In this document: positions 1 to 64,000 of the stretch, one piece after another
Layout: every line of letters starts with the position of its first letter
How positions within the stretch are numbered: the stretch's first letter is position 1
Origin: Salinibacterium sp. UTAS2018
GTDB lineage: Bacteria; Actinomycetota; Actinomycetes; Actinomycetales; Microbacteriaceae
Length of the DNA: 64,000 nucleotides
Assembly (NCBI RefSeq): GCF_004118935.1
Contig: NZ_CP035375.1
Span: forward strand, 2,480,001 to 2,544,000
Direction: 5' to 3'
Program-made: the position numbers and the translations under genes
The notes under the pieces: generated by a model
Database searches by the model: none
What the model was told of the DNA's origin: nothing
The model's input: the letters and a program-made list of their open reading frames with translations, nothing else

Positions 1-1397
1 TTGGCCGCCAGGTTGTTGACTCGCTTATTGATCAGGATGCTGAAACCGGTGAACTCGTGCCGTGGCTCGCAGAGAGCTGGGAAACCAACGATGACCTCAC
101 CGAGTTCACTTTCGAACTGCGCGATGACGTCACCTTCAGCGATGAGACCGCACTGACGGCAGACACCGTGGTCAAGAACCTCGATGCTCTCTTCGAAATG
201 GGTTCCACCGCATCCCTCGCTTCGCAGTACCTCGCCGGTTACGAAGGCAGCACCGCTGTTGACGAGAACACGGTGACCGTGAACTTCGAGTCGTCGAACG
301 CCCAGTTCTTGCAGGGCGCAAGCACCATCACGCTCGGCCTCGTCTCTGACGCCACCACCGAACTCAGCGCTGAAGACCGCTGCCAGACTGTTGTCGGCAC
401 CGGCCCGTTCACGATCGACTCTTACGTGGCTAACGACTCCGTCGTGATCGCCAAGCGTGTCGGCTATGACTGGGCATCCGAACTTCGCGGCCACAGCGGT
501 GAAGCACTCGTTGACACCGTCACGTTCCCGATCACGCCTGAGGCAGGCGTGCGCACCGGTGGACTCCAGACCGGCGAATTCGACATCATCCAGGACCTTC
601 CTGCCGTAGACGAGACCCGCTTCGACACCGCGGACTACAACATCTACGCTCGCGGAAACCCCGGAATGCCCACGAGCCTCGTGCCCAACACCACACGTCC
701 CGTCGTCAGCGACGAGATCGTGCGTAAGGCAATGCTGCTCGCCACCGACCGTGCCGAAATCACCGCACTCACTGGTTCGTCGCAGTCGCAGCCCGCATCG
801 AGCGCACTCAGCTCCGCGACTCCCGGCTACAGCAGCCAGGAAGACGCGATGGCCTACGACCTCGATGCAGCCACCGCGTTGCTCGACGATAACGGTTGGG
901 TAGTCGGTTCTGACGGCATCCGCGAGAAGGACGGCCAGCGTCTCACCATGAGCGTTACCGCCTTCTACGGCCAGGATGTTCTTGAGGCAACTCAGATTCA
1001 GCTCGCTAAGGCTGGCATCGACCTGCAGCTCAACATCGTGACCGCCGGCGACTTCTTCGGAGCCATCGCGACCGGTGACTACGACTTCTTGAGCGCCAGC
1101 CTCACGCGCACTGACCCCGACGTTTTGCGGGTCACGTTCTCGAAGGATGCCGTCTCGAAGTGGGCCATCATCGATGACGCTGAACTGGAGTCGCTCCTCA
1201 CCGAGCAGGCCACTACGGCAGACACCACCGAGCGCACGGCACTCATCGCCGAAATTCAGGAGATGATTATTGACCGTGCGTACCTGATCCCGCTTCTCGA
1301 AGTTGCTCAGGTGCACGCCTCAACCGCTAACGTTTCTGGTCTGACCTTCGACTCGTCGTCGCGCCTGATCATGTACGACGTCAGCGTTTCGGAATAA
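1..1397 (+). CDS. ABC transporter substrate-binding protein, family 5 (5' end cut by window)
   Basis: The reading frame is open from base 3 to the stop, giving 464 visible residues, so the start and the signal peptide lie outside the window. The visible part begins inside the typical SBP_bac_5 N-lobe (GELVPWLAESWE, then a TVKNL-like stretch) and ends with the usual LEVAQVHA and C-terminal segment. Family members bind di- or oligopeptides, or nickel and sugars in some cases, outside the membrane and hand them to a DppBC-type channel. The two permeases and the ATPase follow directly, so this is one operon. Substrate cannot be told from sequence alone; a peptide is the default expectation. Confidence 0.93.
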   Translation, partial: GRQVVDSLIDQDAETGELVPWLAESWETNDDLTEFTFELRDDVTFSDETALTADTVVKNLDALFEMGSTASLASQYLAGYEGSTAVDENTVTVNFESSNAQFLQGASTITLGLVSDATTELSAEDRCQTVVGTGPFTIDSYVANDSVVIAKRVGYDWASELRGHSGEALVDTVTFPITPEAGVRTGGLQTGEFDIIQDLPAVDETRFDTADYNIYARGNPGMPTSLVPNTTRPVVSDEIVRKAMLLATDRAEITALTGSSQSQPASSALSSATPGYSSQEDAMAYDLDAATALLDDNGWVVGSDGIREKDGQRLTMSVTAFYGQDVLEATQIQLAKAGIDLQLNIVTAGDFFGAIATGDYDFLSASLTRTDPDVLRVTFSKDAVSKWAIIDDAELESLLTEQATTADTTERTALIAEIQEMIIDRAYLIPLLEVAQVHASTANVSGLTFDSSSRLIMYDVSVSE

Positions 1398-1438
1398 CTC
1401 TCACGGGGTGATGTGACCAGCATGAATGAGCTTCAGTC

Positions 1439-2434
1439 ATGACACAGGTGAAAGCCTGGGCCAGCTACCTGCTGCCCAAAATCGGACAGTTCCTGTTCGT
1501 TGTCGTGGCTACCTACACGCTCGTTTTCGTGCTGGTCCACTTCCTGCCCGGTGACCCGTTGATCGCCGCCCTTGCAGCAAAGGGCGGCGCATCAACGGTC
1601 ATCGATCCGGCCGAGCTCGACGCCCTGCGCGTGCAGTACGGGCTCGACGGAACACTCTGGCAGCAGTACTTCGGCCACCTCGTTGCGGCGGCTCAGGGAG
1701 ACCTCGGTGTCTCCATCTCCACCGGAGTTCCCGTGACCGAGATGATCGCCCGGGCCTTCCCGTTCAGCGTGCAGATCGCCTCCCTCGCTCTGCTCTTCGG
1801 CGTGACATCCGCCGTTCTCATCACTTTCTTGGCCTACGCAGCACCGTGGCCGTGGCTGCGCCAACTGCTGCTGCAGATTCCGCCATTCGGGATCGCGGTG
1901 CCCGCCTTCTTGAGCGGTCTGCTGCTGATCAGCGTCTTCGCTTTCGCTCTCGGCTGGTTGCCCTCCGCCGGCGCTCGCAGCTTCGACGCGGCCATCCTGC
2001 CCGCGATCACGCTCGCCCTGCCCGTTGGCGCCCTCTTCTTCCAGGTCTTCTCGTCTGCCGTGCTCGAAGCCCAGAACAGTCCCTACGTCTTTACCGCCGT
2101 GGCCAAGGGTGTGCCGCCGCGCCGCATCTTTACGAAGCACCTGCTGCGCAACGCCCTGCTGCCCTCCATCACCATCCTCGGCTTGCTCATCGGCTACTTG
2201 GCAGGCGGAACCGCCGTCGTCGAAACCGTCTTCTCGCGCGACGGAATCGGCCGCATGACCGTTAATGCCGTGCTCGCTCGCGACATCAATGTCATCCAAG
2301 GCGTCGTGTTGGTGGTGGGCGCGATCTATGCGCTCGTCAACCTGCTCGTGGATGTCGCCTACGGCTTCATCGACCCGCGCACCAGAATCGGTGGCGGCGT
2401 TCCCTCGCGCGCTCGACTGGGGGCGAAGAAGTGA
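1439..2434 (+). CDS. ABC transporter permease, DppB/OppB type
   Basis: A 331-residue inner-membrane protein. It has an N-terminal membrane segment followed by the conserved DPPB N-terminal pattern (LPGDPL, then the YGLDGTLWQQY segment) and five further hydrophobic stretches. The EAA-type coupling loop is seen as AVAKGVPPRRIFTKHLLRNA. The length is normal for the family. It starts 41 bases after the binding protein and its GTGA overlap with the next permease suggests coupled translation. It forms one half of the peptide channel. Confidence 0.95.
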   Translation: MTQVKAWASYLLPKIGQFLFVVVATYTLVFVLVHFLPGDPLIAALAAKGGASTVIDPAELDALRVQYGLDGTLWQQYFGHLVAAAQGDLGVSISTGVPVTEMIARAFPFSVQIASLALLFGVTSAVLITFLAYAAPWPWLRQLLLQIPPFGIAVPAFLSGLLLISVFAFALGWLPSAGARSFDAAILPAITLALPVGALFFQVFSSAVLEAQNSPYVFTAVAKGVPPRRIFTKHLLRNALLPSITILGLLIGYLAGGTAVVETVFSRDGIGRMTVNAVLARDINVIQGVVLVVGAIYALVNLLVDVAYGFIDPRTRIGGGVPSRARLGAKK

Positions 2435-3228
2435 CCAATCTGCGCAAGCCCGGCTTCATTCTCGGGCTCCTCATTATCGCGGTGGCGATCGTGGCCTCTC
2501 TGGCTCCCCAGCTGCTCGCGACTCACGATCCCTTCGAATCGGTCGCGACCGACCGCCTGCTGCCGCCGAGCGCTCAGTACCTGTTCGGCACCGACAACCT
2601 GGGCCGCGACCTCTACTCTCGCGTCATCTATGGAGCCGCTCTCTCGCTGCTCTCGGCATCCCTCGCCGTCGTCGTCGGCGTTGTTGTGGGTGCCGTTGTC
2701 GGGCTCATCTCGGGCTTCGCTGGCGGCCGCACTGACTTCATCGTCATGCGCTTCGTGGATGTGCTGATTGCCGTTCCCGGAGTTCTTCTCGCTCTGATCG
2801 TCGTCGCCAGCCTCGGCTTCGGGCCGGTTGCGCTCGCCCTCGGCGTTGGACTCGGAGCCGCCGGCAGCTTTGCTCGCGTCATGCGTTCGCAAGTGCTGCG
2901 CATCCGTAGCGAAGAGTACGTCGAAGCGGCGCGCACGCTTGGAGTTCGGGCGCCCGCGATTCTGGTGCAGCACGTTCTGCCGAACGCGGCCCGCCCCGTG
3001 ATCGCGATGGCGGCGCTCGAGCTGGGCACGGCCATCCTCTCGGTCTCGGCCCTCACCTTCTTGGGCTTCGGTGCTCCGCCGCCCGCTCCCGAGTGGGGTG
3101 CGCTCGTCTCGGCCGGCCGCGACTACGTCGCAACCAACCCCGGCCTCAGTATCATTCCGGGTGCCGTAATTCTTGTGGTCGTGCTTGCCGTAAACCGGGT
3201 AGCGCGAGCGATCGGAGGCGACGAATGA
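2431..3228 (+). CDS. ABC transporter permease, DppC/OppC type
   Basis: A 265-residue membrane protein that starts with GTG overlapping the stop of the preceding permease. It carries the DppC hallmark FGTDNLGRDLYSRVIYG near the N-terminus and an EAA loop (EYVEAARTLGVRAPAILVQH). It ends in an ATGA overlap with the ATPase gene. It is slightly short for the family because the N-terminal OppC segment is compact. It is the second half of the importer channel. Confidence 0.95.
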   Translation: MTNLRKPGFILGLLIIAVAIVASLAPQLLATHDPFESVATDRLLPPSAQYLFGTDNLGRDLYSRVIYGAALSLLSASLAVVVGVVVGAVVGLISGFAGGRTDFIVMRFVDVLIAVPGVLLALIVVASLGFGPVALALGVGLGAAGSFARVMRSQVLRIRSEEYVEAARTLGVRAPAILVQHVLPNAARPVIAMAALELGTAILSVSALTFLGFGAPPPAPEWGALVSAGRDYVATNPGLSIIPGAVILVVVLAVNRVARAIGGDE

Positions 3229-5030
3229 TCGAACATGGTTCTGGTGCGAGAGCAGAGTCTGGTGCGAACTCGGTTGCCGGCGACGGTGCCTCAGCTGACG
3301 ACAATATTCTCGTCGTGCATGATCTGCACGTCTCGTACGCCACTCGCTCCGGCTCCGTGGCGGCGGTGCGCGGCATCAGCTTCGTCGTTCCGCGCGGCAA
3401 GATCGTCGCGATTGTCGGCGAATCGGGCTCGGGCAAAAGCACGACCTCGCAGGCGCTGATTCGGCGGCTGGCATCCGGTGGTCGCATCGACAGCGGCTCG
3501 ATCGAGTTTGAAGGGCGCGATCTCGGCCCGATGTCGGAGCGCGAACTGCGCTCCATTCGCGGCGGTCGCATCGGCTTCGTGCCGCAAGACCCCAGCAAGT
3601 CGCTCAACCCGCTCATGCGCGTCGGCGACCAGATCGCCGAAGCCCTGCGACTGCACCTCAAGCTCGACAAGGCTGCCGCGGCTGCCGAAGCCGTGCGCAT
3701 TCTTGACGAGGTCGGATTGCCCGATCCGGATGCTCGCGCCACCCAGTTTCCGCACGAACTCTCGGGCGGCATGCGCCAACGCGTGCTCATCGGAATCGCG
3801 TGGGCCTGCAATCCCCAACTCGTCATTGCGGACGAGCCGACGAGTGCCCTCGACGTGACCGTGCAACGCCACGTGCTCGACAACATCGACGAACTCGTGC
3901 GCCGCCACAACACCTCCGTCGTTCTCGTTACCCACGACCTTGCCGTCGCCGCCGACCGCGCCGACTACGTCGCCGTCATGAGCAATGGCGAAATTGTCGA
4001 GCAAGGTACGACCGAACAGGTGCTGTCGGCGCCCACCCACGAATACACGAAGAAACTCGTGGAATCCGCTCCGGGGTTGGCGAGCAGACGCCTCACCCCG
4101 TCGGTCACGGCTCTCGGCGAGCACCAGCAATCAAGCGCGGGAAAGCTCTTCGCCCACACCCGCCCGGCGCAGCCTGCGGGCCTGGCCGCGGCATCCGGAA
4201 CGGCCACTGTCGCCGCCGACAGCGGGGCGGATGCCGCACCCGCTGACAACATTCTTGAGGTCTCGAACCTGGTCAAGACCTTCGCTCTCCGGCGCCAGGG
4301 TGAAGGCTCGCAAGTGTTGCGCGCCGTGGACGATGTCTCGTTCGTGGTTCCGCGAGGATCGACGTTCTCGATAGTGGGGGAGTCGGGCTCGGGCAAGACC
4401 ACCACCGCTCGCATCGCGGCGCGCATTGCGTCGGCCGATTCAGGCACTGTGAGCTTCGACGGCACCGATGTCACTTCGCTCTCAGGCGAAGCCTTGCGCC
4501 AACTGCGCCGCCGCGTGCAGGTCGTTTACCAAAACCCGTTCGGTTCGCTCGACCCCAAGATGTCGATCGAGAAGATCATCGCCGAGCCGCTTCGCGCGTT
4601 CCGGGTGGGCGACCGCGCTCACCGCGCCGAGGTTGCTCGCGAGCTGCTCGAGCACGTGAGCCTCAGCCCGTCGCTCGCGCAGCGTCGCCCCACTGAGCTG
4701 TCGGGCGGTCAGCGCCAGCGCGTTGCCATCGCACGTTCGCTCGCCATCGGCCCCGAGTTGATCGTGCTCGACGAGCCGGTCTCTGCCCTGGATGTCTCGG
4801 TTCAAGAGCAAATTCTGCAACTGTTGGTCGATCTGCAGGTGCAGTTCGGGCTCAGCTACCTCTTTATCTCGCACGACCTCGGCGTTATCCGTCAGATCTC
4901 GGACCACATTGCCGTGATGCGCTTCGGAAAGGTGCTCGAAACGGGAACCGCCGCTGACGTGATGTCGAACCCGCAGCACGAGTACACGCGCGAACTACTC
5001 GAGGCGATTCCGGGCCAGCGCGCTCAGTAG
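3225..5030 (+). CDS. Peptide ABC transporter ATPase, two ATP-binding domains fused
   Basis: A 601-residue protein with two complete ABC modules, equivalent to DppD and DppF in one chain. Module 1 has Walker A GESGSGKST near residues 65-73, signature LSGGMRQRV and Walker B LVIADEPTSALD. Module 2 has GESGSGKTT, LSGGQRQRV and LIVLDEPVSALD. An Ala/Gly-rich linker lies around residues 290-340. I chose the ATG at 3225, which makes an ATGA overlap with the upstream permease; the frame is open further upstream but that stretch is permease coding sequence. It energises the importer from the cytoplasmic side. Confidence 0.94.
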   Translation: MIEHGSGARAESGANSVAGDGASADDNILVVHDLHVSYATRSGSVAAVRGISFVVPRGKIVAIVGESGSGKSTTSQALIRRLASGGRIDSGSIEFEGRDLGPMSERELRSIRGGRIGFVPQDPSKSLNPLMRVGDQIAEALRLHLKLDKAAAAAEAVRILDEVGLPDPDARATQFPHELSGGMRQRVLIGIAWACNPQLVIADEPTSALDVTVQRHVLDNIDELVRRHNTSVVLVTHDLAVAADRADYVAVMSNGEIVEQGTTEQVLSAPTHEYTKKLVESAPGLASRRLTPSVTALGEHQQSSAGKLFAHTRPAQPAGLAAASGTATVAADSGADAAPADNILEVSNLVKTFALRRQGEGSQVLRAVDDVSFVVPRGSTFSIVGESGSGKTTTARIAARIASADSGTVSFDGTDVTSLSGEALRQLRRRVQVVYQNPFGSLDPKMSIEKIIAEPLRAFRVGDRAHRAEVARELLEHVSLSPSLAQRRPTELSGGQRQRVAIARSLAIGPELIVLDEPVSALDVSVQEQILQLLVDLQVQFGLSYLFISHDLGVIRQISDHIAVMRFGKVLETGTAADVMSNPQHEYTRELLEAIPGQRAQ

Positions 5031-5035
5031 CCGTG

Positions 5036-5107
5036 GTGCGGCACTGCTCAGAGGCGGCGTGCTGCTCAGTGGCGCTGTACTGCTCAGTGGTGCGACACTG
5101 CTCAGTG
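5036..5107. repeat. Four tandem 18-bp repeats at a convergent junction
   Basis: Four consecutive 18-base units share the core CTGCTCAG and begin six bases after the ATPase stop. The last unit includes the stop codon of the convergent CDF gene. The copies differ mostly in their first half. It looks like a minisatellite made by slippage in the short space between two gene ends. Confidence 0.85.
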
Positions 5108-6016
5108 GTGGTGCACGTGCTCGTCGTCGACGTTGCTCTCGGGCTCGATCTGGAACGTTGAGTGTTCGATGCTGAGCTCGAAGTGTTCGGCGACGCACTT
5201 TTGCAGCGCGGGCAGCATCTCAGCGGCGTGCCCGTCACGGAAACACGCGTCGCCCACGATGACGTGAGCGGTGAGCACGGGCAGGTCTGAAGAGATGCGC
5301 GTGATGTGAAGGTCGTGCACGGCGGTGACATGATCCATCGCGAGGATGTGGGCGCGCACCGCTTCGGGGTCGATTCCCTTCGGGGTGGACTCCAGGAGCA
5401 CGCCAACGCTGGCTTTCAGCAGGATGATGGTGCGGGGCACGATCAGCAGGGCGATCAGAATGCCGACAACGGCATCCGCTTGGTACCAGCCGAAGAGGGC
5501 GATCACGATCGCGCTGATGATGACGCCAACAGAGCCGAGGGCGTCGTTCACGACTTCGAGGAACGCGGCCTTCATGTTGAGGTTGGAGTTGCGCCCGCCG
5601 GTGAGCACGATCATGGCGGCGAGGTTGGCGACGAGCCCGATGATTCCGAAGATCAGCAATCCGGTGGGTTGAATCTCGGGCGGATCGAAGAGGCGGCGCA
5701 CGCCTTCGACGAGAGCGTAGATGCCCACAGCAAAGAGCAGCGTCGATTGTGCCATCGCGCTCAACACTTCGGTGCGCTTGAGCCCCCACGAGTGTTTGCT
5801 GGTGGCGGGGCGCTGCATGAGCCCGGCGGCGATGAGAGCCATGAACAGGCCAGCAGAGTCCGTAAGCATGTGGGCGGTATCGACGAGCAGCGCGAGGCTG
5901 CCGGTAATTATCGCGCCGATGGCCTGAGCAATAACAACGCCGACGGTGATGATGAAGGCGATCAGTAGCCGATTGCGGTTATCGGTGCCCGCGGCGTGAT
6001 CATGCCCGGCGCCCAC
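5102..6016 (-). CDS. Cation diffusion facilitator (CDF) transporter
   Basis: A 304-residue proton-coupled divalent metal exporter of the CzcD/ZitB type. The N-terminus is His-containing (HDHAAGTDNRN), about six membrane segments follow, then a cytoplasmic domain (TPKGIDPEAVRAHI) and a His-rich C-terminal end (EHVHHH). The metal site in the second membrane segment is intact (HMLTD, HxxxD). In the fifth segment the usual HxxxD reads EVVND, with Glu in place of His. Zinc is the likely substrate by family, but the substitution leaves specificity open. Convergent with the peptide importer. Confidence 0.93.
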   Translation of the reverse strand: MGAGHDHAAGTDNRNRLLIAFIITVGVVIAQAIGAIITGSLALLVDTAHMLTDSAGLFMALIAAGLMQRPATSKHSWGLKRTEVLSAMAQSTLLFAVGIYALVEGVRRLFDPPEIQPTGLLIFGIIGLVANLAAMIVLTGGRNSNLNMKAAFLEVVNDALGSVGVIISAIVIALFGWYQADAVVGILIALLIVPRTIILLKASVGVLLESTPKGIDPEAVRAHILAMDHVTAVHDLHITRISSDLPVLTAHVIVGDACFRDGHAAEMLPALQKCVAEHFELSIEHSTFQIEPESNVDDEHVHHH

Positions 6017-6132
6017 TAGTGCACTCCTGTGGCGCGCGCAGAAGCGAATCGATGCATGGCGCTGATTCTAGTTGGCCTCGTTGCGTATTCGACTAGAACA
6101 GCTGAGCGATCGAGGACCTGGGCGGTGGTGGG

Positions 6133-6387
6133 TCAGCGGCCGGCGTTCGCCAGGGTGAATTGCCGCTGGTGGCGTGCTTTGGCCTTATCGAGGGTGGTGC
6201 AGGTGCCAAGCGGCTTGGCGCGGTGGTCGGTGATAAAGAATTCACCGGAAGAGCTTCGTTCGATCATGCCAGCGAATTCGCCAGCGGCATTGCCCACCCA
6301 CAATCCCGCTTGGATGGTCGTCCAAGCGACGGTGGGTCGTGCTCGGTCTGTTGAACTTTCGGTCGGCCGGGGCGCGGCAATCGTCAT
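6133..6387 (-). CDS. Small conserved-looking hypothetical protein
   Basis: An 84-residue protein with no membrane segment. A GAAGGAG ribosome binding site sits eight bases before the ATG, which supports translation. The central part (WTTIQAGLWVGNAAGEFAGM, then FITDHRAKPLGTC) looks like a small beta-rich fold in which a residue display is repeated, as in short DUF-type proteins of actinobacteria. I do not recognise a function. Its neighbours on the same strand give no clear clue. Confidence 0.6.
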   Translation of the reverse strand: MTIAAPRPTESSTDRARPTVAWTTIQAGLWVGNAAGEFAGMIERSSSGEFFITDHRAKPLGTCTTLDKAKARHQRQFTLANAGR

Positions 6388-6545
6388 AGTTTTTTACTCC
6401 TTCGAGTTCACACTATTGAAGACCTCAGACACTGCAGGAGGGCGACCCGCTGGTGTGCGGGTGGTGCTCACTACGATTCAACTCCTTAGGAGCGAGTCTG
6501 TCGAGGCCTCATTCGAGCAATTTAGTTGTTCCTTACATTCGTTGC

Positions 6546-6857
6546 TCAGGCGGGGGTGGACTGCTCGTGTGCGCGCTCATCATCGAGCATCTTGCGCCGG
6601 CCGATAAAGAACCAGCAGAGCGGGCCGGCAATGGTGACGACCAAGGAAATCCCTACCCACACGGCAAGTTCGATTGCCCGCAGCTTGTCACGATTGCGAT
6701 AGAGGGATACGAGAGCAAGCACTGAGACTGCGAGCGACACGAGCCCCATAAGCACGAAGAATCCGATGTAGGCGAACCAAAAGACCATCATGAAGACGGC
6801 CGCGATCGCTGCGGCCCCATCGGGTCCGGTGTTGCCAATTGCTGCAAGAATGCTCAT
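6546..6857 (-). CDS. PLDc_N-type small membrane protein
   Basis: A 103-residue protein with an N-terminal pair of hydrophobic segments and a C-terminal hairpin of the phospholipase D N-terminal (PLDc_N) type: an ELAVWVGISL stretch, then GPLCWFFIGRR. The domain is widespread in Gram-positive membrane proteins and is not catalytic by itself; its role is unknown. The gene stands alone with a short spacer to the 84-residue gene downstream. Confidence 0.75.
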   Translation of the reverse strand: MSILAAIGNTGPDGAAAIAAVFMMVFWFAYIGFFVLMGLVSLAVSVLALVSLYRNRDKLRAIELAVWVGISLVVTIAGPLCWFFIGRRKMLDDERAHEQSTPA

Positions 6858-7148
6858 GTTTTAAGGGTACCGGTCACGAGCGTTGCGTCATAGCCCTAGA
6901 AAGGGCGTCGTGTCGTTGCGTTTGGCGCAAAAAAGCTGCCCGTACTGAGTGCAGCACCGGGGCCTCTATCCGGCGCCGCTCAGCGGGCGTTATCATCGAC
7001 TAAGAGTGGCTCGGAGCAGTGCTGATCGTTGCCGAACACTCGACTGTTGCGCTTTCTGCGGTGGCGAAACGGTCTAGTAGCGCCCGGTGGCTCAAGGCCC
7101 GAAGGAGCATCGATTGGCATTCCCTATTTCTCGTTTCAGAAAGCTGCC

Positions 7149-8198
7149 ATGACCCCGAACGATTCCATCCTGCGTGGCTACTTGAGTGACAACGCTGCCG
7201 GTGCGTCACCGCAGATTCTCGATGCCGTTGTTGCGGCATCCGCGGGCCCAGCGGCCCCCTACGGGAACGATGCGCTCACGGCTCAGATGCGCGCCAAGAT
7301 GGCGGCCGCGTTCGAGTGCGAGCTTGATGTCTTTGCGGTCGGAACCGGATCGGCGGCGAATGGCATCGGGCTTGCGGCCCTGACGCGCCCGTGGGGCAGC
7401 ATTCTCGCGCACCGCGATGCGCACATTCAGAACGATGAAGCCGGTGCCCCTGAGTTCTTTACTGACGGCTCCAAGATTGTGCTGCTCGGTGGTGAGCACT
7501 CCAAGATCGACCCCGACGAATTGCGCGTCGCGGTAAAGGCTGGCGTGGGCGATGTGCACAGCGTTCAGGCCTCCGTGCTCAGTATTACGCAGGTAACCGA
7601 GACGGGCAGCGTCTACACGATTGACGAATTGCGCGTGCTGACGAGCATTGCGCGCGAGGCCGGCCTGCGCATCCACATGGATGGTGCCCGCTTCGCCAAC
7701 GCTCTCGTTGCCCTTGACGTGAGCCCGGCCGAAATGACGTGGAAGCTCGGCGTCGACATGCTTTCGTTCGGCGCCACCAAGAATGGTGCGCTGACGGCGG
7801 ATGCGATTGTCTGCTTCGACCCGAGCCTCGCTACTGAACTGGCGTTCCGTCACAAGCGCGGCGGGCAGCTGACCTCCAAGATGCGTTTTCAGGCCGCCCA
7901 ACTCGACGCCTATCTGACCGACGATTTGTGGTTCGATAATGCACGTCAGGCCAACGCTATGGCGGCTCGCCTGCGCGCGGGAATCGCGGATGTCGCGGGC
8001 GTGACTGTCACGAGTGAGCCCGGTAGCAACATCCTGTTCGCCGTCTTCCCCGATGAACTGACCACCGCACTCCACGACCGCGGTTTCGGTTTCTACGCCA
8101 ACCGCTGGGAGCCTGGCGTCGTGCGAATCGTGGTGTCGTTCGCGCACCAGGCCGAAGACATCGACGCGTTCGTGGCGGCGATTCGCGAGCTCGCTTAG
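7149..8198 (+). CDS. Low-specificity L-threonine aldolase family, PLP-dependent
   Basis: A 349-residue fold-type I PLP enzyme of the beta-eliminating lyase family that cleaves threonine or allo-threonine to glycine and acetaldehyde. The PLP lysine is seen in SFGATKNGA (Lys near residue 211) and the cofactor-binding Asp in HMDGARFANAL. I took the ATG at 7149 because homologous sequence begins there (LRGYLSDNAAGA); an upstream in-frame start would add about 40 unrelated residues. Length fits the family. Convergent with the MFS pump gene. Confidence 0.9.
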   Translation: MTPNDSILRGYLSDNAAGASPQILDAVVAASAGPAAPYGNDALTAQMRAKMAAAFECELDVFAVGTGSAANGIGLAALTRPWGSILAHRDAHIQNDEAGAPEFFTDGSKIVLLGGEHSKIDPDELRVAVKAGVGDVHSVQASVLSITQVTETGSVYTIDELRVLTSIAREAGLRIHMDGARFANALVALDVSPAEMTWKLGVDMLSFGATKNGALTADAIVCFDPSLATELAFRHKRGGQLTSKMRFQAAQLDAYLTDDLWFDNARQANAMAARLRAGIADVAGVTVTSEPGSNILFAVFPDELTTALHDRGFGFYANRWEPGVVRIVVSFAHQAEDIDAFVAAIRELA

Positions 8199-8242
8199 CG
8201 CTGAGCGTTGTGCTCGCTGAGCGCTAGGCACTGTGCTCGCGG
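8197..8242. repeat. Two 23-bp tandem copies after the aldolase stop
   Basis: Units at 8197-8219 and 8220-8242 share AGCGCT at the front and TGTGCTCGC near the end. The first unit includes the last two bases of the aldolase TAG stop. This is the second convergent junction in the window with such a duplication. Confidence 0.75.
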
Positions 8243-8261
8243 CTAGCCGCCACGAGCTCGC

Positions 8262-9929
8262 TCAGTCTTGTGTGGTGGCGCTGGTGTCGGAGGGCCGTTC
8301 GTCGTTCTCGTTCTCCGCGGCTGATTCCGCTTCTGCGTCGGCGGTTTCGCCGGTAGCGTCCGCTTCGGCGGTGGGAGACATGCCGATCGTGGTGCGCAGC
8401 AGCGAGCCGCGTGCTACCGCGATCGCGATAACGGACGTTGCCGTCACGAACGCGGCGATCATGAAGACGGAACCAAAGGCATCCGCGTAGGCATGGTGGA
8501 ACGCCGTCTGGATGACCTCGGGGAGTCCGGTGATGTCGAGGCTAGTTTCGCCTGAACCGTTCGAGAGGGCGCTGGGGTCAACGCCGATCTCGGCCAGATC
8601 GTCAACGATGTTGCTGCTCACGTGGTTGGTGAGCACCGCGCCGAGGATCGTCACGCCGACAGCGCCGCCGAGGGAGCGGAAGAAGGCGACGGCAGCAGAG
8701 ACCGAGCCGACGTCTTTCACATCAACGGTGTTCTGCACGGCGAGCACGACGTTCTGCACGAGGCCACCGATGCCGATGCCCATGAGCACCATGTAGATCG
8801 AGACGGTCCAGTAAGGGGTGTCGTGGGTCACGGTGCCGAGGCCCGTGAGGCCGGCGAGAAGCAGGATGCTGCCGACCATCATGACGGGCTTCCAGCGACC
8901 GATGCGGCTCACGATGAGCCCACCGATCGTGGCGGAAAGTAGCTGCGAGATGATCATCGGAATGGTCATGAGGCCGGCCTGCGTGGGAGTGGCTCCCGTG
9001 CCGAGTTGGAAGTACTGCGTCAAGAAGATGCCGGAGCCGAACATGCCGACACCGATGCCCACGCTGGCGACGATCATCCAGATGGTGGTGGAGTTGCCGA
9101 GCAAGCGCAACGGAATCATGGGGACGGGAGCGCGCAGTTCAACCACAACGGCAAAGAAGCCGACGATGAGGAAGGCGGCGAGGAAGACGCCTGACTGCCA
9201 CGAGATCCAGTCGTAGTCGTTACCCGCAAAGGTAACCCAGAGCATCGGAAGCGCTGCCGAAATGGAGACGAGTACCGCTCCAAGGTAGTCGAGTCGTGTT
9301 TTGCCGCGGGTGTTCGCGGGAAGGTGGAGCTTGAGCTGCAGCACGATGAGGGCGATGACGGCCAGCGGCAGGCTTACGAAGAAGCACCAACGCCATCCGA
9401 GCGAGTCGGTGATAATGCCACCGAGCAGCGGGCCGGAGACGGTAGCGACCGCCATGACGGCACCCATGTAGCCGGCGTAACGTCCGCGCTCTCGAGGCGC
9501 GATGATCGAGCCCATGATGGACTGCACGAGAGCGGTGAGGCCACCCATCGCGATGCCCTGCAGGGCACGGGCGATCATGAGAACGCCGATAGATCCGGCG
9601 AAACCGGCGGCGATGGAGCCGACCAAGAAGAAGACGATGGAGAGCTGGGTTAGCAGCTTCTTGTCGTAGAGGTCAGAGAGCTTGCCCCAGATCGGGGTCG
9701 TGATGGTCATCGCGAGCAGGCTCGAGGTGATGACCCAGGTGTACTGGCGCTGGGTTCCATCGAGCTCGGCAATGATCGTCGGCAGGGCGGTCGACACGAT
9801 CGTGGTGGAGATCATGGCGGTGAAGAGCGCGGCGAGAAGGCCGGTCATCACCTGCAGAATTTCGCGGTGGGTGTAGGCGGCGCCGGGCTGATCGGGGGAT
9901 GGCGTGGTGGCGCGGGTGGGTGCGGTCAT
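8262..9929 (-). CDS. MFS drug exporter, DHA2 family (EmrB/QacA type)
   Basis: A 555-residue proton antiporter with about 14 membrane segments. The MFS signature between segments 2 and 3 is seen as GKLSDLYDKK, and the DHA2 motif C region as GPLLGGIITDSLGWRW. The last 50 residues are a Glu/Asp/Ala-rich cytoplasmic tail with no clear fold. It starts with ATG four bases inside the end of the MarR gene (ATGA overlap), so the two are co-transcribed and the pump is very likely MarR-controlled. Substrate unknown. Confidence 0.93.
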   Translation of the reverse strand: MTAPTRATTPSPDQPGAAYTHREILQVMTGLLAALFTAMISTTIVSTALPTIIAELDGTQRQYTWVITSSLLAMTITTPIWGKLSDLYDKKLLTQLSIVFFLVGSIAAGFAGSIGVLMIARALQGIAMGGLTALVQSIMGSIIAPRERGRYAGYMGAVMAVATVSGPLLGGIITDSLGWRWCFFVSLPLAVIALIVLQLKLHLPANTRGKTRLDYLGAVLVSISAALPMLWVTFAGNDYDWISWQSGVFLAAFLIVGFFAVVVELRAPVPMIPLRLLGNSTTIWMIVASVGIGVGMFGSGIFLTQYFQLGTGATPTQAGLMTIPMIISQLLSATIGGLIVSRIGRWKPVMMVGSILLLAGLTGLGTVTHDTPYWTVSIYMVLMGIGIGGLVQNVVLAVQNTVDVKDVGSVSAAVAFFRSLGGAVGVTILGAVLTNHVSSNIVDDLAEIGVDPSALSNGSGETSLDITGLPEVIQTAFHHAYADAFGSVFMIAAFVTATSVIAIAVARGSLLRTTIGMSPTAEADATGETADAEAESAAENENDERPSDTSATTQD

Positions 9930-10417
9930 TCGTTGTTCTCGTCTTCGTCTTCGTGTGTTTTTGTGTCGATAGGGGTATCGGTGGGCTGCAGAACCTCTGC
10001 AAGCCGGTCATTCAGAACAGCAAGCAGGGCGACGGCGCGCTCGGCTTCCTCGGGGGTCCAGTCGTCAAGAGCTGCAGCAAATTTGCGGATGATGCGGCTG
10101 TCGCCCTCGGCCAGTGCGGTGCGTCCCTGCTCGGTGATGGAGATGAGAACCGCACGGGCGTCAGCGGGGTCGGGGCGACGTTCGACGAGGGCATCGGCTT
10201 CGAGTGCTTCCACTGCGCGGGAGGCAACGGGAGCCGATACAACCAGTTGGTGGGCGAGTTCACCCAGGCGCGCATCGCCCTCGAGTAGATGTCGCAGAAA
10301 GCCGTACTTGGTTCCGGCGAGACTGCGCTCGCGGCTGCGCTGGGCAGACTTGCGGAAGGTGCGGCTGATCGTCACCATTCCCGTGAGGATGGCGGTGGCA
10401 TCCGTGTTGTCTAACAA
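9926..10417 (-). CDS. MarR-family transcriptional regulator
   Basis: A 163-residue regulator with a winged helix in the middle: GDARLGELAHQLVVSAPVAS is the recognition-helix region and ERRPDPADARAVLISITEQG is the wing with the MarR Asp-Arg signature. It starts at TTG at 10417, supported by an AAAGGAG site eight bases upstream. The gene precedes and overlaps the MFS gene, the classic arrangement for a drug-sensing repressor and its pump. Two palindromes in the promoter are candidate self-operators. Confidence 0.92.
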   Translation of the reverse strand: MLDNTDATAILTGMVTISRTFRKSAQRSRERSLAGTKYGFLRHLLEGDARLGELAHQLVVSAPVASRAVEALEADALVERRPDPADARAVLISITEQGRTALAEGDSRIIRKFAAALDDWTPEEAERAVALLAVLNDRLAEVLQPTDTPIDTKTHEDEDENNE

Positions 10418-10430
10418 GTCTCGACTCCTT

Positions 10431-10472
10431 TAAGTACTTAGCGAGGGTAACTATATTGCTTACCTTAAGCAA
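10431..10472. promoter_or_regulatory. Two palindromes upstream of the marR-MFS operon
   Basis: TAAGTACTTA at 10431-10440 is a perfect 10-bp palindrome. TTGCTTA-CCT-TAAGCAA at 10456-10472 is a perfect 7-bp inverted repeat with a 3-base centre. The second has the size and symmetry of a MarR operator and sits about 40 bp before the start codon. Binding is inferred. Confidence 0.6.
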
Positions 10473-10558
10473 CTAACTGAGTGAATGCGTTTTTTGCGGT
10501 GGTCTCGCGTTCCCTGTTTCCCTATGTTGGTCGGGTGGATGGGGAGTAGCGTCGAGCA

Positions 10559-11017
10559 ATGACCGAAATCGCGAGGACGATTGCAAAAGCTGGGGAAGGC
10601 GACAATCGTGCGGCGATGCCGCCCGAGGTCGCGGCGACCTTCGGCGACTACCCGGAACCAATGCGCAGCGAGCTACTCGCGCTTCGTGAGCTGGTTCTGG
10701 CTACGGCATCCGAAACCGAGGGCGTTGGCGCGATCACCGAAACGCTCAAGTGGGGTGAGCCCGCGTATCTCACCAAGGAGACGCGCAGCGGCAGCACGAT
10801 TCGCATTGCGCCGACGAACGCGAAATCAGCGCACGACTACGCGATGTTCTTCATCTGCAGCACCAACCTCGTGAACGACTTTCGCGCCCAGTTCGGCGAC
10901 ACGTTCGCCTACGAGGGCGAGCGCGCGGTGCTGTTCACCGTCGGCGACACCGTGCCGGTCGATGAGTTGCGCGAGTGCGTGCGGCAGGCGCTGACCTATC
11001 ATCTGGCGCGCAGCTAA
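10559..11017 (+). CDS. DUF1801-domain protein
   Basis: A 152-residue cytoplasmic protein. The domain pattern is visible as YPEPMRSELLALRELV, then ITETLKWGEPAYL, an AMFFICSTNLV strand and a C-terminal VDELRECVRQAL helix. The family resembles the YdhG fold and has no settled biochemical role. It is separated by 25 bases from the GNAT gene and probably shares its transcript. Confidence 0.82.
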   Translation: MTEIARTIAKAGEGDNRAAMPPEVAATFGDYPEPMRSELLALRELVLATASETEGVGAITETLKWGEPAYLTKETRSGSTIRIAPTNAKSAHDYAMFFICSTNLVNDFRAQFGDTFAYEGERAVLFTVGDTVPVDELRECVRQALTYHLARS

Positions 11018-11041
11018 CTGCCACAATAAAAGGGGGTCCCG

Positions 11042-11527
11042 ATGACCGAGTCCAATGACGCGTCGCCCTCAGTTAAAGCGTGGTTGCCGCCCGGCTGGCA
11101 GCATCCGACCCACGTCGCTCTGCCGACGGGCCACCACCTCCGCCCGATCCGCGCCTCCGATACCGAGCTCGATATGGAAGCGGTGATGGGGTCGCGGGAA
11201 CGACTGTGGTCGATCTATGGCGAGGCCTGGGGTTGGCCGCCGGTGTCAATGACTGCCAAGCAGGATCGCGCCGATCTGCAGCGGCATGCCGACGAGATGG
11301 CAACTAACAAGTCGTTCAACTTCGCGCTCTTCGACGCGGACGAGACCAAGCTCATCGGCTGTGTCTACATTGACCCCGCCGAAACACCGGAGGCGGATGC
11401 GGAGATCTCGTGGTGGGTGCGTGACGAGTATGTCGGCACCGAACTTGAAGCCGCGCTCGATGGATTCGTGCCACTGAGGATCGCGCGCGATTGGCCGCTC
11501 AGCAGCCCGCGCTACGGCCTGCGCTAG
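11042..11527 (+). CDS. GNAT-family N-acetyltransferase
   Basis: A 161-residue protein. The N-terminal HHLRPIRASDTELDMEAVMG is the first strand-helix of the fold; LIGCVYIDPAE is the beta-4 region; EISWWVRDEY precedes the acyl-CoA binding part. The usual Q/RxxGxG/A motif is poorly kept, so activity is uncertain. A strong AAAGGGGG site precedes the ATG. The stop overlaps the stop of the convergent Lrp-type gene by four bases. Confidence 0.8.
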   Translation: MTESNDASPSVKAWLPPGWQHPTHVALPTGHHLRPIRASDTELDMEAVMGSRERLWSIYGEAWGWPPVSMTAKQDRADLQRHADEMATNKSFNFALFDADETKLIGCVYIDPAETPEADAEISWWVRDEYVGTELEAALDGFVPLRIARDWPLSSPRYGLR

Positions 11528-11994
11528 GCGAAGTCCGTAGCAACCGCGTTGCGGTGATATTCGAAGATCATGCTCGTGTTGGTGGAGGCAACGCTGTGGC
11601 GGGCCGACAAGTGATCGACGACGAACAGTCGAACCTTTGACGAGTTCTCGACCGCGATGTGCACGAGAAAGTCATCCCCACCACCCACGAAGAACAGCTG
11701 AATCACTTCGGGCAGCCGACGAATTTCCTCCGTAAAGGCTTGGATGCTCTCTTGGCGCGCGCCCGGGCGCAGTGAGACTCCGATGATGGCTTGAAGGCCT
11801 CGGCCGAGCTTCTCGTGGTTCAGCGCGGCGTGGAATCCTGTGATGAGGCCGCGGTCGAAGAGTGACTTGATGCGAGTGTGGGCAGTGGATGCTGCGATAC
11901 CCACGGTGCTGGCGACGGCCGCGTTGCTGATCCGGGCGTCCCGGGAGAGAAGCGCGAGGATTTTCGTGTCGATCGGGTCAAGTTCGTCAGTCAC
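11524..11994 (-). CDS. Lrp/AsnC-family regulator, probable AldR type
   Basis: A 156-residue feast/famine regulator. The N-terminal HTH is LDPIDTKILALLSRDARISN followed by VASTVGIAASTAHTRIKSL; the C-terminal RAM ligand domain includes LGRGLQAIIGVSLRPGARQ and the FFVGGGDDFLVH strand. It is divergent from an alanine dehydrogenase gene; in mycobacteria AldR, an Lrp-type protein, controls ald from the same position, so alanine sensing is a good inference. Start is GTG at 11994. Confidence 0.92.
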   Translation of the reverse strand: MTDELDPIDTKILALLSRDARISNAAVASTVGIAASTAHTRIKSLFDRGLITGFHAALNHEKLGRGLQAIIGVSLRPGARQESIQAFTEEIRRLPEVIQLFFVGGGDDFLVHIAVENSSKVRLFVVDHLSARHSVASTNTSMIFEYHRNAVATDFA

Positions 11995-12072
11995 TCGAAG
12001 ATCCTTCGGCTAGAGGAGCGAATAAACGTAATTCTGGCATGCAATCAAGCTGCAACGAACTAATTTCCGATC

Positions 12073-12110
12073 AAAATTCTGACTTTTCCACAAAAGACAG
12101 AATTTCTGAC
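12073..12110. promoter_or_regulatory. Candidate Lrp/AldR operator with three TTCTG(A/T)C elements
   Basis: AAATTCTGAC at 12074-12083 faces GACAGAATTT at 12096-12105 across 12 bases, an inverted repeat with one mismatch in ten. A third TTCTGAC lies at 12104-12110, making CAGAA-T-TTCTG a perfect dyad too. The cluster lies between divergent regulator and ald genes, where an Lrp-type octamer would bind. Confidence 0.6.
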
Positions 12111-12149
12111 AGGGTTGAGCAACTCCACTCCGCTGCGAAAGGTAAGCCG

Positions 12150-13238
12150 ATGCGCATTTCTGTACCTGCTGAAATCAAAAACAACGAAAATCGTGTCGCG
12201 ATAACCCCGGCGGGTGTGGACACACTGGTGGCTGGCGGGCACACTGTCACCATTCAGGCTGGCGCCGGCATCGGTAGTGGTTTCACCGATGAGCTGTACG
12301 CGGCAGCAGGCGCACAGATCGTTGCTGACGCGGCCGAGGTGTGGGCATCCGCCGAGCTCGTCGTGAAGGTCAAAGAGCCGATCGCTTCGGAGTACGGCTA
12401 CTTTCGCAAAGACCTCGTTCTCTTTACGTACTTGCACCTCGCCGCAGACCGCGCGCTGACCGAAGCGCTCGTCACGTCGGGAACGACGGCGGTTGCTTAC
12501 GAGACCGTTCAGGGCGACGACCGTTCGCTTCCCCTTCTTGCCCCGATGAGCGAGGTCGCTGGTCGACTCTCGATCGTTGCTGGCGCCCACGCTTTGCTCA
12601 AGGCTGAGGGTGGCAGCGGCCAGCTGCTCGGCGGAGTTGCCGGAACCCCCAAGGCCAAGGTTGTTGTCATCGGTGGCGGTGTTGCCGGTGAGCACGCTGC
12701 CGCCAACGCGCTCGGTCTCGGCGCCAGCGTGACGATCATCGACATTTCGCTGCCGCGTCTCCGCGCGCTCGAAGTTCGCTTCAACGGTGAAGTTCAGACC
12801 CGCGTTTCGACGCGCTACGAAATCGCCGAGCAGCTGCTCGAGGCCGACCTCGTGATCGGTTCGGTGCTGATCCCCGGCGCTGCAGCACCCAAGCTCGTCA
12901 CCGACGAAATGGTCGCGTCGATGAAGCCCGGTTCGGTGCTCGTCGACATTGCGGTCGACCAGGGCGGATGCTTCGAAGGCACCCACGCTACGACTTACGA
13001 CGACCCCACTTTCACCGTGCACAACTCGCTGTACTACTGCGTCGCCAACATGCCCGGCGCTGTTCCGCGCACCTCGACCCGCGCGCTCAGCAATGCCACG
13101 TTGCCGTTTGTTGTCGCGATCGCGAACCACGGTTGGGATGCTGCCGCAGCCGCATCGCCGGCTCTTGCTCGCGGGTTGAATGTCGCCGGTGGCGAAATCG
13201 TCAACGAAGGCGTTCGCGCAGCAATGGCGGTTCGCTAG
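12150..13238 (+). CDS. ald: Alanine dehydrogenase
   Basis: A 362-residue enzyme that converts L-alanine, NAD+ and water to pyruvate, ammonium and NADH. The N-terminal domain shows RISVPAEIKNNENRVAITPA, and the catalytic Lys (LVVKVKEP) and His (FTYLHLA) are present. The Rossmann motif is VVIGGGVAGEHAA and the conserved NMPGAVPRTST segment follows. I chose the ATG at 12150, where family homology begins; the frame is open further upstream but that part covers the operator. Divergent from the Lrp-type regulator. Confidence 0.94.
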   Translation: MRISVPAEIKNNENRVAITPAGVDTLVAGGHTVTIQAGAGIGSGFTDELYAAAGAQIVADAAEVWASAELVVKVKEPIASEYGYFRKDLVLFTYLHLAADRALTEALVTSGTTAVAYETVQGDDRSLPLLAPMSEVAGRLSIVAGAHALLKAEGGSGQLLGGVAGTPKAKVVVIGGGVAGEHAAANALGLGASVTIIDISLPRLRALEVRFNGEVQTRVSTRYEIAEQLLEADLVIGSVLIPGAAAPKLVTDEMVASMKPGSVLVDIAVDQGGCFEGTHATTYDDPTFTVHNSLYYCVANMPGAVPRTSTRALSNATLPFVVAIANHGWDAAAAASPALARGLNVAGGEIVNEGVRAAMAVR

Positions 13239-13252
13239 TAACTTTCGCTAGT
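13231..13252. repeat. Two 13-bp-spaced copies of TTCGCTAGT at the ald stop
   Basis: TTCGCTAGT occurs at 13231-13239, including the ald stop TAG, and again at 13244-13252. The gap to the convergent C26 gene is otherwise featureless. Confidence 0.6.
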
Positions 13253-13280
13253 TTCGGGGTGGGGTACGAGCCATCGTTCG

Positions 13281-14051
13281 CTAAACCGCGACCTCGCTCT
13301 GGCGTGCGTGAAACTCGCGCGCCTGCGCGGTGAGCCAGCCGAAGAGCAGTTCTCGGTCACGCTCGTTCGCCGCGCCGTCTTCCGGATGCCATTGCACCGC
13401 AATAAGGGGAGAGGTCGGGTCGGTGCTTTCCACCGCTTCGACCACGCCGTCGGCGGCACGACCAGTTGCGGTGAGACCGGCGCCCACGACATCCACCGCT
13501 TGGTGATGGCCAGAGCGGATCGTCATCGTGCCCTCGCCGTACAGCTCGGAGAGCTGCGAAGCCGGGTCGAGGGTCACGTCGTGATCGACCATGGCGTCGA
13601 CTCCGCCGCCACTGTGCACGACCGCGCTCGGCTCGAGGTGTTGGACGAGCGTGCCACCCCGCGCCACGTTCACGATGTGCATCCCGCGGCAGATCGCGAG
13701 CACAGGCAGGCGACGTTCGGTGGCCTGGTTCACGAGCTCGATGTCGACGCGGTCAGTCGTGCGGTCGATGTTGTAAAGCTTCGGATGACGCTCGGCCGCC
13801 CCGTACTCGTCGGGGTCAACGTCACCACCGCCGAGCAGCACGACGCCGTCCGCCTGGCTGAGCGCAGCATCCACGTCCGCTTCGGTGAACCCATCAACAC
13901 TGATGACGCGAGCACCCGTGGCTTCAATGGCCGATTTCATGAATGCTTCGAGCCCATGAATCAGCGCCGTGAGCTCCGGCTTTTCGTGTGCACCACCCGC
14001 GGAAGCCTTCGACAGAACGATGGTCGGAACGTACTCAGGGGTGGTCGTCAT
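13281..14051 (-). CDS. Class I glutamine amidotransferase-like hydrolase (peptidase C26, PuuD-like)
   Basis: A 256-residue protein of the gamma-glutamyl-GABA hydrolase group. The nucleophile elbow is LAICRGMHIVN, with the catalytic Cys; the His-Glu pair is in QWHPED near the C-terminus. The DGVVLLGGGDVDPDEYG segment is typical of PuuD-like proteins. Such enzymes cleave gamma-glutamyl amides, for example in polyamine breakdown, but no other polyamine gene is close by, so the true substrate is open. Confidence 0.9.
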   Translation of the reverse strand: MTTTPEYVPTIVLSKASAGGAHEKPELTALIHGLEAFMKSAIEATGARVISVDGFTEADVDAALSQADGVVLLGGGDVDPDEYGAAERHPKLYNIDRTTDRVDIELVNQATERRLPVLAICRGMHIVNVARGGTLVQHLEPSAVVHSGGGVDAMVDHDVTLDPASQLSELYGEGTMTIRSGHHQAVDVVGAGLTATGRAADGVVEAVESTDPTSPLIAVQWHPEDGAANERDRELLFGWLTAQAREFHARQSEVAV

Positions 14052-14164
14052 GGGCGAAATCCTCTTGCCGGTATTCGGTCGCTCAGACCGCTGCGTTCAG
14101 CCTAAATGACGAGGGGTTCTCTGGGGTGCAGCGCCGAGTGCAACGAGCCGCCAACGGAATCCGC

Positions 14165-14199
14165 GACGGCAAAATTGCCGTCGTAGATCTTGACGGCAA
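14165..14199. promoter_or_regulatory. Cluster of three alternating GACGGCAA half-sites
   Basis: GACGGCAA at 14165-14172, its complement TTGCCGTC at 14175-14182 and GACGGCAA again at 14192-14199. They form two nested perfect inverted repeats in the 284-base space between the C26 hydrolase and a small plus-strand gene. This could be an operator or a structured RNA end; nothing else is seen in the spacer. Confidence 0.4.
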
Positions 14200-14335
14200 T
14201 AAGACCGTCGATGGGGGCAGCCGTGGCAGCGCGAGGAGAAGTGAAAGTGCGGGGGTGTTTGGCAGCATGCTGCGCTGTGCATGAAATGATCTAGGCTCAG
14301 CTATTGAGTTTCACTGACGCGGCAAGGAGTGCAGC

Positions 14336-14638
14336 ATGATGGAGCAGGATCGCGCGGCCGATCACCTTGAGGTTCGCATTGAGAAGCGTCGCGGTCATCC
14401 GGTGCGTCAGGCGGCGCTGTTTGCGGCCGAACTCGTCGGAAGTGTGCTGATGGGCGACGCCAGCCCGAGAGGGCCAGGGACCGACCTCGTCGTGGTGCGC
14501 CGCTCGACCGGTGCGGAGATCATCCGCACTTCTGTAGATTCTGTCGAAGAAGCAGATCAGCTGCTGCGGGTGGTGCGGCGGGATCTCGAGGAGAAGTCGG
14601 TGCACGAATTCACTGCCGAATGGCACGACGTTTCTTAG
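14336..14638 (+). CDS. Small hypothetical protein
   Basis: A 100-residue soluble protein preceded by AAGGAG eight bases before the ATG (a second ATG follows at once). It is charged, with a DLVVVRRSTGAEIIRTSVDS strand pair and a predicted C-terminal helix VEEADQLLRVVRRDLEEKSV. No cysteine, no membrane segment. I do not recognise a family. It is monocistronic as far as can be seen. Confidence 0.6.
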   Translation: MMEQDRAADHLEVRIEKRRGHPVRQAALFAAELVGSVLMGDASPRGPGTDLVVVRRSTGAEIIRTSVDSVEEADQLLRVVRRDLEEKSVHEFTAEWHDVS

Positions 14639-14771
14639 CTAGGCCCATGAATTCTAGGGATCGAGTTCTTAGCACAGCGTTCATTCGGAGTGCGCGCAGC
14701 GCATCCATTCCGCTGGAGGATGCCATGAGCATGCTTCGCGCTGACTGGGATTCGGCAGCGCGAATCTTGCC

Positions 14772-16121
14772 CTAGCTGGCGTTGACGGGCGCGAGATCGG
14801 GCGCCAGACGGGCCGAGCGCGGCCGCCGAGCCATCATCACAGCGAGCACGATGGCGACCACCGGCGAGATGAACGTGGCCATCATTATTCCCTGCATGCC
14901 TATAGTCGTGCCGATCGCCGCACCAATGCCCACCACGAGCAATGTTTGAAGCCACCAGCGCCGCGGCAGCAGGGGGATCAAGAGAATCCCGCCCGCGAGC
15001 CCGGTCGCGATGCCGGCGAAAACGAGCAGGGTCCACCCGGCGGGGGCGTCATCGTGCAACGTGTAACTGAGCGCCACCAAGAGGAGGGCTCCGATCAACG
15101 CGGCCGCGGCTCCCACAATCGGCAGTCCGACGCGCGCGTAGAGCGCGACTGCGCTCGCGGCGACGGTGATTGTCGATGCTACTGATCCGAAGAGGATCCC
15201 GATCCGCATGGTGTCAGTCGCATCGAGAGCGCCGATGCCCCACAGGCTTCCGGTGAGCGCGAAGGCGACGCAGCCGAGCCCGATGATCGCGGATGCTGCG
15301 GCCACGACCGCAAGCTGGCGGCGGCGGCCGGGGGAGAGCGGTCTGCGCGCGGCACGTTGATTCGGTCGAATTCGCTCGGTGCGCTGAGTCGAACGGATCC
15401 GCCGGCTTGCAATAAAGAGTGCCAAGCCTGACATCAGTACTGCTCCGGACGGAAGTATGCCCATGAGGCCGAGAGCGAGCGCGCCGGCGGCGGCGATGCC
15501 AACCCCGAAGGTCCACACTACGGCGCCCGATCCTGCGTGACGCAGTGCTGCCAGAGTAAAGGGAAGGAGGGCAAGGATTCCGAAGATCCACGCGAGACCG
15601 GAGAATGCTAACGAAGCGCTGCCGAACCATGACAGGCCGGTTCCGGCATCCGCTTCGTCGAATCCGACACTCCAAGACGCTGCCATGAGCGCGCCGAAGG
15701 CCCAGGCGGGAACGGCGGCGGCTGCCGCGAAGAGAGCCTGCTCGGCGGGGATGATTCCTGTGCGCAACAGCAGGGCTCCGGCGGCGAGTGAGGCGGCAAG
15801 AGCGCCTCCGTACTGGGTGCCGAATGTGAGTGCGAGCGACCAGGGTGATGAGTCGAAACTGCCGGTCCACAATGCCCCGATGGGCACCGTGCTGAGGGCG
15901 AGGGCAAGTCCGGCGACCACTGCGATGGCGGCGGGAGTCGCGCGTTCGACGAGACCGTGAGCGCGGATCGACCACGCTTCGCGGAGTGAGGGCAGGGTGC
16001 GGTCGTGGGCATCCGCTGCCTGCTCGAGAGTGTCGAGCATCAGCTGGCCATTGGCGCGCCGCCACGCTGCGGGGTACCACCGCAGTAGTCGTTGGTAGCG
16101 ACTGCGGCGACGTGCGGTCAT
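14772..16121 (-). CDS. Polytopic membrane protein in a PadR operon
   Basis: A 449-residue protein. The first 55 residues are cytoplasmic (RYQRLLRWYPAAWRRANGQ), a pattern common in actinobacterial proteins encoded after PadR regulators. About 12 hydrophobic segments follow, with a basic loop in the middle (RTERIRPNQRAARR). The start overlaps the end of the padR gene, so both are one operon. Function unknown; no transporter signature was recognised. Confidence 0.8.
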   Translation of the reverse strand: MTARRRSRYQRLLRWYPAAWRRANGQLMLDTLEQAADAHDRTLPSLREAWSIRAHGLVERATPAAIAVVAGLALALSTVPIGALWTGSFDSSPWSLALTFGTQYGGALAASLAAGALLLRTGIIPAEQALFAAAAAVPAWAFGALMAASWSVGFDEADAGTGLSWFGSASLAFSGLAWIFGILALLPFTLAALRHAGSGAVVWTFGVGIAAAGALALGLMGILPSGAVLMSGLALFIASRRIRSTQRTERIRPNQRAARRPLSPGRRRQLAVVAAASAIIGLGCVAFALTGSLWGIGALDATDTMRIGILFGSVASTITVAASAVALYARVGLPIVGAAAALIGALLLVALSYTLHDDAPAGWTLLVFAGIATGLAGGILLIPLLPRRWWLQTLLVVGIGAAIGTTIGMQGIMMATFISPVVAIVLAVMMARRPRSARLAPDLAPVNAS

Positions 16122-16510
16122 GCTGGAACCGCCGCGCTCGGGGTGGGGGAGAACACTGTGCCTGGCCTAGTCGCGGGGCGCGCTGCTGCCGGGCGAGCGG
16201 GGGTGGCTTGTGCCGCGATCCGCGCTTGGGCAACGGCCGCGCGTTGAGCGAGGCGCTCGGCTTCGGCCTCCAGCTGGGCTCGACCATCGTCGGTGATCTC
16301 GTAGTAGCGACGGGCGCGGCCGTCGACGATCTCGTCGCCGGTGACCCGAACGTGAGACTGGCGTTCGAGTCTTTCAAGCGACGCGTAGAGGGTCGTCACT
16401 CGTAGTTTCATCGCGCCGTCGCTGAGCTCGGCCACCTCATTCAGGATGGCGTAGCCGTGGCGCGCTCCGGCCGAGAGGGCGGTGAGAATCCAAAACGAAG
16501 TTTCAGTCAT
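16118..16510 (-). CDS. PadR-family transcriptional regulator
   Basis: A 130-residue regulator with the PadR wHTH: ETSFWILTALSAGARHGYAI, the LRVTTLYASLERLERQ recognition helix and RARRYYEITDDGRAQL wing. The C-terminal third is an Ala/Pro-rich helix and tail. The ATG at 16510 was chosen since it matches the family start; a longer in-frame version would add 26 residues unlike the family. A palindrome overlaps the start codon, suggesting self-repression. Confidence 0.9.
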   Translation of the reverse strand: MTETSFWILTALSAGARHGYAILNEVAELSDGAMKLRVTTLYASLERLERQSHVRVTGDEIVDGRARRYYEITDDGRAQLEAEAERLAQRAAVAQARIAAQATPARPAAARPATRPGTVFSPTPSAAVPA

Positions 16511-16521
16511 ATTGGCAATAT
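16509..16521. promoter_or_regulatory. Perfect 13-bp palindrome over the padR start codon
   Basis: ATATTG-G-CAATAT is a perfect inverted repeat with a single central base; its first bases are part of the padR ATG. A bound repressor there would block both transcription and ribosome access. PadR self-control is the natural reading. Confidence 0.6.
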
Positions 16522-16690
16522 ACCCATAGTGGGAATGTTGGTCAAGGGCTGGGTCGGAGTGATGAAGCATTTCGTTGTAGTCGTGCAAGGAATGGAAGAA
16601 CTCAGCCCATCGGCAGCAGATAACGTGCGCACGATGGCGCTGTGCGACAGGATTCTGGCCGCGATCGCTTCCTGACGCGAGTGACTCAAT

Positions 16691-17401
16691 TCAGTCGTTG
16701 AGCGGCACGACATCCCACTCGCCGAACAGCGTGAAGCCGGCCGCGAGAGCGACGGCCGACGACCCGTCATTGTCGAGCTGGCAGCGATACTGCGGTTCAT
16801 AGCCGTCCGCGAGAGCACGCGCGCTGATCGCACGAACGGTCTGGGTCGCGAAGCCGCGACCACGGTATCCCGGCAGCGTGATGATGCCGAGGTCGGCCAG
16901 CTGCGAGCCGCGCCACGGATACATGCTCGAGGCAGCCACGAGCCGATCATCCGCAAAGGTGCCATAGACGAGCCAGTGATCGAGTTCCACAAATGCTTCG
17001 TCAAGTTCGCTGTCGGGGATCGCCGCCGTGAACTTCTCGAATTCTGCGGCATCCGCCTCGGTCAGCTGGCGGGTTGTCTTAGGTGTGACCTCAGCGCGCA
17101 GGGCGTCCTGTGCCTGCCGCGGGAGGTAGAAGAGTCGATCGGCACCGTTGAGAGCAACTCCGGCCGCGTCGAGTTCAGAGCTCAACTGTTCGCTGCTGAT
17201 TCGTTGCCCGTCGGTGAAATCGAGGCGCTCGGCGAACGACGTCACCAGGCTGACGATGCTCGGCCCGACGGCAACATCCAGCAGGGTGACGGCAGTGTTG
17301 GTGGGCAACGATTCGGCGACCCGAACCACGTAGAGGGCGTCGAAGGCGGGCTCGCGCTCATACGTAGGCAACCAGTAGTCGAAGACGATCGGTGAATACA
17401 T
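16691..17401 (-). CDS. GNAT-family N-acetyltransferase with N-terminal extension
   Basis: A 236-residue protein. The first half is a degenerate GNAT-like lobe; the second holds the active fold, with LADLGIITLPGYRGRGFATQ as the acetyl-CoA binding strand and loop (RGRGFA fits Q/RxxGxG/A) and NDGSSAVALAAGFTLFGEW at the C-terminus, typical of FR47-like enzymes. I chose the ATG at 17401; a longer frame upstream has no homology-like features. Substrate unknown. Confidence 0.82.
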   Translation of the reverse strand: MYSPIVFDYWLPTYEREPAFDALYVVRVAESLPTNTAVTLLDVAVGPSIVSLVTSFAERLDFTDGQRISSEQLSSELDAAGVALNGADRLFYLPRQAQDALRAEVTPKTTRQLTEADAAEFEKFTAAIPDSELDEAFVELDHWLVYGTFADDRLVAASSMYPWRGSQLADLGIITLPGYRGRGFATQTVRAISARALADGYEPQYRCQLDNDGSSAVALAAGFTLFGEWDVVPLND

Positions 17402-17670
17402 TCGAACCCTCTCGGATGCCGGTGCGAGACTGCAGCGATGCCTCAGAGGCATCGCCCCAACGGCAGAGTGGCAGACTAGCAAACCGGCCTATGGATGCCG
17501 CAATCCGGCTTCGGAAAATCGAGCAGTATTCACTCTCGAACAGTGCCTCCCGACAGGCCACAACACTCCCGCACGGAGGGGCCTACAGGAGTAGCGTGGG
17601 ATATATAGCGGTGCATCGATGGACTGTGAAAAGCACAGCTCAGAGGTCGCCGCAGAAGGCATGGCATCCC

Positions 17671-20193
17671 ATGAAGTTGGTCGTTGTTGGAGGAGTTGCT
17701 GGAGGCGCATCTGTCGCAGCCCGCGCGCGCAGGCTCGACGAAAGTGCAGACATTGTCGTGCTGGAGCGCGGCCATCATGTTTCCTTCGCGAACTGCGGTT
17801 TGCCGTACCACATCGGTGAAGTGATCACCGAGAGAGACCGGTTGCTGCTGCAGACGCCCGAGAGCCTGCGCGAGTCTCTCAACATTGAGGTACGGATCGC
17901 CCATGAGGTCACCGCGATCGACCGCGTGGCTAAGACCGTCTCGGTGCGTGAAGTCGATACCGGGCGTGAATATGTCGAGAGTTACGACAACCTCGCCCTG
18001 TGCACCGGTGCGGAAGCCATCCGTCCGCCACTGCCCGGCATCGACCTTCCCGCGGTGCATGTCCTCCGTCGCATCGGCGACATGGATGCCATCAAAGCAG
18101 AACTCGATGCCGACCTCGAGAAGGCGGCAAGTGGCGCGCGCGGGCCGGTGCGTTGCGTCGTGATCGGTGCCGGCTACATCGGCCTTGAGATGGCCGAAAA
18201 CCTGAAGCACCGTGGTGCGCTCGTGGATGTCGTAGAACTGAGCGACCAAATTCTTCCCCCTCTCGACCATGAGATGTCGGTTCCCGTCGAGCACCATCTA
18301 CGCAGCCGCGGGATCTCCCTCCACCTCTCGACGGGGGCAGCCGCTTTCGCGCCGCGCACCGGTGGCGGTGTGACGGTGGAGCTCACGAATTCGACGACTC
18401 TCGAAGCGGATCTCGTCATTCTCTCGGTCGGAGTCCGCCCGAGCGTTGGACTTGCGAAGGACGCCGGTCTCGACCTGGGCGAGCATGGCGGTCTCGCCGT
18501 CGATACCCACATGCGCACCTCTGACCCCCACATTTGGGCGGCGGGTGACTCGGTCGAAACCCCGAATGCGGTGTTGCCGGGTTCCTGGCTCGCGCCGCTG
18601 GCAGGGCCCGCTAACCGCGAAGCCCGCGTTGCTGCGGAAAACATCTGTGGGCGCGACACCGAGTACAAGTCCACGCAGGGCACCTCGATTGTGAAGATCT
18701 TCGAGATGGTCGCGGGTGGCACCGGCGCGACCGAACGTCAGTTGCTGGCAGCGGGCGTCACGTATCGGGCCGTGCACGTGCATCCATCCGGCCACGCTGG
18801 TTACTACCCGGGCACCGCGATGATGCACATCAAGCTGCTCTTCACGCCCGACTCGGGAAAGGTGCTCGGCGCTCAAGTCACTGGTTTTGATGGCGTCGAT
18901 AAGCGTCTCGATGTCTTCGCTACCGCGCTGCGTGCCGGGCTCACGGTCTGGGATCTCGAAGAACTCGAGCTCGCCTACGCTCCGCCGTTCGGCTCAGCCA
19001 AGGACCCGGTCAACATGGCCGGCTTCGTCGCCAGCAACGTCCTGCTCGGCGATCTGAATCTCTGGTACGCGCAGGACTACCCACACGCCACCGACGGTGC
19101 GCGCATTATTGACGTGCGCACGCCAGAAGAGTTCTCCATCTTCCACCTGCCCGGCGCCGAGAACGTGCCGCTTGCGACCCTCCGCACTGACACGGGCGAC
19201 TGGGACCGCTCGCGCGGCCTGCGCCTCTACTGCTCGGTCGGTTTTCGCAGCTATCTCGCGTATCGCATCCTCGTGCAGCTGGGATTCACGGATGTCGCCA
19301 CGCTGTCGGGCGGTTCCGAAACGTTCCGCGCGTGGCATGAGGTCGAGCCAGACACCGACGGACCAATCGAACCAGAAACCTCGTACGCCGAAGCGGCTGA
19401 AACCCTCAACTCGGCACGGGTTGCTGCTCATGTCGCAAATGGCACGGGCGTCTCGGTGAACCTCGACTGCACGGGCCTCGCCTGCCCTGGGCCCATCATG
19501 AAGCTCGCAACGGAAATGAAGGGGCTCAACGTCGGCGACGAGATCGTGGTGCACGTCTCTGATCCCGGCTTCGCGAGCGATGCCCCCGCGTGGGTGCGCC
19601 GCAACGGCCACGAATTGTTGGCTATCGAACCGGAGGGGCCCGGCTACGTCGCCACCATCCGCAAGGCTGGCCCGGAAGCGCTCGCACTCGTGGGTGGGGG
19701 TGCGATGGTTACTGCCCCCGCAAAACCCAAGGTGTCGTTTGTGGTGTTCTCGGGCGACCTCGACAAGGTGATCGCGGCCTTCATCATCGCTAACGGGGCG
19801 ATCTCGATGGGTGAAGAAGTCTCCATGTTCTTCACCTTCTGGGGTCTGAACGCGCTTCGCCAACAGAAGCCGCCGAAGCGTCAGCGTAAGGCGATGGACA
19901 AGCTCTTCGCCGGCATGATGCCCGCCGGCGCCGATAAGCTCACGCTCTCCCAGATGCACATGATGGGGGCGGGCACCGCGATGATCAAGAAGACGATGAA
20001 GAAGAACGGCGTGCACTCCCTGCCCGAGCTCATGGAGTCCGCGATGGCGGGTGGCGCTCGCATCATCGGCTGCACCATGACGATGGATCTGCTCGGCATC
20101 GCCGAATCCGACCTCATCGATGGTGTCGAGCTCGGTGGTGTCGCCACCTTCCTTGGCGAGGCAGCTGAATCCACGACGACGCTGTTCATCTAA
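17671..20193 (+). CDS. CoA-disulfide reductase/rhodanese/TusA/DsrE four-domain fusion
   Basis: An 840-residue flavoprotein. Residues 1-450: pyridine nucleotide-disulfide oxidoreductase with VVVGGVAGGASVAAR, the redox Cys in SFANCGLPYHIG, NADH-site VIGAGYIGLEMAE and FAD-site WAAGDSVE. About 470-570: rhodanese with active Cys in LYCSVGFRS. About 590-670: TusA domain with LDCTGLACPGPIMKLA. From about 690 to the end: DsrE/F-like domain with a conserved IIGCTMTMDLLGI. It can be read as one chain that reduces persulfides or CoA disulfides and passes sulfur between Cys sites. Start ATG at 17671 sits at the FAD-binding strand. Confidence 0.92.
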   Translation: MKLVVVGGVAGGASVAARARRLDESADIVVLERGHHVSFANCGLPYHIGEVITERDRLLLQTPESLRESLNIEVRIAHEVTAIDRVAKTVSVREVDTGREYVESYDNLALCTGAEAIRPPLPGIDLPAVHVLRRIGDMDAIKAELDADLEKAASGARGPVRCVVIGAGYIGLEMAENLKHRGALVDVVELSDQILPPLDHEMSVPVEHHLRSRGISLHLSTGAAAFAPRTGGGVTVELTNSTTLEADLVILSVGVRPSVGLAKDAGLDLGEHGGLAVDTHMRTSDPHIWAAGDSVETPNAVLPGSWLAPLAGPANREARVAAENICGRDTEYKSTQGTSIVKIFEMVAGGTGATERQLLAAGVTYRAVHVHPSGHAGYYPGTAMMHIKLLFTPDSGKVLGAQVTGFDGVDKRLDVFATALRAGLTVWDLEELELAYAPPFGSAKDPVNMAGFVASNVLLGDLNLWYAQDYPHATDGARIIDVRTPEEFSIFHLPGAENVPLATLRTDTGDWDRSRGLRLYCSVGFRSYLAYRILVQLGFTDVATLSGGSETFRAWHEVEPDTDGPIEPETSYAEAAETLNSARVAAHVANGTGVSVNLDCTGLACPGPIMKLATEMKGLNVGDEIVVHVSDPGFASDAPAWVRRNGHELLAIEPEGPGYVATIRKAGPEALALVGGGAMVTAPAKPKVSFVVFSGDLDKVIAAFIIANGAISMGEEVSMFFTFWGLNALRQQKPPKRQRKAMDKLFAGMMPAGADKLTLSQMHMMGAGTAMIKKTMKKNGVHSLPELMESAMAGGARIIGCTMTMDLLGIAESDLIDGVELGGVATFLGEAAESTTTLFI

Positions 20194-20237
20194 CACCGTG
20201 CTGACTCTCGGCTTGCTCTCACTCGCGGGTTCTCCTC

Positions 20238-20885
20238 GTGAGTGAGGGCGGCTGGCGCGAGCGGTTCTTTCGCCGCGGCTTCGTTTCCTTGTCGCCGACG
20301 ATGGATGCCCGGGGCGGCGACGCTCATCGTTCCGCGCTGTTTCGCGCCATCTCCGGCACCGTGGTCGAGGTCGGTGCCGGAACCGGCACGACCTTTCAGC
20401 ACTACGGTTCGGCGGTGGATTCTGTTCACGCCGTCGAACCGGATGCCGAATTGCGGTCACTCGCTGAAGCGGCAGCGCTGAAGGTGAGTGTTCCGATCAC
20501 CGTCAGCGACGGCACCGCCGAAGAGATCCCCGTCGCCACCAATAGCTGCGATTGGGTTGTGTGCAGCCTGGTGCTCTGCACGGTCCCCGATCAGCAGGCG
20601 GCGCTCGCCGAATTCACGCGCGTGCTGAAGCCGGGCGGCCACCTCGCGTTTTATGAGCATGTTCGCTCGAGCAATCGGATCGTGGCGACCGTAGAAGATC
20701 TCCTCACTCCGGCGTGGGCCGCGATAGCCGGCGGATGCCGCCCCAACCGTGACACTCTCGCCGCGATCGAGACCGCGGGCTTCGAAATCGACACCGTGGA
20801 CCGGTTCGGATTCTCGCCGCATCCGGTGTCACCGCGGGTCGCGCACATTTCAGGCACTGCGCACGTGCCGTCGGCCATCGGTTGA
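20238..20885 (+). CDS. Class I SAM-dependent methyltransferase
   Basis: A 215-residue enzyme with motif I VVEVGAGTGTTFQHY, an acidic motif II end (AVEPDAEL), DGTAEEIPV, and motif IV-like WVVCSLVLCTV followed by the FTRVLKPGGHLAFYEHV strand. This is the Methyltransf_11 pattern. GTG start at 20238, 44 bases after the sulfur-transfer fusion, so the two may be co-transcribed. Substrate unknown. Confidence 0.9.
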   Translation: MSEGGWRERFFRRGFVSLSPTMDARGGDAHRSALFRAISGTVVEVGAGTGTTFQHYGSAVDSVHAVEPDAELRSLAEAAALKVSVPITVSDGTAEEIPVATNSCDWVVCSLVLCTVPDQQAALAEFTRVLKPGGHLAFYEHVRSSNRIVATVEDLLTPAWAAIAGGCRPNRDTLAAIETAGFEIDTVDRFGFSPHPVSPRVAHISGTAHVPSAIG

Positions 20886-21190
20886 TCTCTGGAGTCGCCA
20901 GAGGGACCGCACTACGGTTCGTCTACCGAACGGGTTTTTCGATGGACTGGCTGTTCACTGGGCTTATCCACCTTGTGCTTGCGCTGTGCTCGGTTAGCCT
21001 CGGAAGCCGCTGCGGATGCCCGGCGTGGTTGCGCAACCAGTATCCGCAATAGACTGAAACATATCGAAGCAAGTTCGGCTCACTTTGTTGCCAGCGGGAT
21101 GGCGAGGCTCAGGCCTCTTCCGGCCTGCAAAGTGCACGTGAGACGTGCTGACGTTGTTCATATTTTCCGCCCCAGACAGGAGCCACTCTC
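20886..21190. other. Intergenic stretch without a recognised gene
   Basis: About 300 bases between the methyltransferase and the subtilase unit. No convincing coding frame, tRNA or strong hairpin was seen. A GACAGGAG ribosome binding site lies at its right end. Confidence 0.5.
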
Positions 21191-21250
21191 ATGATGACAA
21201 CAGGCAAGGGCGCAGCCTGCGACGCCGACCAGAATCGCAAGTTCCAATGA
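21191..21250 (+). CDS. 19-codon leader ORF coupled to the subtilase gene
   Basis: ATG ATG at 21191, eight bases after a good GGAG site, opens a 19-codon frame (MMTTGKGAACDADQ...) whose TGA overlaps the ATG of the subtilase gene (ATGA). Geometry favours translational coupling. It may be a leader peptide that loads ribosomes on the downstream gene; the peptide itself has no recognised motif. Chance cannot be excluded. Confidence 0.35.
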   Translation: MMTTGKGAACDADQNRKFQ

Positions 21251-22542
21251 GCCGGGCAACGGCTATTGCCTTTCGGTGCACCGCAATTGCTGCGGTTTCA
21301 TTCGTCGCCGTTGGGATGTTAAGCCTTCCGGCGAGCGCCTCCATCGTCGATGATGGCGAGTGGTACATAAGCGGCTATGAGATCCCGGAGTTGCACGACC
21401 AGGGCATCGACGGCTCGGGTGTGACCATCGCGGTGTTCGACGATGCGATCAATACCGAAGTCCCCGCTTTGCAAGACGCGAGCGTAGAGGTCATGCCTGA
21501 TTCTCTGTGCGCGGATAGCGACGGAAACCTTCAACCGGTGGACACGGACGACCTGGATCTTGCCTCCCACGGCACCAACAACGTGCTCAAGATTTCAGGC
21601 ACCGGCAAAGGCTATTCGGGTCAAGACGGCATCACGGGCGTCGCGCCCGGCGCTACCGTGCTGTTCTACGGATTAGGTATGCCCATCGAGGATCCCTGTT
21701 TCGCCCCCGGTGACGGAGCAGTCACCTACGTGGACGCGGTGGTGCCGCCTGCCATTGTGGACGCGGTAGACCGCGGCGCCCGCATTCTTTCGTTCTCGAA
21801 CTCACTCGGGGGTAGCCCGCAGTTAGACGAGGCACTCACCTACGCCATCCGCAACCAGGTAATTGTGCTGGCGGCCACGCCGAATGATTCCACTGTCCTC
21901 GGCAGCGAAGCGCTAAACCTTTTTAACGGAGTAATGGGAGTGGGGTCTTTTGACCGCGATGGCGTGGCGGGCCTCGACTCCAATGGCGATCCGAATAGAT
22001 CAACGTATATTGACGTGGTCGCACCGGGTCAGGACGTCGCGCTTCAGGGCGCAGACGGCAAATGGAACCGCCAGCGCATCGGAAGCGGCACGTCGTACGC
22101 GACACCCATCACAGCAGGCAACCTGGCCCTCGCCATGCAGAAGTTCCCCGACGTCACCGGCAACCAGATTCTGCAGCTGTTGCTCCACAACACGGATGTG
22201 GATGCCCCGCACGAGATTTATTTCGACTCTACGTTCCTTCATGGTTACGGCAGCGTCGACACGATCAACCTGCTGGCAGGTGACCCGTCGCTATATCCCG
22301 ACACCAACCCGCTGCTCGAAGAAGATGGCATTCCCTCGCCGGCCGAACTGACCGTCGCTGCGTCGCCCTCACCGAGCGCTAGCCCAACAACCACACCGCC
22401 AGCGTCCGGTGCAACGTCAGAGTCAGGATCATCGGCCCTAGCCGGATGGGTCTGGCCCCTGATCATCGTCGCTGTGGCATTCTTCATCGTGGTCGGCATC
22501 TTCGTCACCCTCGTCATAGTTAGACGCAACCGACGAAAATAG
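21247..22542 (+). CDS. Subtilisin-like serine protease, mycosin type, membrane anchored
   Basis: A 431-residue secreted S8 peptidase. Signal peptide (residues 1-32, ending PASAS), catalytic Asp in VTIAVFDDAI, His in LASHGTNN and Ser in GSGTSYATPI, then a Ser/Thr/Pro-rich linker and a C-terminal membrane segment followed by RRNRRK. This topology (signal, protease, proline linker, anchor) is that of mycosins of type VII secretion systems, but no ESX gene is in the window. Likely faces the outside of the membrane. Two Cys (SLCADS and DPCFAP) may form a disulfide. Confidence 0.88.
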   Translation: MSRATAIAFRCTAIAAVSFVAVGMLSLPASASIVDDGEWYISGYEIPELHDQGIDGSGVTIAVFDDAINTEVPALQDASVEVMPDSLCADSDGNLQPVDTDDLDLASHGTNNVLKISGTGKGYSGQDGITGVAPGATVLFYGLGMPIEDPCFAPGDGAVTYVDAVVPPAIVDAVDRGARILSFSNSLGGSPQLDEALTYAIRNQVIVLAATPNDSTVLGSEALNLFNGVMGVGSFDRDGVAGLDSNGDPNRSTYIDVVAPGQDVALQGADGKWNRQRIGSGTSYATPITAGNLALAMQKFPDVTGNQILQLLLHNTDVDAPHEIYFDSTFLHGYGSVDTINLLAGDPSLYPDTNPLLEEDGIPSPAELTVAASPSPSASPTTTPPASGATSESGSSALAGWVWPLIIVAVAFFIVVGIFVTLVIVRRNRRK

Positions 22543-22603
22543 TCGGTAGCACGCCAGAAATTAGTCCAGAACCAGCACCCTGAGGGTGTGGAAGGATTCA
22601 GGC

Positions 22604-24097
22604 ATGACCATCAGCACTCCTTCCCAGATTCCCGATTTATCAGCGACGGAGATGGCGCGGCTTATTCGTGACGGGGAGCTGTCGGCGCGGGATGCCGTGC
22701 GGGCGCATTTTGATCAGATTGATCTGATCAACCCGTCAATCAATGCCATCATCCTGCAGGATCGCGAAGGGGCATTTCGTCGTGCGGCGCGCGCAGACGA
22801 ACTGACCGCATCCGGTGCCAAACTGCCTCCGCTGCATGGTGTGCCGATGACGCACAAGGACACCAACAATACGAAGGGGATGCGAACCACTCAAGGCTCG
22901 GTTGCTCTGAAAGATTTTGTGCCCGACGAAGATGACCTGATTATTGCGAGGCTCACGCAGGGCGGGGTAATCAGCACGGGAAAGTCGAATGTTCCCGAGT
23001 TCGCGGCGGGGGCGCACACTTTCAATGATCTCCTTGGCACAACAACGAACCCATATGATCCGACGCTGAGCGCGGGCGGCAGCAGTGGGGGAGTCGCCGC
23101 GGCGCTTGCCGCACGCATCCAGAACCTCGGCGACGGTTCGGACATCGGTGGTTCGTTGCGGATACCGGCATCCTTCTGCAATGTTGTTGGCTTGCGCCCA
23201 TCGCGCGGTCGTATCCCTCACGTCGGCCTAAATTCGTGGTCCTGGCTTGGCCGAACCGGACCAATGGCGCGCGAGGTCAGTGACATTGCTCTGGCAATGA
23301 GCGTGCTGGCTGGCCCTGACTCTCGGGCTCCGCTCTCAATTCACGAAGACGGACAACTGTTTACCCAACCGCTGCACCGTGATCTTCGCGGGTTGCGCAT
23401 TGGATGGTCGCGAGACTTTGGGTTGGGCGTTCCTGTGGAACCAGAAGTGATTGCCGTGCTGGAACGGGCAATGGCGGTGTTCGAGCATTTGGGAGCGATC
23501 GTCGAAGAAGCCGAGCCGGATCTCAGCGACGCTGACGAAGTCTTCAGCACCACGCGAGCGTTCGACTTTGCCATGCTCTTGAGCGACTTTGTCGAAGAGC
23601 ACCGCGATCTCGTCAAGCCAGAGTTGCAGTGGAATGTCGAGCTCGGCGCCTCCCTGACCGCCGCTGATCTCACGTCAGTCGCTCTCGCTCGAACGCGCTT
23701 GGAACGCAAAATATCCACCTTCCACGAACGCTTCGATGTCTTCGCCTCGCCAACAGCTCAGCTCGTGCCGTTCGATGCCACCCAGCGCTTTCCGACCTCC
23801 ATCAACGATGTCTCCTTCGACAACTACCTCGGCTGGCTACGGTCAGTGACTCTGATGTCTGCTGCGGATGTTCCGGCGCTATCGGCGCCAGCAGGATTCA
23901 GCGAAGCGGGGCTCCCGATTGGGCTCCAGCTCACGATGCCGCACGGTAAAGATTTCGAGCTTCTGCAAGTGGCGTTCGCGTTTGAACAAGCGACTCAGTA
24001 TGCGCGAACGCTTCCGGCGGTGCTCACTTCGCAATCTGTGGCAAAAAAGGGAATACGCTTCCAAGAGTCGCTAGAGGTCGGTACCTCGTCCCGCTAG
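22604..24097 (+). CDS. Amidase, amidase-signature family
   Basis: A 497-residue Ser-cisSer-Lys hydrolase. Lys is in PMTHKDTNNTKG; the Gly/Ser-rich signature LSAGGSSGGVAAALAARI holds the cis-Ser, and the nucleophile Ser lies in GSDIGGSLRIPASFCN. I chose ATG 22604, which has a GAAGGA site, over an upstream GTG. It hydrolyses an amide to a carboxylate and ammonia. It stands just before a FadR-type regulator and the TRAP/E1 cluster, so it may supply the acid that cluster degrades; this is inference. Confidence 0.92.
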   Translation: MTISTPSQIPDLSATEMARLIRDGELSARDAVRAHFDQIDLINPSINAIILQDREGAFRRAARADELTASGAKLPPLHGVPMTHKDTNNTKGMRTTQGSVALKDFVPDEDDLIIARLTQGGVISTGKSNVPEFAAGAHTFNDLLGTTTNPYDPTLSAGGSSGGVAAALAARIQNLGDGSDIGGSLRIPASFCNVVGLRPSRGRIPHVGLNSWSWLGRTGPMAREVSDIALAMSVLAGPDSRAPLSIHEDGQLFTQPLHRDLRGLRIGWSRDFGLGVPVEPEVIAVLERAMAVFEHLGAIVEEAEPDLSDADEVFSTTRAFDFAMLLSDFVEEHRDLVKPELQWNVELGASLTAADLTSVALARTRLERKISTFHERFDVFASPTAQLVPFDATQRFPTSINDVSFDNYLGWLRSVTLMSAADVPALSAPAGFSEAGLPIGLQLTMPHGKDFELLQVAFAFEQATQYARTLPAVLTSQSVAKKGIRFQESLEVGTSSR

Positions 24098-24110
24098 CTT
24101 TGAGCTGGTG

Positions 24111-24132
24111 AGCGGTAAGTTAGCTTGCCGCT
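24111..24132 (+). terminator. Weak hairpin after the amidase gene
   Basis: AGCGGTAAG-TTAG-CTTGCCGCT forms a 9-bp stem with one G-T pair and a 4-base loop, 14 bases after the stop, with only a short pyrimidine tail. It may end the amidase transcript before the fadR promoter. Confidence 0.4.
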
Positions 24133-24156
24133 TCATCCTGACGTCGAGGATCGGCG

Positions 24157-24183
24157 TATGATCTTAAGTGGTTGGTGTTACCA
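24157..24183 (+). promoter_or_regulatory. fadR promoter -10 and TGGT-N3-ACCA operator
   Basis: A -10 like TATGAT lies at 24157-24162 and TGGT-GTT-ACCA at 24173-24183, about where transcription would begin. The palindrome matches two others at 29102-29112 and 33039-33049 and has the shape of GntR/FadR subfamily sites. Self-repression is inferred. Confidence 0.65.
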
Positions 24184-24225
24184 GTCGAAATAGTGGTCCG
24201 ATGGTGGGCAGAGAGGATGAGCCGG

Positions 24226-24990
24226 ATGAGCGGGCAGCCTCTCGAAACTGAACCATCGGATTTTTCGCAACACCGTTTCCTGACCAACTTGCTCGAGGAC
24301 AAGGCTCTCGGCGAACTCGTCACTCTGCTGCTGGCCAAAGAACCCGGCCAGCAAATTCCGAGTGAACGTGAGCTCGCAGAGACGTTGGGCATTAGCAGAA
24401 CCGCCTTGCGCGACCGCATCAGCCGACTGGTCGCGCTGGGCATTCTTCAGCGTCGTGAGCGTGAGGGCACGTTTCTCACGGGCATCCAACCTGACAGCAT
24501 CAGCGACACGCTGATCCTCAGCCTTATGTCGTCGCAGCTCACGATTGACTCGTTGATTTCGGTTCGCTTTGCACTCGAACGTCATGCCGGCATGGTGGCG
24601 TGCGATCTGCGTGACGAGCAAGCGTTGGAAGACCTAGCGAAGGCCGTCCAGCGCATGCGCGATTCCGACGACGGTCGCGAACTCTTTGAGGCAGACAACG
24701 ACTTTCACCGCGCCCTTTTTAGAGCATCCGGATCAGAGGGCCTCATCTTCTTCTCGCAAATGTTGCACTCAGTTCTGCGGGGCACCGTGCGCTATATCGC
24801 CCTCGAACACGACAGGGAAATGCTGCGCAAGGTGCACGGAGACGTGCTTGAGGCCGTGCAGAATCAAGACCGTGAGGCCGCTGCGGCAGCGATCGATAGT
24901 CACTTTGCGTGGCTAGAAACCCTCAGGGCGAGCGATACCGGTGGCGCTACTGAGGGCTGGCTTCCGAAGGCGATGGACCCGCGAGACTAA
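24226..24990 (+). CDS. GntR/FadR-family transcriptional regulator
   Basis: A 254-residue regulator. Winged helix at about residues 25-90 (IPSERELAETLGISRTALRD, then LVALGILQRREREGTF), FCD ligand domain behind it with metal-ligand-like residues in ADNDFHRALFRASG, KVHGDVLEAV and AIDSHFAWLE. ATG 24226 has a GAGAGG site nine bases upstream; ATG 24217 in frame has none at the right distance. FCD proteins usually sense a carboxylate, which fits the neighbouring TRAP and dehydrogenase genes. Its stop overlaps that of the convergent SDR gene. Confidence 0.9.
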   Translation: MSGQPLETEPSDFSQHRFLTNLLEDKALGELVTLLLAKEPGQQIPSERELAETLGISRTALRDRISRLVALGILQRREREGTFLTGIQPDSISDTLILSLMSSQLTIDSLISVRFALERHAGMVACDLRDEQALEDLAKAVQRMRDSDDGRELFEADNDFHRALFRASGSEGLIFFSQMLHSVLRGTVRYIALEHDREMLRKVHGDVLEAVQNQDREAAAAAIDSHFAWLETLRASDTGGATEGWLPKAMDPRD

Positions 24991-25805
24991 ATGCTAGGCG
25001 CAGACTGCTGGCTGAGCCCGCCGTCAACCGGCAAACAGACACCATTCACATACTTGGCCTCGTCAGAAGCGAGGAAGAGTGACGCGTAGGCAACATCGAA
25101 ACAGTCGCCCATTTTTCCCGTGGGAGAAAGCGCATTTCGTGCCTCCACCATTTCTTCGACCGAATTAAAGTTGCCGCTGATTTGCTTGTACATCATCGGA
25201 GATTCGATGTAGCCGGGAGCGACGCAGTTTGCGCGGATGCCGTTGCGTGCATATTGAAGGGCAAGGTTGGTCGTGAACTGGATCATCGCCCCCTTGGTCG
25301 CCGAGTAGCTGGGGTAGTTGTAGCCGATGTAGCGCATGCCGCCGATGGATGAGACGTTCACTATCGAACCTGATCCCTGTTCCAACATGTGGGGTAGTAC
25401 GAATTTGCACGTGAGGAATGCGCTCGTGAGGTTGATCCTCATCACGAATTCCCACTCGTCGAGGCTCATCTCGATCGGGCCGCCCATGCGGGCAATTCCT
25501 ACATTGTTATGGAGAATGTCAATGCGACCGTAGTGTGCGATGACCTGCTCAACTACTGAGGCGACAGACTCTTCGGAGGTGACATCCCCAACGAATCCAG
25601 TTCCTTCGAAAGGAACGCCTGCAATGTCGCACTCAGCTTGCAGACGAGCGATCCCACTCGTGACGGCTTCTTCGTTGACGTCAACAATGACGACCTTCGC
25701 GCCGGCTTGAGCGTAGACGATGCTCGTAGCGAGGCCGTTGTTGATTTCGCCACCTGCTGAGCCGCCGCCAAAAACGAGAGCTACTTTATTGCTGAGTCGA
25801 GCCAT
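24987..25805 (-). CDS. Short-chain dehydrogenase/reductase
   Basis: A 272-residue NAD(P)-dependent oxidoreductase. The cofactor motif is VALVFGGGSAGGEINNGLAT, longer than the usual TGxxxGxG; LHNNVGIARMGG is the NNAG-like strand; catalytic Ser in VNVSSIGG and Tyr/Lys in YPSYSATKGA. The Asp of IVDVNEE suggests NAD preference. Last gene of the minus-strand E1 operon, after an intercistronic hairpin. Probably oxidises an alcohol or hydroxyacid intermediate. Confidence 0.92.
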   Translation of the reverse strand: MARLSNKVALVFGGGSAGGEINNGLATSIVYAQAGAKVVIVDVNEEAVTSGIARLQAECDIAGVPFEGTGFVGDVTSEESVASVVEQVIAHYGRIDILHNNVGIARMGGPIEMSLDEWEFVMRINLTSAFLTCKFVLPHMLEQGSGSIVNVSSIGGMRYIGYNYPSYSATKGAMIQFTTNLALQYARNGIRANCVAPGYIESPMMYKQISGNFNSVEEMVEARNALSPTGKMGDCFDVAYASLFLASDEAKYVNGVCLPVDGGLSQQSAPSI

Positions 25806-25830
25806 GACAGTCACACTTTCTTGGTCGTGC

Positions 25831-25863
25831 AGGGAGGGGCATCCCGGGGGGATGCCCCTCCCT
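25831..25863 (-). other. 14-bp perfect intercistronic hairpin
   Basis: AGGGAGGGGCATCC pairs with GGATGCCCCTCCCT across a 5-base loop, between the E1 beta gene and the SDR gene. No T-run follows on the transcribed strand, so it is more likely a stability or processing element than a full terminator. Confidence 0.7.
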
Positions 25864-25877
25864 AATGGTTAAACGAG

Positions 25878-26867
25878 TTATGCGAGGGTGCGTCGCACTG
25901 CAGCGACGATCTTGTCGACCGTGGGGATAACCGCAGCCTCAAGTTCTTCGCTATAGGGAATCGGGGTTCGTGCAGCACCGAGTCGAACTGGCGCGGCATC
26001 GAGCTTGTCCCACGAGTTCTCGACGACTTCTGCCACGAACTCTGCGCCCCAGCCGTAGTCCCGCACAGCTTCGTGGCCAACCACGAGGTGTCGGGTCTTA
26101 GCTACCGATGCGTAAACCGTGTCCATGTCGAACGGGAATAGGGTCCGGGGGTCGATGACCTCGGCGCTAATCCCATCAGCCTCAAGGATTTCGGCTGCCA
26201 CGAGTGCACGGGCAAGAATCTGCTGGGTAGCAACGATTGTTACGTCGGTTCCGACCCGCGCAATACGCGCCTGTCCGAACGGAAGCGGCTCGAAGTCGAC
26301 GAGTCCCTTGTCGTAATACTGATTCTTGTGCTCGAGGAAGATCGTGGGGTTGTTGGTTGTGACCGCGTGACGGAGCAGCCCGTAGGCGTCTCCTGGCGTG
26401 CCTGGTACAACAACCTCAAGACCGGGGATGTGAGCAAAAAGGGTCTCGAGCGACTGCGAGTGCTGAGCAGCCTTGCCGATACCGGAACCACCGTTTGTGC
26501 GAATCACCAGCGGGACATCGAACTGTCCACCAAACATGTACCGCGATTTTGCGGCCTGATTGATGATGCCGTCGAAGCCGAGAAAGCTGAAGTCCGAATA
26601 CATGATCTCGAGAATGGGTCGCGTGCCACGTGCTGCAGCTGCCGTCACGGCAGAGATCAACACTTCCTCGCTGATCGGTGTGTCCATTACGCGATTCTTG
26701 CCATAAACGTCAGCAAGCTTGCGGGTGACTCCGTAGATGCCACCACCGGTTCCCCAAGTCGTAATGTCCTCACCGAGGACGAACGATTCTGGGGTGTCGG
26801 CGAGGATGTCGTGCAGTGCGGCGTTGAGGGCACGCCATGTGCTCATGCTCTTGGGTGTTTTACTCAT
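25878..26867 (-). CDS. 2-oxoacid dehydrogenase E1 component, beta subunit
   Basis: A 329-residue transketolase-like protein of the PdhB/AcoB/BkdB class. Typical segments are FVLGEDITTWGTGGGIYGVT, DTPISEEVLISAVTAAAARG, RPILEIMYSDF, and the KNQYYDKG and PFDMDTVYASVAKT C-terminal part. It forms the ThDP site together with the alpha subunit. The start overlaps the alpha stop (ATGA). Substrate is not evident: acetoin, branched-chain and pyruvate forms are close relatives. Confidence 0.93.
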   Translation of the reverse strand: MSKTPKSMSTWRALNAALHDILADTPESFVLGEDITTWGTGGGIYGVTRKLADVYGKNRVMDTPISEEVLISAVTAAAARGTRPILEIMYSDFSFLGFDGIINQAAKSRYMFGGQFDVPLVIRTNGGSGIGKAAQHSQSLETLFAHIPGLEVVVPGTPGDAYGLLRHAVTTNNPTIFLEHKNQYYDKGLVDFEPLPFGQARIARVGTDVTIVATQQILARALVAAEILEADGISAEVIDPRTLFPFDMDTVYASVAKTRHLVVGHEAVRDYGWGAEFVAEVVENSWDKLDAAPVRLGAARTPIPYSEELEAAVIPTVDKIVAAVRRTLA

Positions 26868-27847
26868 CGCGAGACCTCTTCCTTGTCATATACATCCGTG
26901 AACGCGGTCGAAACGTCCGGGAATGGCGATTTGCGAGCAAAGTCTTCTGCTGCTTGCACTTCGCTGGTGAGTTCGGCTTGCATTGCTGTCCAGCGTGCGT
27001 CGTCGAGAGCACCTGCCTCGATGAGGTTGGATGCCAGGAAGGCAATCGGATCTTTGTCGTGCCACTGCTTTACTTCGTCGGCATCCCGATAAATCTCGGT
27101 GTCGCCGGCCATGTGTCCGAGGTAACGGTAGGTGTCGGCAACGATCAGCGTTGGGCCGTCTCCCGCCCGTGCCTTGTCGACAGCTTCGCGAGCGGCAAGG
27201 TAGACGTCGCGCATGTCCATGCCGTTTACGGCGACTGATTTCACGCCATACGCTTCGCCACGCTTGGTGAAGTCTGGCTGAGCCACCATTTCTTCGATGG
27301 ATGCCGACTGCGCATAGTGGTTGTTTTCCAGCACGAAGATGACCGGAAGATTCCAGATCGCTGCGAGGTTGAAGGCTTCCGCGAGTACACCCTGGTTCGA
27401 GGCACCGTCGCCGAAGTAGGCGACCGCGACGCTTCCGTCTCCGCTGACCTTGGCGGCCAATGCCGAACCGGTCGCGATGCCGATTCCGGCGCCCACGATT
27501 CCGTTTGTGCCGAGCACGCCGATTTCCTTGACGCCGATGTGCATCGAGCCGCCTTTGCCGCCGCAGTATCCGTCGGCGCGGCCGAGGATCTCTGCCATGG
27601 TGCGGCCGAAGTCGGCGCCTTTAGCGAGGGTGTGCGCGTGACCGCGGTGGTTGCTGGCAACAGCATCTCCGGTTTCGAGAGCCAGTGAGACTCCAACCGC
27701 GACAGCTTCCATGCCCACCGAGGGGTGCGTCGAACCACGGATGAGTCCCTCTTCGGAGAGCAGCGGCATCCGGCGTTCGAACTCGCGGATTTTTGCCATG
27801 AGGCGCAATCCGGTGATTCCTTGTTTTTCGTTATCAAAGTCAGGCAT
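26864..27847 (-). CDS. 2-oxoacid dehydrogenase E1 component, alpha subunit
   Basis: A 327-residue protein with the thiamine diphosphate motif GDGASNQGVLAEAF ending in VLENN, the conserved GGKGGSMHIG loop and THPSVGMEAVAVG. The usual serine phospho-loop of animal E1 is not conserved. It would decarboxylate a 2-oxo acid, or cleave an acyloin such as acetoin, and pass the acyl group to a lipoyl group. The AcoA-like size and the GGKGGSMH loop lean towards the acetoin branch, but not decisively. Confidence 0.93.
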   Translation of the reverse strand: MPDFDNEKQGITGLRLMAKIREFERRMPLLSEEGLIRGSTHPSVGMEAVAVGVSLALETGDAVASNHRGHAHTLAKGADFGRTMAEILGRADGYCGGKGGSMHIGVKEIGVLGTNGIVGAGIGIATGSALAAKVSGDGSVAVAYFGDGASNQGVLAEAFNLAAIWNLPVIFVLENNHYAQSASIEEMVAQPDFTKRGEAYGVKSVAVNGMDMRDVYLAAREAVDKARAGDGPTLIVADTYRYLGHMAGDTEIYRDADEVKQWHDKDPIAFLASNLIEAGALDDARWTAMQAELTSEVQAAEDFARKSPFPDVSTAFTDVYDKEEVSR

Positions 27848-27856
27848 GAGCCGCTC

Positions 27857-28084
27857 CTATTCGATAGTGGCGATGACGTCGTCAACAGAGACAACGTCGC
27901 CAACTTCAACCTTGAAAGTGATGACGCCCGCTGCGGGAGCCTCGAAGTCGTTGACCAGTTTCGAGGTCTCGACCTGGGCGATGGGGGCGCCCTTCGCTAC
28001 GGTTGCTCCGTCGGCCACTAGCCATTCCACGAGGTCTGCTTCGTCTTCTTCGCCGAGAAAGTCTTTTCCGAGTGTTACGTCCAT
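27857..28084 (-). CDS. Free-standing lipoyl-domain protein
   Basis: A 75-residue protein that is one biotinyl/lipoyl domain and nothing else. The modified Lys sits in QVETSKLVNDFEAPAAGV, the ETSK form used by lipoyl domains of dehydrogenase E2s. There is no peripheral-subunit binding domain and no acyltransferase core. It lies nine bases before E1 alpha and after an AAGGAG site. It could act as a swinging carrier to an acyltransferase encoded elsewhere, or work alone in the manner of GcvH. Confidence 0.92.
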   Translation of the reverse strand: MDVTLGKDFLGEEDEADLVEWLVADGATVAKGAPIAQVETSKLVNDFEAPAAGVITFKVEVGDVVSVDDVIATIE

Positions 28085-28101
28085 GAGTGCTCCTTGTGTG
28101 T

Positions 28102-28147
28102 GTGGTTAAACAGGTGAGTTATGCAGTGAGTGGTTAAACAGGTGAGT
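28102..28147. repeat. Two direct 18-bp repeats between PPC and lipoyl genes
   Basis: An identical 18-base unit (core GGTTAAACAGGTGAGT) occurs at 28102-28119 and 28130-28147. A related GGTTAAACGAGT lies just after the E1 beta stop near 25867. The copies include stop-codon-like TTA triplets and look like a local duplication. Confidence 0.75.
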
Positions 28148-28149
28148 GG

Positions 28150-29034
28150 TTATGAGATTTTCTGGATGACGAGTTCGAACGTCACGGCGACGGCGTTCTC
28201 GCCCGGTACGAGTTCTCCGGCATGAACGACACCGTGACGATCTACGAGGGTGCAACTGATCGTCGTTTCGTAGTGACCATCGACGAGTGTTACGCCACCG
28301 GTGATTGAGATCACCTCGGTACCGGGACCATCAACGTGCTTAACGCCTCCGTTGACACGGTCATAAAAAGTGCCACCGACGAGGCTGCCAAGCCCGCCAC
28401 GCAGCACGGCCGATGTGAAGCCGTTCTCGCGGCACACTGTCTCGATGGCCGCGGTCAGCTCTTCATTGGGGCGGATTCTCGCGACAACCGTTTCGAGGTA
28501 GCCGGTCGCATCTGTCTGGTTGAGCATGGGGTCCCTCTCATCGATGGATGGCGTGAATACGGGCATCCGTGTTTCTGGATCGTCGGCGCTGGTCCACCGT
28601 GCGCCGTAAATTCCGTAGATGGCGGCGCGCGGCGCGGGATCGCCAGAGACCGTCTCTGGCCACAGGTGGCCGCCGAGTAGTTGCTGCGTCTCATCGATCC
28701 ACAGACAGTGGCTGTGGATGTACGGCTTGCTGTCCCGTAGGCCAACAGTGACGGCGCCATAGACCAGTTCGGCTCGCGCTACAGTGCGCGGCTCAGAGAA
28801 GCTCATAGCTCGTTCGGAATCCGCACCGGCGGGGATGCAATAGTCGACCGGGTTATAGCTCCCGGAGAAGAGCTCTACGTAACCACTGTCGGTACCCATC
28901 TCGCGCAGCTTCTCGGTCAGTTCTTCGAGAACATTTCGCCCGGGAGTCAGGGTGGTGAGCACTCCGCGCGAGCGGGTGGGAACTGAGATGATGCGAGGGC
29001 CTAGCGCTTCGCCGTGGTGCTTGAGTACTTTCAT
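28150..29034 (-). CDS. Tandem PPC (DUF296)-domain protein
   Basis: A 294-residue protein with two PPC-like halves. The first shows VLTTLTPGRNVLEELTEKL and the ligand-type PYIHSHCLWIDETQ followed by LLGGHLW; the second shows IRPNEELTAAIETVC, AVLRGGLGSLVGG and VISITGGVTLVDG, but has lost the HxH motif. Bacterial PPC proteins of this kind are of unknown role. I used ATG 29034 because the operator at 29102-29112 overlaps any earlier start. First gene of the E1 operon. Confidence 0.8.
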   Translation of the reverse strand: MKVLKHHGEALGPRIISVPTRSRGVLTTLTPGRNVLEELTEKLREMGTDSGYVELFSGSYNPVDYCIPAGADSERAMSFSEPRTVARAELVYGAVTVGLRDSKPYIHSHCLWIDETQQLLGGHLWPETVSGDPAPRAAIYGIYGARWTSADDPETRMPVFTPSIDERDPMLNQTDATGYLETVVARIRPNEELTAAIETVCRENGFTSAVLRGGLGSLVGGTFYDRVNGGVKHVDGPGTEVISITGGVTLVDGHYETTISCTLVDRHGVVHAGELVPGENAVAVTFELVIQKIS

Positions 29035-29101
29035 TGATGCCGCCTTGTCAGCTTGTGGCTTCGGTGTCTCCGTTTCCTGGGTGAGGACAGGGGACACTCT
29101 T

Positions 29102-29128
29102 TGGTAATACCAGCAGTTGTCCTGCTGG
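29102..29128 (-). promoter_or_regulatory. TGGT-N3-ACCA operator and adjacent dyad upstream of the PPC-lipoyl-E1 operon
   Basis: TGGT-AAT-ACCA occupies 29102-29112. It runs into a second perfect inverted repeat, CCAGCAG-TTGTC-CTGCTGG, at 29110-29128. They lie between the SDR stop and the PPC start, about 70 bp before the latter. The first is the probable FadR-type site; the hairpin may help end the upstream dctPQM-SDR transcript. Confidence 0.65.
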
Positions 29129-29153
29129 TTTCCGTGACTTTTTAGTTGTGTGA

Positions 29154-29921
29154 TTAGCCGATTGCAGTTCCGCCGTCGACCTTCAGGGTGTCCCCTGTGA
29201 CGAAGCCGGAGTGAGGTGATGCAAGGAAGGCAACCGCCGTAGCAATGTCTTCAGAGGTGCCCATGCGTTTTATCGCGTGGGTGTCGAGTGAGTAATTCAT
29301 GTTCTCGGTCATCGGGGTAGCTATCGGCCCAGGGGCAACTGTGTTGCTCGTAATTCCGTACACCCCAACCTCTTTGGCTACCCACTTCGTGAAGGCGATT
29401 ATTCCGCCCTTAGAAGCGGCGTAGGCCGGGCCGGATCGGCTCGCTCCGTCACCAGTGGCGAAAGGGCCGCCCATGATCCCGGAGATCGAGCTGATGTTGA
29501 TAATTCGACCAAATCCCTGTTGTTTCATAAAGGGGTAGATTGCGGCCTGAGTGAAGAGGAAGGTGCCGCGCAGGTTCGTTGCGATGTCACACTCCCACGT
29601 TTCGTCATCCATCGACTCGAGATCAATGCGGCCGCACGTGCCAGCATTGTTGACCAGAATGTCGAGCGACCCGAACTCTTCAACAACAGCATTAACGCAC
29701 GCTCGAACTTGCGCTCGGTCTCGAACGTCCACAATGGAGCTCGCAATCCGAACCGTGCCATCAACGGCAGCGGAGATCTCTTCCACTGCCTCGGCCCCGT
29801 CGATCACATCGACCAGCATCACGTGTGAGCCGCGTTCGGCGAGCGTCTGCGCAATCGCTCGACCAATACCGCGGGCGGCACCAGTGACGAGGCTTACGCG
29901 ACCTTCTAGATCTTTGATCAT
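29154..29921 (-). CDS. Short-chain dehydrogenase/reductase
   Basis: A 255-residue SDR of classical type: TGAARGIGRAIAQ cofactor motif, Asp in LVDVIDG (NAD preference), NNAGTCGRIDL, catalytic Ser in INISSISG and YAASKGG. The loop between Ser and Tyr is a little longer than usual. GAGAGG site before the ATG. It is the last gene of the TRAP transporter operon and probably oxidises the imported compound or an early product. Confidence 0.93.
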   Translation of the reverse strand: MIKDLEGRVSLVTGAARGIGRAIAQTLAERGSHVMLVDVIDGAEAVEEISAAVDGTVRIASSIVDVRDRAQVRACVNAVVEEFGSLDILVNNAGTCGRIDLESMDDETWECDIATNLRGTFLFTQAAIYPFMKQQGFGRIINISSISGIMGGPFATGDGASRSGPAYAASKGGIIAFTKWVAKEVGVYGITSNTVAPGPIATPMTENMNYSLDTHAIKRMGTSEDIATAVAFLASPHSGFVTGDTLKVDGGTAIG

Positions 29922-29937
29922 CTGTCGTGGCCTCTCG

Positions 29938-31386
29938 TTACAGACCCATGAGGTCAGGTAGACCGGTGCTGAGCACCGGTATGAACGTCAGCAGCATGAG
30001 AACAGTCAGGCTCGCGACCAAGAAAGGCCAGATACCCTTCACGGCTTCACCGAACGGAACCTGCGCGATTCCGGCGGCAACGAAGAGGTCGATGCCCACC
30101 GGTGGTGTGACAAGCCCGATTGCCAGGTTGATTGTCATGACGACACCAATGGTGGTGATGTCCATTCCGAGTTCCAGCATGACCGGAACGAACAGCGGGA
30201 TAAAGAGATAGAACGCGGAGACAGCATCGAGGAACATTCCCGCGATGAGCAACATGATGTTGATCAACAGGATGATGATCACCACATTGTCTGTGAGGGA
30301 AAGCAGTGCGTCTGTTACCTGGCTGGCGATCTGATTACGCGTGATCACGTAGGCGAAAATTGTTGCCGCCGAGATGATCAACATAATGCGGCCCGCTTGG
30401 ATGCCAGCGGTGGTGAACACTCGGAAGATCCCGCTGAAGTTGAGCTTTCGGGTAACAAAAATCCCAACCAAGAGGGCATAGACAGAGGCAACAGCGGCGG
30501 ATTCCGTGGGCGTGAAGATTCCGCCGTAGATTCCACCCAGGATGATAACGGGAACGAGAAGGCCCGGAATGGCCCGAACGAACGCACGACCGATGACCGG
30601 CCACGATGCTCGCGTTCGGCGTTGCCCCACCTGTACATCGTCGGGATCAACATCAGCGGTCATGAGTACCGTTGGATTGGCCGTCGTGTAGGTAGTGGCG
30701 CCCGTTGCGGTGAGCAAGAGCTTCTTGTTCTTGCGTCCGAGAGCTTTATCGATGTGGTTCTTGGCGTTTGCTTTCGCCATTTCTGTCTCGACGGGGAGAA
30801 GGCGCGCCACGATGTAGAACGCGATCGCCATGAGAATTCCGGGCACGATACCCGCGAGGAAAAGACGCCCGATCGAGATGCGTTCGTAGTCACTCGCCAC
30901 CACGGCGAAGACGATGAACGCGATGCTGGGAGGAATGACGATTCCCATTTCGCCTGCGCTGGCAACCAACGCTGCTGCGTGACGTTTCTTGTAGCCGTGC
31001 TTCGCGAGCGCCGGAATCAAGATCGCTCCGAGCGCCGCCACGGTGGCGGGGCCCGAGCCCGAAATGGCCGAGAACAAGAGTGCCGCGAGGATGGTGGTGA
31101 GTGCGAGCCCACCCTTTTGGTGCCCCACCATCGCGTCGGCAAGTTCGATGAGCCTGCCTGAGATGCCGGTGATCTCCATGATCACGCCGGCGAGGATAAA
31201 GAACGGAATCGCCAGAAGTGTCTCGGACGATAGAGAGGCGTACATGATTCCCGCGGTGGGGAACAGTGCGTTGACGCCGTCGGCAATAACGATCGTTAGG
31301 AAGGCTGAGCCTCCCATTGCGAAGGCAACGGGGACGCCGAGGAGCAGGAGAACTAAGAATGAGCCAAAGAGTACGAATTCAACCAT
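29938..31386 (-). CDS. dctM: TRAP transporter large permease, DctM type
   Basis: A 482-residue membrane protein with about 12-13 segments. It begins FVLFGSFLVLLLLGVPVAFA, and SGSGPATVAALGAIL and PTESAAVASVYALLVG are DctM hallmarks. It is about 50 residues longer than common DctM proteins; the surplus is a polar loop in the middle (near KNHIDKALGRKNKKLLL through VGQRRTRASW). AAGGGAG precedes the ATG. It is the transport channel, driven by the sodium gradient in studied members. Confidence 0.93.
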   Translation of the reverse strand: MVEFVLFGSFLVLLLLGVPVAFAMGGSAFLTIVIADGVNALFPTAGIMYASLSSETLLAIPFFILAGVIMEITGISGRLIELADAMVGHQKGGLALTTILAALLFSAISGSGPATVAALGAILIPALAKHGYKKRHAAALVASAGEMGIVIPPSIAFIVFAVVASDYERISIGRLFLAGIVPGILMAIAFYIVARLLPVETEMAKANAKNHIDKALGRKNKKLLLTATGATTYTTANPTVLMTADVDPDDVQVGQRRTRASWPVIGRAFVRAIPGLLVPVIILGGIYGGIFTPTESAAVASVYALLVGIFVTRKLNFSGIFRVFTTAGIQAGRIMLIISAATIFAYVITRNQIASQVTDALLSLTDNVVIIILLINIMLLIAGMFLDAVSAFYLFIPLFVPVMLELGMDITTIGVVMTINLAIGLVTPPVGIDLFVAAGIAQVPFGEAVKGIWPFLVASLTVLMLLTFIPVLSTGLPDLMGL

Positions 31387-31390
31387 GGGG

Positions 31391-31888
31391 TCAGACTCCC
31401 TTGAGTTCGAGTGGCGCTTCGGTCTGTTTGTTGAGAAGCTCGCGCATGACAACCTGAACGGTCCGTAGCGCGCCGAGGGCAGCGCCGAATGGCAGCGACA
31501 TCGAGAAGATCCATTGTGGAACCCCGAGCGCGAACGTGAGTCGACCAGATTCCAGCTGCTTCATTGCCATGTCAAAGCCCAACCAGAGCAGCAATAGATA
31601 GAACGCCAGCATTGCCAGCGCAATGATCACAATGACCACCTTGCGCGGGATGCCGTGGGTTGAGTCCTTGAGGAGCGTGAAACCCGGGTGGGTGCCGAGA
31701 CGCACTGCTGCGGCGGCCCCCACCAGGGTGAGCAGAACGGCCAGGTTCACGACCAGCTCTGCTGTGTACGCGATCGATGCGTGCAGCAAATAGCGGCTGA
31801 CTACATTGAAAAACGCGAGGAGGGTGATGGCTGAGAACGCGACCGCAATGATCGTGTTCTCAGCCCCCGTGAGGATTTTGTCGAACAT
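31391..31888 (-). CDS. dctQ: TRAP transporter small permease, DctQ type
   Basis: A 165-residue protein with four membrane segments. NVVSRYLLHASIAYTAEL in segment 2 is the typical DctQ pattern. It ends four bases before the DctM start. With DctM and DctP it makes a tripartite importer for an organic acid. Confidence 0.92.
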   Translation of the reverse strand: MFDKILTGAENTIIAVAFSAITLLAFFNVVSRYLLHASIAYTAELVVNLAVLLTLVGAAAAVRLGTHPGFTLLKDSTHGIPRKVVIVIIALAMLAFYLLLLWLGFDMAMKQLESGRLTFALGVPQWIFSMSLPFGAALGALRTVQVVMRELLNKQTEAPLELKGV

Positions 31889-31900
31889 GAGTGGAAGGAA

Positions 31901-32914
31901 CTATTCCGGGCGAACCGCAGCGAGCAGTTCGGGAGTCCACGCATCTGTGAATTCGTCGTAGACCGGAGCCATTGCGTCCGTGAAGACGGCGAGCTGCGAG
32001 GCGGAGAGTTCCGAAACCGTCATGATTTCAGACATTTCAGCAAGCTGCTCGGCTTCGCGGGCACGGTTTTCGCTCTTCTGAACTTCGTTTGCCTCGGCAG
32101 CAGCCATTTCGACCAGCGCCTTGTCGTCGTCGCTCAAAGCGTCGTACATGTCCTTGTTCATACCGAGCATGAGCGGGTCGTAGATGTAGTTCCACACTGA
32201 CATGTAGTCCTGAACCTCGGTGAGGCCGTTGGAGTAGATGACGTCGTAGGGGTTCTCTTGACCATCGATCGTTCCGGTCTGCAGCGAGGTGAATACCTCG
32301 CTGAAGTTCATGGAGACGGGGTCGGCGCCGAGTTCCTTGAAGATGCTGAGGAAGAGGCTTGAGCCGGGCACGCGGAACTTCAGGCCGTCAAGGTCGTCGG
32401 GAGCGAGGATCTCGTGCTTGCTGTTGGTGATCTGGCGGAAGCCGGATTCACCAAAACCGAGCAGCTGCACGTTGAACTCTGCAGAAAGCTCCTTATACGC
32501 GTCGAGGGCACCGGCTTCGATCGCGGCATCTGCAGTTTCGTAGCTGTCGTAAAGGAAGGGAGCGTTGATCGTGCCGAAGCGAGGGTCAATTCCCGAGTAG
32601 ATGATCGTGGAGTTGTAGGAGAACGCCTTGTCGCCGTTCATGAGCTGTTCGACGCCGGCCGCAGAATCTCCACCCGAAAGTTGTTCGTTGGTGAAGATGT
32701 TGACCTTGATGCGTCCGTCGCTCTCCTCGTCGAGGACTTCGGCGAAACGTTCGGCGCCGGCATTCCAGCTGGACTTGTCGCTGACGGTGATGGTGAAGTC
32801 CCAGTCGTACGACGGCAAACCTGAGTCGCTGCCCGAGTCAGACGACCCGGTGCTGCAGCCGGTAAGAACCAGGGCTAGCCCCAGTGTCGAAGCGGCGATT
32901 TTGACAAACTTCAT
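31901..32914 (-). CDS. dctP: TRAP transporter substrate-binding lipoprotein, DctP type
   Basis: A 337-residue binding protein. Residues 1-20 are a lipoprotein signal with lipobox LTGC, followed by a Ser/Asp-rich tether. The carboxylate-binding Arg of the family is seen in DLDGLKFRVPGS, and the FTSLQTGTIDGQENP segment is standard. GGAGGAG site precedes the ATG. First gene of the operon dctP-dctQ-dctM-SDR. Ligand is an unknown organic acid. Confidence 0.94.
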   Translation of the reverse strand: MKFVKIAASTLGLALVLTGCSTGSSDSGSDSGLPSYDWDFTITVSDKSSWNAGAERFAEVLDEESDGRIKVNIFTNEQLSGGDSAAGVEQLMNGDKAFSYNSTIIYSGIDPRFGTINAPFLYDSYETADAAIEAGALDAYKELSAEFNVQLLGFGESGFRQITNSKHEILAPDDLDGLKFRVPGSSLFLSIFKELGADPVSMNFSEVFTSLQTGTIDGQENPYDVIYSNGLTEVQDYMSVWNYIYDPLMLGMNKDMYDALSDDDKALVEMAAAEANEVQKSENRAREAEQLAEMSEIMTVSELSASQLAVFTDAMAPVYDEFTDAWTPELLAAVRPE

Positions 32915-33024
32915 TTCTCCTCCTTGAGTGTTGAAGCCAACCTGACCGACCTCACTTTTGAGGAGGGCCCGTGGTGGGGCGCCCGCTATTCATCAGTTCG
33001 ATGGTTTCCGGTGCGCTGCGAACC

Positions 33025-33088
33025 ATTATGCACGAATCTGGTAATACCAGTGACATCCGACCTAAAAAATCTCCACCGTAATACCAAC
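33025..33088 (-). promoter_or_regulatory. dctP promoter with TGGT-N3-ACCA operator and a weaker second site
   Basis: TGGT-AAT-ACCA lies at 33039-33049, flanked by C and G to make a 13-bp dyad. On the minus strand a CATAAT -10 (33025-33030) follows about eight bases further on, so the operator covers the spacer or -35. A second, imperfect copy (CGT-AAT-ACCA) is near 33077-33086. Confidence 0.65.
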
Positions 33089-33206
33089 GGGGGCCGGGCA
33101 AGTCTCCTCGTTGCGGGGGCGGATCGGGGCCTGCCGTTCGAAGAAATGTCGGGGGTCACGAGTAGATTTAAATAAAGTTGGCCGACACGCCGCGACACTA
33201 CATCTG

Positions 33207-33239
33207 GGGTAATGACATGGGTGTCATTACCCATATATA
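33207..33239 (+). promoter_or_regulatory. Promoter overlapped by a perfect 11-bp dyad, upstream of a tiny peptide gene
   Basis: GGGTAATGACA (33207-33217) and TGTCATTACCC (33222-33232) are perfect arms with a 4-base centre. ATGACA at 33212-33217 resembles -35 and TATATA at 33234-33239 resembles -10, with 16 bases between, so the dyad covers the -35 and spacer. It is the site of a dimeric regulator, which I cannot identify in the window. Confidence 0.7.
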
Positions 33240-33294
33240 GTGAAATCTCCGACAAACCGCCGGTAAACTTCGAGAAGACTTTAAGGAGGTTCGA

Positions 33295-33378
33295 ATGGAT
33301 AACGAAAACGACACTGTTGGCGGATACGCAATTCCCGTCGACCCAATGGATCTTCTGCAGTGCGACAGCTGCCAGTAA
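33295..33378 (+). CDS. 27-residue acidic peptide with C-terminal CxxC
   Basis: ATG at 33295 follows AAGGAGGT by four bases, about the best Shine-Dalgarno in the window. The product is 27 residues: an acidic, Asn-rich front (DNENDTVGG), then YAIPVDPMDLLQ and the ending CDSCQ. The stop lies in a 16-bp palindrome at 33373-33388. With its own regulated promoter and own terminator it looks like a real small gene. The layout of leader plus short Cys-containing end recalls precursor peptides of modified natural products, but no maturation enzyme is nearby. Family not recognised. Confidence 0.7.
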   Translation: MDNENDTVGGYAIPVDPMDLLQCDSCQ

Positions 33379-33410
33379 AAATTTACTGAGCTAACGCCTC
33401 ACAGAACTCC

Positions 33411-33448
33411 TGAAGCCCCGGCAGACCTTACGGTCTCCCGGGGCTTCA
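33411..33448 (+). terminator. Long terminator hairpin after the peptide gene
   Basis: TGAAGCCCCGG-C-AGACC pairs with GGTCT-C-CCGGGGCTTCA around a TTAC loop: 16 pairs with one C-C mismatch, then CTCTTTAA. It isolates the peptide unit from the hadA-like gene downstream. Confidence 0.85.
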
Positions 33449-33492
33449 CTCTTTAACGTGCAGAACGCTCAACACTGCCTAAACTGGTACCC

Positions 33493-33939
33493 GTGCCAGT
33501 GAATAAAGAACTAGAAGGTCGGGTCTTCCCGCCCACCACGCCATATCTTGTCGGGCGCGAAAAAGTACGCGAGTTTGCTCGTGCAGTTTTCGCCCAAAGC
33601 CCCCTCAATCACGATCCTGAGGCGGCCAAAGCAGCAGGTTATGCGGATGTCGTCGCACCGCCCACCTTCGCCGTCGTCATCCAAGAAGCAGGCCTTGCCC
33701 TCATGCTGGCCGCCCCCGACACCGGCATCGACTTCTCCCGCATCGTGCACGGAGAACAGAAATTTCGCTACACGCGGCCGATCGTCGCCGGTGACGAGCT
33801 CACCGCCATCCTCACTGTCACGAGCATCAAATCGCTCGGTGGCAACGACATGATCACCGCCGACACCGCCATTAGTGATGCCGAAGGCAACCACGTCGTC
33901 ACCGCAACCTCCGTACTCGTCATGAGAGGCACAGAATGA
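33493..33939 (+). CDS. MaoC-family dehydratase N-terminal protein (HadA/HadC type)
   Basis: A 148-residue hot-dog-fold protein. GREKVREFARAVF, the YADVVAPPTFAVVI strand and VHGEQKFRYTRPIVAGDEL match the structural subunit of the mycobacterial (3R)-hydroxyacyl-ACP dehydratase. The family partner with the catalytic residues is the next gene, which overlaps by four bases. GTG start. Expected role is in fatty acid chain elongation. Confidence 0.9.
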   Translation: MPVNKELEGRVFPPTTPYLVGREKVREFARAVFAQSPLNHDPEAAKAAGYADVVAPPTFAVVIQEAGLALMLAAPDTGIDFSRIVHGEQKFRYTRPIVAGDELTAILTVTSIKSLGGNDMITADTAISDAEGNHVVTATSVLVMRGTE

Positions 33940-34343
33940 GCGACCTCACCGTCGGGCAAGAACTCATCACCGGCAAAGTCACCCTCACCCGCTTCTCGCT
34001 CGTGCGCTACGCGGGAGCATCCGGAGACTTCAACCCCATCCACTACCGTGACGACGTCGCGAAGTCAGTCGGTCTGCCCGGCGTCCTCGCCCACGGCATG
34101 CTCACGATGGGTCTCGCCGTTCAGCCCGTCATCGATTGGATGGATGGCCGCGGCGAAGTTGTCGAATACGGTGTGCGCTTCACGCGCCCCGTCGTCGTTG
34201 ACGGCAACGGTGGAATCACTGTCAGCGTCACCGCCAAAGTCGGCGCCATCGAAGACGATGTAACTCGCATCGATCTCACCGTCAGTGCCGCCAACCAGAC
34301 CGTGCTCGGAAAATCACAAGTGAGGGTCAAACTCAACAAATGA
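33936..34343 (+). CDS. MaoC-family dehydratase (HadB type)
   Basis: A 135-residue catalytic hot-dog subunit. The hydratase-2 motif is YAGASGDFNPIHYRDD, with the catalytic Asp and His, followed by LPGVLAHGMLTMG. It overlaps the upstream subunit and murB (ATGA at both ends), so the three are translated as one unit. This gene trio is common in actinobacteria. Confidence 0.93.
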   Translation: MSDLTVGQELITGKVTLTRFSLVRYAGASGDFNPIHYRDDVAKSVGLPGVLAHGMLTMGLAVQPVIDWMDGRGEVVEYGVRFTRPVVVDGNGGITVSVTAKVGAIEDDVTRIDLTVSAANQTVLGKSQVRVKLNK

Positions 34344-35473
34344 CCGAAACCGCCCCCAGCGAAAGCACCGCGCCGCAGTACAACGTGTCGCTCGCCGACC
34401 TCACTACCATCAAGGTAGGAGGGCCGGCGCACACGTTGCTTCGTCCCGCCTCCGAGAAAGAGTTGCTCGCGACTATGCGAGACGTGTGGGCCCGAGGTGA
34501 CGAATGGCTGCTCATTGGGGGCGGCTCCAACTTGGTCATTAGCGATGAAGGATTCGATGGCACCGTCATTCACATCGCTACCCGCGGCATCCAGCTCGTC
34601 TCCCAGACCGAGACCTCGCTCACCCTTCGCGTGCAAGCCGGAGAGCCGTGGGACGGCCTGGTCGCGCGCCTCGTTTCGCGTGGCTGGGCAGGACTCGAAG
34701 CGCTCAGTGGCATTCCCGGATCGGTGGGCGCTGCGCCCATCCAGAACATCGGCGCCTACGGCCAAGAAGTTGCCAGTGTGCTCGACGGCATCGACTTTCT
34801 CGACTACGACAACAGCGAATTCGTTCACCTCTCGACCACCGAACTCGAGCTGGGGTACCGCAACTCAGTGATCAAAGAGGGGCGCGCCGGGGTCGTCCTC
34901 GCCGTGTATCTGACCCTCACGGCCTCGCCCGAAAGCACCGTGCAGTATCAACAGCTCGCCACCGCGCTCGGCGTGAACGTCGGCGACCGCGTACCCGTGC
35001 AACAGGTGCGCGACACCGTGCTCGCCCTCCGAGCCTCCAAAGCCATGGTGCTCGACCCCAACGAGCCAGACTCAGCCAGTTGTGGTTCGTTCTTCACCAA
35101 CCCGATCGTGCCCGAACATATCGCCCGTGCTCTTCCGGCGGATGCCCCCCGCTGGGTCATCGACGATGATCCGGTTACCGACGTTGTGGTTCCGCTCGGC
35201 CAAGAACCAGCACCGCCGCCCGCGCCCAAGCCGCGCCTCGTCAAACTCAGCGCAGCTTGGCTCATCGAGAATGCTGGCGTCAAGAAGGGCTTCAGATTGC
35301 CCGGCTCACGCGCGGCCGTCTCCACTAAGCACAGCTTGGCGATCGTCAACCGCACCGGTGCCGACGCCGCAGAGGTAGCAGAGCTCGCCCGCTACATCGG
35401 GGCGTGCGTGCTTAGCCGCTACGGCATCCACTTGCAGCCCGAGCCGGTCGCTGTTGGAGTTGAGCTGGCCTAG
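34340..35473 (+). CDS. murB: UDP-N-acetylmuramate dehydrogenase MurB
   Basis: A 377-residue flavoenzyme that reduces UDP-GlcNAc-enolpyruvate with NADPH to UDP-MurNAc in peptidoglycan synthesis. FAD motif LLIGGGSNLVISDEGF, GIPGSVGAAPIQNIGAYG, substrate loop YRNSVIK, catalytic Ser in SASCGSFFTNPIV and a C-terminal EPVAVGVEL. A Pro/Ala-rich insert (QEPAPPPAPKPR) splits the C-terminal domain, as in other actinobacteria. Confidence 0.96.
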   Translation: MTETAPSESTAPQYNVSLADLTTIKVGGPAHTLLRPASEKELLATMRDVWARGDEWLLIGGGSNLVISDEGFDGTVIHIATRGIQLVSQTETSLTLRVQAGEPWDGLVARLVSRGWAGLEALSGIPGSVGAAPIQNIGAYGQEVASVLDGIDFLDYDNSEFVHLSTTELELGYRNSVIKEGRAGVVLAVYLTLTASPESTVQYQQLATALGVNVGDRVPVQQVRDTVLALRASKAMVLDPNEPDSASCGSFFTNPIVPEHIARALPADAPRWVIDDDPVTDVVVPLGQEPAPPPAPKPRLVKLSAAWLIENAGVKKGFRLPGSRAAVSTKHSLAIVNRTGADAAEVAELARYIGACVLSRYGIHLQPEPVAVGVELA

Positions 35474-35505
35474 CGGTCACATTGGTCCAGCGGCCACATT
35501 GCCCT
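35472..35505. repeat. Two 17-bp tandem copies at the murB stop
   Basis: AGCGG(T/C)CACATTG occurs at 35472-35484 and 35489-35501, a 17-base period. The first copy includes the murB stop. The next gene is convergent and begins its stop at 35504. Confidence 0.7.
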
Positions 35506-36133
35506 AGTGGGTGCGGGGCAGCAGCCCCAACTCCATCGCCTTCGTCACCGCCCGCGTGCGATCTTTCACGTCGAGCTTCTCGAACACGTGGATGAGGTGG
35601 GTCTTCACGGTCGCCTCGCTCACGAACAAAGCGGCGGCGACCTTTCGGTTGCTATTGCCCGCTGCCACGAGAGCGAGCACTTGAGTTTCACGATCGCTCA
35701 GCGACACCTTCGCGGGTTCGCGCATGCGGTTCACGAGCAGCGCCGCAATAGAGGGGGCGAGCGCAACCTCGCCGCGGGCGACTGAACGCAGCCCCGCCAA
35801 AATCTCGTCCTCGGGTGCCGCCTTCAGCAGGTAGCCACTCGCGCCCGCCTCAATCGCAGTGAGAATGTTCTCGTCTGATTCGTAGGTCGTGAGAATGAGC
35901 ACGCGCACGTCGGGGCGTGCGGCGACGAGCTGCGCGGTTGCCTCGGCGCCTCCGAGGCCGGGCATGCGCAAATCCATGAGCACGACGTCGGGGGAGAGCT
36001 GCGTGGCCAAGGTGACCGCCTGGGTGCCGTCGCTGGCTTCGCCGACGACTTCGATGTCATCCGCTGAGCTCAGTAGCCCAACGATTCCACTGCGAACGAT
36101 GGGATGATCGTCGGCCACCACAACACGGATCAT
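35504..36133 (-). CDS. Response regulator, NarL/LuxR type
   Basis: A 209-residue regulator. The receiver holds VVADDHPIVRSG and phospho-acceptor Asp in DVVLMDLRMPG; the C-terminal LuxR HTH is LSDRETQVLALVAAGNSNRK through VSEATVKTHLIHVFEKL. Its start overlaps the kinase stop. It is the last gene of an operon ATPase-permease-kinase-regulator. Confidence 0.95.
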   Translation of the reverse strand: MIRVVVADDHPIVRSGIVGLLSSADDIEVVGEASDGTQAVTLATQLSPDVVLMDLRMPGLGGAEATAQLVAARPDVRVLILTTYESDENILTAIEAGASGYLLKAAPEDEILAGLRSVARGEVALAPSIAALLVNRMREPAKVSLSDRETQVLALVAAGNSNRKVAAALFVSEATVKTHLIHVFEKLDVKDRTRAVTKAMELGLLPRTH

Positions 36134-37284
36134 GCGAAAACTTCCTTCGGGATGGTGGCGTGCACGGTGGTGCCGGCGGGCGAACTATTAACGTCAAGAC
36201 GGCCGTTCACGAGTGCCAAGCGTTCGCTCATTCCTTCGAGCCCGAAGCCGGTGTGAGCGGTGGAGGGGTCGAAGCCAGTGCCATCGTCCGTCACGGTAAC
36301 CGCGAGCCCAGCCTCGTCAGCAGTGACCAGAATCGTCGCGCGAGTGGCGTTCGCGTGCTTGCGCACATTGGCGAGGGCTTCTTGAGCGCACCGCAGCACG
36401 ACTACTTCTGTTTCGCGGGCGATCGCGGGTAACCCCGCGGCTTCCACGGTCACGGTCAGGTGAGTTTCGCGGCTGTAGCGCGCAGCAAGCCGGGTCAACG
36501 CGCTCGTGATGCCGTCGCCCGTGAGCCCTACGGGAGCGGATGCCGTAACTAGTGCGCGCGCCTCCGCGAGTGCTGCGCGGGCGCTGTCTTCGATCAGCTC
36601 AAGCTGTTCGGCTGCGCCGGCAGCATTGTTGTTGTCCAGTTCGCGCTGAGCTCTTTGGGCTACGAGTACTAGTCCGGTGAGGTCTTGCGCGATGGTGTCG
36701 TGGATTTCGCGGGCAAGCCGCTCGCGTTCGCTGGAGACGCCGGCATCCCGACTGATGGCGGCGAGCTCATTGCGGGTGGACTGCAGCTCAAGTACAAGGT
36801 CGTGGCGTTGGTCGCTGAGTTTCGAGATTTGGGTGATCCAGAGGCCGAGCGCGAGGCTGAAGATGAGGGAGAGCGCGGTGACCGTGCCGCTGTAGAGGAG
36901 GGCTTCAACGCTGAGCCCCATGTTGATGACTGAGCCAACTCCCACAGAGAGAGCGAGCGCAACGTTGCTGATAATCGCGTTGCGGGTGCGTTCGGAGATC
37001 ACCCACACCAGTGGGTAGGCGAGAGCTTGCAGCGTGGCCATCACGGGCATGAACGCTACGGCCACCCCTACCGTGATGACGAGCGCGGTCACGAAAGCGA
37101 AGGCGGCCAGTCGGCTAGTTTGCGAGCGAATGCCGAGCGTGAACCAGGCGAGTGCGAAAGCTGCCAACGCAATCCCGGCGCCCGTCTTGGTCCCCGAGCT
37201 ATAGCCGCCGGAGCCGATGATGAGCACTGCCATGACCGCCGTAGTGACGGTCACCGCAATGCTCATCCAGCGAACGAAACCCAT
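36130..37284 (-). CDS. Sensor histidine kinase, HisKA_3 (NarL-type partner)
   Basis: A 384-residue kinase with about six membrane segments in the first 150 residues and no large outer domain, so it may sense the membrane or its own exporter. H-box is ERLAREIHDTIAQDLTGLVL; the ATP domain shows EALANVRKHANATRA, DDGTGFDP and GFGLEGMSERL. It begins immediately at the end of the permease gene. Confidence 0.94.
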   Translation of the reverse strand: MGFVRWMSIAVTVTTAVMAVLIIGSGGYSSGTKTGAGIALAAFALAWFTLGIRSQTSRLAAFAFVTALVITVGVAVAFMPVMATLQALAYPLVWVISERTRNAIISNVALALSVGVGSVINMGLSVEALLYSGTVTALSLIFSLALGLWITQISKLSDQRHDLVLELQSTRNELAAISRDAGVSSERERLAREIHDTIAQDLTGLVLVAQRAQRELDNNNAAGAAEQLELIEDSARAALAEARALVTASAPVGLTGDGITSALTRLAARYSRETHLTVTVEAAGLPAIARETEVVVLRCAQEALANVRKHANATRATILVTADEAGLAVTVTDDGTGFDPSTAHTGFGLEGMSERLALVNGRLDVNSSPAGTTVHATIPKEVFA

Positions 37285-38173
37285 TTAGCTATCCTTGCGG
37301 ATCCAGCGGAAGGTCAGGCGCGTCACGATCAGGCCGAACACGAGCCAGATTCCGGTTGCGATGGCGACGCCGGGCAGGTTCCAGCTCTCGGACTGCTCCA
37401 TTACTTCGAAGCTCGCGGGGAGGAACACTTCGCGCATTCCCTGCGCCATCCACTTGAGCGGGAAGATGCTCGCGAAGTTCTGCAGCCAGGTGGGCAGCAG
37501 TGAGAACCCGAGGTAGACGCCCGAGATGAATTGCAGCACGAGAGCAATGGGGATCACGACGGCGGTGGCGCTCTTGCCCGAGCGGGGAAGCGCGCTCAGC
37601 GCGATTCCGAGCACGGCGGATGTCGTGACACCGAGCACAAAGACCCACGCGAAGGTCAGCCACTTGCTTGCTTCGCTCGGCAGTTCCACGCCGAACGCGA
37701 CGCTCGCGACCACGATCACGAGGGTGGCTTGCAGCACGCCCGTTACGAAGACTTGGCCGATCTTGCCGATGAAGTAGCTCATGATCGGCAGCGGTGTTCC
37801 GGCGAATCGTTTGAGCGTTCCGTCACTGCGTTCCATTGCGATGTCGATGGCCATGTTCTGCAGGCCGCTCAGGAGCAGGCCGGCGGCGAGCATCCCGGGC
37901 AGGTAGAAAGCAGCGGCGGTGAGGGGCTCGTCTTCGGTGCCAAAGTTCTGCTCGCTGAAGGCGAGGGCGAAGATCGTGAGCATGACGACGGGAAAGAGGA
38001 AGGTGAAGAAGACCGAGTCACCCTGGCGGAAGTAGGCCCGCACTTCGTACTTGATGCGGCTGAAGCCGAGCGTCAGGTTGCGGCTGAGACTCGTAGCGAG
38101 GCTGCTCTTCTGAACGGCCCGCGGCGCGGGAGAGACAGTGTTGGGGGTGGGCGCGGGGGGGTGTAGTGCTCAT
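37285..38173 (-). CDS. ABC-2 permease, interrupted by a one-base frameshift in a G7 run
   Basis: From GTG 38043 the frame gives 252 residues of a typical ABC-2 permease (FFTFLFPVVMLTIFALAFSE, six segments). The family-like N-terminus NLTLGFSRIKYEVRAYFRQG is coded just upstream in the same frame but has no start there. An ATG at 38173, overlapping the ATPase stop as ATGA, would reach it if the run of seven G at 38155-38161 had six. So the natural start is out of frame by one base. It is a slipped tract, a sequencing error or a recent pseudogene; initiation at GTG 38043 would leave out about 43 residues. Confidence 0.8.
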
Positions 38174-39045
38174 CGTGCGTTCTCCTCTGCGCGAGTGTGC
38201 GCGTGGTCTGAGACCAACTGCAGATAAATGTCTTCGAGGCTCGGGCGGATGATCTCTAGCCCGGCCGGTTCGGAGCCGTCAGCGGTGAGGGCGGCCACCA
38301 CCGCTCCGGGGGTGTGGGTGCGTTCTTCGCGACGCACTCCGTTCTCGCGCCACCGCACGATCGGCACCCGAGCTTCGGCCCCACCGAGCTCATCGATGGC
38401 ACCGATGTCAATCATCTTTCCGCCCGCAATGACTCCGGCGCGGTCGCCCAACTGGGCAGCCTCGTCAAGGTAGTGGGTGGTGAGCAGGATGCTGGTTCCC
38501 TCCGCCTTGAGTGAGCGAATCAGTTGCCAGAACTGCTGCCGCGCCTCGGGGTCAAAGCCCGTGGTGGGTTCGTCGAGAAAGAGCAACTCGGGGTTGCCGA
38601 TGATGCCGAGCGCGACATCCACTCGTCGTCGTTGCCCACCGGAGAGCTTGCGAATCAGGGTGCTGGCCTTGGCCTCGAGGCCCACCGCCGCGATCACGTC
38701 GTCGACCGTGCGGGGGTTCGGGTAGTAACCAGCAAAGTGGGTGAGTTGTTCGCGCACCGTCACGTTGCCGCTCTCGCCGGTGGACTGCAGCACAATGCCA
38801 AGGCGTGCTTTCCAGTCGAGACCGCCCTTGCCGGGGTCGACGCCGAGCACGCTCGCGCTGCCGCTGGTTCGATCCCGATACCCTTCCAAGATCTCGATCG
38901 TGGTCGACTTGCCTGCCCCATTCGGGCCGAGCAGGGCAAAGGTTTCGCCGCGTTGAATCTCAAAACTGACCGAGTCAACAGCGGCAAAAGAACCGTAGGT
39001 TTTGCGCAGATCCTCGACCTGCACGACGGGAGCGGTGGTGTTCAT
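38170..39045 (-). CDS. ABC transporter ATP-binding protein, ABC-2 exporter (DrrA type)
   Basis: A 291-residue ATPase: Walker A LLGPNGAGKSTT, signature KLSGGQRRRVDVALG, Walker B LLFLDEPTTGFD, and a C-terminal DrrA-like extension (GLEIIRPSLEDIYLQLV). It pairs with the permease for export of a drug, lipid or polymer. First gene of the four-gene operon, with an 18-bp palindrome 57 bases upstream. Confidence 0.95.
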   Translation of the reverse strand: MNTTAPVVQVEDLRKTYGSFAAVDSVSFEIQRGETFALLGPNGAGKSTTIEILEGYRDRTSGSASVLGVDPGKGGLDWKARLGIVLQSTGESGNVTVREQLTHFAGYYPNPRTVDDVIAAVGLEAKASTLIRKLSGGQRRRVDVALGIIGNPELLFLDEPTTGFDPEARQQFWQLIRSLKAEGTSILLTTHYLDEAAQLGDRAGVIAGGKMIDIGAIDELGGAEARVPIVRWRENGVRREERTHTPGAVVAALTADGSEPAGLEIIRPSLEDIYLQLVSDHAHTRAEENAR

Positions 39046-39101
39046 GCTTCTATCGTCGCCTGTCCGGGCCCTGGGCGACAGGTGCAGTCGGTTAGAGCGT
39101 G

Positions 39102-39119
39102 ATCAACCGATCGGTTGAT
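39102..39119. promoter_or_regulatory. Perfect 18-bp palindrome, TetR-like operator
   Basis: ATCAACCGATCGGTTGAT is fully self-complementary. The inner ACCGATCGGT is a form often seen in TetR-family operators. It lies in the 172-base spacer between the divergent ABC-2 operon and a lipoprotein gene. No TetR gene is in the window. Confidence 0.6.
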
Positions 39120-39217
39120 GCGCCACAACGGCGCAGTTTCGATTGCGGGGTTGTTGGGGGACTGCCGCGCCCTTCTCTATGCCGCGGGTACTCAGCCTTC
39201 GCCGCTACGGTCGAGTC

Positions 39218-39682
39218 ATGATCTCGCCGGCCGGCACTCGAACCACTGCTCTTGCTGCGCTCGCACTCGCCGTCACCTTCGTGGTCACGGGATGCTCTTC
39301 GCCGAGCACCTCGAGTAACACGAGTGAACTCAGCACAACACCGCCGGCCAGCTCAAGCCCTGACGCGGCCACGTTCTTCCCTGATGTGGAGGAGGTAGCG
39401 GTCACCCCTGCGGGCACCAACCTCTTTGACTTCGCGGTCACCATCAGTTCGGCGTATGACACCCCGGAACAGTACGCCGACGGCTGGCACGTGCTTGCGC
39501 CCGACGGCACAGTGCTTGGCGAGCACACTCTCTCGCACGATCACGCGAGCGAGCAGCCGTTCACGCGCACGCAGGCGGGCGTTGAGATCTCTGAGGACAT
39601 CACAGAAGTGACAATCGAGGGTCGCGATCAGGCCAACGGCTACGGCGGAACCACCATCACCGTCGAATTGCCGGGCCGCTAG
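39218..39682 (+). CDS. Lipoprotein of unknown function
   Basis: A 154-residue secreted protein. Lipoprotein signal with lipobox VVTGC at about residue 22, a Ser/Thr tether, then a small beta-sandwich-like domain (FDFAVTISSAYDTPEQYADG, DGTVLGEHTLSHDHA, EVTIEGRDQANGYGG). The domain looks like an immunoglobulin-like fold with an NGYGG end. Start ATG 39218 is the one that gives the signal peptide. No partner gene is evident. Confidence 0.78.
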   Translation: MISPAGTRTTALAALALAVTFVVTGCSSPSTSSNTSELSTTPPASSSPDAATFFPDVEEVAVTPAGTNLFDFAVTISSAYDTPEQYADGWHVLAPDGTVLGEHTLSHDHASEQPFTRTQAGVEISEDITEVTIEGRDQANGYGGTTITVELPGR

Positions 39683-39685
39683 CGG

Positions 39686-40432
39686 CTACTCGTCGTCTTC
39701 GCTGCTGTCGTCAGCGTTGTCGGTCGCATCAGCGTCCGCAGTCGCGTCCGCGCCGGCGCCGGCATCCAGGCCTTCGGGCGCCGCGGCATCCGCCAGCAGC
39801 AACCGAAGCTCCGCATCAAAGAGCGCAGCTTCGTAGCCGTCGTCGGGGGATTGCCGCAGCACTACGGTGGTCAGGGCGTGCAGTCGTGCATCCCCGGATC
39901 CATTGTCGGCGACCTCCTCGAGCAGCACAGCAGCATGATCACCGAGCGTCACCAGTGACCGACTGAGGCTCATCCTGGCGTCGTGCCCGCCGCTCCCAAG
40001 ATGCGTCACGAGCAGCGCCGCCAACTCCGTTTCACTTCCCTCGGGAACGAGCACCGTTGCCACTCGCCAGGCGGTGCGCGCGACATTCTCGTCGGAGTCG
40101 TTCAGCACCTCGGGAGTGATCGCTTCCCAGCCGGCGGGGTCGCCGATTTTCGACAGCGTGTGGAGTGCTTGGCTGCGCGCCTGCGCGGTTCCCGATCGGG
40201 TCTCCAACACCAGTAGTGGCACAGTCACCGACGACGGATGCCGCATCAACGCCCACGTGAGCGTCTCCCGAACGTTGAGATCGGGTTCGATCGCGCACCG
40301 CTCGAGCAGCACGCGAACGAATTCGTCTCGCGGGTGGGTTCCGGCCGACATGGCAGCCTGAAGCCGCTGCGATGGCTGGGCGTCAGTCAACGCCGTGGTC
40401 AACCGGTCAGCAGCACTGGCAGCAGCATCCAT
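39686..40432 (-). CDS. HEAT-repeat protein
   Basis: A 248-residue helical-repeat protein. About five alpha-alpha repeats can be traced (CAIEPDLNVRETLTWALMRH, ARSQALHTLSKIGDP, ENVARTAWRVATVL, ARMSLSRSLVTLGDH), then an acidic tail rich in Asp and Ala. ATG 40432 has GGAGG five bases upstream, so I prefer it to an earlier GTG. Such proteins are usually binding scaffolds; the target is unknown. Its stop is three bases from that of the lipoprotein gene, in the palindrome GCCGCTAGCGGC. Confidence 0.8.
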   Translation of the reverse strand: MDAAASAADRLTTALTDAQPSQRLQAAMSAGTHPRDEFVRVLLERCAIEPDLNVRETLTWALMRHPSSVTVPLLVLETRSGTAQARSQALHTLSKIGDPAGWEAITPEVLNDSDENVARTAWRVATVLVPEGSETELAALLVTHLGSGGHDARMSLSRSLVTLGDHAAVLLEEVADNGSGDARLHALTTVVLRQSPDDGYEAALFDAELRLLLADAAAPEGLDAGAGADATADADATDNADDSSEDDE

Positions 40433-40467
40433 AAATTCCTCCACCGCAACGGAGGCGGTATGTGGTT

Positions 40468-41664
40468 TTAGCTAAAGAGTTTCTGAAGGCGCTGAACGCC
40501 TTCGAGAAGTGCGTCGTCGCCGAGGGCGTACGAGAGGCGAAGGTAGCCGCTCGGGCCGAAGGCTTCTCCGGGGATGACCGCAACTTCAGCCTTCTCGAGG
40601 ATGAGGTCGGCGAGTTCGAGGCTCGTGGTCGGGGTGACTCCAGCCCATTCGCGGTTCAGCAGGCCCGAGACCTCCGGGTAGACGTAGAACGCACCCTGCG
40701 GCGTCGGGCAATTGATGCCCTCGATCTTATTGAGCTCCGAGACCATGAGCTTGCGGCGACGGTCGAAGGCCAGGCGCATTTCTTCCACGGCATCTTGCGG
40801 GCCAGTCAATGCTTCGATTGCGGCGCGCTGCGAAATGTTGGAGACGTTGCTCGTGAGGTGCGACTGCAGGTTTGCAGCGCCCTTCATGGCGTCGACGGGG
40901 CCGACCATCCAGCCGAGGCGCCAGCCGGTCATCGAATAGCTCTTGGCGACACCGTTCACGAGGATGGTGGTGTCGGCGAGCGCCGGAACAACCTCCACGA
41001 TCGAGACTGCGCGCACTCCGTCGTAGACCAAGTTTTGGTAGATGTCATCGCTGATCACCCAGATGCCGTGCTCGAGCGCCCATTCGCCGATGGCTTTGGT
41101 CTGCTCAGGGGTGTACACGGCACCGGTGGGGTTCGAGGGCGAAACGAAGAGCAGCACCTTGGTGTTCTCCGTGCGAGCTGCTTCGAGCTGTTCCACGGTG
41201 ACGAGGTAGCCCTGGTCTGCGCCAGCAAAAACTTCGACCATGGTGCCACCGGCGAGCTTGATCGCTTCGGGGTAGGTGGTCCAGTACGGGGTAGGAACGA
41301 TAACTTCATCGCCCTGGTCAACGAGAGTTGCAAAGGCTTGGTACACGGCCTGCTTGCCACCATTGGTGACAACAACCTGGTTGATCCCCACCTCGAGGCC
41401 GCTGTCACGCAGCGTCTTGGCGGCGATTGCCTCACGCAGTTCGGGCAGTCCGGCTGCGGGCGTGTAGCGGTGGTTCTTGGGGTCGAGCACCGCAGCGGAT
41501 GCCGCCTCCACAATGTTCGCGGGGGTCGCGAAGTCGGGCTCGCCCGCCGCGTAGCTGATGATGGGCCGCCCGGCCGCAAGAAGCGACTTGGCCTTGGCAT
41601 CCACCTTGAGGGTGGCTGACTCAGCGATGGCGGAAATTCTGGCAGAGAGGCGAGGTGAGGTCAC
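40468..41664 (-). CDS. Class I/II aminotransferase, aspartate aminotransferase type
   Basis: A 398-residue PLP enzyme. [39 protein letters not shown] and the PLP Lys in [16 protein letters not shown] are those of the AspC I-gamma group. Placed next to tRNA-Trp and secE as in many actinobacteria. GTG start; a TACACT -10 stands about six bases before it and no ribosome site is seen, so a leaderless message is likely. Confidence 0.93.
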
Positions 41665-41707
41665 CCCTCAAGTGTACGGCTTTGCCCGTGTGGATGGGCA
41701 GAGAGAA

Positions 41708-41752
41708 GCGGCCGGAGCAGTAATCCTGGGGGGACTGACCAGCTCCGGCCGC
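41708..41752 (-). terminator. Terminator hairpin between the surface protein and aminotransferase genes
   Basis: GCGGCCGGAGC and GCTCCGGCCGC are perfect 11-bp arms with a 23-base loop. Read on the minus strand the hairpin lies 21 bases after the surface-protein stop and is followed by TTCTCTCT. Confidence 0.7.
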
Positions 41753-41772
41753 TGTAGGTTATCTACGCTGTC

Positions 41773-43884
41773 CTAGAGCTCGGACGTGGGGTGTGTACGT
41801 AGGTAACCTTGACGCGCGAAGTAGGCACCCGCTGCCAACAACGCGACGATGAGGGCGATGAGAGTCGCAACACCGGCTCCGGTATATGCGAGCTGCCCAC
41901 CGAGGGCATAGGTCGGAAGATCGAGGAGATCCTCTGAGCCGCTGACGAGGCAGGAACCAACGCAGGCGGCGGTGGGTGAGCCACAGTTTTCGGTGCAGTC
42001 AGGATCTTCGGTCCCTCCGCCGGTTCCGGGGCCACAGTTCTGCGTGCATCCGGGGTCAACGACGGTCTGAACGTTCGGTCCGACCACGGCGCGAGCAACG
42101 TTCACGGTGGCAACGTTTCCGCTGCCGACTGCCACGCGCACGGCGGTCTCGCTAAACATCTCACCCTTGACGGTGCCGGTGGAGGTCAAGCGTTCTTGCA
42201 CGTTGACCTTGATCGATACCAGGTTGCGAAGAACGGTCGCAACGCTCGAATCTCCGAGAAGACCGGTCACAGCCGGGTTCACGAGGCCCGTGTTGAGGCT
42301 GTTGACCAGCGACGTCACGACGCCACCGTTCGAGAAGAGCGAAGTGTTGAGGCTCTTGCCGAGGCTGCTGATCAGCGCGTCAACGGTGAGGTTGGTCTTG
42401 ACCGTTCCGCCGAGAAGCGAAATGTTGGTTTTCGCCGTGGTTGCCGTGCCGTTGATAAGCCCGTCGACGGTTCCGACGATGCTGACGTCTACGGTGCTGC
42501 GCAGGTCGGGCAACGCAGACTTCACGATGCTGCACACCGTTTTGGTGGTGTGCCCGATGACGCCCTGGGTGACGACCTTTTGGAGTACTTGCTTTGTGCC
42601 GCCGGTAGCTCCACCGGTGACGCCGCCGACCACGCCGCCGAGTAAACCACCGAGCAAGCCCTCGTCGCCGACAACCTCATCGAGGATGTCTACCGTGACG
42701 AGCTTTTCGGTGATGATGTCGCCGATGATCGGGATCTCCGTGTCAACACATTCCTTCTTCTCTGCGGCTTTCTGAGCGGTGAGCAGATTGAGCTTTGCCG
42801 AGACGCTCACGCGAGAGTTGCGCAGGGCAACTTCTACCCGGTCGACGATGTCGTCAGCGAGATCGGCGACAGTTTCAGTGATGCCGTTGAGGATCTTGTT
42901 GATCACGGCATCCGTCAGTAGCTCGGTGTTGGGAGCCAGGTTGTTCAGTTCGCCGCCGAGAAGAGCCTCGAGATCGACGACGACCGAACCTGTCTCGAGA
43001 TCGAAGCGCACCGCCCCGCTGCCGTACTTGCTGGTGAGAAGTGAGTCGACTGCACCCTGAAGATCGGCGTCAATCACTACCTTGACGTCGGCCGACGAGC
43101 CCACGACTCCGAGAACGGGGTCGAGTACGTCATCAATGGAATTGCCGAGCACGCCATTGTCGGTGCCTAAGTTCGCCAGCTTGCCGTCGACGCTACTGAG
43201 CGCGTTGTTGACCTTGCTGGTGAGCTTGCTGATCGCGGGGCTGGAGAAGCTCAGTGTCGCATCCGCGAGGGTGTAGTCGCCGGATGCCGACGTCATGTTT
43301 CCGTCAGCGCGAGCGGCAACAGCGCCGAGCTCGAGCGTGAGATCGGTAAGCACCGACGCGAACTCGTTGGTGAGCAGGCGATCGAGATCGAGCGTGAGAT
43401 CGCCAGCGGGGCCAGAGCCGACGCTGCCGACACCGATACCGCCGTCATCCTGGATGGCGCCGGTAGCGGCGAATGATTCACCGTTCTTGTCTGCCTGAGC
43501 GTATTGATTGACGACCCCGGCATCCACAACATCGAGCAGGGGAAGCTGCAGACCGCCAGGCTGGTGGAGCACCGTAGCGCCGAGAACATCAACGGTCAGC
43601 GGATCGCGCTGAACCTGTCGCGGCTGGCTACCGTCGTTGCTGGCGACTACCTGGCCGAGGCCGGCGACGTCGCCAAGATTCGTTCCCAGCACGTTGCCGG
43701 AAAGGAATTCTGCGTAAGCGTACGAGGCTCCGTTGGACTCTTCTGCGCTGGCAGCAACGGGTGCAATGAATGTGATGCCCGAAATAAGGGCCATGGTTCC
43801 GAGAGCCGCTCCGAAACGGACTCCTGCGGTGTGGATGCTTTTCCCGACTGGCTTCCCAGTGCGCGGGATGTGTTGTGTAAACAC
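41773..43884 (-). CDS. Choice-of-anchor G-type surface protein with LAYTG sorting signal
   Basis: A 703-residue secreted protein. Signal peptide about residues 20-48 (GALGTMALISGI to APVAASA), then a large region repeating Leu/Val/Asp-rich segments (TVDVLGATVLHQPGGLQLP, LDLDRLLTNEFASVLTDL) in the style of choice-of-anchor G proteins, a Cys-rich stretch near residues 620-660 (DPGCTQNCGPGTGG, DPDCTENCGS) and a C-terminal LAYTG, hydrophobic segment and basic tail. LAxTG is the sortase class E signal. GTG 43884 has AGGAAGG eight bases upstream. Confidence 0.88.
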   Translation of the reverse strand: MFTQHIPRTGKPVGKSIHTAGVRFGAALGTMALISGITFIAPVAASAEESNGASYAYAEFLSGNVLGTNLGDVAGLGQVVASNDGSQPRQVQRDPLTVDVLGATVLHQPGGLQLPLLDVVDAGVVNQYAQADKNGESFAATGAIQDDGGIGVGSVGSGPAGDLTLDLDRLLTNEFASVLTDLTLELGAVAARADGNMTSASGDYTLADATLSFSSPAISKLTSKVNNALSSVDGKLANLGTDNGVLGNSIDDVLDPVLGVVGSSADVKVVIDADLQGAVDSLLTSKYGSGAVRFDLETGSVVVDLEALLGGELNNLAPNTELLTDAVINKILNGITETVADLADDIVDRVEVALRNSRVSVSAKLNLLTAQKAAEKKECVDTEIPIIGDIITEKLVTVDILDEVVGDEGLLGGLLGGVVGGVTGGATGGTKQVLQKVVTQGVIGHTTKTVCSIVKSALPDLRSTVDVSIVGTVDGLINGTATTAKTNISLLGGTVKTNLTVDALISSLGKSLNTSLFSNGGVVTSLVNSLNTGLVNPAVTGLLGDSSVATVLRNLVSIKVNVQERLTSTGTVKGEMFSETAVRVAVGSGNVATVNVARAVVGPNVQTVVDPGCTQNCGPGTGGGTEDPDCTENCGSPTAACVGSCLVSGSEDLLDLPTYALGGQLAYTGAGVATLIALIVALLAAGAYFARQGYLRTHPTSEL

Positions 43885-44377
43885 GACTGGTACCTTCCTG
43901 ATCCTGTGTGGATAAGGAAGCTGTCTCGACGGTGAGGCCAACTTGAGGGTTGTGCCACGAACTACTGCCTGATCTCAGCTTCGCTTGCCCATGTGGTGGT
44001 GCTGGTTTTTTAGTTGTGCGGCGAGATGGTTATGTCTCGCGTGGTGTTGCCCGAATGGTGTTGCTGGTTATGCCCGAATAAGAAGGGTTGGTTCGCCCCG
44101 CTTGTATAGAGAGACCGAGACCCCCCTCGGTTATGACGCGGGTTTATGAACTTTCTTGAAAACTTTTTCTGAGCCCGACCAGGAGCCGTTTTCTGGGGGT
44201 TTTCTGTATTGGACGCTCGCGCGGGGAGTGCGAACTGCGAGACGGCTCAGGATGACGTACACTTATTCAGGTAGTTGATAACTGCGATACTTTCGCGCGC
44301 CTGCTCCTCAATTCACAATGTGGATGTTGCGGTGTGTTTGTGCGAAAGTGTGGGTAAGAGATTTACGTCTCTTGCAA
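43885..44377. other. Gene-free spacer upstream of tRNA-Trp
   Basis: About 490 bases with no convincing coding frame. It holds the leader of the minus-strand surface protein gene and the promoter region of tRNA-Trp. TGCCCGAAT is repeated at 44048-44056 and 44071-44079, and GGTGTTGC is repeated beside it. No operator or RNA element was recognised. Confidence 0.5.
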
Positions 44378-44450
44378 AGGGTGGTGGCTCAATTGGTAGA
44401 GCAGCGGTCTCCAAAACCGCAGGTTGCAGGTTCGAGTCCTGTCCGCCCTG
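44378..44450 (+). tRNA. tRNA-Trp (CCA anticodon)
   Basis: Cloverleaf: acceptor AGGGTGG with CCGCCCT (one G-U pair), D-arm GGCTCAATTGGTAGAGC, anticodon stem GCGGT-ACCGC with loop CTCCAAA (anticodon CCA), T-arm around GGTTCGAGTCC, discriminator G. The 3' CCA is not encoded (CAA follows). Position just before secE and nusG is the normal one. Confidence 0.97.
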
Positions 44451-44514
44451 CAAGTCCCGGTCCGTGTTTCGCGGAATGGGTCGAGCAAGCCGAAGTATCG
44501 GAAGGTATCTAAGA

Positions 44515-44796
44515 GTGGCCAAGAAAGACGTAGACGAGCCCAGCGAGGACGTCGTCGCCAAGGCGAAGAAGGAGAGCGCGCAACGTCGTGGACCCTTCGG
44601 CCGCATGGCACTCTTCATTCGCCAAGTAATCAACGAACTCAAGAAGGTTGTGACTCCGACCCGGCGCGAGCTGGTCAGCTTCACTCTCGTTGTTCTTATC
44701 TTCGTGATCATCATGATGGGCATCGTTTCCGGCCTCGACTTTGGGTTCAGCGCCTTGGTGAACTTCTTGTTCGGCGATCCCAACCTTGTGGTCTAG
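44515..44796 (+). CDS. secE: Preprotein translocase subunit SecE
   Basis: A 93-residue single-span membrane protein. Charged N-terminus (KDVDEPSEDVVAKAKKE), amphipathic helix FIRQVINELKKVVTPTRREL and one C-terminal membrane helix. GTG 44515 is preceded by GGAAGG. SecE clamps SecY in the membrane. Followed at 57 bases by nusG. Confidence 0.95.
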   Translation: MAKKDVDEPSEDVVAKAKKESAQRRGPFGRMALFIRQVINELKKVVTPTRRELVSFTLVVLIFVIIMMGIVSGLDFGFSALVNFLFGDPNLVV

Positions 44797-44853
44797 GCCC
44801 TTCACAAACCGCAGCGGCTACGGCCGCACTGCAGAGTAACGAAAAGAGATTTA

Positions 44854-45831
44854 GTGTCCGAGAACCACCACGAAGACTCCGAGCTTGCTACGGCAGCAGA
44901 GCAGTCCTCCGAGGAGGATGAGGCGCAGACGGGCAACACCCTGGCTGAGGCAGAGCGTTCAGAAGACTCCGCCGAGCACCAGGCAATGCACATCGAGAGC
45001 GACTCGGCTGATGTCGACGCCGACCTTGCTGGGCTTCTTGAGGCTCTGGATGCCGCAGTCGACCCTGAAGCTGACGCTGAAGTAGACGACGCGCTCGATA
45101 TCGATAACGCTGCCGAGGCCGACGCTTCCGTTGCCGCGACTGATGACGAAGCAACCGACGACGCTGAAGCCCACGCCACTGAGGGTGCTGCTGCACCTGA
45201 GGACGAGGTAGAGGTTGATCCCTACGCCGAGTTCCGTATGGATCTACGCCTGCAGCCTGGCAAGTGGTACGTCATCCACTCCTACGCCGGCTTCGAAAAG
45301 CGCGTCAAGCACAACATCGAAAACCGCAAGGTTTCCATGGCCATGGAAGATTACGTCTTCCAGGTCGAGGTGCCGATGGAAGATGTCGTTGAGATCAAGA
45401 ACGGCCAGCGCAAGCTCGTAAACCGCGTTCGCATCCCCGGTTATGTTCTGGTTCGCATGGACTTGAACGAAGACAGCTGGTCAGTTGTTCGTCACACCCC
45501 TGGTGTTACGGGCTTCGTGGGCAACGCTCACAACCCTGTTCCGCTTCGTTTTGAAGAGGCGTTCAACATGTTGAAGAGCCTCGTAGAGATCGTTGAAGCT
45601 CCGCTTCCTAAGGGTGCATCGCAGAAGAGCAAGACCGCTGCACGCTCCATTCCGGCAGAGATCGACTTCGAAATCGGCGAGACCATCACCATCAAGGAAG
45701 GTTCCTTCGCAGGCCTTCCCGGTTCGATCAGCGAGATCAAGGCGGAGAGCGGAAAGCTCATCGTTCTGGTTTCCCTCTTCGAGCGTGAGACTCCGGTCGA
45801 GCTCAGCTTCGACCAGGTCACCAAGCTTTAA
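44854..45831 (+). CDS. nusG: Transcription antitermination factor NusG
   Basis: A 325-residue protein. The first 125 residues are an acidic Glu/Asp/Ala-rich extension, as in other actinobacteria. Then the NGN domain ([46 protein letters not shown]) and the C-terminal KOW ([16 protein letters not shown]). It binds RNA polymerase and couples to ribosomes or Rho. GTG start. Confidence 0.97.
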
Positions 45832-45917
45832 GAGCTTCGGCTCCTAAAAAACCACCGCGCCCTCCGGGTGCGGGAGAGCTGGCCACACGGGTCAGTTCGT
45901 ACTGAAAAGGAAACACA

Positions 45918-46349
45918 ATGGCACCGAAAAAGAAGGTTACAGGTCTGATTAAGCTTCAGATCCAAGCCGGCGCCGCTAACCCCGCACCGCCCATCGGGCC
46001 TGCGCTGGGACAGCACGGCGTTAACATCATGGAGTTCTGCAAGGCGTACAACGCCGCAACCGAGGCACAGCGTGGAAACGTTATCCCGGTTGAGATCACC
46101 GTGTACGAGGACCGTTCATTCACGTTCATCCTCAAGACCCCGCCGGCAGCAGAGCTCATCAAGAAGGCTGCTGGAGTTGCAAAGGGTTCGGGCACGCCGC
46201 ACACCGTCAAGGTTGCGCAGCTCACTAAAGACCAGGTTCGTACGATCGCCGAGCAGAAGATGGCTGACCTCAACGCCAACGACATCGACGGCGCAATGAA
46301 GATCATCGCGGGCACCGCTCGCTCGATGGGAATCACGGTGGAGGCATAA
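45918..46349 (+). CDS. rplK: Ribosomal protein L11
   Basis: A 143-residue protein with the standard N-terminal ([30 protein letters not shown]) and C-terminal rRNA-binding domain ([26 protein letters not shown]). Its TAA overlaps the ATG of rplA by one base. Part of the GTPase-associated centre of the large subunit. Confidence 0.98.
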
Positions 46350-47038
46350 TGTCCAAGAATTCCAAGGCATACAAGGCCGCCGCTGAAAAGATCGAAGAGG
46401 GCAAGTTCTACACGCCCACTGAGGCTGTATCAGTTGCTCGCGAGACGGCTTCGAAGAAGTTCGACTCCACCGTTGAGGTCGCTCTTCGCTTGGGTGTAGA
46501 CCCTCGCAAGGCTGACCAGATGGTTCGTGGCACCGTTATCCTGCCTCACGGCACGGGTAAGACTGCTCGCGTTATTGTTTTCGCAACCGGTCCCGCAGCA
46601 GAGGCAGCTATCGCTGCTGGCGCTGACGAGGTCGGTGGCTCGGAGCTCATCGAGAAGGTAGCCGCTGGTTACACCAGCTTCGACGCTGCAGTTTCGACTC
46701 CTGAGCTCATGGGCCAGGTTGGTCGTTTGGGTAAGGTTCTTGGTCCCCGTGGCCTCATGCCTAACCCGAAGACCGGCACGGTTACTCCTGACACCGCAAA
46801 GGCTGTCTCGGAGATCAAGGGCGGAAAGATCGAATTCCGCGTTGACAAGCACTCCAACGTTCACTTCATCGTGGGCAAGGCTGCTTTCACCGCTGAGCAG
46901 CTTGACGAGAACATCAAGGCAGCGCTCGACGAGGTTCTTCGCGCTAAGCCCAGCTCCTCGAAGGGTCGCTACATCACGAAGGCTACGGTTTCGACCACCT
47001 TCGGTCCTGGCATTCCGGTCGACGTAAACTCGATCTAA
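46349..47038 (+). CDS. rplA: Ribosomal protein L1
   Basis: A 229-residue protein. [32 protein letters not shown] and [15 protein letters not shown] are L1 signatures. It binds the L1 stalk of 23S rRNA and, in many bacteria, represses its own operon. Followed by a terminator at 47053. Confidence 0.98.
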
Positions 47039-47052
47039 TACTGCTTATGAAA

Positions 47053-47084
47053 ACGGGGGTCGGCTTCTGCCGATCCCCGTTTTT
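47053..47084 (+). terminator. Terminator after rplA
   Basis: ACGGGGGTCGGC-TTCT-GCCGATCCCCGT, a 12-bp stem with one G-T pair, then TTTT. It closes the rplKA transcript. Confidence 0.9.
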
Positions 47085-47108
47085 GCATTCCCCCGCAAGG
47101 AGAGCGCT

Positions 47109-47663
47109 GTGACCACTCTGATTCGACGCGCGTTTGAGTCGGATGCTGAGTTGCTGCATGAACTCGCGCGACAGACCTTTCCGCTGGCCTGCCCTCCGGG
47201 CACGACCGCCGAGGGCATCGCCGCGTTCATCTCTGAACACCTCTCGGCGAACTCCTTCACGCAGTATCTGAACGACTCTTCTCGCGAAATTCTGATCTCC
47301 GAGGTCGATGGCGAAGCATCGGGGTACGTGATGTTCTGCGTAGATGAACCCACAGATCCCGATGTCGCGGCTGCGCTCACCGTTCGGCCAACCGTCGAAC
47401 TGAGCAAGTGCTACGTCCTGGGTCAATTTCACGGCTCGGGGTCAGCGGCTGCACTCGTCTCCGCGGGCATTGACTGGGCGCGTGACCGTGAATTTGCTGC
47501 GGTGTGGCTCGGGGTCAATCAAGAGAATGCGCGAGCCAACCGCTTTTACGAAAAGATGGGATTCGAGCTCGTCGGCACCAAGAAGTTTCTCGTTGGTGGG
47601 CGCTGGGAAGACGATTTTGTGCGCCAGCTCACTCTGTTAGCTGATTCCGGCATGACCTCATGA
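47109..47663 (+). CDS. GNAT-family N-acetyltransferase
   Basis: A 184-residue enzyme. TLIRRAFESDAELLHELARQ is strand 1 and helix 1; VELSKCYVLGQFHGSGSAAA is the acetyl-CoA loop (QFHGSGSA fits QxxGxG/A) and LGVNQENARANRFYEKMGFE is the C-terminal signature. GTG start after AAGGAGAG. Overlaps the next gene. Substrate unknown. Confidence 0.92.
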   Translation: MTTLIRRAFESDAELLHELARQTFPLACPPGTTAEGIAAFISEHLSANSFTQYLNDSSREILISEVDGEASGYVMFCVDEPTDPDVAAALTVRPTVELSKCYVLGQFHGSGSAAALVSAGIDWARDREFAAVWLGVNQENARANRFYEKMGFELVGTKKFLVGGRWEDDFVRQLTLLADSGMTS

Positions 47664-48328
47664 CGACTCTCGCTTCGCCGCGCATCGCGCAGCAGACGCT
47701 GGAGGGCCTCACTGCGGTGGTGGGCAGCATCGCAGTGGGCGTTGCGTTGATTCTCATCTGGGCATCACGGCTCACGATTCCGCGTGAGCTTTATGTCAGT
47801 GAGTTGGGGGCAGAGGGCGAGCCCACGGCCGCCATCTTCGAGGTAGCGCTGTTGCTTATTGTGTTCGGCGGTTCCGCTGTGGCCTGGGCCGCGCGCCGTG
47901 TTCGATCCTGGCCGCCGGTGTTGTCCTTCGGCTCACCCGCGCTATCGCTCTGGGTGGGATGCGCCTTCTTCCTCGTGGCATCGCAAGTGACCTGCACGTC
48001 GGGCTGTCCGCTGCCGTATGGACCGAGCTTTACGTGGCAAGATTTCGGCCATACCCTCGCAGCGGTGCTCGCTTTCGCGGCGGCCTGCTGGGCCATGATC
48101 CAAACCTCCTTCGCTCGCGAACACAAGGTGCTCGCTCGGCTGTCGATTGGTACCGCGATCGCCGTCGCTGTGATTGCCGGAACGGGCGGGCTCTTCTCGC
48201 TCTTCCGCTTCCAAGTCGGGCTGGGCAGCAGGCTTGAGTTTGTCGCCACCACGATCGCCATCGCGTGGCTCATGATGCTCGGAACAGTGATAGCCGCACG
48301 GGCACTGAGGCGGCCTCCGCGGTCGTGA
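47660..48328 (+). CDS. DUF998 membrane protein
   Basis: A 222-residue protein with six hydrophobic segments. Loops keep SRLTIPRELYVSELGAEGEP after segment 1 and QVTCTSGCPLPYG (two Cys) in the middle, the latter typical of DUF998 proteins. It is translationally coupled to the upstream acetyltransferase (ATGA). Function unknown. Confidence 0.8.
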   Translation: MTTLASPRIAQQTLEGLTAVVGSIAVGVALILIWASRLTIPRELYVSELGAEGEPTAAIFEVALLLIVFGGSAVAWAARRVRSWPPVLSFGSPALSLWVGCAFFLVASQVTCTSGCPLPYGPSFTWQDFGHTLAAVLAFAAACWAMIQTSFAREHKVLARLSIGTAIAVAVIAGTGGLFSLFRFQVGLGSRLEFVATTIAIAWLMMLGTVIAARALRRPPRS

Positions 48329-48350
48329 GAACGGGACCGTTCGCGATTGC

Positions 48351-48380
48351 GGTGCGTGAGGCTACGGTGCGTGAGACTAC
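48351..48380. repeat. Two 15-bp tandem copies at a convergent junction
   Basis: GGTGCGTGAGGCTAC at 48351-48365 and GGTGCGTGAGACTAC at 48366-48380 differ by one base. The second contains the stop of the minus-strand YqaJ gene. Confidence 0.8.
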
Positions 48381-48979
48381 GGCGCGCGCATGAGGTCGAG
48401 CAGGCGATCGGCGAGCCCCACTAGTGTGTGAATCTGGTTCTCATCGCGATCTACCCACTGGCACTTTGGTGCGGCGTAGGTCGGCACAAAGTCAGTGTGC
48501 TGTTCCCACACCACGAGGGTGCGGTCCGCGCCGAGCACGTACTGCTGCCACCACACTTGCCGAAGATAAGAACGTGGAATGCTGCGCCAGGCTTTCGCCG
48601 TTGTCTTGATCTCAGACAGAATCAGCGAGCCATCGATCATCGAGACGCCATCCGGGGTCGCGAGATGGAGGGGCTCATCGTGCGCGTGGTACAGCGCGGA
48701 GCTTGACTGGATGCCGTGTTCGCCAAGAACCCAGCGCGCGATTTCTGGTTCCCGCGCGCGACCATGATCAGTGAACGCGTTTCCCGAGAAACCAGAGCCG
48801 AGCAACTTACTTTCTGCCACGGAGCGTAACGATTGCTCCGTGGCGAGGCGGGCGGCATCCGTGGCAGTCACACCGCGACTGCGGGCGCGGAGCCAAGCAA
48901 CGCGATCTTCGGAGCGGGCGACGATGCGGTCACGATGATTGGGCGCTATCGGCTCCCAGAGATCGAGTTCGGGTTGCAT
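48377..48979 (-). CDS. YqaJ-type viral recombinase family nuclease
   Basis: A 200-residue PD-(D/E)XK-like protein. RSRGVTATDAARLAT at the front, HGRAREPEIARWVLGEHG, the catalytic core DGVSMIDGSLILSEIKTT (Asp, Glu-x-Lys) and QVWWQQYVLGADRTLVVWE are YqaJ hallmarks. In phages these are lambda-exonuclease-like; many actinobacterial chromosomes carry a stand-alone copy. No phage gene is near. ATG 48979 was chosen over an upstream start that lacks homology. Confidence 0.88.
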   Translation of the reverse strand: MQPELDLWEPIAPNHRDRIVARSEDRVAWLRARSRGVTATDAARLATEQSLRSVAESKLLGSGFSGNAFTDHGRAREPEIARWVLGEHGIQSSSALYHAHDEPLHLATPDGVSMIDGSLILSEIKTTAKAWRSIPRSYLRQVWWQQYVLGADRTLVVWEQHTDFVPTYAAPKCQWVDRDENQIHTLVGLADRLLDLMRAP

Positions 48980-49116
48980 GGTCACGGTTCTATTCTCCCT
49001 CTTTAGAGTGAAACTGTGGTGGCCCCGTGCGCAAGACGGGGGAACCGCCGTGACCAACCGGCGCGGGGCGGCCGGTTGGGGCAGGAATTGCCGGTGCGAA
49101 CTGGCAGACTAGGCGA

Positions 49117-50370
49117 ATGCGAGCCGCGCCCCTCCCTTCAGCATCGTCGCCCCGACTCCGTCGGTGGCTGACCGGTGCGGCTGCGCTGGCGATCGCACTG
49201 ATGACCATCGTTCCCGCCGCAGAAACGTCGGCATCTACGGGCTCGCTTCCGCCCGATGTATCGGCGTTCGCCACGGATGACGATGGCTTGCTTCAGAGAC
49301 TCGAGGAGTTTTTCGGAGTTGATCAGCGTGGCACGGGGCTCGACTTCTCCGAAGGAATTGAGCTGGGAGAAATAGACCGCGTCTTCTTGTGGTCACAAGA
49401 TTTTCACTCCGGCATCACCACCGACACTCCTGTTCAGTACGTCAATCGGTGGAAAGTCCCCGTGATGATCGGCGACGAGCCTGTCGGGGTTGCTCTTATC
49501 GGATTCGACCCCGCAACGGTTGAGCCGGAGATGATCGACTTCATCCGCAGTCCCGGTACCGCGCTGGCGCTCGATGACGTTGACAGCGATGCCACTCTCA
49601 TCCACGAGCCCGAAACGGGCGCCTGGTTCAGCCTCGTTGATGGAGTAATCACTCCTCTGGTGCGAGGGTCAAGCGAGGTCGCGGGGGAGACCAGCTTGAC
49701 GGCGTATCAGCCCGTCGTGTCGTCGCGTGTCATCACTGTCGTGGACGAGACCCCGCAACCCAATCGGGGTGCAGTGCAATCGGTGGTGCTGATTGTGACG
49801 ACCGTGATCGTCGTCTTGTTGGCGCTGCTCGTTCCGACCATTCTCGGTAAACGGAACGAACGTCGAGAGCGTCGCGCTGAAGCTGAAGCTGAAGCTGAGG
49901 CTGGAGGCGGTGACAGCCAGATCGCGTCGGCCGTCACGAATGCCGCTCCCGGCGCGGTCGATGCGGTTGCAGATGCGGCCGCGGATGCGGATGCGGACGC
50001 CGGGCCGGAGGCGGGCGAAGCGACTGTTGCCGTCGAGCAGGAGCGTCCAGCGACGACTCCAGCGTCGGCGAAGGCAACGGTGAAGAAGACTCCCACTCCG
50101 AAGACTCCGGCGGCGAAGAAGACTCCGGCGGCGAAGAAGCCGAGCGCTCAGAACTCGGCTCCAAAGAAGGCTCCGGCCGCGAAGAAACCAGTCGCCAAGA
50201 ACCCGGCGGCGAAGAACCCGGCGGCGAAGAACACGGCAGTCAAGAAACCAGCCGCGAAGAAACCAGCCGCGAAGAGACCAACGGCGCTGAAGACGTCCCC
50301 GGCGGCCAAGAAAAAGTCGCCGGCCACTCCACCCTCGCCTGACGCGAGCGATAGTTCGGCAGCTCAGTAG
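49117..50370 (+). CDS. Membrane protein with extracellular domain and histone H1-like basic tail
   Basis: A 417-residue protein. Residues 1-40: signal-like hydrophobic stretch ending ETSAS. Residues 45-220: outside domain (RVFLWSQDFHSGITTDTP, VPVMIGDEPVGVALIGFDPA), which looks like a beta fold of unknown role. One membrane helix near 225-250 (VVLIVTTVIVVLLALLVP). Then a cytoplasmic Glu/Ala linker and a tail of many AAKK/PAAK repeats, like the C-terminal domain of histone H1 and mycobacterial HupB. The tail could bind DNA or RNA at the membrane. It is coupled to a MATE gene three bases on. Confidence 0.78.
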   Translation: MRAAPLPSASSPRLRRWLTGAAALAIALMTIVPAAETSASTGSLPPDVSAFATDDDGLLQRLEEFFGVDQRGTGLDFSEGIELGEIDRVFLWSQDFHSGITTDTPVQYVNRWKVPVMIGDEPVGVALIGFDPATVEPEMIDFIRSPGTALALDDVDSDATLIHEPETGAWFSLVDGVITPLVRGSSEVAGETSLTAYQPVVSSRVITVVDETPQPNRGAVQSVVLIVTTVIVVLLALLVPTILGKRNERRERRAEAEAEAEAGGGDSQIASAVTNAAPGAVDAVADAAADADADAGPEAGEATVAVEQERPATTPASAKATVKKTPTPKTPAAKKTPAAKKPSAQNSAPKKAPAAKKPVAKNPAAKNPAAKNTAVKKPAAKKPAAKRPTALKTSPAAKKKSPATPPSPDASDSSAAQ

Positions 50371-50373
50371 GCC

Positions 50374-51705
50374 GTGTCGCTTCTCCGCTCTCCACTCGAC
50401 CGAGACATCCGCCGTCTCGCCGTTCCTGCGCTCGGCGCTCTCGTTGCAGAGCCCATCTTTCTCCTCACTGACACTGCCCTCGTGGGGCATCTCGGTAGTG
50501 CACAACTCGGCGGGTTGAGCGTCGCAAGCGCGGTGCTGCAAACGGCGGTTGGTCTGCTCATTTTCTTGGCGTACTCCACCACGCCCGCCGTTGCCCGCTG
50601 GTTGGGGGTGGGCAATCGCGCGCGTGCTGTCGCTGCCGGGGTAGACGGAGTCTGGCTCGCGGTGGTGCTCGGCGTCATCCTGGTGGCAGTGGGAATCCCC
50701 GCCGCGCCATGGTTGATCAGTCTGTTCAACCCTGACCCCAGCATTGTCGGTTTCGCCACCGAGTACTTGACTATCTCGATTCTCGGCTTGCCGGCCATGC
50801 TCATCACCTTCGCTGCCTCGGGACTCCTTCGCGGACTGCAAGACACCCGCACTCCGCTGATCGTCGCGGTCGCGGGGTTCATCTCCAACGCCCTGCTCAA
50901 TACCCTGTTCATCTACGGCTTCGGTTGGGGCGTCGCGGGTTCTGCCATCGGTACGGTCGTCGCGAGCTGGGGAATGGCCGCCGCCTACCTCGTGATGCTC
51001 GTCACGCTAGCGCGCCGTGAAGGTGCCCGTGTGCGGCCCCACGGTCGCGGGATGCTGCTGGCAGGGCACGCCGGAGCGTGGCTGCTGCTGCGCACTGCTT
51101 CGTTGCGCGCGGCGATGCTCGCGACGATCGCGGTTGCCACCAGCATCGGTGTTCCCGAACTTGCGACCGTGCAGATCACTCTGACAATCTTTGCGACCCT
51201 CGCCTTTGTGCTGGATGCGTTGGCGATCGCCGGTCAGGCCATGATCGGTAAAGAGCTGGGCGCGAGTGATCTCGTCAAGGCCCGTGCCATTACTCGCCGA
51301 CTCGTCGAGCTCGGTATCGGCAGCGGAGTCGTGCTCGGGCTTGTCATGCTCGTGGTGTCGCCGTGGGCCGGTTTCGCCTTCAGTTCAGACCCTGTCGTGC
51401 GCAGCGGGCTGGCCGCACTCCTGCCGGTGCTGGCCCTCGGCATCCCGATCGCTGGCTTCGTGTTTGTTCTCGACGGTGTGTTGATCGGGGCGGGGGATGC
51501 CCGCTACCTCGCTCTCACTGGGCTTGTAAACCTTGCGGTGTACGTGCCGCTGTTGTGGTGGGTTTACTCCTCGAACCTCACCGGTACGGCCGCCGTCGTT
51601 GCCCTGTGGTTCGCTTTCGGCCTCGGCTACATCGGAGCCCGTGCCGTCACCCTCGGCATCCGTGCTCGTGGCGACCAGTGGCTCGTACCGGGGGCGACGC
51701 GCTAA
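50374..51705 (+). CDS. MATE-family efflux transporter, DinF type
   Basis: A 443-residue protein with 12 membrane segments. IRRLAVPALGALVAEPIFLL at the start, ADTALVGHLG-like DTALVGHLGSAQLG, and LAFVLDALAIAGQAMIGKEL in the second half are DinF subgroup marks. GTG start directly after the histone-tail gene. It exports organic cations or drugs by sodium or proton exchange. Confidence 0.93.
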   Translation: MSLLRSPLDRDIRRLAVPALGALVAEPIFLLTDTALVGHLGSAQLGGLSVASAVLQTAVGLLIFLAYSTTPAVARWLGVGNRARAVAAGVDGVWLAVVLGVILVAVGIPAAPWLISLFNPDPSIVGFATEYLTISILGLPAMLITFAASGLLRGLQDTRTPLIVAVAGFISNALLNTLFIYGFGWGVAGSAIGTVVASWGMAAAYLVMLVTLARREGARVRPHGRGMLLAGHAGAWLLLRTASLRAAMLATIAVATSIGVPELATVQITLTIFATLAFVLDALAIAGQAMIGKELGASDLVKARAITRRLVELGIGSGVVLGLVMLVVSPWAGFAFSSDPVVRSGLAALLPVLALGIPIAGFVFVLDGVLIGAGDARYLALTGLVNLAVYVPLLWWVYSSNLTGTAAVVALWFAFGLGYIGARAVTLGIRARGDQWLVPGATR

Positions 51706-51740
51706 ACCTCACGCGCCGCCCGCAGCGGAATGCCGTTGCG

Positions 51741-52412
51741 CTACTTCTTCTCGGTGACGCCACCGTGCTTCAAGTGCAACCGTCGCTCGGCACGCTTCGC
51801 GACCGCCGAGTCGTGGGTCACGATAATCAGCGTCAGCCCGTCGTCGCGCCACAATCCCTCGAGCAGGTCCATAATCTCGTCGCGCGTTTGTTCGTCGAGG
51901 TTTCCGGTGGGCTCGTCTGCCAGAAGCACCTTGGGCTCTTTCACGAGCGCGCGAGCGATGGCTACGCGCTGCTGTTGACCGCCCGAGAGTTCGGAGGGGT
52001 GGTGCGTTAGTCGTTCGCCAAGCCCGACCTTTTCCAGCGCGGCGCGAGCACGGAGACGGCGGTCGAGGTTCGACAGCCCGAGCGGGGCCAGCGCTGTCTC
52101 CACATTCTCCTGCGCCGTGAGCGTCGGGATGAGGTTGAATCCTTGAAAGACGAAGCCAATGGTGCGCGCACGAATTTCTGCCAGTCGCGAGTCAGGCATC
52201 GCGGAGAGCTCATCTCCCCCGAGGGTGACGGTGCCGCTCGTCGGGCGCTCGAGAGCTCCGAGCATCTGCAGCAGGGTCGACTTGCCGCCTCCGGTTGGTC
52301 CCTGAATGGCGACCATTTGGCCGGTGGGGATGCTCAAGCTCACCTTGTTCAGGGCGCTAATCGGGCCGCGTTTCGTTTCGTACTTTTTGGTGAGTTCGCT
52401 GAGTTCGTACAT
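51741..52412 (-). CDS. ABC transporter ATPase, MacB/LolD type
   Basis: A 223-residue ATPase. Walker A IQGPTGGGKSTLLQ, signature LSGGQQQRVAIARAL, Walker B VLLADEPTGNLD. The GPTGGGKS form is an uncommon but valid Walker A. It serves the FtsX-type permease next to it, 35 bases upstream in the operon. Confidence 0.94.
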   Translation of the reverse strand: MYELSELTKKYETKRGPISALNKVSLSIPTGQMVAIQGPTGGGKSTLLQMLGALERPTSGTVTLGGDELSAMPDSRLAEIRARTIGFVFQGFNLIPTLTAQENVETALAPLGLSNLDRRLRARAALEKVGLGERLTHHPSELSGGQQQRVAIARALVKEPKVLLADEPTGNLDEQTRDEIMDLLEGLWRDDGLTLIIVTHDSAVAKRAERRLHLKHGGVTEKK

Positions 52413-52447
52413 AGAAAGTCTCCTTGAGATCTGCAGGGTTCGGGGGG

Positions 52448-53962
52448 TTAGGCGACGCTGCGGAGAGCTTCAGCGGGGCGGAGTCGTGCTGCTCGCCAGC
52501 CGCCGAACGCACCGGCAATGAGTCCGCCGAGAATGGCGAGAGCAACGGCGATGCCGATGATGCCGAAGGTCACGGGAATCTGCAGCGCGATGTCGGTCGT
52601 CGCCACGGCGGTGGTTGCAGCGTCGCCAAAGCGGCTGCCTCCGCCTCCGCCACCCGCGCCAGGACCTTGGCCCGTGGTCGCGGTCGCGGTAGCGCTCGCG
52701 CTGAGCACAGGAGCAGCGATATTAATGGCGAGGATGCCGAGAAGTCCGATCGCCACACCGATCACTCCACCGATGGCACCTTGCACAAGCGACTCGCCCG
52801 CGACCTGACGAACGACAGCGCCATTGCTCCAGCCGATGGCTTTCAGTGTTCCGAACTCACGGGTGCGGCGGGCTACGCCAGAGGTCGTGAGCAGTACCGA
52901 GATGAGGAACGCGGCGGCCAAGACGATGATCGAGAGCCAGGTTCCGAGCTTTCCGACGAGGTCAGAAGCGGTGGAAAGCGAGCCGGAAACGCTCGAGGCG
53001 AGATCTTCCTGAGTCTTCACCGAGGCATCCGGCAATTCCGTTTGCAATGCCGTTTGAACGGCGGCGATGTCAGTGGAGCTTGCCGCCTGAACGTACACGG
53101 TCGAAATCTGGTTTTCTAACTCGGCAACGCGCTGGGCGGTGTCGAGCGGAATGTAGGTATTGGATGCCGTAGTCGCGTCAGCGGAGGTTGAAGTGACGGT
53201 TCCGATTACTTCGAATTCTTCGCCACCAATCTCCAGACTGTCGCCGACGGCGAGTGAGCTCGTGGTGGCGTAGCTCGTGTCGAGGATCACGACGTTGGCG
53301 TCGCTGTCGCTCGATTCGAAGGCGCGGCCGTCTACTAGCTCGACGGAAGTGAGTGGGCCGACGCTTTCGCCCGCTACATCGATGCCGGTTACGGTGAAGG
53401 TGTCGACGTTGAAGGCGCTTCCGCCAGCTCCATCGGGACCGCCGCGGCCACCCTGTTGGGCTCCGCCGCCGGGTGCGGTTTCGCCGGTGTCAGTTGTGGT
53501 CGGCGTAGCAACTTCACCGCTGAAGCTCACGTTGGAGAGCGCGAGGGTGGCGGTGGCTGTGGCAACGGAGTCGAGGCTCAAAGCTGTGGTGAGAGCATCC
53601 GCGTCAAAGGTGATGCTGGCAATGCCGCTGGTGAGGCTGGACTGGCTGAGCGCCGTCGTGCCATCGGTGGTTTCGCCGTCCTCGGCGCCGAATTCGAATC
53701 GAGGTTGGGTGCGGGCTTGGTCGCCCTCTGCGCCCGGGGCTCCGTCGTTTCCTTCGACGCCTTGGGCAGGCTCTTGCGTAATCGTGATGTCGGTTCCGAC
53801 CCCGTAGACCGAGGCCAACACGGTCGATTGCGCGTCGCGAACGCCTGCTGCGACGCCGTTGACAATCATGACGAGTGCGATAGCCAATGCCATACCGGCG
53901 GCGATAATTGCTGTTTGTTTGCGTCGATTGCTGAGCTCTCGATACAGATAGGTTCCGAACAT
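52448..53962 (-). CDS. ABC transporter permease, FtsX/MacB type
   Basis: A 504-residue protein with one N-terminal membrane segment (TAIIAAGMALAIALVMIVNG), a large outside domain with an acidic, Gly-rich low-complexity part (EPAQGVEGNDGAPGAEGDQA), then three C-terminal segments, with SGVARRTREFGTLKAIGWSN as the FtsX cytoplasmic loop. Between the last segments is a Gly-rich outside loop (GQGPGAGGGGGGSRFG). ATG 53962 gives the family start. Divergent from an OmpR-type two-component system, a usual pairing for envelope stress exporters. Confidence 0.9.
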   Translation of the reverse strand: MFGTYLYRELSNRRKQTAIIAAGMALAIALVMIVNGVAAGVRDAQSTVLASVYGVGTDITITQEPAQGVEGNDGAPGAEGDQARTQPRFEFGAEDGETTDGTTALSQSSLTSGIASITFDADALTTALSLDSVATATATLALSNVSFSGEVATPTTTDTGETAPGGGAQQGGRGGPDGAGGSAFNVDTFTVTGIDVAGESVGPLTSVELVDGRAFESSDSDANVVILDTSYATTSSLAVGDSLEIGGEEFEVIGTVTSTSADATTASNTYIPLDTAQRVAELENQISTVYVQAASSTDIAAVQTALQTELPDASVKTQEDLASSVSGSLSTASDLVGKLGTWLSIIVLAAAFLISVLLTTSGVARRTREFGTLKAIGWSNGAVVRQVAGESLVQGAIGGVIGVAIGLLGILAINIAAPVLSASATATATTGQGPGAGGGGGGSRFGDAATTAVATTDIALQIPVTFGIIGIAVALAILGGLIAGAFGGWRAARLRPAEALRSVA

Positions 53963-54024
53963 GGGTCTCCTCGGGTGGTGCGCGGTGATGCAAGTGGTCG
54001 AGACAAAGCTAGGAACGGTCTCTA

Positions 54025-54058
54025 TCAGCGGACTATGGCGATCCTGTGATTCCGCTGA
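54025..54058. promoter_or_regulatory. 8-bp inverted repeat between the ABC operon and the two-component genes
   Basis: TCAGCGGA at 54025-54032 and TCCGCTGA at 54051-54058 are perfect arms with 18 bases between, in the divergent promoter region. OmpR-type regulators usually bind direct repeats, so this may be another factor or chance. Confidence 0.35.
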
Positions 54059-54139
54059 GAAGGTCCAATAATCACAATGAACGTGGCCACGCGTACGCGC
54101 ATTCAGAAATTTCATAGGAAACTCCGAATAACTAGACCC

Positions 54140-54892
54140 ATGACCCAGTCACACCACCTCCCCGCGGTTCAGGCGCAACCGCGACTCAGCCGCGCCGACG
54201 GAACTGCCATCCGTGCGGTGGTAGTTGACGATGAAGATTCGCTTACCGACCTCCTCTCCATGGCACTGCGCTACGAGGGGTGGGATGTGCGACTCGCATC
54301 CGACGGACCGTCCGCTCTGTCGACCATCCGCGAGTTCAAACCCGACGTCGTAGTGCTCGACATCATGCTTCCTGGCCTTGACGGCCTCTCTGTCTTGTCT
54401 CGCCTGCGAGCGGATGGCATCCAGACTCCAATCCTTTTTCTCACGGCCAAAGACTCAGTCGACGATCGCATCGCCGGCCTCACGGTGGGCGGTGACGACT
54501 ACGTGACGAAGCCCTTCAGTTTGGAAGAGCTGGTAGCTCGGCTGCGGGCGCTCTTGCGCCGCTCGACGCTGACGATCGCGGGGGAGTCGAACCCCATCAT
54601 CGAGGTCGGCGACCTCACGCTCGACGAGAGCACCTACGAAGTTAGCCGCGCTGGCACTCCCGTAGAGCTCACCGCCACCGAGTTCGAGTTGTTGCGCTAC
54701 CTCATGCGCAACCCACGCCGCGTGCTCAGCCGAGCCCAAATTCTTGACCGAGTGTGGAGCTACGACTTCGGGGGTAAAGCCAGCGTCGTCGAGATCTACA
54801 TCTCCTACCTCCGTAAGAAAGTGGATGTACTCGGACCGCCCATGATCCAGACCGTGCGCGGTGTCGGTTACATGTTGCGGGCGCCCGAATGA
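54140..54892 (+). CDS. Response regulator, OmpR/PhoP type
   Basis: A 250-residue regulator. Receiver: VVVDDEDSLTDLL, phospho-acceptor in DVVVLDIMLPGLDG, Lys in VTKPFSLEEL. C-terminal winged helix: LTATEFELLRYLMRNPRRVL and VEIYISYLRKKVD. ATG 54140 gives a normal N-terminus. Overlaps the kinase gene (ATGA). Confidence 0.95.
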   Translation: MTQSHHLPAVQAQPRLSRADGTAIRAVVVDDEDSLTDLLSMALRYEGWDVRLASDGPSALSTIREFKPDVVVLDIMLPGLDGLSVLSRLRADGIQTPILFLTAKDSVDDRIAGLTVGGDDYVTKPFSLEELVARLRALLRRSTLTIAGESNPIIEVGDLTLDESTYEVSRAGTPVELTATEFELLRYLMRNPRRVLSRAQILDRVWSYDFGGKASVVEIYISYLRKKVDVLGPPMIQTVRGVGYMLRAPE

Positions 54893-56382
54893 CTCGGCCG
54901 CGCGAGGTCAAGGCCCCCGGAATCGGGCGGCCACCCCTTAGCCTGCGCATACGACTTGTCTTAGGAAGTGCCGCGCTCATTGCACTTGCCGCCATTCTTA
55001 TTGGTGTCGTGAGCGTCATTGCGTTGCAAGGTTTCCTCATTGACCGGCTCGACGCTCAGCTGCCGTCAGCCGCCAATCGTTCTCAGGGTGCGCTCGATAA
55101 GCGCGATGGCCAAGTCGGCCAGCAGCGCCCGCCCGCACGAGACTTTCTGGCGGTTCCTGGACAAAGCGCTGGCACCATCGCGGGGCTCATCAGCAGCTCG
55201 GGAGACGTGATCGCCGGAGTTCTCGGCGATAAAGGCGCGTCCGGCCCGCTGACCGAAGAACAGCGTGCAACGCTCGCTGCCCTTCCCATCACCGACGAGC
55301 CAGTGACGGTATCGCTGGGTGGTGACCTTGGCGACTACCGGATAATCGTGTCGAGTGACCCGACGACGGGCGACTCGCTCCTCGTCGGCCTTCCCCTCTC
55401 CGACGTGCGGGCTACTGTTTTTCAACTCACCATGCTCGTAGTGGGGATCGGTCTCCTCGCGATCGCCGTGGCCGCCGTGGCCGGTGCGATCGCCGTCCGG
55501 TTCGCTCTGCGTCCCCTCGAGCGCGTGGCAAACACCGCGACACGGGTATCCGAGCTCCAACTCGACCGCGGAGCAGTAGCGCTGGCTGAACGAGTTTCCC
55601 TCGACGACGCCGACCCGCGAACCGAAGTCGGGCAGATGGGCTCGGCCCTCAACCGCTTGCTCGAGCACGTGGCATCCGCGCTCACTGCTCGGCAAGCAAG
55701 CGAAGACAAGGTGCGGTCGTTCGTTGCGGATGCGAGCCACGAGCTGCGCACCCCTCTCGCCTCGATTCGTGGGTATGCCGAACTGACGCGACGTGGGGGC
55801 CATGAGATTCCGGATGATGTCGCTCACGCCATTGGGCGCATTGAATCCGAATCGGTGCGCATGACCGGGCTGGTAGAAAGTTTGCTGCTCTTGGCTCGCC
55901 TCGACGAGTCGGCTCCGGTTGAGCACCGCGCAGTTGACCTCTCACGGCTCCTGATCGAAGCCGTCGGGGATGCCCATGTTGCGGGGCCCGATCATGAGTG
56001 GGAGCTTGAGCTTCCGGATGACGCGGTCATCGTCAACGGCGATAGTGCTCGACTTCACCAGGTGGTCGCCAACCTTCTCGCGAATGCGCGCATCCACACT
56101 CCGGCGGGCACGAGCGTGACCGCGAGCCTCTCCACCACGGGGGATCGCGCCATCATCGAGGTGCGAGACACGGGCCCCGGAATTGCGGAGGAGTTGCAGG
56201 CGAAGGTGTTCGAACGTTTCGTGCGTGGTGATAGTTCCCGCTCGCGCGCCGCCGGCAGCACCGGGCTCGGTCTGGCCATCGTCTCGGCAGTTGTTGAGTC
56301 GTTGGGGGGAACGAGTTCAGTCTCGAGCGAACCCGGTAACACCGTGTTTCGCGTGGAACTGCCGACGGTCGCACGGCAGTAA
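54889..56382 (+). CDS. Sensor histidine kinase with HAMP domain
   Basis: A 497-residue kinase: membrane segment near residue 30 (LIALAAILIGVVSVIAL), outside sensor domain, second segment near 190, HAMP, H-box FVADASHELRTPLASIRGY, N-box QVVANLLANARIH, G1 DTGPGIAEE, G2 GSTGLGLAIVSAV. Partner of the upstream response regulator; MprB/BaeS-like architecture. The divergent ABC transporter is the likely target. Confidence 0.95.
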   Translation: MTRPREVKAPGIGRPPLSLRIRLVLGSAALIALAAILIGVVSVIALQGFLIDRLDAQLPSAANRSQGALDKRDGQVGQQRPPARDFLAVPGQSAGTIAGLISSSGDVIAGVLGDKGASGPLTEEQRATLAALPITDEPVTVSLGGDLGDYRIIVSSDPTTGDSLLVGLPLSDVRATVFQLTMLVVGIGLLAIAVAAVAGAIAVRFALRPLERVANTATRVSELQLDRGAVALAERVSLDDADPRTEVGQMGSALNRLLEHVASALTARQASEDKVRSFVADASHELRTPLASIRGYAELTRRGGHEIPDDVAHAIGRIESESVRMTGLVESLLLLARLDESAPVEHRAVDLSRLLIEAVGDAHVAGPDHEWELELPDDAVIVNGDSARLHQVVANLLANARIHTPAGTSVTASLSTTGDRAIIEVRDTGPGIAEELQAKVFERFVRGDSSRSRAAGSTGLGLAIVSAVVESLGGTSSVSSEPGNTVFRVELPTVARQ

Positions 56383-56449
56383 CGGGATGCGGCGGGGACG
56401 GTCGTCTGAGTGCTGCTCCTGCGAAGTTGCAGCCGAGCCCTCAATCACG

Positions 56450-56620
56450 TACTCTTACGGAAGCCAAAGACCGCAGGTCGTTCGCGTGCATGAAAATGCG
56501 TGTGATCGAAGTTCGTGAAAACGAAGGCCAGCGCAGGTGTATGAAGTAGTTTTCCGGTCAGCTCTGGCCGTAACTCAGCTCCGTGCCTCTGCGCTAGTGC
56601 AGAAGGGCCGGAGCTTTTTG
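56450..56620 (+). ncRNA. Ribosomal L10 leader
   Basis: The segment upstream of rplJ carries GCCAAAGACCGCAGGTCG, the conserved core of the L10 leader in actinobacteria, then further paired segments, and ends in a hairpin (56577-56615) before TTTTTG. In the leader L10(L12)4 binds the kink-turn-like core and lowers expression of rplJ and rplL. Boundaries are estimated. Confidence 0.8.
56577..56620 (+). terminator. Attenuator-like hairpin in the rplJ leader
   Basis: AGCTCCG pairs with CGGAGCT, with an inner CTGC-GCTA-GTGCAG stem, followed by TTTTTG. It is a terminator placed before the structural genes, as expected for leader attenuation. Confidence 0.75.
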
Positions 56621-56695
56621 TTTTAAAGCCCCGTGCTCCTGACGACATCTTTCTGCGGTTCTGAGGCAGACACACATCAATCATTAGGGAGCACC

Positions 56696-57211
56696 ATGGC
56701 GAACAAGGAAGCATCGGTCGCCGAGCTTACGGATCTTTTCCGCAACTCGACCGCCGTCCTGCTAACCGAGTATCGCGGACTCACTGTTGCCCAGCTTAAG
56801 ACGCTGCGCAAGTCAATCAGTGAGCACGCAACATACGCCGTGGTGAAGAACACGCTGACAAAGATCGCAGCGAACAACGCTGGCATTTCGTCGTTCGACG
56901 AAGAGCTCGTTGGTCCATCTGCAATCGCATTCGTACACGGAGACCCTGTCACCGTTGCGAAGGCTATGCGTGACTTTGCCAAGGCAAACCCTCTCCTCGT
57001 GGTGAAGGGCGGTTACTTTGACGGTAACGCGCTCACCGCAGCAGAGGTCACCAAGCTCGCCGATCTTGAAACCCGGGAGGTGCTCCTCGCGAAGTTTGCA
57101 GGAGCCGCCAAGGCTTCGCTGTTCGGCGCCGCTTATCTGTTCAACGCACCGCTCGCTCAGGCCGTTCGCACGGTCGACGCGCTGCGCGAGAAGCAGGATT
57201 CCGCGCAGTAA
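56696..57211 (+). CDS. rplJ: Ribosomal protein L10
   Basis: A 171-residue protein beginning [14 protein letters not shown], with [17 protein letters not shown] and the [13 protein letters not shown] strand. It anchors L7/L12 dimers to the ribosome. ATG 56696 with TTAGGGAG upstream. A 39-base gap precedes rplL. Confidence 0.97.
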
Positions 57212-57250
57212 CGCGCGGGTTAATTAGCTTAAGAAATATAGGAGAAAATC

Positions 57251-57631
57251 ATGGCGAAAATGTCAAGCGACGACCTCATCGAGGCCTTCAAGGAACTGAC
57301 CCTCATCGAGCTCAGCGACTTCGTTAAGAAGTTCGAAGAGGTCTTCGAAGTTACCGCTGCTGCTCCCGTTGCTGTTGCAGCTGCTGGCGCACCTGCTGTC
57401 GCTGAAGAAGTTGAAGAGAAGGACTCCTTCGACGTCGTTCTCGAGGCTGCTGGCGAGAAGAAGATCCAGGTTATCAAGGAGGTGCGCGCCCTCACGAGCC
57501 TCGGTCTCGGAGAGGCGAAGGCAGTCGTTGATGGCGCTCCCAGCGTTGTACTCGAGGGTGCAAACAAGGAAGCTGCTGAGAAGGCAAAGGCTTCGCTCGA
57601 AGAAGCTGGCGCAACCGTAACCCTTAAGTAG
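57251..57631 (+). CDS. rplL: Ribosomal protein L7/L12
   Basis: A 126-residue acidic protein: N-terminal dimer helix ([18 protein letters not shown]), Ala-rich hinge and the C-terminal factor-binding domain ([20 protein letters not shown]). Strong AGGAG site. Followed by a strong terminator. Confidence 0.98.
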
Positions 57632-57677
57632 TCGATTCCTCTCACGAGGATCACGCCTCTCTAGAGGCATGCTTAGC

Positions 57678-57713
57678 CAGAAAGGCGTCACCCTTCGGGG
57701 TGGCGCCTTTCTG
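57678..57713 (+). terminator. Strong terminator after rplL
   Basis: CAGAAAGGCGTCACCC pairs fully with GGGTGGCGCCTTTCTG (one T-G) around a TTCG tetraloop. The T-rich right arm and the following CGGTT mark the end of the rplJL transcript. Confidence 0.9.
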
Positions 57714-58112
57714 CGGTTAAAGGGCAAGCAGTTCAGGGCATCGCTCGATACGAGCGGCGCGGGTCGGCAACTGCTGCCGTGAGCGCTCACAGGGCGCCCA
57801 GAGGGCCGGCGGGGCGGAAGCAGGCGGCCAACCTTGCCCGGGGCAAAACCGACGGCGCTCGAGGGCCGCTGGCAACACCGACCGCAGACGTTCGCGTGGG
57901 CCGACGAGAGTGAGAGGGGGTGGGGCGCCTGGTAACCAGCCGAGCGCCCCACCAGCGTGCCGAATCCGTTGACACCAGGGATCAGGTTCCGGAGGCGGAT
58001 ATTTCGGCACGGAACCGCTAGGCGCGCAAAGAAAGCGGGGCTAGCGGAAGCAGTTCCACTAATGTACCGAGGCTGCACTGGCGTAGCAACACCCTCGAGG
58101 GTGAATGGAGGG
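57714..58112. other. Gene-free, highly structured stretch; candidate noncoding RNA
   Basis: About 400 bases without a credible coding frame. Three perfect or nearly perfect stems occur in 130 bases: GGTGGGGCGC/GCGCCCCACC (57919-57953), with CTGGTAACCAG in its loop; CGTGCCGAATCCG with CGGA-TAT-TTCGGCACG (57956-58011); CCGCTAG/CTAGCGG (58015-58047). GGTTCCG/CGGAACC (57985-58016) is an alternative pairing. No signature of RNase P, tmRNA, SRP RNA or tRNA was found. Strand unknown. Confidence 0.45.
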
Positions 58113-59711
58113 TTAGTTGGGGGTGATATCCACTTGCAGCCCTAATTCACGGGACTTGTGAATTGCGTCGACTCGCGAGGTCACACCGAGCTTGCGATAA
58201 ATGCTCTTGAGGTGAGACTTGACGGTGTTGACCGAGATGAACAGTGTCTCGGCAATTTCTGCGGAGTTGCTGCCGCGCACCAGCTCGCGAGCGATAGCGC
58301 GCTCGCGATCGCTCAGCGTCTGCGAGTCTCGCGTGGGCAACACAACGGTGAGTCCGTCGAGTCGCTTGATGAGCGCTTGCACTTCGAGTGGTTGGTTGCG
58401 AGAAGCCGCACGCGTGAGCATGTCTTGTACTGCTTCACTCGGAACAAGTCGAAATGGGCTATGCATCCGGTTGCGCGCGGCCAGACGAAGGGCTCGATCA
58501 AAAGCGATGTCGGATTGATCTTCGGTTCCGAGCGCGAGGTGCGCTGCACCCTTGAGTAAGAAAACATCGGCGAGATTCCGGCTGGAATGAGCGTCGCCAA
58601 GGATTTCGCACTCGCGGATGGCGTCGAGAGCTCCGCGTGCGTCGCCCGTGACGAAGCGCAAGTGAGCCACGAGCCGGCCCGGGCACACCGTGTGGTGCTG
58701 AGTCGGGCTGAAGTCAGCGAGAATGTCCCACGCTGCACCGCTGTCTCCCAGCTGCAGGAAGGCAGCAGCGCGAAGCCCGCGAATTTCGGAGTCGACAAAG
58801 CCCACCGGATCCCAGCCATCGAGGGCAAGCAAGGCGCGTCGCAGGTGTTCGAGGCCTTCATGGGCGTGCGCATCAAAGAGCTCGACAAACGCTTGGGCAT
58901 ACAAGCCCAGAGGCTGCCAATCGCTGTCGACCGTCGCCTCGCGAAGTGTGCTCACTAGCGGTGCGATGGTCTCGCCGCCGCGCTGCATGATTGTGACCAG
59001 AAGTTCGGTGATGAGGGTGGGGGCGTTGAAGCGGCTGTTGCGCAACATAGGGCTTGCGCCGGTTGATTTAGCCCGAGCCACGTAGCTCAGCGCATGCTCG
59101 AAGTCGCCCATGAATAACTGAATGAGTGCAAGGCAGCCAAAGACTTCAAGCTGGTTCGCAACGCTCAAGTTGGTCTCGGCTAAAGAGCCGGCAAGCCGAA
59201 AGTCGGCTTTCGCGCGATCGAAATCTCCGCCGTGGAGGGCAATCGCTCCGCGGTGCAACGCGATTTCAGCCGTCAGCGGGATGCGGCGAGCAAGCGGGAT
59301 GACATCGTGACTGTCCGCGATAGAACTCGCTGTCGCGACGGCGGCGAGAGCGTCGTTCAGGCGACCTAGGGAGCGTAGCGCCGCCGCATAACGTACGTAG
59401 AGAGTAGCGCGAACGAATGCCGGGGTTTCGGGCTTCAGCAGCGCGAACGCTGCCTCGAAATAGGGCAGCGCGGATGTGCGGTCGGCGGTATCGGAAGCTC
59501 GAAAGCTGGCTGCATAGCAGGTGACGAGCCACGGCTCGCTATGCCAGAGGGCGGCGGGCGTGGAGTCGAGCATGCGGCGGACGGGGACGCCAGCTGTGCT
59601 GACGATCTGCGGCCACGTCTCGTGGAGCTCTTGGATGGCGAGGGTGAAATTTCCTGAAGCGCGAGCCGCGTCGAAGGCGCGTTCAAGCGCACTCACGTCA
59701 GCAATGGCCAT
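58113..59711 (-). CDS. LuxR-family regulator with TPR-like helical sensor
   Basis: A 532-residue protein. The first 450 residues are helical repeats (FVRATLYVRYAAALRSLGRL, GDFDRAKADFRLAGSLAET, GDFEHALSYVARAKST), without the P-loop ATPase of MalT. The C-terminal LuxR HTH is LSDRERAIARELVRGSNSAE to SVNTVKSHLKSIYRKLGVTS. ATG 59711 lies ten bases after a G-rich site; ATG 59720 would be too close to it. A 20-bp palindrome upstream may be its own site. Confidence 0.88.
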   Translation of the reverse strand: MAIADVSALERAFDAARASGNFTLAIQELHETWPQIVSTAGVPVRRMLDSTPAALWHSEPWLVTCYAASFRASDTADRTSALPYFEAAFALLKPETPAFVRATLYVRYAAALRSLGRLNDALAAVATASSIADSHDVIPLARRIPLTAEIALHRGAIALHGGDFDRAKADFRLAGSLAETNLSVANQLEVFGCLALIQLFMGDFEHALSYVARAKSTGASPMLRNSRFNAPTLITELLVTIMQRGGETIAPLVSTLREATVDSDWQPLGLYAQAFVELFDAHAHEGLEHLRRALLALDGWDPVGFVDSEIRGLRAAAFLQLGDSGAAWDILADFSPTQHHTVCPGRLVAHLRFVTGDARGALDAIRECEILGDAHSSRNLADVFLLKGAAHLALGTEDQSDIAFDRALRLAARNRMHSPFRLVPSEAVQDMLTRAASRNQPLEVQALIKRLDGLTVVLPTRDSQTLSDRERAIARELVRGSNSAEIAETLFISVNTVKSHLKSIYRKLGVTSRVDAIHKSRELGLQVDITPN

Positions 59712-59783
59712 TCTTTGCATTCCCCCCTTCGAGCCGATTGGCTCGATGAGTTCGTAGTTCTCGCCTAGTCGGGTGGGTGACGC

Positions 59784-59803
59784 GAGAGTATTACCATACT
59801 CTC
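59784..59803. promoter_or_regulatory. Perfect 20-bp inverted repeat between luxR-type and surface-protein genes
   Basis: GAGAGTAT-TACC-ATACTCTC, 8-bp perfect arms, in the 274-base spacer of a divergent pair. Size fits a site for a LuxR-type dimer. Confidence 0.55.
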
Positions 59804-59985
59804 TCTGCGTGTTGGGGTTGCGTTATCTCACAGGTGGCCCCCATAATAGGCACGTCGCATTATTGACCCCCGAACGTGTGACAATCCCGATAGAGCTACC
59901 CGGAATTCCCCGCCGGCCTAACGCGCCCCCAGCGTTTTAGTTCGAACTGTTCCAGGATGCTCGCTACCCGAGAGCGAAACCCGAA

Positions 59986-62103
59986 GTGAATAACTTTTTG
60001 GCGCGCCTGCGCGCCGCAAATCGAAGCCCCCGATTCGATCAGTCCACAGGCCAGAAGCGAAAGCGATTCTCGCTGCGCGACACCCGAGGCATTGCGGCGA
60101 TTGTCGCCCTCGCCCTCGTTGTGGGTTCTGGACTAGCGGTTGTATCTGTTTCTTCCGCAGCTGAAGCGCACACGCCGAAGATCTCCGTTGACTGCGAGGG
60201 CGTTACTGTGTCGGCCGAGTACTACGGCACAGGCGGCGCGAACTTGGTCACCATCCAGATCGATGGCGGCGAGACTAAGACGTTCGAGTTCGGCAAGCGA
60301 TTCGACTTCAGCGCTCACGCCGATAGCTTCAAGTTCGACGACTCGACAAAGAAGCACACCTACACCGCGACTATCACCGCGTACAACGCGACAACTGCGA
60401 GCCAGAAAGCCAGCTGGAACCTGACGAAGTCGGGCGAGTCTGTTCCCTGTACTTCGCAGAGCATCATCGACCTCTCCGCTTCGAGCTGCGACGTTGTTGG
60501 CGGCACCACTGACCTCTCCGCTAAGTTCGCGGACCTTGTTGCTGGTCGTTCATACGACGTAACGCTCAAGAGCAGCACCGGTGACTCGGTCACGAAGTCC
60601 TTCACCGCTAAGCAGACGGTTCAGAGCTACACCTGGCCGACCGCTGTAACCGCGGGTCTCACCTACACGATGACGATCGTTGACACGAAGAACCCCGGCC
60701 TCACGGCAAGCAAGATCGTTCACTCGGTCGCTTGCCCCGAGGTTGGTGGCATCGCGATCACGGCGAACGAGTGCACTGTTCCTGGTGAATTTGCCGGACT
60801 CAAGGTTGAACTCAGCGACTTGGTCATCGGTCGCGAATACAAGGTTGAGGTATTCAACGCAGCAGACAGCAGCACCAGCGTTGGCGGAACGACGTTCACC
60901 GCAAATGCCGTCATCGGAACCTACAACTACGCAGATGCGACCCCCTCAGGTAGCTACTTCGCAACCATCCTCGATGTGAAGAAGGGCGGAGAGCCGCTCA
61001 CGAGCAGCACCCGCACGCTTCTTCCTTGCCCCGATGAGATCGCGCAGCCTGTATTGACAGCAACCCAGTGTGACGTTGTGTCTTCTGAGGCTGAAGGCGA
61101 GATGGCTGTAGCTATCGATGGCCTCGTTCCTGGCCGTGCGTACGACATCGTCGTTACGAACGCCTCGGGCGCTTCCGTTCTGACCAAGAGCGCGTTCGTC
61201 GCCACGGCGTCGAGTGTGAACGAAACTCTCACGGGTCTTGCTGACGGTGTCTACACCGCAACGGTGACCGACGTTCTCGTACCGAGCTTCACGAACACCG
61301 CATCGGTGACGCTGCTGCCCTGTGCAACGAATGAGACGACTGTTGTCCTGAGCGCTGAACAGTGCACCGTACCCGGGGGCGACGCATCGATCTCCGCCAC
61401 GGTTGAGAACTACGCAGTGGGTCGCGACTACACGGTTGCACTCATGCTCAACAACGTAGTAGTTGGCGAGCCGCGTGCGCTCGACTCCAGCACGGGAGCC
61501 GCTCAAGAGTTCACGTTTGACGGTCTCGAAACTGAGAACGCTTACCGCGTCGTCGTAACGGACACAGCGTCTAACCCGACTGTGACCGCGGCAGCCGACA
61601 TGTACTTGGACGCTTGTCCCGAGACCCCTGCGGTTCTCGGATCGCAGGTTGAGTGCAGTGTTGACGGCGAATCCACCCTTGAAATCTCCGCTGGAAATCT
61701 CTTCGCTGGCGAGACCTACACGGTCACCGTAGTCACCAAGTCGACCGGCGAGCCGGTTGACGGTGTGGAGCCTGTTGTCTTCGTCGCTGACATGCCGACC
61801 CGTACGGTCATGATCGAGAACGTACCCAACGGTGACACCTACACGGTTACCGTCGAGAGCATGAACATGGAACTGGTCAGCGTCAACGAGTTCACGCTCG
61901 AAGTGTGTGATCTTCCGACGCTCCCGCTTGCCCCCGAAGAGCCGGCAACAACGATTCCTTCAACCGTTGACCTGCCGACTCTGGCATACACAGGCTCGAG
62001 CACAATCGCTCCGACACTCGCTGGACTCGGGTTCCTGCAGCTCGGATTGGTGCTCGTAGGGTTCAGCGTTGCCCGACGACGTTCGGTAGTTCGCGGCAGC
62101 TGA
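59986..62103 (+). CDS. Repeat-rich LAYTG-anchored surface protein
   Basis: A 705-residue secreted protein. Basic N-terminus and signal segment (IAAIVALALVVGSGLAVVSV to EAHT). Then six repeats of about 95 residues, each beginning with a strand such as LSASSCDVVGG or LSAEQCTVPGG and ending in a second Cys (LLPCPDE, LLPCATN, DACPETP), with (V/A)GR(S/D)Y in the middle; paired Cys suggest one disulfide per domain. C-terminus: Pro/Thr linker, LAYTG, hydrophobic stretch and ARRRSVVRGS. Sortase E-type anchoring is expected. GTG start. Fold resembles fibronectin or Ig-like modules; function unknown. Confidence 0.85.
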   Translation: MNNFLARLRAANRSPRFDQSTGQKRKRFSLRDTRGIAAIVALALVVGSGLAVVSVSSAAEAHTPKISVDCEGVTVSAEYYGTGGANLVTIQIDGGETKTFEFGKRFDFSAHADSFKFDDSTKKHTYTATITAYNATTASQKASWNLTKSGESVPCTSQSIIDLSASSCDVVGGTTDLSAKFADLVAGRSYDVTLKSSTGDSVTKSFTAKQTVQSYTWPTAVTAGLTYTMTIVDTKNPGLTASKIVHSVACPEVGGIAITANECTVPGEFAGLKVELSDLVIGREYKVEVFNAADSSTSVGGTTFTANAVIGTYNYADATPSGSYFATILDVKKGGEPLTSSTRTLLPCPDEIAQPVLTATQCDVVSSEAEGEMAVAIDGLVPGRAYDIVVTNASGASVLTKSAFVATASSVNETLTGLADGVYTATVTDVLVPSFTNTASVTLLPCATNETTVVLSAEQCTVPGGDASISATVENYAVGRDYTVALMLNNVVVGEPRALDSSTGAAQEFTFDGLETENAYRVVVTDTASNPTVTAAADMYLDACPETPAVLGSQVECSVDGESTLEISAGNLFAGETYTVTVVTKSTGEPVDGVEPVVFVADMPTRTVMIENVPNGDTYTVTVESMNMELVSVNEFTLEVCDLPTLPLAPEEPATTIPSTVDLPTLAYTGSSTIAPTLAGLGFLQLGLVLVGFSVARRRSVVRGS

Positions 62104-62111
62104 TCCTGACT

Positions 62112-62143
62112 GTTCGGTGGGTAACCCTAGTTACCCACCGAAC
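62112..62143 (+). terminator. Terminator after the LAYTG protein gene
   Basis: GTTCGGTGGGTAAC and GTTACCCACCGAAC are perfect 14-bp arms with a CCTA loop, followed by TCCCTTCT. A second perfect hairpin, CGCACAGCGC/GCGCTGTGCG, lies at 62161-62186. Confidence 0.88.
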
Positions 62144-62226
62144 TCCCTTCTAAGGTTTCTCGCACAGCGCACTCGGGCGCTGTGCGATTGGCCGTTAACA
62201 AGAGTTCAGCGAACTAGTCTCGAAGA

Positions 62227-64000
62227 ATGAGTTCAGCAGCTGGCGGCCCCCGACGTGGAGGCCGAGTGAGCGGTGGCGATTACTCTGCCCAGAAAGCAGA
62301 AAACGCCGCAGCCCCTAAGATTCCCCATCTTCTCCGTCGCATTGCGACACTGTTTGAACCGCACCGCGCAACACTCATCCTCACCATAACTCTGGTGCTC
62401 ATCGGTGCCGCGATCGGTGTGCTGCCGCCCCTGCTCACCAAACAGGCGTTCGATGAAGGACTTTTCCCGGCATCCGGAACTCCCAACATCCCGGTACTCA
62501 CTCAGCTCGTGAGCTTAATGGTGGGGCTGTGGATCGCGTCTGCGGCCTTAGGTGTGTGGCAGACCTTCCTCACCGCGACCGTCGGCAACAAAGTGATGGG
62601 TGCGCTCCGCGTACGGCTTTTCGACCAATTGCAGCGCATGGAACTTGCCTTCTTCACTCGAACCAAAACGGGAGTGATTCAGTCTCGGCTGCAGAATGAC
62701 GTCGGTGGGGTGGCAGGGGTCCTCAACAACACGGTGTCGAGCATTATTGGCAACACGGTCACCGTCATCGCTGCTTTCATCAGCATGCTCGTGTTGAGTT
62801 GGCAACTCACCATCGTGGCCATCATCGTGCTTCCGGGGATCGTGATTGCCCAGCGCCGAGTAGGCCAGGTTCGTGCACGCATTGCGACGAAGACCCAAGA
62901 GTCTCTGAGCAATATGACCGCCATTACTCAAGAATCCTTGAGCGTCTCGGGCATCTTGTTATCGAAGAGTTTCAATCAGCAGGAGGTTGAGACCCAGCGT
63001 TACTCTGACGAGAACGAGTTGCAGGTCGATCTGCAGGTTCGTCAGCAGATGAGCGGCCAGTGGTTCTTTGCGACGGTCAACATCTTCCTCTCGGTCATTC
63101 CGGCGATTGTCTACATGGTCGCTGCGTACCTTATTACTGGGGGCGTCGATGTGACCGCAGGAACGATCGTGGCATTCACCACTGTTCAGGCGCGACTCAT
63201 GTTCCCGCTTCTCGGTCTGATGCGCGTAGCTCTCGACCTCCAAACCTCGTCCGCGCTCTTTGCGCGCATCTTCGAGTACCTCGACCTCACGCCCGCCATC
63301 ACCGATAAACCGGATGCGCACGCAGTGCGGGACGAGGCACTGGGAGCAGTTGAGTTCGACAACGTGACGTTCCGGTATCCCGATGCCGACGCATCCACCA
63401 AGGCAACGCTAGACTCCGTGAGCTTCAGGATTGAGCCTGGCCAGTACGCTGCATTCGTGGGTCCCTCCGGTGCCGGAAAGACTACGGTCTCCTACCTGAT
63501 CCCACGGCTGCACGAAGCGAGCGGCGGTCGAGTGTTGTTCGCCGGCGACGACGTTCGCGATCTCACGCAAGACTCGCTGATTCGCAATATCGGCATCGTG
63601 AGCCAAGAGACCTACCTCTTTCACGCCACCATCGCCGAGAACCTCTCTTATGCGCGCCCGGATGCCACGACCGAGCAAGTGGAGGCTGCGGCTCGAGCCG
63701 CGAACATCCACGACACCATCATGTCGTTCCCTGCGGGCTACGGCACCGTCGTGGGGGAGCGAGGCTACCGACTTTCCGGCGGCGAAAAGCAGCGAATCGC
63801 GATTGCTCGGGTGCTGCTCAAAGACCCGAGCGTGCTGATCCTCGACGAAGCGACGAGCGCGTTGGATTCCATCTCGGAACGCACGGTGCAGGGGGCGCTC
63901 GACACGGCATCGAGGGGGCGCACCACTATTGCAGTGGCGCACCGGCTCTCCACAGTGCGTTCGGCCGATGTCATCTTCGTAGTCGAGGGCGGCGCCATAG
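62227..64000 (+). CDS. ABC exporter, fused membrane and ATPase domains (3' end cut by window)
   Basis: The frame is open from ATG 62227 to the window end, 591 codons. Residues 1-35 are a soluble, Gly/Ala-rich lead. The ABC exporter membrane domain with six segments follows (TLILTITLVLIGAAIGVLPP; LGVWQTFLTATVGNKVMGAL; FFTRTKTGVIQSRLQNDV). The ATPase domain has Walker A FVGPSGAGKTTVSYL, Q-loop IVSQETYLFHA, signature YRLSGGEKQRIAIARVL, Walker B LILDEATSALD and AHRLSTV. MsbA/LmrA-like; exports lipid or drug as a dimer. Confidence 0.95.
   Translation, partial: MSSAAGGPRRGGRVSGGDYSAQKAENAAAPKIPHLLRRIATLFEPHRATLILTITLVLIGAAIGVLPPLLTKQAFDEGLFPASGTPNIPVLTQLVSLMVGLWIASAALGVWQTFLTATVGNKVMGALRVRLFDQLQRMELAFFTRTKTGVIQSRLQNDVGGVAGVLNNTVSSIIGNTVTVIAAFISMLVLSWQLTIVAIIVLPGIVIAQRRVGQVRARIATKTQESLSNMTAITQESLSVSGILLSKSFNQQEVETQRYSDENELQVDLQVRQQMSGQWFFATVNIFLSVIPAIVYMVAAYLITGGVDVTAGTIVAFTTVQARLMFPLLGLMRVALDLQTSSALFARIFEYLDLTPAITDKPDAHAVRDEALGAVEFDNVTFRYPDADASTKATLDSVSFRIEPGQYAAFVGPSGAGKTTVSYLIPRLHEASGGRVLFAGDDVRDLTQDSLIRNIGIVSQETYLFHATIAENLSYARPDATTEQVEAAARAANIHDTIMSFPAGYGTVVGERGYRLSGGEKQRIAIARVLLKDPSVLILDEATSALDSISERTVQGALDTASRGRTTIAVAHRLSTVRSADVIFVVEGGAI

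Follow-up and report, generated by a model that had tools for sequence, protein, structure and literature searches.

In class I ribonucleotide reductase (RNR), the enzyme that sets the supply of DNA precursors, a flexible tail of NrdA bears a cysteine pair that, once a turnover is complete, reduces the active-site disulfide; thioredoxin or glutaredoxin in turn re-reduces this tail. The genes-in-pieces NrdA of T4-like phages is split within the enzyme body, the split being caused by a homing endonuclease. According to the accessible part of PMC9531940, a C-terminal CXXC is present in 1737 of 2022 class I sequences. For the split class II enzyme NrdJa/NrdJb of Pseudomonas aeruginosa, the part of the source available to us describes a second chain that brings the C-terminal cysteines and whose main role, in the authors' opinion, is thiol-disulfide exchange (PMC4520616); NrdJb has folded domains, as given in the available part of PMC9669993. 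Phage T4 thioredoxin is presented as a phage-supplied electron carrier for RNR in the accessible text of PMC6459318, and that of PMC12051234 reports NrdR binding to be strongest at a box spacing of 15–17 bp. PMC6459318 also states that DTT can reduce the active site directly, TCEP acting only through the C-terminal cysteines. Our literature search, which covered mostly literature outside subscription and is thus weak evidence of novelty, brought up no paper in which we recognised a class I RNR tail detached from its enzyme.

The window, by which we mean the whole stretch of 64,000 nucleotides of Salinibacterium sp. UTAS2018 that was analysed, carries a 27-codon open reading frame (ORF) that is very probably a detached C-terminal redox tail of the class I RNR large subunit, acting in trans and controlled together with RNR. 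The observations that carry this assignment are the homology to fused tails, the loss of the tail from NrdA, the co-occurrence of the two genes, an operator sequence common to both, purifying selection, and genomes in which the only tail gene is remote from nrdA. The features of the unit and of its upstream region are as follows.

33195..33210, + strand: NrdR box 1, ACACTACATCTGGGGT; 12/16 to the NrdR-box consensus; the box pair scores 36.4 bits by the nrdA-promoter matrix
33207..33232, no strand assigned: perfect 11-bp dyad, arms GGGTAATGACA (33207-33217) and TGTCATTACCC (33222-33232), read directly from the sequence
33212..33241, + strand: promoter, -35 ATGACA at 33212-33217 and -10 TATAGT at 33236-33241; 18-base spacer, 10/12 matches
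33228..33243, + strand: NrdR box 2, TACCCATATATAGTGA; 11/16 to the same consensus; 17 bp after box 1, overlapping the -10
33283..33290, + strand: ribosome-binding site AAGGAGGT; a similar site in 29/29 orthologues (loose pattern)
33295..33378, + strand: stand-alone RNR redox tail ORF, 27 codons, MDNENDTVGGYAIPVDPMDLLQCDSCQ; assigned by homology, selection and co-occurrence
33411..33448, + strand: hairpin, probable terminator, -30.6 kcal/mol; a hairpin in 29/29 orthologues

This unit of promoter, dyad, ribosome site, ORF and hairpin is confirmed as real. A sequence-only reading had proposed a near-consensus promoter overlapped by a perfect 11-bp dyad, a ribosome site and a 27-codon gene ending in CDSCQ, and all of them are present at the place it gave; the promoter scan found one promoter, compared with a mean of 0.3 in shuffled sequences, and the -35 lies inside the dyad. 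The 38-base terminator hairpin of the same reading is accepted as a hairpin, on its folding energy and its presence in all 29 orthologues, whereas its standing as a terminator is less clear, the T tract after it being weak (CTCTTTAA) and the terminator scan of the window not listing it. The folding z-score of 33230-33460 was -4.58. A search of 31000-36000 against Rfam at E<=1 gave no match, and NCBIfam matched neither the 27-residue peptide nor the nrdA-linked peptide. The CDSCQ end places a CxxC at or next to the C-terminus. The three scanned neighbours of the gene are a TRAP solute-binding protein (DctP) and two hydratases of MaoC/FAS1_DH type (FAS1_DH_region and MaoC_dehydratas).

The 27-codon reading frame is under strong purifying selection. 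The exact 27-codon pattern was found at 29 of 30 orthologous loci, the remaining one (L030) being one codon longer. Among the 25 distinct sequences, variable columns at codon positions 1, 2 and 3 numbered 9, 3 and 19 of 27, and pN/pS was 0.166 in the true frame versus 1.6 and 6.3 in the two shifted frames; for codons 13-27 it was 0.13. The hairpins 3' of the orthologous ORFs had energies of -24.6 to -36.5 kcal/mol (29/29), and a HadA homologue was present within 27 of the 30 three-kilobase stretches around the orthologues. The sequence-only reading had named codon drift as the outcome that would speak against the gene; this check was run and no drift was seen. Its view that such an organisation lies beyond chance agrees with the constant 27-codon form, the pN/pS value and the conserved ribosome site and hairpin, and its picture of a self-contained regulated unit is upheld, as is a selected peptide.

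A paralogue with the same YxVPVDPMDxLQCDSCQ end lies elsewhere in this genome, flanked by its nrdA and nrdB genes. This genome has four tail copies, namely the stand-alone gene of the window, a copy at C1:2679130 directly upstream of a gene starting MGILGTGLQDGLLLKPI, and a divergent pair at C1:1297254 and 1297755. It has one RNR alpha match (PF02867) and one beta match (PF00268), with the linked tail ORF between them; because the alpha subunit is NF005101 (1601.9 bits) and is accompanied by a PF00268 beta subunit, a split of the class II NrdJa/NrdJb type was rejected. The peptide was searched for in 149 related genomes at E<=1 and found in 67, of which 55 were strong matches in the family of the window, four belonged to another family (f10; E ~1e-6 to 2e-5) and eight were weak (E 0.18-0.81). 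Residues P, D, P, C and C are invariant across 12 aligned tails, and most genomes with the tail keep at least two copies.

The NrdA of this genome, to which NrdA in named Salinibacterium records is 96-98% identical, has cysteines at 227, 305, 441 and 456 only, and its C-terminal region, which ends ARRGFGGFAKKAE, has none. In an alignment with NrdA of P. aeruginosa (5im3), residues 227, 441 and 456 fall opposite cysteines, which we take to be those of the active site. We surveyed 84 alpha-subunit loci, 52 of which are NrdA-type members of the window's family; in 51 of these 52 there is no cysteine after the TTYYLHMKPRH motif, the frame of the remaining one (G035) being disrupted. At 49 of the 52 loci the interval from nrdA to nrdB holds a tail ORF, and a further scan found one in G035 as well. 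Since the peptide has its own gene and NrdA ends before the tail, the peptide is not a covalent part of the large subunit.

The tail sequence is also the C-terminus of fused NrdA proteins, ..CPVDPMEALQCESCQ, in Demequina and f10 genomes. Among 80 named NrdA loci, 69 were split with a linked tail and seven were fused (five Demequina, one Demequinaceae and one other actinomycete), while two had neither in the stretch examined, one was cut and one was not located. A class-wide search for split tails matched 29 of 394 genomes, and fused frames were found in further actinobacteria; short-frame matches in G359 and G234 were rejected as further split tails, NrdA being cut by contig ends there. Split NrdA chains stop shortly after an (R/K)(R/K)GFG linker motif, and repeats of this motif are carried by the fused linkers, so that the split NrdA ends just past a linker motif that existed already. 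The split C-termini examined (L031, L056-L104) keep a basic (R/K)(R/K)GFG(F)GG near their new end, which in the fused relatives stands in the linker; it is possibly a docking site for the peptide. The outgroup pattern, taken without a tree, suggests that fusion is the ancestral state. The best reading is that the peptide descends from the NrdA tail and probably works like it, yet is not part of the NrdA chain.

Co-occurrence was surveyed in 398 genomes of the family, with E<=1e-3 for tail alignment A1 and E<=1e-150 for this NrdA. The tail was found in 178 genomes and this NrdA in 170, all 170 of which carry the tail gene; it is absent from 220 of the 228 genomes that lack this NrdA. The eight genomes with a tail and without this NrdA are seven incomplete or fragmented assemblies (G588, G643, G717, G755, G757, G786 and G800) and G472. 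The tail of G472 was rejected as an intact copy and is a decayed one (L166, near 5040), with a stop just upstream, no start, and DSM for DPM. No strong tail match was obtained in 35 of 90 family members, and one alpha locus from each of 25 of them was in all cases NrdE with a fused CVSC(M/T)L end. One such locus (L072) belongs to a member of the window's own genus (G020), where NrdE ends in a fused CVSCML and a tail gene is lacking; as far as its genes tell, this genome has naturally exchanged one RNR type for another and lost the peptide. In two genomes, G041 and G079, no tail was found between nrdA and nrdB; each has a single tail gene with an NrdR box pair, which like that of the window is a neighbour of hadA/hadB, and any tail in these genomes must therefore act in trans.

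We next compare the upstream region with the nrdA promoters. Paired NrdR boxes over the threshold were found at 49 of 55 NrdA-type loci, 16 bp apart in 44 and 17 bp apart in five. An operator matrix was built from 48 of the nrdA promoters, with the Salinibacterium genome itself left out; against the aforementioned 36.4 bits for the pair at 33195 with its 17-bp spacer, the best unrelated site on both strands of the 64 kb scored -6.1 bits, and the site at 33195 read backwards scored 16.2 bits. The genome encodes one NrdR over the cut-off (TIGR00244, 152.5 bits; cut-off 124.65). By a crude consensus, a box pair at 10+10 or better was present at 25 of the 30 stand-alone loci, always with a 17-bp spacer, and five were below this level; a crude-consensus pair was not seen at the linked, integrated-element, plasmid and phage tail copies. 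Both points tell against the proposed reading. From the box pair and the encoded NrdR, the stand-alone tail gene is a putative member of the NrdR regulon. The perfect dyad of the window lies in and around the spacer between both boxes. Upstream at all 30 stand-alone loci there is a match to the loose pattern ATGACA..TGT(C/G)AT, and in 23 of them its TGTCAT arm is perfect; eight nrdA spacers examined did not show it. This dyad between the boxes might serve as another operator or as the -35 of a divergent promoter.

Tail genes have also been found on mobile elements. The divergent pair of the Salinibacterium genome lies in an integrated element (L032, C1:1291500-1303500) together with SRAP, DprA-like, ParA and tyrosine integrase genes, and similar divergent pairs were seen in L033 and L035. 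With tblastn the tail was found in 19 of 72,556 plasmid records, all of Clavibacter, Leifsonia or Gryllotalpicola, and in six of 50,697 phage records with E values of 0.02 to 2, which are weak alone, although the reading frames are clear. The phages are Pontimonas phage phiPsal1, Clavibacter phages CMP1 and CN1A (two records each) and Pseudanabaena phage Pan2. The copy of Pan2 (L139, 5993-6076) stands under a cyanobacterial host label, yet is a tail typical of Microbacteriaceae RNR, and the label may be doubtful. A pattern scan of IMG/VR matched at least 120 stretches. The 80 loci kept all end in the tail; the frame is 26 to 350 codons long in 79 of them, and the remaining one (L283) is truncated by the end of its contig. 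When these 80 loci were searched by tblastn with five RNR proteins, only one matched (NrdB in L276), and thus no fusion to NrdA was seen. In 20 whole phage or viral records, many of which may be fragments, PF02867 was found in none and PF00268 in one. Since PF02867 is absent from the records searched, the phage tails seem to serve the NrdA of the host. Genes for M23-type endolysins stand close to several of the phage tails. The region L276 245-3834 of viral record G532 (76,977 bases), the record with PF00268, has thyX, the tail, an ORF of unassigned product and nrdB, with no NrdA match; its NrdB is 79% identical to the host-type NrdB, and one ORF of L276 looks intein-like by eye. This phage seems, by its gene content, to supply parts for the host enzyme. 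Such genes are easily overlooked: of four phage copies examined three were unannotated and one was a 'hypothetical protein', and a 33-residue tail on a plasmid (L140, 5983-6084, NZ_CP065038.1) is annotated as ribonucleotide-diphosphate reductase subunit beta, which is a misnomer.

Putting these results together, we infer expression, NrdR binding, peptide binding, electron transfer and a docking site for the tail peptide. In Microbacteriaceae with this NrdA, two kinds of gene would encode the tail as a separate peptide some 21-40 residues long, one set between nrdA and nrdB and, as in the window, another standing alone. Both the latter and nrdA would be under repression by NrdR, and falling dNTPs would raise the levels of tail and enzyme alike. 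The free peptide would then act as a small, exchangeable electron carrier from thioredoxin to the NrdA active site in trans, its acidic N-terminal half perhaps docking on the basic RRGFGG end of NrdA, and copies on mobile elements would raise the RNR throughput of the host. As the redox partner we rejected NrdH, a likely candidate, since its only match in the genome was 21.6 bits, below the cut-off of 85.75, a point that tells against the proposed reading; seven of eight matches to thioredoxin-fold proteins in the genome were over the cut-off. The peptide itself was rejected as a thioredoxin or NrdH redoxin, having 27 residues and no NCBIfam match. In wider terms, it is rather likely that the free peptide of about 25 residues is an interchangeable catalytic arm, supplied from several host loci of which one belongs to the NrdR regulon, and that plasmid and phage copies fuel the host NrdA and thereby raise or secure dNTPs.

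Three other explanations were weighed against a tail acting in trans. The tail might still be attached, if ribosomal frameshifting joined NrdA and the linked tail and the stand-alone copy were a minor or regulatory duplicate. The linked tail is indeed in the -1 frame relative to nrdA in most genomes (offsets of -4, -1 or +2), which keeps some room for a frameshift fusion of the linked copy; however, 43 of 49 linked tails have a start codon at -4 to +2 from the nrdA stop, the arrangement seen in translational coupling; other frames are used by six or more linked tails (G019, G054, G058, G070, G072 and G078), and ahead of its start the tail frame of G083 and G054 stays open for no more than a few codons, if any. 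Two genomes lack a linked tail, as noted above, and the stand-alone copy in the window is equipped with a promoter, a ribosome site and a start of its own; taken together, this makes frameshifting very improbable.

It is very unlikely that the free tail is instead an inhibitor or regulator of RNR, which competes at the active site or with NrdB and supplies no electrons. Free peptides from RNR subunits, such as the C-terminus of NrdB, are able to block assembly, and extra copies beside the linked tail would suit such a role; but the tail is kept in every genome with this NrdA although NrdA has lost its own, the nrdA operator is shared by the stand-alone copy, so that induction with the enzyme is expected, and phages and plasmids, which a lower dNTP supply would not help, carry the tail. 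A peptide that is matured into a modified product, acts as a secreted signal or senses metal would be small and conserved, with its own promoter and hairpin and a CxxC end, as is the case here, and these roles were among those offered by the sequence-only reading. We hold them to be extremely unlikely, because paralogues stand in nrdAB operons, homologues are fused to NrdA, and the tail occurs with this NrdA and not without it. A RiPP precursor was rejected, with no dedicated modifying enzyme among the three scanned neighbours; the peptide is homologous to the RNR tail, and the idea of a modified product is not supported. Nor is the signal, in view of the paralogue between nrdA and nrdB and a promoter matching the nrdA operator. 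Of the proposed metal- or redox-sensing peptide, the redox part came near the mark, the metal sensor being unsupported, and the interpretation given by the sequence-only reading is, as a whole, partly supported.

If the detached redox tail is as we propose, the swinging tail of RNR need not be tethered, and NrdA proteins without C-terminal cysteines are explained. Adding or withholding a synthetic peptide would then be a simple handle on RNR turnover. By carrying the tail, phages and plasmids would draw on the nucleotide synthesis of their host in a manner new for mobile elements; the gene would rank among the smallest phage-borne metabolic genes, and its product would be a redox tail that genomes share in trans.

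In comparison with the known systems, the peptide resembles the fused CxxC tail of class I NrdA/NrdE in that its sequence equals the tail of Demequina NrdA and its CxxC stands at the extreme C-terminus, and differs from it in being a separate peptide with its own gene, also unlinked to nrdA. The NrdA of T4-like phages is likewise encoded in separate pieces, but the body is split there and no separate redox tail is made. T4 thioredoxin, as far as the accessible part of its source describes it, is a folded redoxin working with a phage RNR, whereas here the tail alone is carried and none of the 20 phage or viral records has PF02867. As in the NrdR regulon described in the accessible part of PMC12051234, the gene has an upstream box pair, here with a 17-bp spacer, and NrdR in the genome; unlike that regulon as presented there, it encodes a micropeptide, stands apart from nrdAB and carries an additional dyad within the box spacer. 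By analogy, and within the available parts of its sources, split NrdJa/NrdJb is the closest precedent for a peptide in trans; that enzyme is class II and B12-dependent, while the system described here is class I, with tails of about 21-40 residues encoded in several copies and on mobile elements too.
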